Made by a program: the position numbers and the translations under genes. A DNA stretch of 36,712 nucleotides from the IMG/VR virus record IMGVR_UViG_3300043395_002709, positions 1 through 36,712 of that record; one strand, written 5' to 3'. This document shows, one piece after another, positions 1 to 36,712 of the stretch. Every line of letters begins with the position of its first letter. Within the stretch, counting starts at the first letter, position 1. Under the pieces are notes generated by a model. The model was not told the DNA's origin and made no database searches. It worked only from the letters and a program-made list of their open reading frames with translations. The DNA is from a virus.

Positions 1-3000
1 CGGGTCCAACGGGTCCAACCGGACCGGCTGGCCCTCCGGGTCCTGCTGGTGCGGGCGGTGTCACACAAATCATCGCTGGAACGAACGTCACCGTTGACCC
101 CGTAGGGGGAACTGGAGCTGTTACGATCAACTCCTCCGGCGGAGGTGGTGGTGTATTCCTTGCTAACGTTGATAATAACATCTGGTCTTGCAACACTGCT
201 CCTGTTTTTTCTGGTGCTTGCGGCAACTTCCTGGTAGGTCTCAATGCAGGGGCCAATCTGACTGGTGCTTTTAACTACAACAACTTTTTTGTCGGAAATA
301 ACGCTGGTTTTTGCGCAGGCACCGTTCCTAGCAATTACGTTGACGATAACATATTTATTGGGGGAAACGCGGGCTATAGCCTAACAGGTGGCTATTACAA
401 TAACTTCTTGGGTTGTTCAGTCGGTCAATGCACGATAAGCGGAAACTACAGCAATTTCATTGGGCATAAAGCAGGTCAGTATAACCTTGATAGTTATAAC
501 AACAATTTCATAGGATCCTCTGCTGGAAAAAATGAGCAAGGTTATTGCAACAACTATCTTGGGGCTTACGCCGGCAAAGGCTCAGATTTGCCCGCATTAC
601 TCGGTTTTTTCGTAATCAGCGGAACTCTTATCCCCTCGCCATCGGGTTGGTCTTACTTTCCGGTTCTAGTTAGTGCATCTAACGGAACCACCGTAAAAGG
701 AACGATTGTAAGAGATGGTTACGGTAATATATATTCTCCGGGTCAGTGGTCACTTTTAACAGCTCTTGGGCCAATCATCGACGGCGAATTGCTTACCATC
801 CCCGGAGACCAAATAGGAGGTGCGAGTCCTGTAGATGATGCGGTTCTTGAGCTTTACTCAGGTACACCCGAAGGAAACTTCGGCAATCTAGCACTCGGTT
901 ATTGCGCAGCAGGCGAAAATACCGGTGGTGGTTCGTTTAATAATACATTTGTTGGTGCATATGCCGGGTTGACGGTAGGAATAGCGGGAGAGTTTAACCA
1001 TATTTTCGTAGGAAGCTCTGCCGGGCGCTACGCTCTTGGCGGTTTCTATAATACCTATATCGGTGCGTATGCAGGCCAATGCGCAGGGGGTAACGACTCC
1101 TTCTCTAATATATTTATAGGAACATATGCCGGAATGTACGCCGGCAATAGTTTTTATCAGACTATAGTTGGTGCGTATGCAGGAATGAACCTAGTTAACC
1201 CGAATGGCTGGGTAGGTGTGGGCAACCAACTGTTTGGGGCATTCGCTGGAGAGAGTCTTACAGTCAGCTATGGAAACTCCTTCTTCGGTGCTTATTCCGG
1301 AGACGTTTCTACCACGGGGATTTACAACAGTTTCTTTGGCTTGATGGCCGGAGGCTCAAACACGACAGGGTCATTTAACTCCTTCTTTGGTTCATGTTCC
1401 GGAGGAACCGTAGGCGGAACCGCATGGTCTACCACAGGAAGTCGAAACACAGCGTTCGGGAGCAAAACAAATGCCTTCCTTGCATGTAACTCATCCGGAA
1501 ACACTTCCCTAGGTTACAAGGCAGGAGAAGGTGTCTTCGGTGGCCTCGGAAGTTTAGGGTGGTCCGGAGGAACCGCCATTCCCTCGGAAGCATATAATTC
1601 TTACTGCTTACCGGCAAATTGTTTCCTAGACCCAACTTGGCCTTACAACAACAACCGGGAAGGTGATGGGGCGTTTGTTAAAATCGTTCGAGACGGAAGC
1701 GGAGCCATATGTGAGTTAACTGTTATTGATCCTGGTTTTTACCAAAACTCAAATTCTTTCGCCTGCGTGCCCGGCAGTTTGATAGGGGGCGTTGACGGTG
1801 TTGACAACTTGCCAATTACGGGGGGTGTAATTTTCTGCACCAACAATAGTGTTCAGAGTAATAACACTTTCCTGGGTGCCTATGCAGGTCAGGCCTCCCA
1901 GAATGGGACACGGAATTTTTACGGTGGTTTCAGGGCCGGTGCATGGGGCATTGACGATTCGGATACGATTGCAATCGGTTCCTACGCAGGCTTCTGCAGT
2001 GGCTATCATTCTGGACCTTTACCGTCCTGGTTAACGGGTGTAAATAACATTTACTTAGGTTACAAATCTGGTTACGGTGGCGGTGGCTACAGCAATTTCT
2101 TCGCCGGACGTTATTCGGGCTTTAACTCGTTGGGCGCCTATGCCAGCGGTAACATTGGCGTTGGTTCTTATGTAGGTTGTTCCTTGACGGACGGTTACGG
2201 AAATGTAATGCTGGGTGGTTACGCAGGTCTAGGAACTACTACAGGCAGTGCTAACGTTTTCTTAGGTTACAGCGCAGGTACCAACAACGTCACCGGAACC
2301 GAAAACGTTTTTATTGGAAAAAACTCAGGTCGCTACAACCAAGCTGGCTGTCAAAATATATTCATAGGTGGTGGTTCCGGCTACTCCAGTACTGGAGGGT
2401 GCCTCAATATTGGTATCGGATTGTTCGCCGGTTCTGATCTAACAACGGGGATAGAAAATATTCAGATTGGTAAATTTTCGGGAGGGACTACAACTGGTTG
2501 CTACAACATATATCAAGGAAATTCCGCAGGATCATTCAACACCACGGGCAGCTATAATGTTTACCTTGGGAAACAAGCCGGTGGTGGAAGCGGCGGGTCA
2601 ACTGCTTCTTACAACGTTTACATTGGGCGCACAGCAGGAATTTTTACAACTTCCGGCTCTTGCAATACCTACCTTGGTTGTGACGCAGGTGCCTGGACTT
2701 CCACAGGTTCAAACAACATAGCACTCGGAAACAAGGCAGGGGTTTCCGGAGTTTTCTTCTTAACAACAGAGTCCAACCGAATCATTGTTGGCAACGACGA
2801 CCATACGAACGCTTACATTAAAGTTGGTTGGACGGTAACCTCCGACGAACGGGATAAAACCTGTGTGTCCGCAGTTCGACATGGTCTTGACTTTGTTAAT
2901 GAAATCACCCCGGTTCAATTCAACTGGAAAGACCGAGAGACGGGCAAGGTCACAGATGAGACGCCTCGGTATGGCTTCCTTGCTCAGGAAATCCTCGCTG

Positions 3001-3164
3001 CTGAAGGCGACCCCGCAATCTTGGTCGACAACAACGACCCCGAAAACTTGAAACTACGGGAGTCAATGATGACCCCTATACTTGTGAAAGCCATCCAAGA
3101 ACTTTGCCAAAAGGTTGAAACTCTGGAGGCCAGAATTCAGACCCTCGAAAACCCGACCCTCTGA
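1..3164 (+). CDS. Giant tail fibre protein with S74 chaperone domain, 5' partial
   Basis: The reading frame is open from the first bases of the window (codons start at base 3), so the N-terminus lies outside it. It begins in a collagen-like Gly-X-Y stretch, then a segment nearly identical to the next gene ([24 protein letters not shown]). Most of the protein is built from 16-17-residue repeats of the type N-x-F-x-G-x-x-A/S-G, usually with T-T-G near the end, interrupted by two domains containing IVRDG and IPG or VPG plus LIGG/QIGG. The C-terminus is a Peptidase_S74 intramolecular chaperone with the Ser-Lys dyad motif SDERDK (Ser codon at 2841) and FNWKDRETG. In this family the chaperone drives trimer folding and then cuts itself off. 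Expected role: trimeric receptor-binding fibre. The family is clear; the receptor is unknown. Confidence 0.88.
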
Positions 3165-3169
3165 GAAAA

Positions 3170-6100
3170 ATGAGCCAAAACATTGCACAGTTAATGAACG
3201 CTCCCCAAGGTGGGAGGGTTGGAGCCATTAAAGCCGGTAGTGGCGTAACAATTTCCCCCGATGGCACGGTTAATGTTACTACTCAAGTCGGCCCTCCTGG
3301 CCCTCCTGGCCCAACAGGTGGAGCTGGCCCGACTGGTCCAACGGGTGGAATCGGTCCAACGGGTCCAACGGGTGGAATCGGTCCAACGGGTCCAACGGGT
3401 GGACCTGGACCAGCTGGTCCTCCTGGTCCTCCTGGAGAAGTTGGCGTTACGCAAATTATTGCGGGAACAAACGTTACTATTGATCCTGTAGGTGGCACAG
3501 GAGCAGTGACTATCAACGCCTCGGGGGGAGGTGGAGGATACTGGAGTCTGAACGGATCCGCAATTTCTCCGTCTAACCTTAACTATAAAGTTGGAATTGG
3601 CACCACCACTCCAGAGACTCGCTTCTTTGTCGCCGAAGCTCCGCAGGATTCAGAATATTGGGTAACAACAGCAGGAGTCGATGACTTCCCCTACAGCACG
3701 ACCCAATTATATACTTTTTTCTCGGTTGTAAGAGGCGATTCAACGGGGAATACTTACGCAGGTGGCGGAGCCACAGATGTCCCGGTTGCTATTTTAGCTA
3801 AACTTGACCCAGCGGGTGCTCCCATTTGGGTTAAATACTTAACTCATGACCTCCCAAATAACGAATGTTACTTTAATGCGGTTGAAATTGGAAGCGACGG
3901 TTCAATTTACGCTACTGTGGCTATGGCTCCAAATCCATACAGGGTTACCCTGGTGAAGCTGGATCCTGCTGGCACAATTCTGTGGCAAAAGGAAATTGGA
4001 GATAACGACTCATCTTTCTCTTGTGCAGCTATCGCACTAACCAGCAATGATGAGATTTACTTGACTGGTCAGCTTCAAGTTTTATCGCCATTTGATCAGC
4101 CAAATATACCACTTTTAAAATTCGATTCTTCTGGAACCCTTCTCTGGAACATAACTATTTCCAGCCCCAATGACACCGTCTTTGACGGCGATGATTTTGC
4201 GACTGCTATCCATTTAGATAGCGCCGAAAATATTTACATAGTAGGTAGCACCGGGGACATTAGACCGCCTCGCGTTAACTATCAAAAGCTCGCTCTTATC
4301 CTTAAACTCGATTCTTCTGGGAATTCACTTTGGGCAAATCAACTTGCCTATACGGGCTGGAGGGATAACCGTTACGTAAAGAATTTCATTCTTGATAGTC
4401 AAGACAATGCGTATGTGTTTACGGACTATGCGTTCTTAAAATTTGACTCTTCTGGAAACCTTGTTTGGGAGAAAGAGTCATATAATTTATATGGCAATGC
4501 AGTTTGCATTGACTCGCTAGATAACATCTATGTCGGTAAAACCCCTTACGGTTTTTATTACCCTAAACTTACGTACTATTGTGTCGACACTGACGGCGTA
4601 GTTCTTTGGCAAAATGATCTTACTTGTTCCACAAGTTTGGGTGACCCTCAGTACCAATACAGTAATTATATTACTATAGCGGGTGATAAAGTTACTCTAG
4701 GAGGCATAGGTGGAAACGGATTTGGGGTAGTTGCACACTTATCTGCCACCGGTTCATCTTTCTTTAGTCCACAGTTTGCCACGGAAACAACCTCTTATTC
4801 CTTTAGCCCAACATCAAACACGGAATTTGTTGTTCAACCTCTGGTGTACTCCACCTATGCCTTCACGGTGGTGCCAGGATCTCTTGCTACAAGCGTTGCT
4901 CCACCCAATTTTGGTTTTTCGACTTTTTACCAGGCAACAGCAACCTCAACTTTAAACGGAGTAACGAGAGCAGAGGATTTGCATGCGCAAGATTTCTATG
5001 TAAATGAGCTGCCCTTTGGAAAGAGCTCAGGGGTTACAAACACTCTTATCATCGGTAATTATGCAGGACCTCCGGTTGGCGGGTACTGCTACAACAGCAA
5101 CTTTATCGGAAAAGCGTCTGGACAGTATGAATTAAATGGCGGTGCTGACACTTACATAGGAGCCTATTCGGGAGCGGGGGCTCCCGGACCCCGGCTAGCA
5201 TATCTAGACATAGTTGTTTCAGCTACTGTGTTACCCTCTGCGGGGGACTTTGAATACCGTTTTCAAACGTATACTTCCGGCGGTGCATTAGCTGAAGGAT
5301 GGATTTATCGTGACATTGGCGGAAGATTGTCCAATGCAAACGGTCAACCGGTTTATGGTGCTCTGGTACGCTCCGCGTCTGGGGCGATAACCGACGGAGA
5401 GACTATTGTAATACCTGGGAATCAAATCGGCGGTGTATCCGGCGTGGATGACGCAACCATAACCATGATGTCGGAGGGGACCAACAATGAGTCTTGGGCT
5501 ACACTGGCTATCGGTAATTATGCTGGAAGTCAGACTTATGGGTATCAGTCTCAAAACATCCTTATAGGGGCTTATGCAGGTCAGTTCACAGGAGTAGACA
5601 ACGAGTTTAACCACATTTTCATCGGATCGTCCGCTGGACAAAAAGCATTCGGCGGCTTCTACAACCTTTACATCGGTGCATATGCGGGCCAATATGCGGG
5701 CGGGTTTTCTTCATTCTCAAACACATACATTGGCACAATGTCAGGTATGTACGCAGGCAACACGTTCTACCAGACATTCGTTGGCGCATATTCCGGGAAT
5801 AGCTACGTGTATGGTGGGGGAATGGAAGGCCCTCCAAACACCTTCCTTGGGGGTTTTGCGGGGGTAGGCGCAACCACAAGCGTCGCAAACACTTTTGTAG
5901 GGGTTTATTCCGCGGAGTGTTCAACAACTGGCTCGTATAATACGACACTCGGGGCATACGCAGGTGCTCGCATATCCACCGGTTCATACAACGTTTCTTT
6001 AGGTGTTGGCTCTGGGGGTGGTATATGGCCCATTTACAATTATAACACCCCCCATTTCCTGACCGGGTCCGGCAACACCTCGGTTGGTAGTTATGCTGGG

Positions 6101-7372
6101 GTTTACCTAAATGATACAGCTTGTTTAAACACTGCTGTCGGTTATTATGCGGGTCAAGGCCACTTATGCGCATACTGCGCCGGTAATTCATCTGGGGATG
6201 TGTTTAGAAACACTTCTATTGGCGCTCTTGCGGGGCAAAAATCCGCCTACAGTCAAGGTAATTTCTTCGGAGGTTATGCCGCAGGACGATACAGCGGTGG
6301 TTCATACAATGTTTACATTGGTGACCGTGCTGGAAGATCTAACAACGGTTGGTGGAACGTTTTCCTTGGGTTAAAGGTAGGCTATTACTCAGGGTCGGCG
6401 GAAAACAGTGTATTTATCGGAAATTGCTCCGGTTACAATACTACAGTTCCCAACTTAAATGTATTTATTGGGGATCGGGCAGGTTTTGGTAATACCTCGG
6501 GGGCTAGCAATACTTTTGTTGGGTCTTCGGCGGGTTTATGCCAAACTACAGGTAGTTTTAACGCTTTCCTAGGAGCTTCAGCCGGGTGTTGTAACAGCAC
6601 AGGTTATTGCAACACCTTCCTTGGAGGTGCAGCCGGATGCGGGAACACTACAGGCAAGTTTAACACCTATGTCGGGACCTGTGCGGGCGGTTGGAAGGTT
6701 AATGGTGACTGTAACACCTACGTAGGCTACGAAGCCAACAATTGGTCTGGGACGGTAAGCAGCTCTGGAACGCGCAACAACTTCTTTGGTGTATGGGCAG
6801 GTAGATATAATACGGGGAGCGAAAACAGCTTCTTTGGTACTGGCTCAGGCAAGTCGAATGTTAGCGGAAACTACAACAGTTTCTTCGGCAACTGCGCGGC
6901 ATGTGCTTCAACAACAGGATCTAACAATATTGCGATTGGTTATTGTGCAGGTACTGATTCTGTTCTTGGCCTATCAACCCAATCCAATCAAATAGTTATC
7001 GGTAACAACAGCCACACCAATGCTTACATCAAGGTAAACTGGACCGTAACTTCCGACGAGCGCGACAAAACTTGCGTCACCGCTATTTCTCACGGTCGTG
7101 AACTGCTTGATAAACTAAACCCCGTTCAATACAACTGGAAAGACCGCGAGTCCGGTGAAGTCACCGACGAGCAGCCTCGTTACGGTTTCCTTGCTCAGCA
7201 AGTCCTAGAAGCCGAGGGAGAGCCTGCTATCTTAGTTGACGACAGCGACCCTGAAAACTTGAAACTGCGGGAATCGATGATGATCCCGGTCTTGTTTAAG
7301 ATCATTCAAGAAATGAATGAGGAGTTAAAGTCTCTTCGGGCAGAGGTTGAAGCCCTAAAACCTCAAGGGTAA
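3170..7372 (+). CDS. Giant tail fibre protein with collagen-like stalk, beta-propeller and S74 chaperone
   Basis: This 1400-residue paralogue of the preceding fibre starts 5 bases after its stop. In order: a short N-terminal segment ([10 protein letters not shown]) probably for virion attachment; a collagen-like Gly-X-Y stalk at about residues 40-88; a conserved ITID-type segment; a region at about 175-560 with seven K-L/F-D-x-x-G-x-x-x-W type repeats that looks like a seven-bladed SBBP/PQQ-like propeller; then many 16-17-residue glycine-rich repeats (NTFLG..AG). The S74 chaperone at the C-terminus has dyad Ser1295 and Lys1300 in SDERDK. By family rule the last ~106 residues would be released by self-cleavage after trimerisation. 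The propeller is absent from the visible part of the neighbour, so the two fibres probably differ in target. A coiled-coil-like tail ends the protein. Confidence 0.9.
3320..3400 (+). repeat. 27-bp tandem repeat coding collagen-like G-X-Y triplets
   Basis: Two identical 27-base units (3347-3373 and 3374-3400, beginning GGAATCGGTCCAACG) follow one imperfect copy. Each unit encodes nine residues of Gly-X-Y collagen-like stalk (GIGPTGPTG). The same triplets occur at the window start in the paralogous fibre gene. Such units are prone to slippage and recombination, which could change stalk length. Confidence 0.85.
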
Positions 7373-7379
7373 AATTCAG

Positions 7380-7414
7380 CAGTTGATCAATAACAATAAT
7401 ACCTTAATCAACTG
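7380..7414. repeat. 8-bp inverted repeat between fibre genes
   Basis: CAGTTGAT (7380-7387) and ATCAACTG (7407-7414) can pair around a 19-base AT-rich loop in the 66-base gap between the giant fibre gene and the next fibre gene. There is no T-tract after it, so it is not a standard terminator. It may be an mRNA processing or stability hairpin, or chance. Confidence 0.4.
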
Positions 7415-7438
7415 GACACCATTCCTTAAGGGACAACG

Positions 7439-8110
7439 ATGGCACTTAGCAATGTTCGACGCTTAAACCCAACGGGCGTAACCGCAGGGTCTTACGTCCT
7501 TCCGCAAATCACGGTTGACGCGGACGGGAGGCTGACAGCTGCGTCGGCCGGTACTCTTCCCGTTCTTTCGCCTTCACCGGCGGGTTCTTACACGAACTCG
7601 AACATCACAGTCGATCAGTACGGTCGGGTAACAGCCGCGTCGAATGGCACCGGGGGAGGAGGAGGAAGCGAGTTTCCTGCGGGAACCCGGCTTCTCTTCC
7701 ATCAACCTTCTGCCCCTGCAGGGTGGACGATTGACACGACTTACAACAATTATGCTGTTCGAATCGTAAGTAGTGGTGGTGGCGACTCAGGCGGTTCGCA
7801 AACTTTCACTTCGACCTTTTCCACCAGCAGGAGTGCAAGTATTACTAAGACTTCTTCTGGCTCAGTTGCCTCGCACACTTTAACCACGAGTCAGCTCGCC
7901 TCCCACAGTCACTCTTACACTGCGGTCGAAGTCTTTGATACTTCTCAAGACGGATCCAACGATAATGAATGTCGTGGACTCGCCTCAACCACTGGAACAG
8001 CCGGCGGGAGTACTAGTCACACACACTCGCTCACTGACCCTACCTACTCGATGAATGGAATGAACTTTGATGTGCAATACATTGATGTCGTCGTTTGTGT
8101 TAAGAGCTGA
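7439..8110 (+). CDS. Short tail fibre / receptor-tip protein
   Basis: The 223-residue product has two N-terminal copies of a GSY..xxITVD..GR(L/V)TAAS motif (about residues 17-36 and 49-68), a Gly-rich linker, then [19 protein letters not shown], a pattern typical of the start of phage fibre-tip domains, and a C-terminal SHSHSY / SHTHS His-rich segment ending [10 protein letters not shown]. In T4 gp37 and related tips, paired H-x-H motifs bind iron along the trimer needle; the HSH and HTH motifs here suggest the same. It sits in the fibre module. The start is the first ATG after a 66-base gap. Fibre identity is well supported; whether it is a side fibre, a short fibre or a spike is not. Confidence 0.75.
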
Positions 8111-8162
8111 TATACAGCACAGAAACTATCCTAAAATATAGACACTACGTTACTTTCGCAAA

Positions 8163-8852
8163 ATGATCAGCATTATTCCCGAAGACCACTCCGTGGTAAT
8201 CGACGGCCAAGGAACCGTTGGGGTTAATATGGACTCCGTTGACCCGACAATCCACGCGATTCAATTTGACCAAGTTCTTGGTGAAGGGCATCTGGAAAGA
8301 ATTCCAGACCCTCTTACTGGAGTTATCCCTCCACTTGAGCCCATTTACAGCATCGAACCTTGGCAGGCCCAAGTTGATGAGGCAGAAGAGATCATTTATT
8401 GCTTCAATAACCCTAAAACGTACTACATCACAGTTCAACCACGTTTAGGGAAACCAGTTCTCGTTTATGATAAAGGTTGGCCGCAACCGCCAGACACAAC
8501 TGATCAACAACCACCAGCCCAACCAACTTCTAACTGCGTTCTTTACTGGAGCGGAACTGGGTTTGTTTGGTCTGCTTTCCCGATTGATTTAGATCTTTCT
8601 GAAGCTCAAGCCTATGTTTGCAATTCTGTAGATCAAACAGCATACGGAATTCTGCAACCTTCGGACTGGATGGTTGTTCGTCAAAATGAAACCGGGACTC
8701 CTATCCCAGCAGGCTGGTCCGACTGGAGACAAACAATTCGCGACGAGGCTTTGGAAAAAAGGCTAGCTGTTCAAGGGGCGACTAGCCTCGAAGAACTTGA
8801 CTTATACACCCAAAGCACTGAATATCTGACTTGGACTAACCCACCTGCTTGA
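8163..8852 (+). CDS. Putative tail-fibre-associated protein
   Basis: The 229-residue protein begins MISIIPEDHSVVIDGQG and has an acidic, aromatic-rich body with a Pro-rich linker (about residues 107-125). The C-terminal third reads SDWMVVRQNETGTPIPAGW, then WRQ and a helical acidic/basic segment. A W-M-V-x-R ... G-W-x-x-W/Y-R-Q pattern is common near the C-terminus of small phage tail-fibre assembly or tail-accessory proteins. Its position between two fibre-type genes supports a role in fibre assembly or as a minor virion component. No catalytic motif is visible, and no named family can be assigned by eye. Confidence 0.6.
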   Translation: MISIIPEDHSVVIDGQGTVGVNMDSVDPTIHAIQFDQVLGEGHLERIPDPLTGVIPPLEPIYSIEPWQAQVDEAEEIIYCFNNPKTYYITVQPRLGKPVLVYDKGWPQPPDTTDQQPPAQPTSNCVLYWSGTGFVWSAFPIDLDLSEAQAYVCNSVDQTAYGILQPSDWMVVRQNETGTPIPAGWSDWRQTIRDEALEKRLAVQGATSLEELDLYTQSTEYLTWTNPPA

Positions 8853-8857
8853 TAATC

Positions 8858-9169
8858 ATGAAAAAAGGAAACCACTGCCCGCTTTTGAAGAAGGATTGCA
8901 TCGAAAACAAATGCGCCTGGTTCTTTCAAGTTCGCGGAATGAACCCAAATACGGGGCAAGAAGTTGATGAGTGGCAATGCGCCATGAACCTTTTGCCCGT
9001 TCTTTTGATTGAAAACTCACAGCAACAACGTTGCACCGCAGCTGCTGTGGAAAGTTTCCGTAACGAGACAATCAATCGGTCTGATATTACGAATGCTCTT
9101 TTGGCTCAGGTCCCTTCTCTCGTGGAGGTTATTGAAGTGAAAGAGATCGAACCGGGTAAAATAGCTTAA
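8858..9169 (+). CDS. Small cysteine-rich conserved phage protein
   Basis: About 103 residues from the ATG at 8858; a TTG at 8849 in the same frame is less likely because it overlaps the previous stop. The N-terminus carries CPLLKKDCIENKCAWF, followed by a fourth Cys in EWQCAMNLL, giving C-x6-C-x4-C plus a distal C that could bind zinc or an iron-sulphur cluster. The next stretch (PVLLIENSQQQR) and a helical region with VESFRNE look like a conserved phage family whose function I do not know. It lies among fibre genes, so it may be a virion accessory protein or a passenger. Confidence 0.65.
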   Translation: MKKGNHCPLLKKDCIENKCAWFFQVRGMNPNTGQEVDEWQCAMNLLPVLLIENSQQQRCTAAAVESFRNETINRSDITNALLAQVPSLVEVIEVKEIEPGKIA

Positions 9170-9193
9170 AAGCTTACACTGTTAGAGGCTAGG

Positions 9194-9781
9194 ATGGCAC
9201 TTGACAAAGTTCAGTTACTGAATAACACTGGAATCGTTGCGGGAAGCTACGTCAACCCAAGTGTCACGGTAACGTCTGACGGCAGAATCACCAGCATTTC
9301 ATCGGGAGGTGGCTCCAGCAGCGGCACTATAGCCCAAACGGTTACAGCAACCGTCTCAACACTGGTTGCCCATACTACTGTATGGGCTCCAACAGGATTA
9401 ACCGCGAGTATAACCCCAACTTCTTCAAATAGCAAGATTTTGGTTGTGGTTAATCAACCCGTCTTCTTAAAGAACCAAACTAAGGGCACCATTAGACTCC
9501 GTCGAGATGGAGTCACAATTTATGACCCGAGCCTCGTTGGAACAGCACCGGTAAGCTCAGATCCTGCTAGTTTCCTTATTAACGCGGATGCTGTAAATGT
9601 TTCTGTGGCAACGATTGCTTCTTTCCAGTACCTGGATTCACCGGGAACAACCTCTGCCGTAACCTACCTGACTCAAGGATGGGGGAACTCAGGTTTCTAC
9701 ACTAATTCGGGAGCCATCGATCGATCCACCCAAGCTGACGCTGAGTCTACAATTACTCTTTACGAAATCTACTACCCCTGA
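9194..9781 (+). CDS. Tail fibre-like virion protein
   Basis: The 195-residue product starts MALDKVQLLNNTGIVAGSYV and shares its N-terminal motif (GSYVxPxxTV..DGR(L/I)T) with the fibre gene at 7439, so the two probably attach in the same way or to the same partner. After a Gly/Ser linker (about residues 36-46) comes a beta-rich domain with alternating hydrophobic strands (ILVVVNQPVF, GTIRLRRDGVTIY), ending TITLYEIYYP. This resembles a small fibre head or decoration domain. AGG lies just upstream of the ATG. No catalytic residues are apparent. Confidence 0.65.
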   Translation: MALDKVQLLNNTGIVAGSYVNPSVTVTSDGRITSISSGGGSSSGTIAQTVTATVSTLVAHTTVWAPTGLTASITPTSSNSKILVVVNQPVFLKNQTKGTIRLRRDGVTIYDPSLVGTAPVSSDPASFLINADAVNVSVATIASFQYLDSPGTTSAVTYLTQGWGNSGFYTNSGAIDRSTQADAESTITLYEIYYP

Positions 9782-9807
9782 TCAACCATTAACAAAGGCT
9801 AGTTAAA

Positions 9808-10116
9808 ATGTCTGTTTCTATCTTAGACGCGATCCTTTTCCTGGGGGGAAGCGAGTCCGACTTCTCTCGTATTGTTGGAAACACATACGAGGGAATTGAA
9901 TGGACCGAAGGGGCGAAATTCACGGAAAACCAAGTGAAAGAAGCCGTAAAACAACTCGAAAAGGCCGAGGCAGAGACTGAGTACCAGAGACTGAGAGCAG
10001 CTGCATATCCAGACTTCCGGGACTACCTAGATGGAGTTGTAAAGGGGGATCAAGAGCAGATCGATTCTTACATTCAACAGTGCCTCAATGTGAAGGCTAA
10101 GTACCCTAAGCCCTAA
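9808..10116 (+). CDS. Small conserved phage protein, possible tail-fibre chaperone
   Basis: The 102-residue, mostly helical product has a charged central helix (VKEAVKQLEKAEAETEYQRLR), then YPDFRDYLDGVVKGDQ and a C-terminal YIQQCLNVKAKYPKP. The YP...YLDG..KGD...(Y)I..C..VKAKYP pattern recurs in small proteins encoded beside phage tail-fibre genes, which suggests an assembly or chaperone role. It is the last gene of the fibre module and converges on the minus-strand gene that ends 22 bases downstream. Confidence 0.6.
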   Translation: MSVSILDAILFLGGSESDFSRIVGNTYEGIEWTEGAKFTENQVKEAVKQLEKAEAETEYQRLRAAAYPDFRDYLDGVVKGDQEQIDSYIQQCLNVKAKYPKP

Positions 10117-10137
10117 CAAAATAAGGGGTGAACTTAC

Positions 10138-10890
10138 TTAGAAATCCAAGCTAAGCTCTTCCTTCGACTCTGACTGAAACGACCCATATAACTCTTTCGG
10201 CGTTTCATATTCACCGCAACCCTTACTTCGGTTAGCACTGGCGAGGACGACTGCGTACCTCGCCTTTTCACTATGGAACCTCTTCCAGGATTCCCACAGA
10301 GATTCCAAGCGAAATCGCTTCGCTGTTGGAGGACCGACCAGAGCGATGTCTGTGTACCTTAGCTTGTTCTCCGTCAGAAAAACATCGGCAATCTCGCTGA
10401 AAGAAAGACCAACATGGTCGATATCCGTTCGCATTCCTCGACGTATCTGCTTCCCCGTCAGGTAGCAAACACACGGGAGCTCCACTGAATCTCGAAAACT
10501 TTTTAGTTGATCCTTGACAGCGCCACGCATCGCAGATTTGACGGCATTGTAATGCTTTTCCTCTGCAGTTGCTGCTGTAGCAATCTTCTTCGTGGGATAC
10601 AGCGCCTCGACCAACTTACTCTTCGAGATTGGTTGGCGTGTCCCACTCCTTTCAAGCGAAAGCATCTTTACTTTACGCCCTCCTGCAATCTCAACGTTGC
10701 GAAGGTAAACCAAAGTTTCAGGATCGCCCCCAAGTTTCCCCCACTGCTCGGTCAAACGGCAGCTTCGAAGAATGAACTCAGCGGGTTCGCCGCAGAGGCG
10801 GCTGTTTGCTCGATGGTTGCCGATGATTCGGCCCAGTTTTTCAGTATACTGGCCTTTATTCAGTTCAAATGTTGTTTGTCCGAGAGTCAT
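10138..10890 (-). CDS. Putative HNH-like endonuclease, DUF3223-like
   Basis: The only convincing minus-strand gene encodes 250 residues. The N-terminal half (NHRANSRLCGEPAEFILRS, then LRNVEIAGGRKVKML) is basic and probably binds nucleic acid. The C-terminal half has CYLTGKQI, then DIDHVGLSFSEIADVFL, then WESWKRFHSEKARYAVV and SANRSKG. The order Cys..TGK, D-x-DH, F..I...F, W..(F)H, N..KG is that of phage HNH-type nucleases annotated with DUF3223. The candidate catalytic segment is D-I-D-H. Its opposite orientation between a fibre module and a DNA-metabolism island suggests a recently acquired selfish nuclease. It ends in EELSLDF, a tail shared with two other proteins here. Domain assignment is from motif memory only. 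Confidence 0.55.
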   Translation of the reverse strand: MTLGQTTFELNKGQYTEKLGRIIGNHRANSRLCGEPAEFILRSCRLTEQWGKLGGDPETLVYLRNVEIAGGRKVKMLSLERSGTRQPISKSKLVEALYPTKKIATAATAEEKHYNAVKSAMRGAVKDQLKSFRDSVELPCVCYLTGKQIRRGMRTDIDHVGLSFSEIADVFLTENKLRYTDIALVGPPTAKRFRLESLWESWKRFHSEKARYAVVLASANRSKGCGEYETPKELYGSFQSESKEELSLDF

Positions 10891-10930
10891 AGCATATTTC
10901 GCGGAATATCCCGCAGTTTCCCTCGATAAC

Positions 10931-10957
10931 TTTACCCACCTTTGCTCTCGCTATAGT
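10931..10957 (+). promoter_or_regulatory. Sigma70-like promoter (TTTACC-N15-TATAGT)
   Basis: TTTACC at 10931-10936 and TATAGT at 10952-10957 are 15 bases apart, just upstream of the first + strand gene after the minus-strand gene. The spacer is short for a standard sigma70 site, but the same TTTAC-N15-TATA(G/C)T layout recurs at 12132 and 22252. Expected start of transcription is near 10964. Confidence 0.5.
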
Positions 10958-10967
10958 GACTGAGTGA

Positions 10968-11336
10968 GTGGTACCGGTCGATGTGAACACCATTATTCGT
11001 CAACGCGACGATTTAAGGCTGTTGGAAGGCACGCAGGTTGAATGCTCCGGTCGAGTCAAAGAGTTTCGACGCCATGAAAAACGTCGAGATCTTGACACAA
11101 TCTTGCTCGTTAACTTGATCGTCACACCACTTCCCATCGGTGAATCCATTCTGGTCAACCATTTGTGGTTCCTTCGTCGTCAGTTTAAGAAGATTGGCCG
11201 TGTTCCAGAACAAAACGAGCGCGTCAAATTCCTTGGAGAAATATACTGCTACACTCGCCTTGGAGGAAAGTCGATTGATCGAGACCTATTCGGATCCACT
11301 GACTATGGGATCAAACCCGTGAGCTATGAAAATTGA
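10968..11336 (+). CDS. Conserved phage protein, possible OB-fold
   Basis: Up to 122 residues from GTG 10968; a second in-frame GTG at 10983 would suit the predicted promoter better because it leaves a short leader. The sequence alternates strands: GTQVECSGRVKEFRRHEKRR, ILLVNLIVTPLPIG, ILVNHLWFLRRQFKKIG, then RVKFLGEIYCYTRLGGKSIDRDL and YGIKPVSYE. A G-x-x-V-x-x-x-G-x-V start, a central H-L-W strand and a final 'V.F.GEIY.Y' strand are compatible with an OB-fold nucleic-acid-binding domain. It opens an operon with the exonuclease. Function is inferred only. Confidence 0.6.
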   Translation: MVPVDVNTIIRQRDDLRLLEGTQVECSGRVKEFRRHEKRRDLDTILLVNLIVTPLPIGESILVNHLWFLRRQFKKIGRVPEQNERVKFLGEIYCYTRLGGKSIDRDLFGSTDYGIKPVSYEN

Positions 11337-11526
11337 AATAACCGATCACTTCACGAATGAAGGCAAGGAGTTTTTTCGATTCGAACTCTACGATGGCCCC
11401 GATGGTATTGAGCACGTCAGCGGTTTCTCCTCTGACTTGATCGAAGCCTTCAGCAAGATTATTGAATGGAGAGAGCGAATCTCTCAAGATTACTACAACG
11501 ACATTGACGATGAAACCGACTACTGA
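11326..11526 (+). CDS. Small acidic hypothetical protein
   Basis: A 66-residue acidic protein (MKIEITDHFTNEGKEFFRF) whose start overlaps the previous gene by 11 bases and whose end (DIDDETDY) overlaps the following exonuclease gene by 17 bases. It has a short beta hairpin followed by a helix (SDLIEAFSKIIEWRERI). The tight overlaps imply translational coupling. No domain recognised. Confidence 0.6.
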   Translation: MKIEITDHFTNEGKEFFRFELYDGPDGIEHVSGFSSDLIEAFSKIIEWRERISQDYYNDIDDETDY

Positions 11527-12130
11527 GGAACTGGCTGGCTACAAAGACGCTGCGACGCAGTGGGCCAAAGAACGCCTTTCCGATGCCTCCACCGTAATCA
11601 TTGACACGGAGACCACCGGTCTTCCGAGCAAAGACCCGGATACCGAAATTTGTCAACTGGCAATCACGGACGTCAAAGGTCGCCCTCTATTCTCGATGCT
11701 CATCAAGCCGAACAAGCCGATGAGTGATGAGGTGATTGGGATCCACAAGATCACTAACGAGCAAGTTCAATATCAGCCAATCTTCAGCCAGGTGGCAAAG
11801 ATGGTAGCCTTCGTTCTTGAGAATAAGCACGTTGTCTGCTGGAACTCTGACTTCGATGTGAAGCTTCTGTGGTCACTCTTTAAGAAGTACGATCAGAAAC
11901 TCCCCAAGATCGCTGGCGCTTCTTGTGCCATGGACAAGTATTCCGAGTGGGTAGGAGAGTGGAGCGCCAAGAAAGAGGGTTTTAAGTGGCAACGCCTTCC
12001 CGCCCTTTCCGGTATGCCTGCTCACGACGCCTTCGCAGATTGCCTTTCTACAATCAAAGTCATTGAGATGATGTCCGGTGCCGTTGTTCAAGAAGAACTT
12101 AATGCCGAGGATATTGACCTAGATTTCTGA
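11510..12130 (+). CDS. DnaQ-like 3'-5' exonuclease (DEDDh)
   Basis: From ATG 11510 the product is 206 residues. Exo I is IIDTETTGL with Asp32 and Glu34, Exo II is NSDFDVKLL with Asp114, and Exo III is AHDAFADC with His172 and Asp177, which makes a complete DEDDh active site. Conserved 'IHKITNEQV' after Exo I is typical of the DnaQ/epsilon family. It could proofread or process DNA ends during phage replication. An in-frame start at 11462 would overlap the upstream gene heavily and add nothing conserved. The last residues are AEDIDLDF, matching the C-terminal LDF tails of two other proteins in the window. Confidence 0.88.
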   Translation: MKPTTEELAGYKDAATQWAKERLSDASTVIIDTETTGLPSKDPDTEICQLAITDVKGRPLFSMLIKPNKPMSDEVIGIHKITNEQVQYQPIFSQVAKMVAFVLENKHVVCWNSDFDVKLLWSLFKKYDQKLPKIAGASCAMDKYSEWVGEWSAKKEGFKWQRLPALSGMPAHDAFADCLSTIKVIEMMSGAVVQEELNAEDIDLDF

Positions 12131-12131
12131 C

Positions 12132-12158
12132 TTTACGCCTCCTAGTCAACCCTATACT
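12132..12158 (+). promoter_or_regulatory. Sigma70-like promoter (TTTACG-N15-TATACT)
   Basis: TTTACG (12132-12137) and TATACT (12153-12158) with a 15-base spacer lie in the 49-base gap before the gene at 12180. This is the same layout as the sites at 10931 and 22252. Predicted transcription start is near 12165. Confidence 0.5.
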
Positions 12159-12179
12159 GAATCGCAATTACATAGAACA

Positions 12180-12542
12180 ATGGACTCCACAGGACGATAC
12201 GTTGCTCGTTACGAACCTTCCGACAGTGACCACGAGTACCTTCAAGTCGCTATCGAGATGTCGATCTCGGACGAAGCAACTCTTCCGGACATGGTGAATT
12301 TCTTCGACTCCTTTTTGAAAGCAGCAGGTTACGTGTACGATGGTTCCCTGAAGATTGTTGAGGATAAGCCGAAGCGAACTTTCCGTGAAACAGCGGTAGC
12401 AGCCAGTGAATATTGGGCTAACAAAGAATTCGGTGACACACTCATCTCGGGCGGTCAGGGAACGGATGTAATCTCTTTTGGCGCAGCTCAACCTGCAATG
12501 GAGTTTGGCTCCCGTGGTTTCGACACCATTTCGATCGGCTGA
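12180..12542 (+). CDS. Hypothetical protein upstream of thyX
   Basis: A 120-residue protein, MDSTGRYVARYEPSDSDHEY at the start, with an acidic helical middle (DMVNFFDSFLKAAGYVYDG) and a low-complexity end containing two similar units, TDVISFG and FDTISIG. It follows a predicted promoter and ends 4 bases before thyX, so the two are probably co-transcribed. The pattern of N-terminal strands and a central helix is seen in small phage early proteins, but I cannot assign a function. Confidence 0.6.
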   Translation: MDSTGRYVARYEPSDSDHEYLQVAIEMSISDEATLPDMVNFFDSFLKAAGYVYDGSLKIVEDKPKRTFRETAVAASEYWANKEFGDTLISGGQGTDVISFGAAQPAMEFGSRGFDTISIG

Positions 12543-12546
12543 GGCG

Positions 12547-13326
12547 ATGAAGAATTCAAATCCCTGGATGATTGAGGGCTCGAGCAAAGCTCGCCTTGTG
12601 TGGGTCACTCCGGACGCCGAAGAGCACATTGCCTACATTGCGCGCGTTAGCAATCCAAAGAACCAAGAGAACGAGAAGTTCGAAGGTCTTCTGAAGTATT
12701 GCATCAAGCATGGACACGTCTCCGTGTTTGAGCAGGCGTCAATGTGTGTGGAAGTGATTACGCCGCTGGCGATTGCCACGCAGATGCTTCGTCACCGGTC
12801 GTTCTGTTTTCAGCAGTTTTCGCTTCGTTACAGCACCAACGAAGAACTTAAGGATCTTATTGGGGATCACGGGTCGCTGTACTACATTCCCGAAGAGGCA
12901 CGAGTCCAGGACCACAAGAACCGCCAGAACAGCATCTTCGCAGACGATGGCAAGCTGACTGACGTAATGTTTAACACCATGCAGTCCGCGTATACCGTAG
13001 CAGACCTCGCTTACAATGATCTCCTTAAAAGTGACATCGCGAAAGAAGTTGCCCGTTTCGTACTTCCACAAGGTGGTTATACTCGTATGTACGTCACAGG
13101 TTCTGCTCGCAGCTGGATGCATTACCTTGGGGTCCGTGATGACGAGGGCGTTGTGCAATGGGAGCACGTTGAACTCGCCCGAGCAATCAAACCAATCTTC
13201 AGCACTCAATTCCCTGCTGTTTATCGGGCATTCTTTAACCGAGAACCTTCCCCTCTGGAAGTCGAAAATCAAGAACTGAAAGCCGAAATTCAAGTACTGA
13301 AAGCCACTCTGCGAGGTAAACTCTGA
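12547..13326 (+). CDS. thyX: Flavin-dependent thymidylate synthase ThyX
   Basis: A 259-residue protein with the diagnostic ThyX motif RHR-x7-S: Arg82-His83-Arg84 ... Ser92 (RHRSFCFQQFS), followed by LRYS. Upstream CIKHGHVSVFEQ and downstream TGSARSWMHYLGVR match the FAD- and dUMP-binding regions of the family. ThyX makes dTMP from dUMP using methylenetetrahydrofolate and NADPH via FAD, supporting dTTP supply during infection. The start is ATG 12547; extending upstream to 12478 would overlap the previous gene. The end has a short coiled-coil-like tail (EVENQELKAEIQVLKATL), which is not part of the usual core. It works with the dCMP deaminase, MazG and NrdAB genes of this window. Confidence 0.95.
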   Translation: MKNSNPWMIEGSSKARLVWVTPDAEEHIAYIARVSNPKNQENEKFEGLLKYCIKHGHVSVFEQASMCVEVITPLAIATQMLRHRSFCFQQFSLRYSTNEELKDLIGDHGSLYYIPEEARVQDHKNRQNSIFADDGKLTDVMFNTMQSAYTVADLAYNDLLKSDIAKEVARFVLPQGGYTRMYVTGSARSWMHYLGVRDDEGVVQWEHVELARAIKPIFSTQFPAVYRAFFNREPSPLEVENQELKAEIQVLKATLRGKL

Positions 13327-13327
13327 A

Positions 13328-13549
13328 ATGACCACCCTGACGAAACAGCTTGTTCACGCTCACTGGCACATCCTGGAAGATTGGCCGAAGAAAGACGGTG
13401 AATACGTCGTTTGCTTTATGAAAGACAACGGCGACTACGGTTGGCCCGATGTTTGGGAGTTTTCGGCGCGAAACGGTTGGGAACCTTTGTTCGGTCAAGA
13501 TCATTCTGCTCAGCCAACTCATTGGTGTGATCTGCCGATGCCCCGATGA
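13328..13549 (+). CDS. DUF551-like small protein
   Basis: A 73-residue protein with HWHILEDWPKKDGEYVVCF at the start and THWCDLPMPR at the end. A W-x-x-x-x..P..G.YVV opening and a terminal THW-x-x-LP-x-P motif are the hallmarks of DUF551, a family of small phage and prophage proteins of unknown role. It starts one base after the thyX stop and overlaps the next gene by 4 bases. Confidence 0.65.
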   Translation: MTTLTKQLVHAHWHILEDWPKKDGEYVVCFMKDNGDYGWPDVWEFSARNGWEPLFGQDHSAQPTHWCDLPMPR

Positions 13550-14517
13550 TTGACAGACCGAAACTAGAATCTAACTTTCAATTTATTAACGATCCGGCGC
13601 CGCTTGTTGTGGTAGACTTTCATGTCTACCTTCACGATATTCTGCGCTGGTTCGAGGAAAAGATTGAAAACTCGTTCAAGCCCGAAGTTGAGGATAAACT
13701 CCTGAAAGGTGCGTGGGCGCTCAAAGTCAATCGCGGGCCAGATATGCTTCCGCGTCACAGTTACCGAATCGTAGTTGTGGCTGATAGTCGTTTTGCTGAC
13801 ACCGGAAATTACTGGCGCGATCGTTTCATGAAAGAATCGACCGATGTTCAAACCGCCTGGGAACAGTATGCTGAAACGCAGAATAAAAAGCTTGATGACA
13901 TTCCTACGCACTACAAAGGGACGCGAGGCGAAAAGACGGACAACTTCTGGCGTGTATTCCACATCGGATGGGCGTATTGTAATGAATACTTCCCGACGTT
14001 CTCTCAAGAAGGTTTCGAAGCAGACGACATTGCAGGCGCTATCTATCGCCTCAGTCGGGATAGCGGCTCTGACAGCGTTGTTACTCAGCGGCAAATCTTC
14101 CTCTCGACGTTAGATCGCGACTGGAGTCAACTTGTAGATGAGGAGCACCGTGTCTACTTCGCCAATACCCGCGTACCGTTCCCGAAGGAAAAGATACAAG
14201 AGAGGCTTGTTGGCAATCAAGGCGTTATCGAGCATACTTTGCATCGCATGGGTTACGAACTCGATCATCCTCGCAATCTGTCTGATTGGAAAGTTAAACA
14301 CGGGGATATGGGCGACAATCTTCCTCCAGGTAGCCCTAAATGTCTCTTTGATCTTTGCGAACCGAACCCTTATTATTCAGTTGAGAAAACGGCACCCTGG
14401 TACGGTGAATTTGTGGGGTGTTTGAATGATCCTGAGGCAAATGATCGGGCAGACCACTTTGACGCCACAATTCGTCAGTTTGCAAAGATTTGCCTTGAAG
14501 CTCCTGTGAGGTTGTGA
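13546..14517 (+). CDS. 5'-3' exonuclease / flap endonuclease (T4 RNase H-like)
   Basis: A 323-residue PIN-domain nuclease. An N-terminal strand ends in VVVDFHVYL (Asp24), followed by FEADD (Glu158, Asp160, Asp161), then LSTLDRDWSQLV (Asp190, Asp192), and an H3TH-type segment ending KHGDMGDNLPPG (Asp254, Asp257). The D / E-A-D-D / D-x-D / G-D-x-x-D-N-x-P-G order is that of FEN-like enzymes such as T4 RNase H, which remove RNA primers and flaps on the lagging strand. It starts within the stop of the DUF551-like gene (ATGA). Strong family call; the exact substrate is inferred. Confidence 0.85.
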   Translation: MIDRPKLESNFQFINDPAPLVVVDFHVYLHDILRWFEEKIENSFKPEVEDKLLKGAWALKVNRGPDMLPRHSYRIVVVADSRFADTGNYWRDRFMKESTDVQTAWEQYAETQNKKLDDIPTHYKGTRGEKTDNFWRVFHIGWAYCNEYFPTFSQEGFEADDIAGAIYRLSRDSGSDSVVTQRQIFLSTLDRDWSQLVDEEHRVYFANTRVPFPKEKIQERLVGNQGVIEHTLHRMGYELDHPRNLSDWKVKHGDMGDNLPPGSPKCLFDLCEPNPYYSVEKTAPWYGEFVGCLNDPEANDRADHFDATIRQFAKICLEAPVRL

Positions 14518-14521
14518 AACA

Positions 14522-14534
14522 GGGTAAAAGTAAG
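14522..14534 (+). promoter_or_regulatory. GGGTAAAAGTAAG box upstream of tail gene
   Basis: The 13-mer GGGTAAAAGTAAG ends 20 bases before the ATG at 14554. It is identical to the box at 16823 and differs by one base from the box at 35825, both at nearly the same distance from an ATG. It may be a phage-specific late promoter element or a translation signal. Confidence 0.45.
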
Positions 14535-14553
14535 CAATTCAATCCGATTTAGG

Positions 14554-15237
14554 ATGTCTGATGCCGCCTACCAGGCGAAGTACCTATCGATGGCGCGTCT
14601 CTTGTGGGAGGCGGCAGAGGGCTTGCCTGAAAGAATTCCTGATACTTACTCTAATTATCTTCGGCACGATTACGCTGACGGTTCCGTTTCTCTCGCGCCG
14701 TTGATCACTCGTTTTGAGTATGCCGAAGACCTAGAGCCGGAGGAGTGGGACGAAGCAATTGAGATCTTGGGTAAGGTCAATCCCTCCGATTGGCCTTTCT
14801 TTGAGGATATTGTCTCCGTAAACACTGAGGAGTTGCTTCGCATCTACGACGAGGATGCAACTCCGGAGGAAGACACACAAGATTTTATTGAGGATAGCCT
14901 CGGTTGTGGTGAGAAATGCGAGAAAGTTCTTGAGAAGGTGATTGAGTCCGTGTTCGGCTCACCTGTCGAGAAGATTCGTAGCAACAGTGGCGATTTCCCA
15001 AAAGAAGAAAACCAGTTTCTGCAAAAGGGCGACGGAACTTTTGCGGGAACATTTATGCACGGCGACCATAAATTCAACTTTGAGATTGCCCCAACTGAGA
15101 GCGGTTGGCTGTGCACTTACCGCATGAAGGCAGACTCGCTCGATAATTTGCCTCCGATTCCAAACGAGCATAAGGAAGAAAACGACGAGACGAAGAAAGA
15201 TTACACACGTAGAGTTCGCACAAGGGGGTGGAAATAA
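14554..15237 (+). CDS. Hypothetical tail-module protein
   Basis: The 227-residue acidic protein opens the tail module: MSDAAYQAKYLSMARLLWEA, an acidic helical region (DLEPEEWDEAIEILGKV), a linker around residues 105-125 rich in Asp/Glu, and a C-terminal beta domain (GTFAGTFMHGDHKFNFEIAP, GWLCTYRMK). It ends in a short basic tail. Its last base is shared with the next ATG. Location just before structural proteins and the tape measure suggests a tail assembly or minor structural role, such as a tail chaperone, but no family is recognised. Confidence 0.6.
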   Translation: MSDAAYQAKYLSMARLLWEAAEGLPERIPDTYSNYLRHDYADGSVSLAPLITRFEYAEDLEPEEWDEAIEILGKVNPSDWPFFEDIVSVNTEELLRIYDEDATPEEDTQDFIEDSLGCGEKCEKVLEKVIESVFGSPVEKIRSNSGDFPKEENQFLQKGDGTFAGTFMHGDHKFNFEIAPTESGWLCTYRMKADSLDNLPPIPNEHKEENDETKKDYTRRVRTRGWK

Positions 15238-16001
15238 TGGCCAACCCAGGTGGTCCTCTAAGCATGATCGGGATAACTCCCGAGTTGGTTTCAAACGTAG
15301 TCACTACCAGTGTAAGTTCGGGGGTTCGATCCAGCGCAAACCAGCTTTTTAAGGGGGTAGCAAACCAGAGTCTAGCCCAAGCAGGCTCTGCCCTAGTGGG
15401 AAACGTAGCCAGTAACGTTGTAAATGTTGGAATCAATTCTTTACTGGGTACCCAGGTAGCAGGATCCGCAGGGTTCAACCTGAACACCGGGGCAAACATT
15501 CTTGCGTCAACTGTAACACCGTTCGTAACTGCAAATCTTGCTCAAGGGATAAACCAATCGATTCAAAATAGCCTTAAAGGAGCAGGCCCACTTGGGTCGG
15601 TTCTTTCAGAAATTGGAACCGGACTTGTTAGTCAGGGACTGAACGGACTAACCAACTTAATCACGGGGGCAGCAACACCAGGCACCGGTGGTGGTGGGAG
15701 TCAAGCATCAAAGTTCTTCCCAGGCGCAGGAGCAGAACCTCCGGCAAGTTACGGTGGAAGTACTTACACACTCGGCTCAAATGGTCCTGATGTTGTAATT
15801 GCTATTCGCTCCGCAAATGCTGGCCCTCTGGCTTCAGCCGCCGCTGAGGCTATAAATGCACCTGCTGTTCCGACTTCTTTAGGGCTTAACACATTAACAA
15901 ACGCTAATTCTGTGACTAATACCGCTGCCAACGCCTTGAAATCAGCAGCTATGTCGGTAGACACAAGCAAATTTTCTCTTGAAGGAGCGTTACTAGCATG
16001 A
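15237..16001 (+). CDS. Ala/Ser/Gly-rich tail or baseplate structural protein
   Basis: 254 residues from ATG 15237 (MANPGGPLSMIGITPELVSN), which overlaps the preceding TAA by one base and has a purine-rich AAGGGGGTGGA just upstream; a GTG at 15228 is less likely. The protein is low in charge and rich in Ala, Ser, Gly, Asn and Val, with amphipathic helical repeats (NQLFKGVANQSLAQAGS, NLAQGINQSIQNSL). The composition resembles that of the next gene's N-terminus, to which it is coupled by a 4-base overlap. It is probably a virion protein near the tail tip. Confidence 0.6.
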   Translation: MANPGGPLSMIGITPELVSNVVTTSVSSGVRSSANQLFKGVANQSLAQAGSALVGNVASNVVNVGINSLLGTQVAGSAGFNLNTGANILASTVTPFVTANLAQGINQSIQNSLKGAGPLGSVLSEIGTGLVSQGLNGLTNLITGAATPGTGGGGSQASKFFPGAGAEPPASYGGSTYTLGSNGPDVVIAIRSANAGPLASAAAEAINAPAVPTSLGLNTLTNANSVTNTAANALKSAAMSVDTSKFSLEGALLA

Positions 16002-16813
16002 TAGGGTATGCAAATTCAATTGGAAATGCTGCTCTTGGAACTATAACTCAAGTTTCAGCTTCAGCAGCTACAAAATCTCTAGGTTCGGCAGCAGGGGGTT
16101 TAGCCTCCGTAGCAACTTCTGTCTTTTCAGGTGGTTCCACCTCCTTGACCTCGGCAGCTCAAAGTTTTGCATCGAACCTAAGTAGTCCAGCTGCCTCAGT
16201 AATGGGAGAAATCGGAGTGGGGGGCTTGCCAGGGACCGGAGAAGCCGCTCCTGCTTCTTCAGATGTAACCTGGACATTCATTTGCACTCCTGATGAAATT
16301 TCCTGGACGTCGTCAAACGCTGTAAATCGCGTTGAGATGTTTGGCACGAACAATCCACCCGCAATTTCTGGAACCAAGGGGATGAGAGAATTTTCCCTGA
16401 ATAATGCGCTGGTAGAAGGGTTCACGAGAAATAAAAAAGTTGAAGCTAAGATTGGAGCACTCGAAGATTTGCTCAAATTTTCTTCTTCGCTCGCTGGAGG
16501 GTATGTGAACGTACCTGTTTACCAGGTCTGGGCAAATGAGAAAGGCTATGGGCAGCAAGCTTTCTTTCTGATGAAAAGCGTACAAGTGAAGGAAACAATC
16601 CGGGATTTAGCGGGAGACGCAACTCGCGCCTACGTAGACGTTTCTTTTATTGAAGTTCCGGCTTTCCAGGTTGATTCGGGTATTGACCAGGCGCCTTTTT
16701 CGCAACAAGGCGCAAGCAGCACCCTTGTAAAAAACACTGCGGCAGCCCAAGCGCAACAAGCTGCCGCTGCTAAAGCTCCCCCAGCAGCTGCACCTAAGAC
16801 TGCCCCGAGATAG
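15998..16813 (+). CDS. Tail-tip/baseplate protein resembling contractile-tail tube/LysM-associated proteins
   Basis: A 271-residue protein. After an Ala/Ser-rich start comes a structured domain (residues ~88-225): WTFICTPDEISWTSSN, then VNRVEMFGTNNPPAISGTKG, REFSLNNALVEGF, IGALEDLL, VPVYQVWANEKGYGQQAFFL, and VKETIRDLAGDATRAYVDVSF followed by IEVP. 'F.....EISW....VN.V..FGT..PP..SG.+.MRE..L', later 'VKE..RD..G...RA.V.VSF.EVP', is the pattern of baseplate/tail-tube initiator proteins (XkdP or gp53-like) that often precede or follow the tape measure. The end is a disordered Ala/Pro/Gln tail. Family placement is by pattern, not by alignment. Confidence 0.6.
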   Translation: MIGYANSIGNAALGTITQVSASAATKSLGSAAGGLASVATSVFSGGSTSLTSAAQSFASNLSSPAASVMGEIGVGGLPGTGEAAPASSDVTWTFICTPDEISWTSSNAVNRVEMFGTNNPPAISGTKGMREFSLNNALVEGFTRNKKVEAKIGALEDLLKFSSSLAGGYVNVPVYQVWANEKGYGQQAFFLMKSVQVKETIRDLAGDATRAYVDVSFIEVPAFQVDSGIDQAPFSQQGASSTLVKNTAAAQAQQAAAAKAPPAAAPKTAPR

Positions 16814-16822
16814 GATAATACC

Positions 16823-16835
16823 GGGTAAAAGTAAG
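16823..16835 (+). promoter_or_regulatory. GGGTAAAAGTAAG box upstream of tape measure gene
   Basis: Exact second copy of the 13-mer found at 14522, ending 19 bases before the ATG of the tape measure gene. GATAATACC lies directly upstream and could act as an extended -10 region. Confidence 0.5.
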
Positions 16836-16853
16836 AAAGAATAACCTTGAAGA

Positions 16854-19800
16854 ATGGCCGACAATAGGACATTTACGCTGATCGGTAAGTTTGACGATCA
16901 AATCAGCAAGAAGCTGAAAGAGATCAACAAAGTTTTCTCGGAGATTCGAAAGTCTACCGAAGGGTTCGGTTCTGACGTCGGCAAGGTTTCAAAGTCGATT
17001 GGTAAGATGACGTCTTCTCTGGAAGACGCAGGAAGAGCAGCAGGTAAAGTTCGAGACACTGTATCGCAGATTGGCGAGGGTGTAAAAGGTTTAGACGGAA
17101 TCGGTGAGTCCCTGGAAGCCGCAGCGAGAGCGGCAGGAAGGGCACAGGACGAGGTTCTCGGCATTGGTGAAGCTGCCGGAAGGGCAAATCGTCAGGCTGA
17201 TGACTTGATGAATACCCTCCTCAAAGCTGAGGGTCTAAGCAAATTTGGCGACGCGATGGCCCAAGGCTTGAATCGCGGAATGAACGTTGTGATGAACACC
17301 GTTCAGAAAGGCGCTGGTGTAACAGCTAAGCTGTTTAAAGACGCCATGGACGATGAAATGGCGGACATTAAGGCAGCGTCCGGAATGCAAGGTTCCTTTG
17401 GTTTAGCCGGTTTCAAGGGTGACTTCCGCGATGCTCAGCGGATGTATAAGGCATATGATAAGACTGTTGCGGAAATGATCCGCCAATCTTCAGCGCCTAC
17501 CGCAAAAGTCGTGGAGCTTCAGCGATATACGCTGGATACAATGGGTCCTTTGATGCTTGCCGCACAAGGTGTCAAGAAAGGCACCGCGATGAAGGATATT
17601 GACCCTAAGAAAATTGAGGCATCGGCGAAGCAATATGGACAATTTCTGGAAAAAGCGGCTTTGTTCTCCCAAGGGACAGGCTCTGCTGGATTCCGTGTGG
17701 CAGCGGGTATCGAAGGACTGGTAACTCGCGGTAAAATTGATACCACGATTGACTTCTTCACGGATAACATCCTTCTGATGAAGAACTTGGAAAAGGCAGG
17801 GTTTGCCGGTCGAGGTCAACGAACATCAGATATGATGAACGCCACTGACGCGGTGCGGCTAAAGAAAATGATGGAAGCTTTCAATGCTTCTATGTCGGGA
17901 GAATCAACTAAAGCCATGGCCTCGAGTTTGACAGGCTCGCTTCAGGCGCTGCAAGACACGATCTTCAACCCTTCTGTCGGTATTCTCGGGATGTCGGTGA
18001 CATTCTCCACGGAAGAGCAGAAACGCGCAAACGACGCGATTCGCCGAATCCAGAACGAAAGAATCGCAGCGTATCAAAAAGAACTCAATAATGTTAAAAC
18101 AACGGAAGCAAGAAGAGAACAACTTCGAATCAACATTGAGCAAGCTGAAAAAACTCGGGACCAGCTAATCAACGAGGAAGTAATTAGCACTCCCTTCAAG
18201 GCATTTAGTTACGCGTTTTCAAACATTGTTCGCAAGTTAACCGAAGCAATTAATGCCATTGGCCCGGTCTGGACCAACTTTGCAGTGGCTGCAATCGAAG
18301 TTACTAACAAGGTTTTCGGACCCCTTGCAGAAGCTCTGGGGAATGTGGCTTCTAATATGCGGTCTAAAGACCCCAGCAAGCGCATGACGCAGGCTGAGGG
18401 TTTTGGGAGAATAGTTGGTGAAATTTTCAAAACAATCGGTCAAATCATGGGCGATATCGCCAGCATGATTAATGATCCCAACAGTGCGATGGGCAAAGCT
18501 CAAAGCGAGTTTATGAAAGGTTTCATGTCGGCGTTCGAAAAATCGCCCGGTGGGTTGAAGGCGGCGCAAGACGCAATCTCAAGAGGTTTGTCTGCTCTGA
18601 TCGGGAAATTCTTCGAGTTCCTCTGGAAAGCAATCACCTTCGAGCCGATTCGCCCGCTAATGCTGCTATTTGTGGCAGGTATCTTCGGACCACCGCTGAT
18701 TGGCGCTGTAATCGCAGGCGCAACTCCTTTGATCATTTCAGCCATTGGCAAGATGGTTGTTGGATCCCTGGGAAGAGGTGCGGGAGGCGGAGGTGCGGGA
18801 GGAGCCGCTGGTTTAGGCGCATTTATTACTCCCGGCGGTGCAAGAGCAGCCAGAGGTATAAGAGGAGCCGCAGGATTTGGAAGAGGGCTTCTAGGTCTGG
18901 CTTACAGTTTAGCCGGGCGCCCAGGATTGCGCGCCGGTCAAGCTGTAGGAGGAGCTTTAGGGGGAGTTGGAAGTGCTGTTGGTAAAGTAGGAAGGTACGT
19001 CCCAGGGGGAGCATTAGCTTTTGGTGCGCTTGACGCAGGGATGCGAATGGCTTCCGGGCAAGATGCGGGAAGGGCAATCGGCGGTGCGGCGGCAACAACG
19101 ATTGGTGCTACGCTAGGTGGAATTCTCGGCCAAGCACTGATTCCAATCCCCGGTGTCGGCGCCGCTGTAGGTTCAATCGCTGGCGGAATTATTGGAGATA
19201 AAGTCGGGACATTCTTTATGGGTCCGGCTGATGCTCAGGCTCAGGCTGCTGAAGCTCAGAAGCTTGCGGCCGATGCAATGAAGAGCGCTAGTGAGAAATA
19301 TGGCCCAGGTGCTGAAGGGATGGGCGGAATTGAAGCACTCTCCCGGAAGTTTGGCGGCGGCGTTGGATTCGAGAAATTCTTAGAGGGTGAAAAGAAAGCA
19401 GGTAGAGTAACACAACAACAGTATGTTGAGGGTCGTGTCTTAGCGTCACAAATGAAGACGTTGAATGTTGCTACCGATAAGGTTAAGACGACACAAGCAC
19501 GGTTGGCAGAGGCGACTGGCCTCAGTACGGGGCAGCAAAAGAAAATTGCGGCAGAGCTTGAAATTGCGAAACAAAAACAAAAGGCGGCAATGGATGCGAT
19601 CACTCAACAGTGGTCAAGCATGGACTCTAACAACAGAGTCAAAATCCTCACTTCCGCAGGTATTCTGGCTTCAGCTTTGCAGGAGGCCGCCGCGAAAATA
19701 AGAGGTATCAGGTTCCAGGCTCCCCCGCCTCCTCAGCCTGTGGTCCCTCCTGGTCCTCAAAAGGCTACAGCACCACCCAACACTCAATTCGCAGATTTCC

Positions 19801-20816
19801 AAGACTGGAATACGCAAAGGGCACGGCAAGGACAACGACCACTAACTTGGAAACAATACCAATCGGGAGCTCGTTGGATGGGGGGTTTAGGTGATGCTGT
19901 CTCCCAAGAACTGAGAATGAAACCACCCGGTTCTGACTTAGTGATTGCAAACAGCAGCGAGACAATCATCCCTGCAGCTGGTGGAAACGCTGGTGGAATG
20001 GTGGCCCTTGTTGATGCCTTCCGAAACGGTTTGGCTGCTGTTGCAAACACGGTTCGGGTTGTTGGTGAAATGACTCGAAACACTACTGCTCAGTCAATGA
20101 CTTCTTTGAGGCTGGCTTACAATCAGGCAAGTCAAGCCCAGCAAAATAACCTCAACAAAATTAACCAGACTCTTATTGTTAATCAACAGCAAACAAATAC
20201 CCGTCTGGCCAAACTTGAAACCAAATTCTCAGCACCTGGCATGGGAAGTTTGGGTGGTGGAGGCGTTGCTGGCGTCGATGCGTTCTCTCCCATGGCGAGA
20301 GGCTATGGCCTCACAATGACAAGCGGTTTCCGCCCCGGCGACCCAGGCTGGCACGGTGTCAATCGCGCCCGCGATTATTCAAATGGAACGGGTCCGACTC
20401 CGCAGATGATGGCCTTTGCTCGCTTCCTGGCTTCAAATTATGGAAGAAATCTGAAGGAGCTGATTTACACGCCACTTGGCTTCGGAATCAAGAATGGTCA
20501 GAAAGTTGCGCCTTACGCCCGCGCAGCGCACTATAATCACGTTCACGTGGCCTATGCTTTAGGTGCGGGAATGCCTGCCTTCTTCTCAACACAGCAGGCA
20601 GCGAAGAACTGGGAGCGCAAAGCAACCCTCGGAAACGTCAAAGTTTCGTCGATAACTTCGAATTCTTCCGAAGGATTCGGAGGAACAGTCACTGTCAACG
20701 CACCGATCACAATCCACCAACAACCAGGTCAAAACTCCGAGCACCTTGCGGCTCTAGTTGCTGCGGAACTTTCCGCTGCAATTCGTCAAGCTCGTTCTTC
20801 TACAATGTACGTATAA
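16854..20816 (+). CDS. Tail tape measure protein with M15-like peptidase domain
   Basis: The 1320-residue protein is the longest gene of the tail module. It starts with a coiled coil (residues ~10-130), then a helical region with viral tape-measure character, a second coiled coil (~390-445), hydrophobic membrane-like stretches (PLMLLFVAGIFGPPLIGAVI around 600-640; Ala/Gly-rich ~640-790) and a Pro/Gln linker. At about 1135-1245 lies a peptidase M15-like domain: SGFRPGD, WHGVNRARDYS with His1167 and Asp1174 (H-x6-D), and HYNHVHVA with His1229/His1231 as further zinc ligands. This would cut peptidoglycan as DNA passes the cell wall. Tape measure length in phages sets tail length. A tail at the C-terminus is beta-rich. 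The family call is strong; the hydrolase part is by motif. Confidence 0.87.
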   Translation: MADNRTFTLIGKFDDQISKKLKEINKVFSEIRKSTEGFGSDVGKVSKSIGKMTSSLEDAGRAAGKVRDTVSQIGEGVKGLDGIGESLEAAARAAGRAQDEVLGIGEAAGRANRQADDLMNTLLKAEGLSKFGDAMAQGLNRGMNVVMNTVQKGAGVTAKLFKDAMDDEMADIKAASGMQGSFGLAGFKGDFRDAQRMYKAYDKTVAEMIRQSSAPTAKVVELQRYTLDTMGPLMLAAQGVKKGTAMKDIDPKKIEASAKQYGQFLEKAALFSQGTGSAGFRVAAGIEGLVTRGKIDTTIDFFTDNILLMKNLEKAGFAGRGQRTSDMMNATDAVRLKKMMEAFNASMSGESTKAMASSLTGSLQALQDTIFNPSVGILGMSVTFSTEEQKRANDAIRRIQNERIAAYQKELNNVKTTEARREQLRINIEQAEKTRDQLINEEVISTPFKAFSYAFSNIVRKLTEAINAIGPVWTNFAVAAIEVTNKVFGPLAEALGNVASNMRSKDPSKRMTQAEGFGRIVGEIFKTIGQIMGDIASMINDPNSAMGKAQSEFMKGFMSAFEKSPGGLKAAQDAISRGLSALIGKFFEFLWKAITFEPIRPLMLLFVAGIFGPPLIGAVIAGATPLIISAIGKMVVGSLGRGAGGGGAGGAAGLGAFITPGGARAARGIRGAAGFGRGLLGLAYSLAGRPGLRAGQAVGGALGGVGSAVGKVGRYVPGGALAFGALDAGMRMASGQDAGRAIGGAAATTIGATLGGILGQALIPIPGVGAAVGSIAGGIIGDKVGTFFMGPADAQAQAAEAQKLAADAMKSASEKYGPGAEGMGGIEALSRKFGGGVGFEKFLEGEKKAGRVTQQQYVEGRVLASQMKTLNVATDKVKTTQARLAEATGLSTGQQKKIAAELEIAKQKQKAAMDAITQQWSSMDSNNRVKILTSAGILASALQEAAAKIRGIRFQAPPPPQPVVPPGPQKATAPPNTQFADFQDWNTQRARQGQRPLTWKQYQSGARWMGGLGDAVSQELRMKPPGSDLVIANSSETIIPAAGGNAGGMVALVDAFRNGLAAVANTVRVVGEMTRNTTAQSMTSLRLAYNQASQAQQNNLNKINQTLIVNQQQTNTRLAKLETKFSAPGMGSLGGGGVAGVDAFSPMARGYGLTMTSGFRPGDPGWHGVNRARDYSNGTGPTPQMMAFARFLASNYGRNLKELIYTPLGFGIKNGQKVAPYARAAHYNHVHVAYALGAGMPAFFSTQQAAKNWERKATLGNVKVSSITSNSSEGFGGTVTVNAPITIHQQPGQNSEHLAALVAAELSAAIRQARSSTMYV

Positions 20817-20819
20817 ACC

Positions 20820-22250
20820 ATGGCAGGAAACCTAATTATCCCTCGCGTCGAAGTATACTGGGGCGACGTCAATTTAACCTCGTACAACAAAGACGGAGAT
20901 TACCCGAGGAATGAACCTCTGGTGTACAAAGTAGAGTGCATTTTACCTCAACAGTCCGATAACCCTAGCGGTTCGATGATGTGGGCACCTACCGCCCAGG
21001 CTTACAAGATTTACGAAGACTTGCTCAAAGAAAAAATTGACGCTCAAATCGTCACAACCTTCGGTTACCTTGGTAAGAAAAAAGTTTCCTTAGTCTGGAT
21101 GTGGGGCGGGAACCAGTATGTGTACGGAAACACAATGGGTCTCAAGGTTCACCTTCTTTCGGAGTTGAGCGGTTTAATCAACTCCACAGTTCGCAGTGTC
21201 TCAAACAATGCTGACAAGGCGATGACAATGAAAGACGCGATTAAAACAACTGAGAAGTTGTTTACCATAGACAAGTACAAGCTGGTAACTTACACTGAGA
21301 CTGCAAAAAAGGACCTAGAAAGCAATAAAATTCAAAACCAGTATGGGCGCGATCAAACATTTGTGTCTTCAATTAACAATATTGTCAAAGAAAACGGAAA
21401 CTACATCTTCTCCACAAATATCGTCTCAGACAAGGAAGTGACTGGAGGGGGTTCAATCACGGGGAGAGCGCAGACTGCGTCTAAGTTGGTAATCTTCACG
21501 CCATTCCAACACGAAGGAAATAAGGATACAGTCCTCGACGGTCAAAGCAGAGGGTATGACGAGTTTCCAGACCCGACAAAAAGGTACGGCTATTTGATTG
21601 GTCCGAGCCTGATTAACACGATGGAAAGATCGTACCAGTGGGCTCCTCCTCAGCAAGAAAATCTAGCAAGTCCCGCGAAAGATTCCACACCAACAAAGAC
21701 TAAGAAAAAGAAAGGTAAGGGCAAACCACCTGTCAATACCCAGCAAGAAAAAGCAGCTACTCCTAAAGGCGCCGTGATCAGTCCTGCTTCAGCGGCGCCA
21801 AATCCAGGTATTCGAGTGCAAAAGGACACTGTTGGCCCGGATAAAAAGATTCTAATGCAACAGGAAGCAGCTGCGAAACTTTCATTCAACACTTTCCTTG
21901 TACCCGCACTGGTTGGAATCAAACCCTACGATATCATTTACATTCCTAGCTTGAACGCAAGCGGACCTGAAGATATTGAGGACTGGATTGTTAACACAGT
22001 GGACTACAATCAAACGGATGGCGGGGTTGATATCAGCGTTACGGCCAGCAGAACATACGGAACGGGCGGAACTCTTATGAACTCGACTAGCGGTCAAAAA
22101 TTCCTCAACAAAGCGAAGACACTCAAAACACTTGAAAAGTGGGAAGAATATGCCTGGCTTATTACAGGGTCTACCGAAACAGTAGACACTACGGCAGACG
22201 TGGGGCAAGGCGCTGTGCAACAGCTACAGGTGGTGCCATTCCAGCAATGA
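20820..22250 (+). CDS. Putative baseplate hub / late control D-like tail protein
   Basis: A 476-residue protein that starts 3 bases after the tape measure stop. N-terminal MAGNLIIPRVEVYWGDVNLT is followed by a beta-rich domain with hub-like strands (IVTTFGYLGKKKVSLVWMW, MGLKVHLLSELSG), a helix-rich middle, a disordered Lys/Pro/Ala segment (~285-345) and a C-terminal domain (LVPALVGIKPYDIIYIPSL, WIVNTVDY, GGVDISVTASRTYG). Hub proteins of the gpD/gp27 type often follow the tape measure and end with such 'IxxVxHxxxxxG..t.l.a.R' strands. Hub identity is a contextual inference, moderately supported. Confidence 0.6.
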   Translation: MAGNLIIPRVEVYWGDVNLTSYNKDGDYPRNEPLVYKVECILPQQSDNPSGSMMWAPTAQAYKIYEDLLKEKIDAQIVTTFGYLGKKKVSLVWMWGGNQYVYGNTMGLKVHLLSELSGLINSTVRSVSNNADKAMTMKDAIKTTEKLFTIDKYKLVTYTETAKKDLESNKIQNQYGRDQTFVSSINNIVKENGNYIFSTNIVSDKEVTGGGSITGRAQTASKLVIFTPFQHEGNKDTVLDGQSRGYDEFPDPTKRYGYLIGPSLINTMERSYQWAPPQQENLASPAKDSTPTKTKKKKGKGKPPVNTQQEKAATPKGAVISPASAAPNPGIRVQKDTVGPDKKILMQQEAAAKLSFNTFLVPALVGIKPYDIIYIPSLNASGPEDIEDWIVNTVDYNQTDGGVDISVTASRTYGTGGTLMNSTSGQKFLNKAKTLKTLEKWEEYAWLITGSTETVDTTADVGQGAVQQLQVVPFQQ

Positions 22251-22251
22251 G

Positions 22252-22278
22252 TTTACCCGGCGGGTGAGTCGCTATAGT
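22252..22278 (+). promoter_or_regulatory. Sigma70-like promoter (TTTACC-N15-TATAGT)
   Basis: TTTACC (22252-22257) and TATAGT (22273-22278), spacer 15, directly after the stop of the tail hub gene. It nearly repeats the site at 10931 (TTTACCC...CTATAGTGA). Predicted start near 22285 would leave a leader of about 50 bases before the ATG at 22335. Confidence 0.6.
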
Positions 22279-22334
22279 GAGGTTGAATGCGCTGACAACA
22301 GGGTCAGACTACCGCATTCTTACTGAGACTCAAA

Positions 22335-23303
22335 ATGGCTACTCAAACTTTCAAAATCAGCCCCAACCTCGACGAGCGCAATCGTGCTCGGCTCGAAAGC
22401 AAAAGCTACAGCAGGGCATACACTGACATTCCGAACTCGGCTCTTCCAGAGAGTCTGCGAGTTGCTCTCAATGCGATCTTCAAGGCTCTGACCGGCGAAG
22501 ATCTGGAAGAATCTGGAAGCACTTTTACCGTCCGAGCTGACGCTAACGGTGTGTTCAAGCGCCTTTACTCCCCTACCGTATTCTCGACCGAAGAAAAAGG
22601 TCTGGTAATTCGCTGGGGTGATCGGGACATTCCTTTGGATGTTCAACCCGGTAAGATTGGCACTGCCTTTGCTCCGAAAGGAACCAAATTTGCCTTCAAA
22701 GAAGAGCAAATCGGCAAGTTCACTGAGCCCGTGCTGAGTGTTTCGACCACTTCTGAAGGAACTCTGTACACACTGCCGATTCCTGTCCGGTCTGCTGACT
22801 ACGAGGACAAGATCAGCGCCGACCTGCTTGACCTGCTTCTGGATGAAAACCCGGAAGCTATTGCCGAGAAGATTCAAGTCGCTTCGGATCTTTCCAAGCG
22901 CGGCGAAAGCTCTGGCGAGCGGATGGTTGGTCCTTTCGTTAAGGTTGCCCACCTGCCGATTGGTGACTACAAGATTACCACTTACCGTAAGAAGGAAGGT
23001 GGTCAATACGGGACTGACTACTACCTGCAAGCTCAGGTGGTTGAGCCGTTCACCGCTCCTGTTCGCACTCAAGTTGATGGGGAGTGGGAAGATGTGGATA
23101 CCGAAGTGTCCGACTGGTGCATCGTTCGTCCTAATAACGCTCTGAAGAAAACACTGGCAGCAGAGCCGATTATCAGCCTTGACGCTCCTGCAGTTCTTCG
23201 CGTGGTTGAACACGGCGAATACAACGGTTTCCCGACCGCAAAGTGCCAACTGAAGGTTGCAGCATTCGCTGAAGACCCCGACAGCTTCGCTCTGGACTTC
23301 TGA
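22335..23303 (+). CDS. Abundant DNA-metabolism protein, candidate ssDNA-binding protein
   Basis: A 322-residue protein with its own promoter upstream and an intrinsic terminator directly after it, so it is a single-gene transcription unit. It is a beta-rich sequence (ISADLLDLLL, ERMVGPFVKVAHLPIGDYKI, TTYRKKEGGQYGTDYYLQAQ, WCIVRPNN) with a charged C-terminal tail EDPDSFALDF. An acidic tail ending in an aromatic residue is typical of phage and bacterial ssDNA-binding proteins such as T7 gp2.5 and E. coli SSB, where it docks replication partners. It sits next to the helicase and an HNH endonuclease. I see no OB-fold signature by eye, so SSB is a hypothesis. Confidence 0.6.
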   Translation: MATQTFKISPNLDERNRARLESKSYSRAYTDIPNSALPESLRVALNAIFKALTGEDLEESGSTFTVRADANGVFKRLYSPTVFSTEEKGLVIRWGDRDIPLDVQPGKIGTAFAPKGTKFAFKEEQIGKFTEPVLSVSTTSEGTLYTLPIPVRSADYEDKISADLLDLLLDENPEAIAEKIQVASDLSKRGESSGERMVGPFVKVAHLPIGDYKITTYRKKEGGQYGTDYYLQAQVVEPFTAPVRTQVDGEWEDVDTEVSDWCIVRPNNALKKTLAAEPIISLDAPAVLRVVEHGEYNGFPTAKCQLKVAAFAEDPDSFALDF

Positions 23304-23317
23304 AGTCTTTGAAATCT

Positions 23318-23345
23318 GCCCTGGCCTTACCGGCTGGGGCTTTTT
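23318..23345 (+). terminator. Rho-independent terminator
   Basis: A 9-bp stem GCCCTGGCC (23318-23326) / GGCTGGGGC (23332-23340), including two G-U pairs, with a TTACC loop, followed by TTTTT (23341-23345). It lies 15 bases after the stop at 23303 and ends the single-gene unit. Confidence 0.8.
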
Positions 23346-23371
23346 GCTCTGCTAGCTGAGCACTTTACGAT

Positions 23372-23878
23372 ATGAATCACATCCACCACGTTGTACCTAG
23401 ATCTCGGGGAGGGACTGAGGAACCTGAGAATCTTGTTGAGATTGACTTTATTGAACATGCTCGCCTTCACGCTGAGGACTTCCTAGCTGGAGGACCCCGG
23501 TTTGACTTTAGGCACGCTGGTTGGCCGCATTTAGATTCCCTCTTGCGTCAGAAAGTGCTGGAGAAGGCTTCGGAGCACTCTAAGACAATTAGCGGGCCAG
23601 CGGGAGGTGCTGCCTTAACCTTTGAACAAAGGTCAGCAGCAGGGAAGAAAGGAGGGCCGATAGGGGCAAAGAACCAGCCCCTCGAGGTCCGTATTGCCAA
23701 TGGGAAGAAAGGCGTTCAAACACGAATTGAAAAATACGGAACACCCTTCGTAAGCAAGTTCGACCTGAATACCCAGTTTAGATGCCCTTGCTGCGGCTAT
23801 ACTGGTAATGCGGGAAATGTGACTCGTCATCTTAACGCAAAATCCAACGACTGCGTTGGTAAAAAACAACCTCTATAA
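23372..23878 (+). CDS. HNH homing endonuclease with NUMOD-like and zinc-finger segments
   Basis: The 168-residue product begins directly with the HNH motif: IHHVVPRSRGGTEEPENLVE and IEHARLHAEDF supply H-H, the central Asn and the final His (H..(x)..N..H..H). The middle (SAAGKKGGPIGAKNQ, ANGKKGVQTR) resembles the short Gly-Lys-rich NUMOD modules that help such nucleases bind DNA. The C-terminus has CPCCGYTGNAGNVTRHLN and a last Cys, a CxxC...H...C zinc-finger-like unit. Free-standing homing endonucleases of this type are common in phages. It is inserted between the SSB-like unit and the helicase gene and has only a 17-base gap before the helicase. Confidence 0.85.
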   Translation: MNHIHHVVPRSRGGTEEPENLVEIDFIEHARLHAEDFLAGGPRFDFRHAGWPHLDSLLRQKVLEKASEHSKTISGPAGGAALTFEQRSAAGKKGGPIGAKNQPLEVRIANGKKGVQTRIEKYGTPFVSKFDLNTQFRCPCCGYTGNAGNVTRHLNAKSNDCVGKKQPL

Positions 23879-23895
23879 ACAACAGGAGAAAAAAA

Positions 23896-25884
23896 TTGGC
23901 TGATCCGTTTTCTGGAGCTGCAGGCACCACGAAACAAGAAATTGATATTCTCGGAAAAGCAAAAGAGAAAACCCGAGCGCGATCGTTCAAATCTTCAAAC
24001 AAAAAGGCAGACGAGGAAGAAAAGAAGGCACCAGTAAAAGTCTCAGAGTTGTATAAGACCGGAATCGCCCTATTGGAGTCGAAAGGCTTCCGTATTGAAC
24101 TCGATGAAAATGGCGATCACATTAACCATCGCATCTTACTTCCCCAACCTCCTGAACAAATTAAGGGAATCAAATATCCAAACACTTTTGAGCCTCTGCA
24201 AGATATCTGCACTGACGCTCACTTTGAAGGAATCGAGTCAGTATTTCATCCGGATAAAGTCGATCCGGAAGTTCGAACTTTCTGGGAACCCTTGTTCCGC
24301 CCCAAGGCAGGGGATAGCGATCTCTCGTCCTTCACCGAGCGCCTGCTCAAGATGAAGCGGGTTAACCAGGCTAAAAATATTCACCAAACACTCAATTATG
24401 GACACACCTTTGACCCAGTTGGCAGGTGGGGTGGCCAACCTGTTCTTAACCCTCGCATCTGGGTTCCTGACAGGGATTGGTTTGACCCTGCGCTTCGGGC
24501 GGTCACTTTTTCTGATATTTTCACAATCTTCCCCGAAGCCGAGCAAGAAATGCTCCGACTCATCTTGGGAAGGGTTGGTGTCGGTCGCGCCAACCATTTA
24601 CCACCAGGGAGAACCCAACCAGTCGATCATACTGCGCGAATGGCCGGTGTCATCGTGGGGAAAGACGCAGGTCTCGGAAAATCCACCCTGTTTAATGGAC
24701 TCACAGCTGCACTGCAACGTTGTGGTTTCGTCACCCACACCTTCAAATCTACCGAAGATCGATTCGGACTCAAAGCAGCAGCCCTCAGCGACATCGCGTA
24801 CAAAGACGACACGAGTCTCACGAGCCTCAAAAAGTTCCTCGCAGCCGAAGAAACCAAAATCCTGATTACTAACGGCCTGTTTCAAGTTGAGGAGAAGTTT
24901 CAAAATGCTGAGCAGATTTGGCCGAAGACTGTTATCTTGGTTAACTCAAACGACTGGAATAGCAAATTCGCCTACGACCTTGATCCAGGCATTATTGACC
25001 GAATCAAGATCATATCGACCTACCGTGAATACGAGGTTGCCAAGAATCGGGACAATCTGGAAGGAACCGTTTCGGAGGGCTCACCGGATCTCCGTCCACG
25101 GGCACATATCCCGTACCTTGCGGACAAACTCGGGGTCAGTCAGGAGGCGCTTTATCTTTGGTGCTTGCGGTTGGCAACTGACCGATTCTGGGAGGTCATC
25201 AACGACACTCGTGACCCTTCAATTAACCGGCTCCAGGTCGAGGTCCGGTACTGGACGACGCGGCAGAGGATCCGCTTCAAGGCGGATGTTACACAGGCAC
25301 TCGTCAATGGAATGGCATTCGCGTGGATGCTCCGGACAGGAGACACGGAAATCCCTGAGCTTACGCCGGAAATGCTTCAAGAATGTCTCGACCACTTCTA
25401 CTTCCTCGGAGTTGACCCGTCGGGCCTTCGCTTGATGAGCAAGATGAAAAAACAGTGGGAAGCAGCGGGTAGACCTTCCACACACTACTACCAAGGTTTT
25501 CGAGAGATTCGTTGGGAGTCGATCAAGAAAGCCGTCACTTACTACGAACAGTTTGGCCGAAACTCAACCGGAAACAACACTGCAGCCGAAGTGATTAAAG
25601 ATATCATGGAAAAGCTGGTAATGCGTGATGGCTTTAAGATTGGTGGCTCCGCTAACTACGTGATCGAGAACTGGGAAAACATGCGTCACGCGAGCGAAGA
25701 ATTGCAGATGGAGGGCAAAGAACTTATCGAGGAAATCGAGGAGTTCGATCGAATTCGTCTGACGAACACGGAGGAACGATGCTATGATAAGTGGCTTGAA
25801 AATAAGCACTACTCACCTGATCGCGCTGAGAAGTTCCGTTCTGTTGCACGCGAAAAGCTGATCCGCCTGGAAACTATCTCCTGA
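23896..25884 (+). CDS. SF3/D5-like replicative helicase (P-loop NTPase)
   Basis: A 662-residue protein translated from TTG 23896, which is supported by AGGAG (23884-23888) 7 bases upstream. An acidic/basic disordered N-terminus (residues ~1-50) precedes a helical region. The ATPase core has a Walker A GKDAGLGKST (residues 255-264), a Walker B-like DIAYKDD (299-305) and a sensor-type VILVNSND around residue 350, then D-x-x-x-x-D-R (LDPGIIDRIK). This order matches superfamily 3/D5-type helicases, which load on origins or forks, rather than DnaB-type gp41. No primase signature is seen. It carries an acidic helical C-terminus (EELQMEGKELIEEIEEFDRI). The neighbours are nuclease and nucleotide genes, which fits a replication role. 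Confidence 0.75.
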   Translation: MADPFSGAAGTTKQEIDILGKAKEKTRARSFKSSNKKADEEEKKAPVKVSELYKTGIALLESKGFRIELDENGDHINHRILLPQPPEQIKGIKYPNTFEPLQDICTDAHFEGIESVFHPDKVDPEVRTFWEPLFRPKAGDSDLSSFTERLLKMKRVNQAKNIHQTLNYGHTFDPVGRWGGQPVLNPRIWVPDRDWFDPALRAVTFSDIFTIFPEAEQEMLRLILGRVGVGRANHLPPGRTQPVDHTARMAGVIVGKDAGLGKSTLFNGLTAALQRCGFVTHTFKSTEDRFGLKAAALSDIAYKDDTSLTSLKKFLAAEETKILITNGLFQVEEKFQNAEQIWPKTVILVNSNDWNSKFAYDLDPGIIDRIKIISTYREYEVAKNRDNLEGTVSEGSPDLRPRAHIPYLADKLGVSQEALYLWCLRLATDRFWEVINDTRDPSINRLQVEVRYWTTRQRIRFKADVTQALVNGMAFAWMLRTGDTEIPELTPEMLQECLDHFYFLGVDPSGLRLMSKMKKQWEAAGRPSTHYYQGFREIRWESIKKAVTYYEQFGRNSTGNNTAAEVIKDIMEKLVMRDGFKIGGSANYVIENWENMRHASEELQMEGKELIEEIEEFDRIRLTNTEERCYDKWLENKHYSPDRAEKFRSVAREKLIRLETIS

Positions 25885-25894
25885 GGGTATAACT

Positions 25895-26278
25895 ATGATT
25901 GTAACTAACTCTCTCGAGATTACCACGGTGGACGCATTTTCTTATGAGTGTCAGAAACAAGCAAGACTAAAAGCCCAACTGGAGTCAGAGGGCTTTACTT
26001 GTTGTGATGACCCGGCAAACCTTTACGACAAGATCGGCACTGTTCAGGAAATTGAATGCCTTTGCGAACAGTATACACCTCGCCTTCTTGCCAAGTTATA
26101 TGCGAAAGGCACAGAGAGTCTCGAGCATTCCTTCTTTCTTTGCCCCCTGTGGCAGATCATTAAGTTCAACTACGTGATTCCTCAGCCAGGAGAGTACTTC
26201 ACTGCGAAATACGTGGTTGGTATTCGGAGAGTCGGTGAGAACGTCTTCGTTCCTTCCTTGCGTCTTCCTTTGACATGA
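25895..26278 (+). CDS. Hypothetical protein downstream of helicase
   Basis: A 127-residue protein with six Cys (including FTCCDD and IECLCEQY) and an N-terminal helical region followed by a mixed segment (FNYVIPQPGEYFTAKYVVGI). No domain recognised. It begins 11 bases after the helicase stop and its own stop overlaps the next ATG, so it belongs to that operon. The start is the first ATG. Confidence 0.55.
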   Translation: MIVTNSLEITTVDAFSYECQKQARLKAQLESEGFTCCDDPANLYDKIGTVQEIECLCEQYTPRLLAKLYAKGTESLEHSFFLCPLWQIIKFNYVIPQPGEYFTAKYVVGIRRVGENVFVPSLRLPLT

Positions 26279-26694
26279 GCTACGAATTCCTCAGCAGCAA
26301 CACTGCCGACGCTCCTACACCGATTAGTAGTGCCGGTGAGCCTACCCAGGGCTATCGAAACGCTGCTGGGGAATTTGACCTGAAGAAGTCTCTGGACCGC
26401 AAAGTAAAGTCTAGAAAAGATCAAGACATTTCCGCGTTCTCTGAAGATGACGCAGTCAAGCGTTACTACGGAGACTTTTCGATCGAGTCGAAGAGAAATG
26501 CGAGAGACTTACTTCGCACGCACCCTGAGTTTGGTCAAAAAGATCAAATGAGAATGAACCGAGTGGGTAATAACACCCGCGAGGTTCTACCGCACGATCC
26601 AACCAAAACGGTGGAAAACGGTGGGCACATTGTTTACCAAGATCAACCGCAAACCTCTCAGAAAAAGTACAACAATGACGCAAAAACACACTGA
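26275..26694 (+). CDS. Hypothetical hydrophilic protein
   Basis: 139 residues, charged and probably disordered (QGYRNAAGEFDLKKSLDRKV, KSRKDQD, then a helical SIESKRNARDLLRTHPEF). The start ATG overlaps the previous stop (ATGA) and the end overlaps the next gene by 20 bases. No known domain. High Lys/Arg/Asp and few hydrophobic residues would suit a nucleic-acid-binding or scaffold-like accessory protein. Confidence 0.55.
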   Translation: MSYEFLSSNTADAPTPISSAGEPTQGYRNAAGEFDLKKSLDRKVKSRKDQDISAFSEDDAVKRYYGDFSIESKRNARDLLRTHPEFGQKDQMRMNRVGNNTREVLPHDPTKTVENGGHIVYQDQPQTSQKKYNNDAKTH

Positions 26695-27187
26695 TCCGTT
26701 TACATTTCTACGAAACCTAGTTACAAAGAAAGGAAAAAGTGATCTCCTTGGGGTTTACCTTACAGGCGTTAATGTTGTCGCTGACGCAACCGCCGATTAC
26801 GGGTACGAGGTTAACCTAAATCAAGTAGAAAAATCCTTAGAGCAAGTTCTGAGCAAAGAGGAAACAGCTTGGAACAAAACTCTGGTTGGAACGAGGAGAA
26901 ACTCGGACGAAATTGTTCACGCATTCTCGTTTGAGCGGGGCGAGGAACTCATCACCGTATATTTCATCTCCGAAGGGCATGAAATGTCCGCGATGGTTTT
27001 CATTCCAACGCTTTTGGTGACTGAGTTCGTAACAGAAGTTGCCTTTTACAGTGAAATTCTACGGCGAGTGGGGTATTTCGCGGGTAAAACCCCTACCAGC
27101 GTCAAATTTACACTCGGCGCTGCGTTTATGGACTGGGATGAACTCGTCGAACAGGGCTGTGCCCGTGAGGTTGACGTGGGGTTCTAG
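26675..27187 (+). CDS. Hypothetical protein with weak ThyA-like pattern
   Basis: 170 residues from ATG 26675. The N-terminal DPFTFLRNLVTKKG is followed by strands and helices; the C-terminal half (ELITVYFISEGHEMSAMVFI, then TEVAFYSEILRRVGYFAGK, FTLGAAFMDWDELVEQ) loosely echoes the end of thymidylate synthase ThyA (QRS..., A..LA...G...G, GD.H.Y..H.EQ). The ThyA catalytic Cys and RRxxxS-type residues are absent, so it cannot be a normal synthase. It is best treated as unknown. It overlaps the preceding gene by 20 bases. Confidence 0.5.
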   Translation: MTQKHTDPFTFLRNLVTKKGKSDLLGVYLTGVNVVADATADYGYEVNLNQVEKSLEQVLSKEETAWNKTLVGTRRNSDEIVHAFSFERGEELITVYFISEGHEMSAMVFIPTLLVTEFVTEVAFYSEILRRVGYFAGKTPTSVKFTLGAAFMDWDELVEQGCAREVDVGF

Positions 27188-27188
27188 G

Positions 27189-27216
27189 TTTACCGACCGC
27201 CCCAGCCCCCTATGCT
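27189..27216 (+). promoter_or_regulatory. Sigma70-like promoter (TTTACC-N16-TATGCT)
   Basis: TTTACC (27189-27194) and TATGCT (27211-27216), spacer 16, in the 50-base gap before mazG. It continues the TTTAC-type series found elsewhere in the window; the -10 is weaker here. Confidence 0.45.
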
Positions 27217-27237
27217 AAAACCGACTACCACTTCAAC

Positions 27238-27567
27238 ATGGATCTAAACAATTACCAAACCGAGGCACTCAAGACAGCTGTTTACCCTAACATGGGGTCC
27301 AACTTCCCTTACCCCGCGCTCGGACTTGCGGGTGAGGCAGGTGAAGTTGCCGACAAACTGAAGAAAGTTATTCGGGACAACGACGGTATTCTCACTGATC
27401 CCGTTCGAGATGCGGTTGCTAAAGAACTTGGGGATGTGCTCTGGTACGTTTCAGTTCTAGCGTTTGAACTGGATTACAATCTTGAGGAAATCGCACAAAA
27501 CAACCTTGCCAAACTTGCTTCTCGGCAAGAGCGTGGCGTTCTTACTGGTTCCGGAGACAACCGTTGA
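27238..27567 (+). CDS. mazG: MazG-like nucleotide pyrophosphohydrolase
   Basis: A 109-residue all-helical protein with the MazG metal-binding motif: GEAGE with Glu33 and Glu36, then KELGD with Glu63 and Asp66 (E-x-x-E ... E-x-x-D). MazG hydrolyses NTPs/dNTPs to monophosphates and, in cyanophages, was proposed to lower host ppGpp and later to act on dNTPs. The single-domain size is as expected for phage homologues. It is preceded by a promoter-like site and followed by an overlapping hypothetical gene and a dCMP deaminase, in a nucleotide-metabolism run. Confidence 0.9.
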   Translation: MDLNNYQTEALKTAVYPNMGSNFPYPALGLAGEAGEVADKLKKVIRDNDGILTDPVRDAVAKELGDVLWYVSVLAFELDYNLEEIAQNNLAKLASRQERGVLTGSGDNR

Positions 27568-27827
27568 TGCTGGCCTCACAAGTTTCCTTTGAGTCGATGA
27601 TGCGAATTGCGTCGGGTCAGCGAGAGTTGGCCTTCGCAACGAGCTACCTCCAGGTGGAGTATGGTTTAGACGACCTGCGTGCCTGCTGGGATGGATTCAT
27701 TCACACCTCCGATAACTACGGCCAAGAGTTCAAATCACGAAAAGCAGTGTGCGAGGAATTTTCATATGCCCTCAATGAATACATCGAGTACCTCGGGGAA
27801 TCCCTTTATCTCAAAGTGGGACCGTAG
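27567..27827 (+). CDS. Hypothetical protein between mazG and deaminase
   Basis: 86 residues from ATG 27567 (TGATG overlap with the mazG stop). The product is helical and acidic (LAFATSYLQVEYGLDDLRACWDGF, AVCEEFSYALNEYIEYL). Its last 62 bases overlap the start of the dCMP deaminase gene in another frame. No known domain; the tight overlaps support translation. Confidence 0.5.
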   Translation: MLASQVSFESMMRIASGQRELAFATSYLQVEYGLDDLRACWDGFIHTSDNYGQEFKSRKAVCEEFSYALNEYIEYLGESLYLKVGP

Positions 27828-28398
27828 GTTCCTCCGCATTGCAGAGGAAATTCGAACCTGGAGTAAAGATCCAGGGACTAAAGTCGGTTGTGTGCTAGTT
27901 CAAGATCGCCGGATGATTGCTTCTGGCTACAACGGTTTTCCGAGCACACTCTCGGATTCTCTTGAGCTTTACGAAGACCGAAACTACAAACTCGCAGTGA
28001 CTGTGCATGCGGAAGCAAACGCAATCATGAACGCTGCAAAAAACGGTGCTAAGACAGAGTCTTGCACGGCATACGTCACCTTCCCGCCGTGTAGCCAATG
28101 TGCTGCTTCCTTAATTCAAGCGGGTGTGAAAAGGGTCGTGTGCCCGGACCCAGCGAATGCCCCTGAAAGGTGGAGGGCAAGTTTCAAGCTGGCGAATAAC
28201 ATGTTATATGATTCGGGCGTGGAACTTCTCTACTATTCAGAGGCAGACTTACAATGTCGAACAGAAACTGTCCCGTATGCGGAGCCCACTGGGTTGACGG
28301 GCAACTTTACTGGAGCACCGGAAAACCCGGTAAAGACGCCGATCTCAATGCACTTGTTTGCCGAAGACTTCCTCCGGAAAAGGCGGAGAGATGCGTGA
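27766..28398 (+). CDS. Deoxycytidylate (dCMP) deaminase
   Basis: 210 residues from ATG 27766, which has GAGGA 8-12 bases upstream. Zinc-site motifs of the cytidine-deaminase fold are complete: HAEANA (His81, catalytic Glu83) and PPCSQC (Cys109, Cys112), with GYNGFP upstream as in other dCMP deaminases. The enzyme turns dCMP into dUMP, the substrate for ThyX. The catalytic domain should end at about residue 160. The remaining 50 residues run across the start of the next gene in another frame and look like non-conserved read-through, so the original stop may have been lost. In-frame starts upstream to 27679 lie inside the previous gene and add no conserved sequence. Confidence 0.88.
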   Translation: MPSMNTSSTSGNPFISKWDRRFLRIAEEIRTWSKDPGTKVGCVLVQDRRMIASGYNGFPSTLSDSLELYEDRNYKLAVTVHAEANAIMNAAKNGAKTESCTAYVTFPPCSQCAASLIQAGVKRVVCPDPANAPERWRASFKLANNMLYDSGVELLYYSEADLQCRTETVPYAEPTGLTGNFTGAPENPVKTPISMHLFAEDFLRKRRRDA

Positions 28399-28484
28399 AT
28401 CCTTCTCAAGGATGTGAAGGAGGGATAGGTTGGGAAGAAAGATTAAAAATGACTGAAGCGGCACTAACTGAATTTGATCTCTGA
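28254..28484 (+). CDS. Small zinc-ribbon-like phage protein
   Basis: 76 residues, MSNRNCPVCGAHWVDGQLYW, with a CxxC at 6-9, then a second Cys cluster (CRRL, RCVNPSQGCEGG) that could complete a zinc site. It ends in a helix with acidic tail. The gene overlaps the end of the dCMP deaminase gene by 145 bases in another frame; the conserved-looking content (CPxCGAHW, GxxDxDLxxLVC) favours this frame as the real one there. A terminator follows directly. Confidence 0.7.
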   Translation: MSNRNCPVCGAHWVDGQLYWSTGKPGKDADLNALVCRRLPPEKAERCVNPSQGCEGGIGWEERLKMTEAALTEFDL

Positions 28485-28491
28485 GGCGGAT

Positions 28492-28525
28492 AACCGCCCT
28501 GACTGGGGGCGGTTTGCCCCCTTTT
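28492..28525 (+). terminator. Rho-independent terminator
   Basis: Stem AACCGCCC (28492-28499) / GGGCGGTT (28507-28514) with a seven-base loop, then TGCCCCCTTTT. The T-run is short (28522-28525) and overlaps the -35 region of the next promoter. It separates the deaminase operon from the sigma-factor operon. Confidence 0.7.
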
Positions 28526-28550
28526 CGTGTAGGCCGAAACGCGGTATACT
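28522..28550 (+). promoter_or_regulatory. Sigma70-like promoter of sigma-factor operon
   Basis: TATACT (28545-28550) is 17 bases after TTTTCG (28522-28527). The -10 is strong and the -35 weak. Predicted start near 28557 favours the ATG at 28571 over the upstream ATG 28562. Confidence 0.55.
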
Positions 28551-28570
28551 TATTACAGTTGATGAGAACC

Positions 28571-29161
28571 ATGAGCAACGACCAAACCTTCTACAACGCT
28601 GTCAAGGGTGACGCCCGCGCTGTTACGCAAGTGATTCGGCAATACACCCCGCTCGTTCACAAGCTGGTGAACAAGTACTGCTGGATGGCGCCGAAGCACA
28701 GCCGAGAGGACCTGGTGCAAGAGGGTCTTCTGGGTATCGTGAAAGCGATCGAGACCTTTGATCTCGAGAAAGGCTGCAAGCCAATGACCTGGATTTATCC
28801 GCAAGTTCGCGGCGCAGTTCAAGGTTTGGCTCGAAAGGAAAACCGGAACCCGAAATATCCGCTGTCTCTGGAACAATCCGATTGGGCCAAAAACCTTGAA
28901 GACCCGAGCCAATTTGAGGTTCGTGATGAGGTTGTCTCCGGAAAAATTCGTGATATTGTGCTTGCCGGCTGCGGTTCACTTGATAGCAAGCGAGCTCAGA
29001 TTGTGTGCTCCCGTTACGGCCTTCTGGGTGAAAAGGAGCTTCGTCAGGGCGAGGTCGCCAAGAAGTTTGGTATGAGCAAGCAAGCAATCAACTCACATAT
29101 CGCACGCTTTGGTAAAATCGTGCGTGAAAAGCACCCCGAGCTGGAGGCTCTGATTAAGTGA
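28571..29161 (+). CDS. Phage RNA polymerase sigma factor (sigma70 family)
   Basis: 196 residues from ATG 28571; another ATG nine bases upstream (28562) is possible. Region 2 is clear: HSREDLVQEGLLGIVKAIET with the following FDLEKG, TWIYPQVRGAV (residues ~44-84), covering the core-binding and -10-recognition helices. A region 4-like helix-turn-helix (residues ~159-185, QGEVAKKFGMSKQAINSHI) lies at the C-terminus. Phage sigma factors of this kind (T4 gp55 group) direct host RNA polymerase to late genes. It has its own promoter and opens an operon with a thioredoxin-like protein, SpeD and small genes. A second, different sigma-like gene lies at 34979. Confidence 0.82.
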   Translation: MSNDQTFYNAVKGDARAVTQVIRQYTPLVHKLVNKYCWMAPKHSREDLVQEGLLGIVKAIETFDLEKGCKPMTWIYPQVRGAVQGLARKENRNPKYPLSLEQSDWAKNLEDPSQFEVRDEVVSGKIRDIVLAGCGSLDSKRAQIVCSRYGLLGEKELRQGEVAKKFGMSKQAINSHIARFGKIVREKHPELEALIK

Positions 29162-29430
29162 CTAACGCGAAGGAAAAACACCCAATCACATACGAAGGAA
29201 AGAAACTTTACGTGGTTAAAGTTGAGTACGAGGCGTATGTCCTCGCCGAGGAATACGAAGATGCCAAGGATTTTGCCAATGAGATCCTGAAGTATGAGGA
29301 GCCATTTGTGGATTGCACCGTGGTCACAGAAGACAATCGCAATCCCCTGAAGTGGACGTCGATGTGCTGCCTCTATCACCCCGAGCAGGATCAACGAGAC
29401 ATCGACCTATGGAAGGTAATCGGAGTATGA
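29158..29430 (+). CDS. Hypothetical acidic protein
   Basis: 90 residues from GTG 29158 (GTGA overlap with the previous stop). N-terminal KHPITYEGKKLYVVKVEYEA forms a predicted strand pair, then an acidic helical region (LAEEYEDAKDFANEILKYEE). It ends ...IDLWKVIGV. The 4-base overlaps on both sides suggest coupled translation. No known family. Confidence 0.6.
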   Translation: MTNAKEKHPITYEGKKLYVVKVEYEAYVLAEEYEDAKDFANEILKYEEPFVDCTVVTEDNRNPLKWTSMCCLYHPEQDQRDIDLWKVIGV

Positions 29431-29771
29431 GTGAAACGGGTAAAAGTTGCCTTGTCACGAAAGTGTACGAGGATAACTGCGACGTTTGCAAACACATGAG
29501 CAAACATGATCGCGCACTCTACGATGAGTTTAGTGAGATTAACTACCAGGAAGTTAGCCTGGACGACGTGATTAATCACGAGAACAACCTCACGAAACTT
29601 CGTCTTTACCAGTGCCTCGAACGCTATGCCTTAAACAGCGACTACACGATTGATTTGCCCGTTTACGTCTACTTGACGAAGCAAGGCAAATACTTGGGTC
29701 ACCATATTGGTGCCGCAACGATCGTAGAACTCCGTGACAAAACAAAAGAGATCCTATCTCAGGATTCGTAG
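29427..29771 (+). CDS. Thioredoxin-like protein
   Basis: 114 residues from ATG 29427, which overlaps the preceding stop (ATGA); upstream in-frame starts lie inside the previous gene. The active-site pair is Cys18-Asp-Val-Cys21 (VYEDNCDVCKHM), followed by an acidic helix and a strand with Pro78 as the cis-proline (DLPVYVYL), then GKYLGHHIGA, the typical thioredoxin order. It could reduce ribonucleotide reductase, though NrdA here carries its own glutaredoxin domain. The active site CDVC differs from thioredoxin's CGPC, so redox potential may differ. Confidence 0.75.
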   Translation: MSETGKSCLVTKVYEDNCDVCKHMSKHDRALYDEFSEINYQEVSLDDVINHENNLTKLRLYQCLERYALNSDYTIDLPVYVYLTKQGKYLGHHIGAATIVELRDKTKEILSQDS

Positions 29772-29785
29772 GAGCTTTATGAAGT

Positions 29786-30112
29786 TTGGGACACCACATT
29801 CTCGTTAGCCTTTATGGCATCTCATTCACTCTGTTGGATGATATCGCAGGGATTCGGTACGCCTTTGAAAAGGCGGTTGAAGCCTGTGGGGCGACCGTTC
29901 TTAATCGGTTTTCTCATCAGTTTCATCCGCAAGGTGTTACGGTTGTATACGCGTTGGCGGAAAGCCATCTAAGTATTCACACATTCCCTGAAAACGGTTG
30001 CTGCGCAATCGACGTATACACTTGCGGGGATATGAACGCCAAGCAAGGTATGCAAGTCCTAATTGACTATTTCAACCCGATTGAAATTTCTATGCAGGAG
30101 GTTAAACGATGA
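29786..30112 (+). CDS. speD: S-adenosylmethionine decarboxylase SpeD
   Basis: 108 residues read from TTG 29786 (LGHHILVSLYGI). The self-cleavage site is AES-HLSIHT with Glu59/Ser60 becoming the pyruvoyl group, and Cys80 in DVYTCGD is the conserved proton donor. SpeD makes decarboxylated SAM for spermidine synthesis and is a recurring cyanophage metabolic gene. Start problem: the AGGAG at 29770-29774 points to ATG 29779, whose frame (MKFGTPHSR, then stop) is one base off; dropping one T gives MKLGHHIL, a normal SpeD start. This is either a sequence error, a +1 frameshift or true TTG initiation. The core sequence leaves no doubt about the family. Confidence 0.88.
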   Translation: MGHHILVSLYGISFTLLDDIAGIRYAFEKAVEACGATVLNRFSHQFHPQGVTVVYALAESHLSIHTFPENGCCAIDVYTCGDMNAKQGMQVLIDYFNPIEISMQEVKR

Positions 30113-30267
30113 AACGAAGTAAACTTGCACAGAGGGCTTTAAAACACCCTGAGTTATTTAGTTCAGCAGAACTTTCTTACTTTGAGCTTTGGTTGAAAGC
30201 TCGCCAAGAGCGAAAGGCTCGAGAAAAGGAGAAAAAACAGAGTAAAAAGTCAGACTACTTGGAGTAG
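30109..30267 (+). CDS. Small basic cyanophage protein
   Basis: 52 residues (MKRSKLAQRALKHPELFSSA...), starting within the speD stop (ATGA). It has an N-terminal basic part, a helical ELSYFELWLKARQERKAR segment and a Lys-rich end (KEKKQSKKSDYLE). It is a single positively charged helical unit that probably binds RNA or DNA. A stop-to-start coupling and conserved-looking HPELFSSAE support it as a real gene. A promoter follows directly. Confidence 0.6.
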   Translation: MKRSKLAQRALKHPELFSSAELSYFELWLKARQERKAREKEKKQSKKSDYLE

Positions 30268-30295
30268 TTTACAAAACTTTACATTCCGCTATACT
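30268..30295 (+). promoter_or_regulatory. Sigma70-like promoter of hli cluster (TTTACA-N16-TATACT)
   Basis: TTTACA (30268-30273) and TATACT (30290-30295), spacer 16, immediately downstream of the preceding stop codon and 24 bases upstream of the first hli ATG. Both hexamers are near consensus. Predicted transcription start near 30302. Confidence 0.65.
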
Positions 30296-30318
30296 CTTCC
30301 TGTCTAACGCCTAAAATC

Positions 30319-30516
30319 ATGACGGTCACTTCGAACGAGTTCGGTCAACAAAACATGTGGGCCAAAGAGCCCGTAATGACTTACGCTGATCACCCTTGGG
30401 GTGTGCCCCACAACGAAATCGCCGAAAAACTGAATGGTCGCCTCGCGATGCTTGGCATCGTGGCTGGTTTTATTTCTTACGCTTCTACTGGAAAATTCTT
30501 CTTCGGTATTTTCTGA
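30319..30516 (+). CDS. hli: High-light-inducible protein (Hlip)
   Basis: 65 residues. The chlorophyll a/b-binding helix motif ExxNGRxAMxG is complete: Glu36, Asn39, Gly40, Arg41, Met44, Gly46, followed by a hydrophobic transmembrane helix (IVAGFISYASTGKFFFGIF). Hlips bind chlorophyll and carotenoids and protect photosystem II assembly under stress. They are among the most common host-derived genes in cyanophages. The upstream part (QQNMWAKEPVMTYADHPWGV) matches phage-type Hlips. It has its own promoter and heads a cluster with a 30-residue peptide and a second hli. Confidence 0.95.
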   Translation: MTVTSNEFGQQNMWAKEPVMTYADHPWGVPHNEIAEKLNGRLAMLGIVAGFISYASTGKFFFGIF

Positions 30517-30521
30517 CTTAA

Positions 30522-30614
30522 ATGACCGAGCTTTTCTGGACGGGAATTTCAGTTACGTTCCTCGTCATTCTTTCCTACGCTATTCAACAACTCGCTGAGA
30601 CCTACGATGTTTAA
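30522..30614 (+). CDS. 30-residue single-helix membrane peptide
   Basis: ATG 30522 to TAA 30614 gives MTELFWTGISV..., with one predicted transmembrane helix (about residues 5-22, TGISVTFLVILSYAI) and a polar C-terminal end QQLAETYDV. It begins five bases after the hli stop and its last eight bases overlap the ATG of the second hli gene (30607), so translation of the two is likely coupled. Size and layout recall the one-helix subunits of photosystem II and cytochrome b6f (PsbT, PsbM, PetN class), but the sequence matches none that I can recall. Unknown function; real gene on layout. Confidence 0.5.
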   Translation: MTELFWTGISVTFLVILSYAIQQLAETYDV

Positions 30615-30717
30615 CGAAAAAGCTGAGCGCATTAACGGCCTGTTCGCAATGATTGGTATCGTTGCTGCCATGGGTGCTTACGCCCTGACTGGCCAAGTCA
30701 TTCCAGGAATCTGGTGA
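30607..30717 (+). CDS. hli: Short Hlip-like protein lacking the motif arginine
   Basis: 36 residues, MFNEKAERIN then GLFAMIG and a helix ending TGQVIPGIW. It aligns with the end of cyanophage Hlips (ExxNGRxAMxG ... TGQ.IPG.W). Glu7, Asn10, Gly11, Ala14, Met15 and Gly17 are kept, but the conserved Arg is replaced by Leu12. The Glu-Arg pair in light-harvesting-type helices is normally the intermolecular salt bridge and chlorophyll ligand, so binding may be altered or heteromeric. It starts within the end of the membrane-peptide gene and ends four bases before the next gene. Confidence 0.8.
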   Translation: MFNEKAERINGLFAMIGIVAAMGAYALTGQVIPGIW

Positions 30718-30721
30718 TTTC

Positions 30722-30991
30722 ATGTGGTGGCCCAACCCTGAAGACCTACAAGATTTAGAAATCGAAGAAACTGAGGAAGGGTTCTCACTTTCTGCTCCAG
30801 AAGACACCAAGTGTGCGCTCTGGCTAAAGCACTACTCTCAATCAGAGGAGCTTCGGTCAGAGTTTGAAGCAGAATTTCAAAAATGTCTAGAAAATTACAT
30901 CAAAGAACAAGATGGCGAAAGTCAAGTCTCTAACCAACCAGAAAGTAATTGTCCGGGTCGAGAAGAAGACAGCACAGGGTTGCAGTCGTAA
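30722..30991 (+). CDS. Hypothetical acidic protein
   Basis: 89 residues. It opens MWWPNPEDLQDLEIEETEEG, is strongly acidic throughout, with a helical middle (ALWLKHYSQSEELRSEFEAEF) and a disordered end. The last 80 bases overlap the gene at 30912 in another frame, so the C-terminus beyond QDGES may not be under selection. No known domain. Confidence 0.5.
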   Translation: MWWPNPEDLQDLEIEETEEGFSLSAPEDTKCALWLKHYSQSEELRSEFEAEFQKCLENYIKEQDGESQVSNQPESNCPGREEDSTGLQS

Positions 30992-31055
30992 CACAAACCT
31001 GGCTGCCACTCCAAATCGAGCCCGCAAACGTCGCTACCGGGGTCAAGGTAAATGA
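30912..31055 (+). CDS. Very basic small cyanophage protein
   Basis: 47 residues (MAKVKSLTNQKVIVRVEKKT...), ending RARKRRYRGQGK. It is strongly basic with a central strand (KVIVRVEKK) and an Arg/Lys-rich tail, likely to bind nucleic acid. Its start lies inside the preceding gene and its stop overlaps the next ATG (ATGA at 31052), so it is part of a coupled chain. A similar YRGQG ending is familiar from small cyanophage proteins. Confidence 0.65.
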   Translation: MAKVKSLTNQKVIVRVEKKTAQGCSRNTNLAATPNRARKRRYRGQGK

Positions 31056-31369
31056 GTTTTGCGCAGCTAAACCCTCCTCTGCCACTTGAAACCCCAAAAG
31101 GAAGAGGTTGGGCCCACGCTGTTATTGACTACTCGCAGGAGCATGACCTTCTGTGGGTAGTCTTTTTGAACGAAACGGGTGAGTGCTGGACATTCCCCAA
31201 TGCGGACATCCGCATGGTCAACAACATCTCTCTTGGTCGCTATGTCCCTGATTATCAGTCTTACAATAGCTTCGGCGCTGGGAACCCTCCTTGGCAACAT
31301 GGGTCTGTTTTGGGTGATCGGACACATGGCGAAAAAACAACAGGAGGCACAGCAACAAGAGCTAGCTAA
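31052..31369 (+). CDS. Conserved small cyanophage protein
   Basis: 105 residues; the conserved part is the first ~70 residues: LETPKGRGWAHAVIDYSQEH, LLWVVFLNETGECWTFPN, IRMVNNISLGR. This TPKG-x-G-x-AH...IDY..EH-x-L-x-W...(T)GE-x-W-x-x-(P)N pattern is characteristic of a small cyanophage protein of unknown function. The last ~24 residues (from 31299) overlap the next gene in another frame and have no recognisable fold, which suggests the true selected C-terminus is near residue 80. Confidence 0.65.
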   Translation: MSFAQLNPPLPLETPKGRGWAHAVIDYSQEHDLLWVVFLNETGECWTFPNADIRMVNNISLGRYVPDYQSYNSFGAGNPPWQHGSVLGDRTHGEKTTGGTATRAS

Positions 31370-31445
31370 GCTTCAGGCCCAGTTCCTGGAAATGCGTCAG
31401 AAGGAAGCTGAAAGAATGCACCGTTACGCCAAGATGGAGAGTTGA
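31299..31445 (+). CDS. Small coiled-coil protein with hydrophobic start
   Basis: 48 residues from ATG 31299, or 39 from ATG 31326. MGLFWVIGHM is a short hydrophobic N-terminus, then a Gln/Lys/Glu-rich amphipathic helix (KKQQEAQQQELAKLQAQFLE) ending RYAKMES. It overlaps the previous gene by 71 bases. Helix periodicity supports translation in this frame. It could be a membrane-anchored coiled coil. Function unknown. Confidence 0.5.
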   Translation: MGLFWVIGHMAKKQQEAQQQELAKLQAQFLEMRQKEAERMHRYAKMES

Positions 31446-31448
31446 GGG

Positions 31449-31477
31449 TTTACACTCGCTCCTAAACGCGCTATACT
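31449..31477 (+). promoter_or_regulatory. Sigma70-like promoter (TTTACA-N17-TATACT)
   Basis: TTTACA (31449-31454) and TATACT (31472-31477) with a 17-base spacer give the best consensus promoter in the window. It would start transcription near 31484 and drive the gene at 31501 and the nrdB-nrdA unit behind it. Confidence 0.7.
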
Positions 31478-31500
31478 TAACTCACCTGTTCCAAACCACC

Positions 31501-32100
31501 GTGAACATTTTCGCTGTCAGTGACAACCCACTTATCGCTGCTTGCCAATTACCCGACAAACTTGTCGTCAAAATGCCTACGGAGAGCATCCAGATGCTGA
31601 TTCCGTGGGCTTTTAACACGCATCAAGTTTACATCGAAAAACCCGACGGGACCCTATACCGGACGAAAGGATTTGCTCACCATCCTTGTTCAAAGTGGCT
31701 CTACGAAAGTCCCGCAAATGTTGTTTGGTTGCTTGAACATGCGTGCGCAATGTGCGAGGAGTACACCGCCCGTTATCACAAGACGCATGGCGTTGTCTAC
31801 GCACTGTCACAGCTAACTGATCTAATTGCTTGGCACTACCCCGACGCAGACTCACACGATCACACACCTTTTGTTCAGGCAATGCCTGATGAGTTCAAGG
31901 TCCCTGGTGATTCTGTTCAAGCGTACCGCAATTACATTAACGGTTACAAGGGTTACGCTGTGTGGAACTACAGCGAAAAGCCCGACTGGTGGGACGAAGC
32001 CAAACACGAGCCCGTCCGCAAACAATACCTCGCTGAGCGAGAAGCCAAACGTATGAAGCGTCAGCATGACAAGCATTCGAGAGTACCGTCAACCGTATAA
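31501..32100 (+). CDS. Conserved phage protein of unknown function
   Basis: 199 residues from GTG 31501 just after a strong promoter. The start, MNIFAVSDNPLIAACQLPDK, followed by LVVKMPTESIQML, is the N-terminal signature of a widespread phage family (NIF...xxP..AA..L.DKHVVKM..E..QML) of unknown role; here the usual His of DKHVVKM is replaced by Leu. Later segments (PCSKWLYESPANVVWLLEHA, YHKTHGV) are also family-like. The Lys/Arg-rich end overlaps nrdB by 35 bases. A role in DNA or nucleotide metabolism is plausible from context. Confidence 0.65.
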   Translation: MNIFAVSDNPLIAACQLPDKLVVKMPTESIQMLIPWAFNTHQVYIEKPDGTLYRTKGFAHHPCSKWLYESPANVVWLLEHACAMCEEYTARYHKTHGVVYALSQLTDLIAWHYPDADSHDHTPFVQAMPDEFKVPGDSVQAYRNYINGYKGYAVWNYSEKPDWWDEAKHEPVRKQYLAEREAKRMKRQHDKHSRVPSTV

Positions 32101-33046
32101 AGTGAACGGGGAATTTGAGTTCCCCGAGTTCTTTGAAGCCTATCACAAAGCCCAGTCTTCTCAGTGGCGCCCGCAAGAAGTTTCCTTCGAGAGCGACATC
32201 CGAGACTGGCAAAACTCTTCTCCAGAAGAACGCGAAATTATCGGTGGTATCCTACGTGGGTTCACCCAACTTGAGTGCCATGTGAGCGACTACTGGGCAA
32301 ACATCCCAAACTGGTTTCCGAAACATGAAATTTCTGCTGTAGCACGGGCTTTCTCTCTTTCTGAGATTGTTCATGCCGAAGCTTACAATCTTCTCTCTGA
32401 TACCTTGGGGCTAGATGAATTCGAAGCATTCCTCGGAGATCCCGTCGCCCAACAGAAGATCGGCTACTTCCTTGAAAGTCGAGGAGTTAAAGAGTCTCTT
32501 GCTGTGTTTAGCGGTGCTGGCGAAGGTGTTTCTCTATTCAGCTCTTTTGCTGTTTTGCTATCCCTTAACCTTACTGGGCGTTTCAAAGGAATCGCTCAAA
32601 TCATTTCTTGGTCGGCTCTTGACGAGCAGCAGCACTCCGACACCGGAATCCAACTCTTCCGACAGTTAATCGAAGAGGATCCGTTAACCTCTGATGAGGC
32701 TGAGATGATCTCGCAAGGATTCAAAGCAGTGCTGAGAAACGAGGAAGCATTCCTCGATCAAATCTTCAAGAATCGAACGCTCAGCACCATCAATCTGTAT
32801 GATGCAAAACAATATCTTCGCTGGCGGGCGAATGAGCGATTGACCAAACTTGGGATCTCGGTTCCAATGTTCCACGTGGACAACGAAGCTGCTGACCGCA
32901 TCAAATCGTGGTTCCACCCGTTGATGGCGGGCGCCACCAGCACCGACTTCTTCGCTCAGTCAAAAGATGGCGGCAATTACATTTCGAAACCAACCCAAGA
33001 TTTCATGGGTGTTAACCTGAAGACTCTCGATCTTGTCCTTGTATGA
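32066..33046 (+). CDS. nrdB: Class I ribonucleotide reductase, small (beta) subunit
   Basis: 326 residues with a ferritin-like di-metal site: Glu70 (FTQLECHV), Glu100-x-x-His103 with radical Tyr107 (EIVHAEAY), Glu153 (GEGVSLF), and Glu187-x-x-His190 (DEQQH). Retaining Tyr107 fits a class Ia/b tyrosyl-radical enzyme. The beta subunit generates the radical that the alpha subunit uses to reduce ribonucleotides. Start ATG 32066 overlaps the upstream gene by 35 bases, and the stop overlaps nrdA's ATG (ATGA). Confidence 0.93.
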   Translation: MTSIREYRQPYKVNGEFEFPEFFEAYHKAQSSQWRPQEVSFESDIRDWQNSSPEEREIIGGILRGFTQLECHVSDYWANIPNWFPKHEISAVARAFSLSEIVHAEAYNLLSDTLGLDEFEAFLGDPVAQQKIGYFLESRGVKESLAVFSGAGEGVSLFSSFAVLLSLNLTGRFKGIAQIISWSALDEQQHSDTGIQLFRQLIEEDPLTSDEAEMISQGFKAVLRNEEAFLDQIFKNRTLSTINLYDAKQYLRWRANERLTKLGISVPMFHVDNEAADRIKSWFHPLMAGATSTDFFAQSKDGGNYISKPTQDFMGVNLKTLDLVLV

Positions 33047-34977
33047 CCGACCCAATCGCTCCCGAATGGCTCTCAGAAGAGGGCATGCACACCCTGTCAG
33101 CGGGTTATTTATTGCCGGGGGAAACGCCTCGCGCAATGTTTGAACGGGTTTCTCAAGCCGCCGCAAAAATCAATGAAGACGAATCGCTCTCTGAAGACCT
33201 TTTTACTTGTTTATGGAATGGGTGGATTGGCCTCGCTTCTCCTGTTGCTGCCAACTTCGGTACTTCCCGTGCTCTTCCAATCAGCTGCTATAGCGTTCAT
33301 CTCAGTGACTCTGTATCGAGTATTTACTCGCACCTTAAAGAAGTCGCGCAGCTGAGTAAGAACGGTGGTGGTGTTGGGGTTTATTTTGGCGATGTTCGCC
33401 CTTCTGGTGCTCCTATCACAGGTGGTGGAAAGTCTACGGGAATAGTTCCCTGGGCACAACAATACGACCTGGCAGCCAGAGTTGTATCCCAAGGTGGTGT
33501 TCGCCGAGGCTCATTTGCAATTTACTTGCCGATTGATCACCCCGATGTCCCCGAACTTCTTCGCGCAAAGGACCACACCAAAGGTGATCCTCGCAAATTC
33601 ATTGATTCTAACGTTGCTCTGACGATTACGGACGAGTGGGTAGAGTCGATGCTTGCTGGCGATATGCACAAGCAAGAGTTGTTCGGTGAAGTGCTAAAGA
33701 CTCGGATGATTTCCGGGTCGCCCTATCTTGTCTTCATTGACAACGCTAATCGCCAGAACCCCGAATGCTACACTGAGCGTGGCCTTTCGGTTAAAACTTC
33801 AAACCTCTGTTCAGAAATCTTCCTGCACACCGATGAGCATCATTCGTTCGTCTGCGTCCTCAGTAGTCTCAATCTTAGTCGGTATGACGACTTTAGTGGG
33901 TGGAAATCTCCTACTTCAGGACGTACAGTCCCCCAACTCGCGATTCATCTCCTGGACGCAGTCGTTAGCGAATTCATTCGAAAAGCAAAAGACAAAGTGG
34001 GCCTCGGTCGCTCCGTCCGATTTGCTGAGAAAAGTCGCGCCCTAGGTTTGGGCACAATGGGCCTTCATACTCTGTACCAGAAACGTGGATTACCTTTCAG
34101 CTCGTCTAGCGCTCGCCAACTCAACGTCGAAACACATCGTTGGGTTCGAGAACAAGCAGAAATTGCCTCACGAGAACTGGCAGCGCGGTTTGGGGAGCCG
34201 GAGTGGTGCGTGGGATCCGGCAGGCGCCATACTCATCTTATTGCTGTTGCTCCTACTCGGACCAATAGTGTTATTAGTGGAGCATTTAGCCAGGGAATCG
34301 AACCGATTGATTCAAACTACTTTGTTGCGAAACAAGCCAAAGGAACTTACGTCCGAAAGAACCCCGTTCTAGAAAAGCTTCTGTGCGACCGAGGTGTTGG
34401 TCCCGAAGTTTGGGAGCAGATTCTTGAAGCCAAAGGCAGTGTCCAAGACTTGCCTTGCCTGACCGATTACGAGAAGGAAATCTTCAAAACTGCAAGAGAA
34501 ATCGACCAGTTTGAGTTGATTAAGCAGGCATCTGACCGCCAGCAGTTTATTTGCCAAGGCCAGAGTCTAAACCTGTTTGTTGACCCTGAGTCCGACGCAG
34601 CTTACATTATGCGCCTTCACCTTTCGGCGTGGAAAATGGGTCTGAAGTCCCTTTACTACCTGAAGTCCAGCTCCCTGCTCACAAAGAAGAAGGTTGTTCC
34701 AGCTTTGGTTGTTACCAAAGAAGGCTGCCCTTGGTGTGACAAACTGAAAGAGGCTCTGAGCGAAAACGAGATTGTTTACCAGGAGATTTCAAAGGAAGAA
34801 GCCCAAGAGAAGGGTTACTGGAACTCTGAATGGAAAACGGTTCCTCAGCTGTGGCTTTACAAAAAGCACATCGGCGGCTATACTGACTTTGTTCAGTATG
34901 CCCAGACTTCTCAGATTCCGCAACAAACTGACACCGAAACCAAGAACTATGCCGAATGCACTGCTTGCGAGGCCTAA
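33043..34977 (+). CDS. nrdA: Class I ribonucleotide reductase large subunit with internal glutaredoxin domain
   Basis: 644 residues. RNR barrel motifs are present: Cys82 (ISCYS) and Cys271 (FVCVLSSLNL) as the redox pair, NLCSE with Asn254, radical Cys256 and Glu258, and the Tyr538-Tyr539 pair (SLYYL) for radical transfer. There is no N-terminal ATP-cone; the chain starts at the barrel region. After the barrel (~residue 545) a glutaredoxin-like domain is inserted (~551-620): VVPALVVTKEGCPWCDKL, active site Cys562-Pro-Trp-Cys565, cis-Pro601 in TVPQ, and IGGYTD. The usual C-terminal swinging tail with Cys639-x-x-Cys642 (ECTACEA) follows. Glutaredoxin normally re-reduces that tail, so the enzyme carries its own reductase. 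It shares an operon with nrdB. Confidence 0.92.
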   Translation: MTDPIAPEWLSEEGMHTLSAGYLLPGETPRAMFERVSQAAAKINEDESLSEDLFTCLWNGWIGLASPVAANFGTSRALPISCYSVHLSDSVSSIYSHLKEVAQLSKNGGGVGVYFGDVRPSGAPITGGGKSTGIVPWAQQYDLAARVVSQGGVRRGSFAIYLPIDHPDVPELLRAKDHTKGDPRKFIDSNVALTITDEWVESMLAGDMHKQELFGEVLKTRMISGSPYLVFIDNANRQNPECYTERGLSVKTSNLCSEIFLHTDEHHSFVCVLSSLNLSRYDDFSGWKSPTSGRTVPQLAIHLLDAVVSEFIRKAKDKVGLGRSVRFAEKSRALGLGTMGLHTLYQKRGLPFSSSSARQLNVETHRWVREQAEIASRELAARFGEPEWCVGSGRRHTHLIAVAPTRTNSVISGAFSQGIEPIDSNYFVAKQAKGTYVRKNPVLEKLLCDRGVGPEVWEQILEAKGSVQDLPCLTDYEKEIFKTAREIDQFELIKQASDRQQFICQGQSLNLFVDPESDAAYIMRLHLSAWKMGLKSLYYLKSSSLLTKKKVVPALVVTKEGCPWCDKLKEALSENEIVYQEISKEEAQEKGYWNSEWKTVPQLWLYKKHIGGYTDFVQYAQTSQIPQQTDTETKNYAECTACEA

Positions 34978-34978
34978 A

Positions 34979-35662
34979 ATGACTCGCCGTCGCAACAAAA
35001 AATACCCCAGATTAACACCCGAACAACAGAAACTTGTATCAGAACATACGTGGATCGCGGGGAGGTTGGCATACGGTGCCAAATGTTTGACGGGCGGACA
35101 CACGGGTTCTCTCACTCGAGAGGACCTCGAGTCCGTTGCTAAATTTGCCCTTTGCGTTGCTGCAACTCGGTATAAACCCGAGATGAACGTAAAATACAGC
35201 ACTTACGCCTGGAATACCGCTCGCGGTTACATACAGCATGCTCTTCGAGACTATTCTCGAATGGTTAGAACTCCGCGCTGGATTGCCAACTACCGGAACA
35301 AAATCTCCGCACTCGTGAAAGAGGGCAAGTCCTACAAGGAAATTGCTGATATTCTGGGTCTTGACGAGGCAAAAGTTCTTAGCTGTGAGATGTCCGAGAA
35401 CAACTACCATGTCTCGTACGATAGCTCACCCGAAGACTGGAGCACACCAGAGTTTGTTTACAACTTTGAAGAGCATAAAGCAACATTGCTAAGTCCACAC
35501 CTCATTGGCGAGATTCGGGGGCTGAGTGACGCAGAGATGGTGATGCTTCTGAAATACGTGGAAGGCGAGGACATGAGCGAGGAAGAGAGGGAGTATGCTT
35601 CGGAAAAATTCTATGAACTGCAGGCAATCGCACATGGATTCCGAGAAGAGTTTCGAGATTAA
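34979..35662 (+). CDS. Second phage sigma70-like factor
   Basis: 227 residues from ATG 34979; starts upstream lie inside nrdA. Residues ~46-101 form a sigma region 2/3 unit: LTREDLESVAKFALCVAATR, YSTYAWNTARGYIQHALRDY, then MVRTPRW. The 'YA...ARGYIQH.LRD.SR.VR.PRW' order is that of sigma70 family regions 2.3-3.0. A helix-turn-helix (GKSYKEIADILGLDEAKVLS, ~117-136) follows. The rest is acidic and helical. It differs from the sigma factor at 28571. It starts one base after the nrdA stop, which may couple the two. Likely directs a different class of phage promoters. Confidence 0.75.
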   Translation: MTRRRNKKYPRLTPEQQKLVSEHTWIAGRLAYGAKCLTGGHTGSLTREDLESVAKFALCVAATRYKPEMNVKYSTYAWNTARGYIQHALRDYSRMVRTPRWIANYRNKISALVKEGKSYKEIADILGLDEAKVLSCEMSENNYHVSYDSSPEDWSTPEFVYNFEEHKATLLSPHLIGEIRGLSDAEMVMLLKYVEGEDMSEEEREYASEKFYELQAIAHGFREEFRD

Positions 35663-35849
35663 TCCCCTCCCCCTTGAGTCAGAGTTTCGCGTTCTTTCGG
35701 TAAAGAAACGGCTTCACGAGTTGAGCCGTTCAGAGCTAGAAGATTTCCTTTCCGAGTCTTTAGTCGTTATGGCGAAGTTGGCTCACCAGCTGACTCAACT
35801 TCGTGACTATATTCAGTATGCAGAGGGTAAAAGTGAGCATCTAGATTAA
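35634..35849 (+). CDS. Candidate NblA-like phycobilisome degradation protein
   Basis: 71 residues from ATG 35634, overlapping the sigma-like gene end by 29 bases. The central segment LPLESEFRVLSVKKRLHEL, then SRSELEDFLSESLVVMAKLA, resembles NblA (LTLEQ.F....F...V..LS.E..QE.L.E..R.LM.K...): Leu-x-Leu-Glu-x-x-Phe, a long helix, Leu-Ser-Arg, acidic helix with F-L-x-E-x-L. NblA is a ~60-residue adaptor that delivers phycobilisomes to Clp protease, and it occurs in some cyanophages such as Microcystis phage Ma-LMM01. Length and two-helix layout fit. I rate this as a good candidate, not a certainty. Confidence 0.5.
   Translation: MDSEKSFEINPLPLESEFRVLSVKKRLHELSRSELEDFLSESLVVMAKLAHQLTQLRDYIQYAEGKSEHLD
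35825..35837 (+). promoter_or_regulatory. GGGTAAAAGTGAG box
   Basis: One base different from the 13-mers at 14522 and 16823 and ending 18 bases before the ATG at 35855. It lies inside the end of the NblA-like gene. Confidence 0.4.
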
Positions 35850-35854
35850 CGGTT

Positions 35855-36565
35855 ATGTCGAAAGAGCTTCCTCCGGGACACCCGATGTCCGCCCATAAAG
35901 ATGAAGTCGGTCAAGTAATGCACCGTTGGAAGCACCACGACCCGAAACCTCTGCACAGTGGTCGTGGGAAAGGCGGCAAAGAAGGAAAAGTTGTCAAGTC
36001 CCAAGACCAAGCGATTGCGATTGCACTTTCAATGGCCGGCAAATCAAAGAAAGGCAAGACCTCCGACCACGCCGAAAGATTGATGTCGATGGGCTATTCC
36101 GAGGACGTTGCGATTGAAGTCGCAGCTATGCTCGATGATACCTTTGACTTCACAACCTGCGAGCGCCCAAACGGTTCTCGTTACGGCACAAGTGGCAAGT
36201 GCCGCAAGGGAACCGAGGTCAGCTCCGATGAAATGGAAGCAATCGATCAGCTTTCGAAGTTGATTCCAAAGGGGGAGAAGATCCTCGATAGTTCACGAAA
36301 GAGTCACACTGCCGAAGGACCAGCAGAAACACCAAAAAGAAAGCACGAGGAAGACGTAAGACGTCCTGGCGGTAAGCTAATCGGGACGTCACCCCGTAAC
36401 ATGGCGATTGACAACCTGAACGATTTGAAAAAGGAAGCAGCCGACTATAAGAAGAAATTCGGTAGCCGGTCAGGCGAAGAGACGATCGCCAATGTTATGA
36501 AAATGTACGACGAGAGAATCAAAGCCCAAGAGCAGTTCATCAAAGACAATTACGGTAACAACTGA
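35855..36565 (+). CDS. Virion-associated protein candidate, DUF6496-like
   Basis: 236 residues. Residues ~19-63 hold a basic HKDEVGQVMHRWKHHDPKPL and KVVKSQDQAIAIALSMAGKS segment, the pattern of DUF6496-type phage proteins (VMHEFK...KQAIAIALS.AGK). Then DHAERLMSMGYSEDVAIEVA, and a FDFTTCERPNGSRYGTSGK motif followed by CRKGTE, a motif I associate with cyanophage virion proteins. The C-terminus is a long charged helix. It is preceded by the GGGTAAAAGTGAG box. Probably a capsid-associated or internal protein; the exact role is unknown. Confidence 0.6.
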   Translation: MSKELPPGHPMSAHKDEVGQVMHRWKHHDPKPLHSGRGKGGKEGKVVKSQDQAIAIALSMAGKSKKGKTSDHAERLMSMGYSEDVAIEVAAMLDDTFDFTTCERPNGSRYGTSGKCRKGTEVSSDEMEAIDQLSKLIPKGEKILDSSRKSHTAEGPAETPKRKHEEDVRRPGGKLIGTSPRNMAIDNLNDLKKEAADYKKKFGSRSGEETIANVMKMYDERIKAQEQFIKDNYGNN

Positions 36566-36712
36566 TGAACATTCCGGGTTTCTCGTCCGAATCGCTTTCC
36601 GAAGTGACCGCAATGCTTAACTTTGCGGATCCCGACTGGAAGAATCAATTTAAGACTGGTAAGGGTGGCCCGGTCGATAAGCAAAACTATGAGACTGACC
36701 CTTGGTTCAAGC
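36565..36712 (+). CDS. Hypothetical protein, 3' partial
   Basis: ATG 36565 overlaps the previous stop (TGATG). The visible 49 residues start MNIPGFSSESLSEVTAML and run through FADPDWKNQFKTGKG to the window end with no stop. No family recognised; it is coupled to the preceding virion-type gene. Confidence 0.5.
   Translation, partial: MNIPGFSSESLSEVTAMLNFADPDWKNQFKTGKGGPVDKQNYETDPWFK

Follow-up and report, generated by a model that had tools for sequence, protein, structure and literature searches.

Class I ribonucleotide reductases (RNRs) re-reduce their active site through a C-terminal cysteine pair, which in turn receives electrons from thioredoxin, glutaredoxin (Grx) or NrdH (PMC6187632). 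In Facklamia ignava, a CPWC Grx fused with an ATP-cone to the N-terminus of the class Id NrdB acts as the reductant and drives glutathione (GSH)-dependent RNR turnover with a kcat of 1.4 per s (Rozman Grinberg et al. 2018, PMC6187632). The same paper lists Grx joined to NrdA, NrdB, NrdD and NrdJ, with grx::nrdA in two viruses. Class Id RNRs are further characterised by a superoxide-activated Mn2(III/IV) cofactor, and dithiol glutaredoxins by disulfide reduction that depends on GSH. The class Id alpha subunits of F. johnsoniae and A. ureae (6dqw, 6dqx) have neither an ATP-cone nor a Grx. The closest relatives of the protein described here are the class Id NrdAs of the cyanophages S-TIM5 and S-CBWM1, which are annotated only as NrdA or RNR alpha. 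PMC6370689 assigns the S-TIM5 RNR to class Id and refers to Grx solely as a stretch trimmed off beta sequences.

We analysed a 36.7-kb viral fragment (IMG/VR record IMGVR_UViG_3300043395_002709, positions 1 to 36,712; hereafter the window) that encodes a 644-aa NrdA in one intact frame with 0 internal stops (Table 1). Pfam searches of the product matched PF00317 (Ribonuc_red_lgN) at residues 10-76 (E 1e-8), PF02867 (Ribonuc_red_lgC) in three stretches (whole-protein E 1e-98) and PF00462 (Glutaredoxin) at residues 556-610 (score 39.8 bits, above the cut-off of 22.9). An AlphaFold model built on a 28-row alignment (mean pLDDT 84, pTM 0.79) contained a class I barrel, a poorly resolved linker, a confidently folded Grx domain and a disordered tail, with very low confidence in the placement of linker and tail. 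Foldseek matched the full model to the class Id alpha structures 6dqx and 6dqw (TM-score by target 0.94-0.97), which share the barrel fold at 39-40% identity. The Grx and tail, modelled separately with modest confidence (pLDDT 71, pTM 0.55), gave the glutaredoxins 4tr0 and 3grx as top matches (E about 2e-5). Pfam, AlphaFold and Foldseek are thus concordant on the NrdA-Grx-tail architecture. The protein has the all-alpha and barrel domains, Cys triad, tyrosine pair and CxxC tail of a class I alpha subunit, and its inserted domain combines a predicted thioredoxin-type fold with the CPxC motif and cis-Pro (TVP) of a dithiol glutaredoxin. The initial annotation had proposed a Grx lodged between the barrel and redox tail of NrdA; the ORF and all three methods bear this out, the predicted Grx fold of residues 552-622 included, and every redox residue that it named was found in its place, Pro601 being positioned by counting from C562 to the TVP motif.

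Table 1. Features of the nrdB-nrdA region of the window.
Feature	Position	Strand	Evidence
NrdB, 326 aa, class Id-like beta, Tyr107/Glu70 pairing	32066..33046	+	PF00268; best PDB match 6cwo; sequence
NrdA-Grx-tail fusion, 644 aa	33043..34974, stop codon to 34977	+	ORF, Pfam, AlphaFold model
All-alpha domain and barrel, class Id-like NrdA, residues 1-541; C82, C256, C271, Y538, Y539	33043..34665	+	PF00317, PF02867; 6dqx/6dqw structural match; invariant residues
Linker, residues 542-551	34666..34695	+	pLDDT <50
Glutaredoxin domain, residues 552-622; CPWC 562-565, cis-Pro601, GGY 611-613	34696..34908	+	PF00462; pLDDT 80-90; Foldseek Grx matches; invariant CPxC, TVPQ, GGY
Disordered redox tail, residues 623-644, end ECTACEA (C639, C642)	34909..34974	+	model; terminal CxxC in 168/168 fused ORFs
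Sigma-70-like factor, directly 3' of nrdA	34982..35662	+	phrog_351 E 1.5e-16; gene order as in S-CBWM1

The window RNR is class Id-like, as judged from its nearest structures and the Tyr/Glu pairing used as a class Id beta criterion (PMC8463856). NrdA is closest to known class Id alpha subunits, and NrdB, whose E70 and Y107 align to 6cwo, matched that structure best in the PDB (E 5e-36). Pfam found no ATP-cone in NrdA and neither an ATP-cone nor a Grx in the window NrdB. The absence of the cone from NrdA had been noted correctly from the start, together with the suggestion that allosteric shut-off may be missing. Since both subunits are without a cone, cone-mediated dATP shut-off is indeed absent, as in other cone-less class Id systems; this state is, however, normal for class Id alpha.

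The stop codon of nrdB and the start codon of nrdA overlap as ATGA, and the NrdB-NrdA-sigma order is that of S-CBWM1. A dCMP deaminase and two sigma-70-like factors (27679-28398, 28514-29161 and 34982-35662) also follow the S-CBWM1 order, which suggests that the window is a fragment of an S-CBWM1-like cyanophage. Immediately 5' of nrdB lies a pyrimidine dimer DNA glycosylase-like gene (31501-32100; PF03013, E 6e-8). Farther upstream, 3170-7372 encodes a probable tail fibre of 1400 aa that contains collagen-like repeats and, at its C-terminus, an S74 endosialidase chaperone domain.

The fusion recurs widely. Across all loci collected, barrel and Grx occupied one ORF in 168 cases, 118 of them distinct, the second figure being given because some loci are overlapping stretches of one contig. 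Many close IMG/VR contigs carry it, about 20 full-length independent ones with the identical single-ORF layout. Tblastn matches in the isolates S-TIM5, S-TIM54, S-TIM61, S-TIM66 and S-CBWM1 contained the fusion and spanned 99-100% of the query, and the same domain order was found in S-TIM5, S-CBWM1, C48C1, PhiW-14 and nACB2. The S-TIM5 and S-CBWM1 NrdAs match the window protein over ~99% of its length at 59-66% identity, with CPYC in place of the CPWC of the window. The S-CBWM1 protein carries an annotated intein (L006:5763-6788); a 996-aa NrdA at L035:4195-7185 has an insert of similar size that is probably an intein too. A scan of viral contigs with PhiW-14 returned no match beyond PhiW-14 itself, and a partial survey of 80 bacterial class Id-like loci contained 0 Grx fusions.

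All 168 fused ORFs end in a CxxC tail after the Grx, whose motif is CPWC in 114, CPYC in 36, CPFC in 15, CPHC in 2 and CPNC in 1. The redox residues of NrdA and the CPxC, TVPQ and GGY motifs of the Grx were invariant in the alignments. The Grx codons are under purifying selection (median dN/dS ~0.11 vs 0.05 for the barrel, from few pairs with near-saturated dS). Apart from the CxxC, the fused proteins vary most in their tail. Retention of the CxxC alongside a dithiol CPxC in each Grx indicates that the tail is still needed and has not been replaced by the Grx. In fused proteins a median of 27 residues separates the YY pair from the Grx, and a median of 17 separates the Grx from the tail Cys; in unfused NrdA the YY pair and the tail Cys are a median of 36 apart. 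Together with the shared ending ECxACEA/G, these distances fit insertion of the Grx into a pre-existing tail.

A tree of 43 NrdA barrels, which accommodates gain and loss of the Grx alike, grouped the window, S-TIM5, S-CBWM1 and relatives in one clade (support 100/100). C48C1, and PhiW-14 with nACB2, are fused but were placed elsewhere among unfused phages and bacterial rows. A single clade for all fused NrdAs was rejected (AU p=0.0002); one uniting C48C1, PhiW-14 and nACB2 was not rejected (AU p=0.076). On the barrel tree, fused NrdAs therefore make up two or more distinct lineages, so that the fusion originated, or was passed on, repeatedly. The Grx domains of both fused groups formed separate supported clades. 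For the Grx modules, a common origin was not rejected (p=0.093; 78 columns, three rows left out), and a Grx-tail module may therefore have moved from one NrdA lineage to another. With the row for a stand-alone Grx at L121:3280-3555 included, p was 0.0057, and this Grx fell inside the group. It is near the NrdA-inserted domains in sequence and lies between ORFs that resemble a sliding clamp and a clamp loader by sequence only. We give even odds to the proposal that phages placed Grx between the NrdA barrel and the redox tail at least twice independently, forming a one-chain relay from GSH through Grx and tail to the active site, at a position favoured by selection because the tail needs to remain mobile and at the chain end.

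Five of the six fused-NrdA isolate genomes searched (S-TIM5, S-CBWM1, C48C1, PhiW-14 and nACB2) had one PF00462 match each, inside NrdA; the sixth, S-TIM54, had one extra match, below the cut-off. In the case of the window, a separate Grx may lie elsewhere in the genome, beyond the fragment. Other phages place the domain differently. Melnitz-1 NrdA is the sister of C48C1 NrdA (68% identity) and has no Grx; the sole Grx of Melnitz-1 is at the N-terminus of NrdB, whereas that of C48C1 is on NrdA. The Melnitz-1 NrdB is annotated as a 'hypothetical protein' (L314:4467-5675; PF00462 at 3-62, PF00268 at 89-361). ICP1 has a Grx at the NrdB C-terminus, a stand-alone grx gene lies 12-15 nt 3' of nrdA in Phosso and Atu_ph07, and the Grx genes of S-PM2 and P-HM2 are separate. 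No Grx was found in the genome search of Mx1, a near unfused relative, and the genomes of S-TIM5 and S-TIM54 include a gene for a thioredoxin-like protein as well. A phage Grx is thus not obligatory.

We consider it quite probable that the tethered Grx on this class Id-type NrdA is the enzyme's own reductant, recharging the tail and fed by host glutathione. In each turnover the barrel pair C82-C271 would become oxidised. The C639/C642 tail would reduce this pair and turn into a disulfide, a step established for class I RNR, and the tethered Grx, with C562 attacking and C565 resolving, would then reduce the tail either of its own chain (in cis) or of the other chain in the dimer. Glutaredoxins are recharged with NADPH through glutathione reductase and glutathione, all of which the host would supply here. 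Tethering would raise the local Grx concentration and free the phage from host Grx or thioredoxin, which may be in short supply or adapted to the host's own class II enzyme; marine cyanophage hosts carry class II RNR (PMC6370689). We infer this electron flow, its cis or trans geometry and the kinetic benefit. Since the F. ignava NrdB-Grx works with GSH, the most economical interpretation is that the Grx inserted into NrdA would do likewise, and a dithiol Grx between barrel and tail that is the only one in most of the fused isolate genomes makes a built-in reductant the best reading.

An alternative role for the domain would be deglutathionylation of RNR or host proteins, or alpha/beta assembly, with host redoxins reducing the RNR. 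Deglutathionylation is also a glutaredoxin activity (PMC6187632), and the thioredoxin-like protein of S-TIM5 and S-TIM54 is compatible with such a division of labour. We think this unlikely, given that the Grx adjoins the tail, that all members have a dithiol CPxC and that the NrdB-Grx precedent reduces RNR. It is more doubtful still that the Grx acts on the C82-C271 disulfide itself, with the CxxC tail left as a relic. The predicted tether of ~10 residues would hold the Grx near the barrel end, a point in favour of this route, but a relic should have been lost in some members, and universal retention of the CxxC in an otherwise variable tail argues against it.

That two genes were joined by an assembly or annotation error has a negligible chance of being correct. 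The adjacent nrdA and grx genes of Phosso and Atu_ph07 are what such an error could act on; however, many independent contigs and isolates share the ORF, a recurrence that excludes an artefact, frameshift or chimera and disposes of the concern that reads might reveal two frameshifted genes. Read-through from nrdA into a downstream grx is likewise a poor fit, as the redox tail follows the Grx, an order that loss of an intergenic stop codon would not yield.

For the built-in reductant, the claim of the initial annotation that RNR turnover is independent of host glutaredoxin or thioredoxin holds in part. Freedom from host glutaredoxin is plausible for the redoxin step only, to which the wording should be confined, because recharging the Grx keeps turnover dependent on host GSH and NADPH; the thioredoxin-like protein of S-TIM5 and S-TIM54 further qualifies the claim.

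Like the Grx-RNR fusions of PMC6187632, the window protein holds Grx and an RNR subunit in one chain, and it shares attachment to NrdA with the viral grx::nrdA entries given there. It differs from the F. ignava protein in that the Grx lies inside NrdA before the tail, with no ATP-cone. Given more than 100 other phage proteins and the passing mention of such fusions in 2018, an NrdA-Grx fusion is not unique; we found no description in the open-access literature of the pre-tail position of the Grx or of its recurrence, and these two aspects appear undescribed there. The fusion is well conserved and its evolutionary pattern moderately interesting. Its recurrence in separate NrdA lineages, and the presence of Grx on NrdA, on either end of NrdB or in a neighbouring gene, suggest selection for tethering. 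The fusion offers a single-chain system for testing how a class I tail is recharged, in cis or in trans and by a dithiol or monothiol route, and it shows how lytic phages arrive with reducing power of their own for making DNA precursors.
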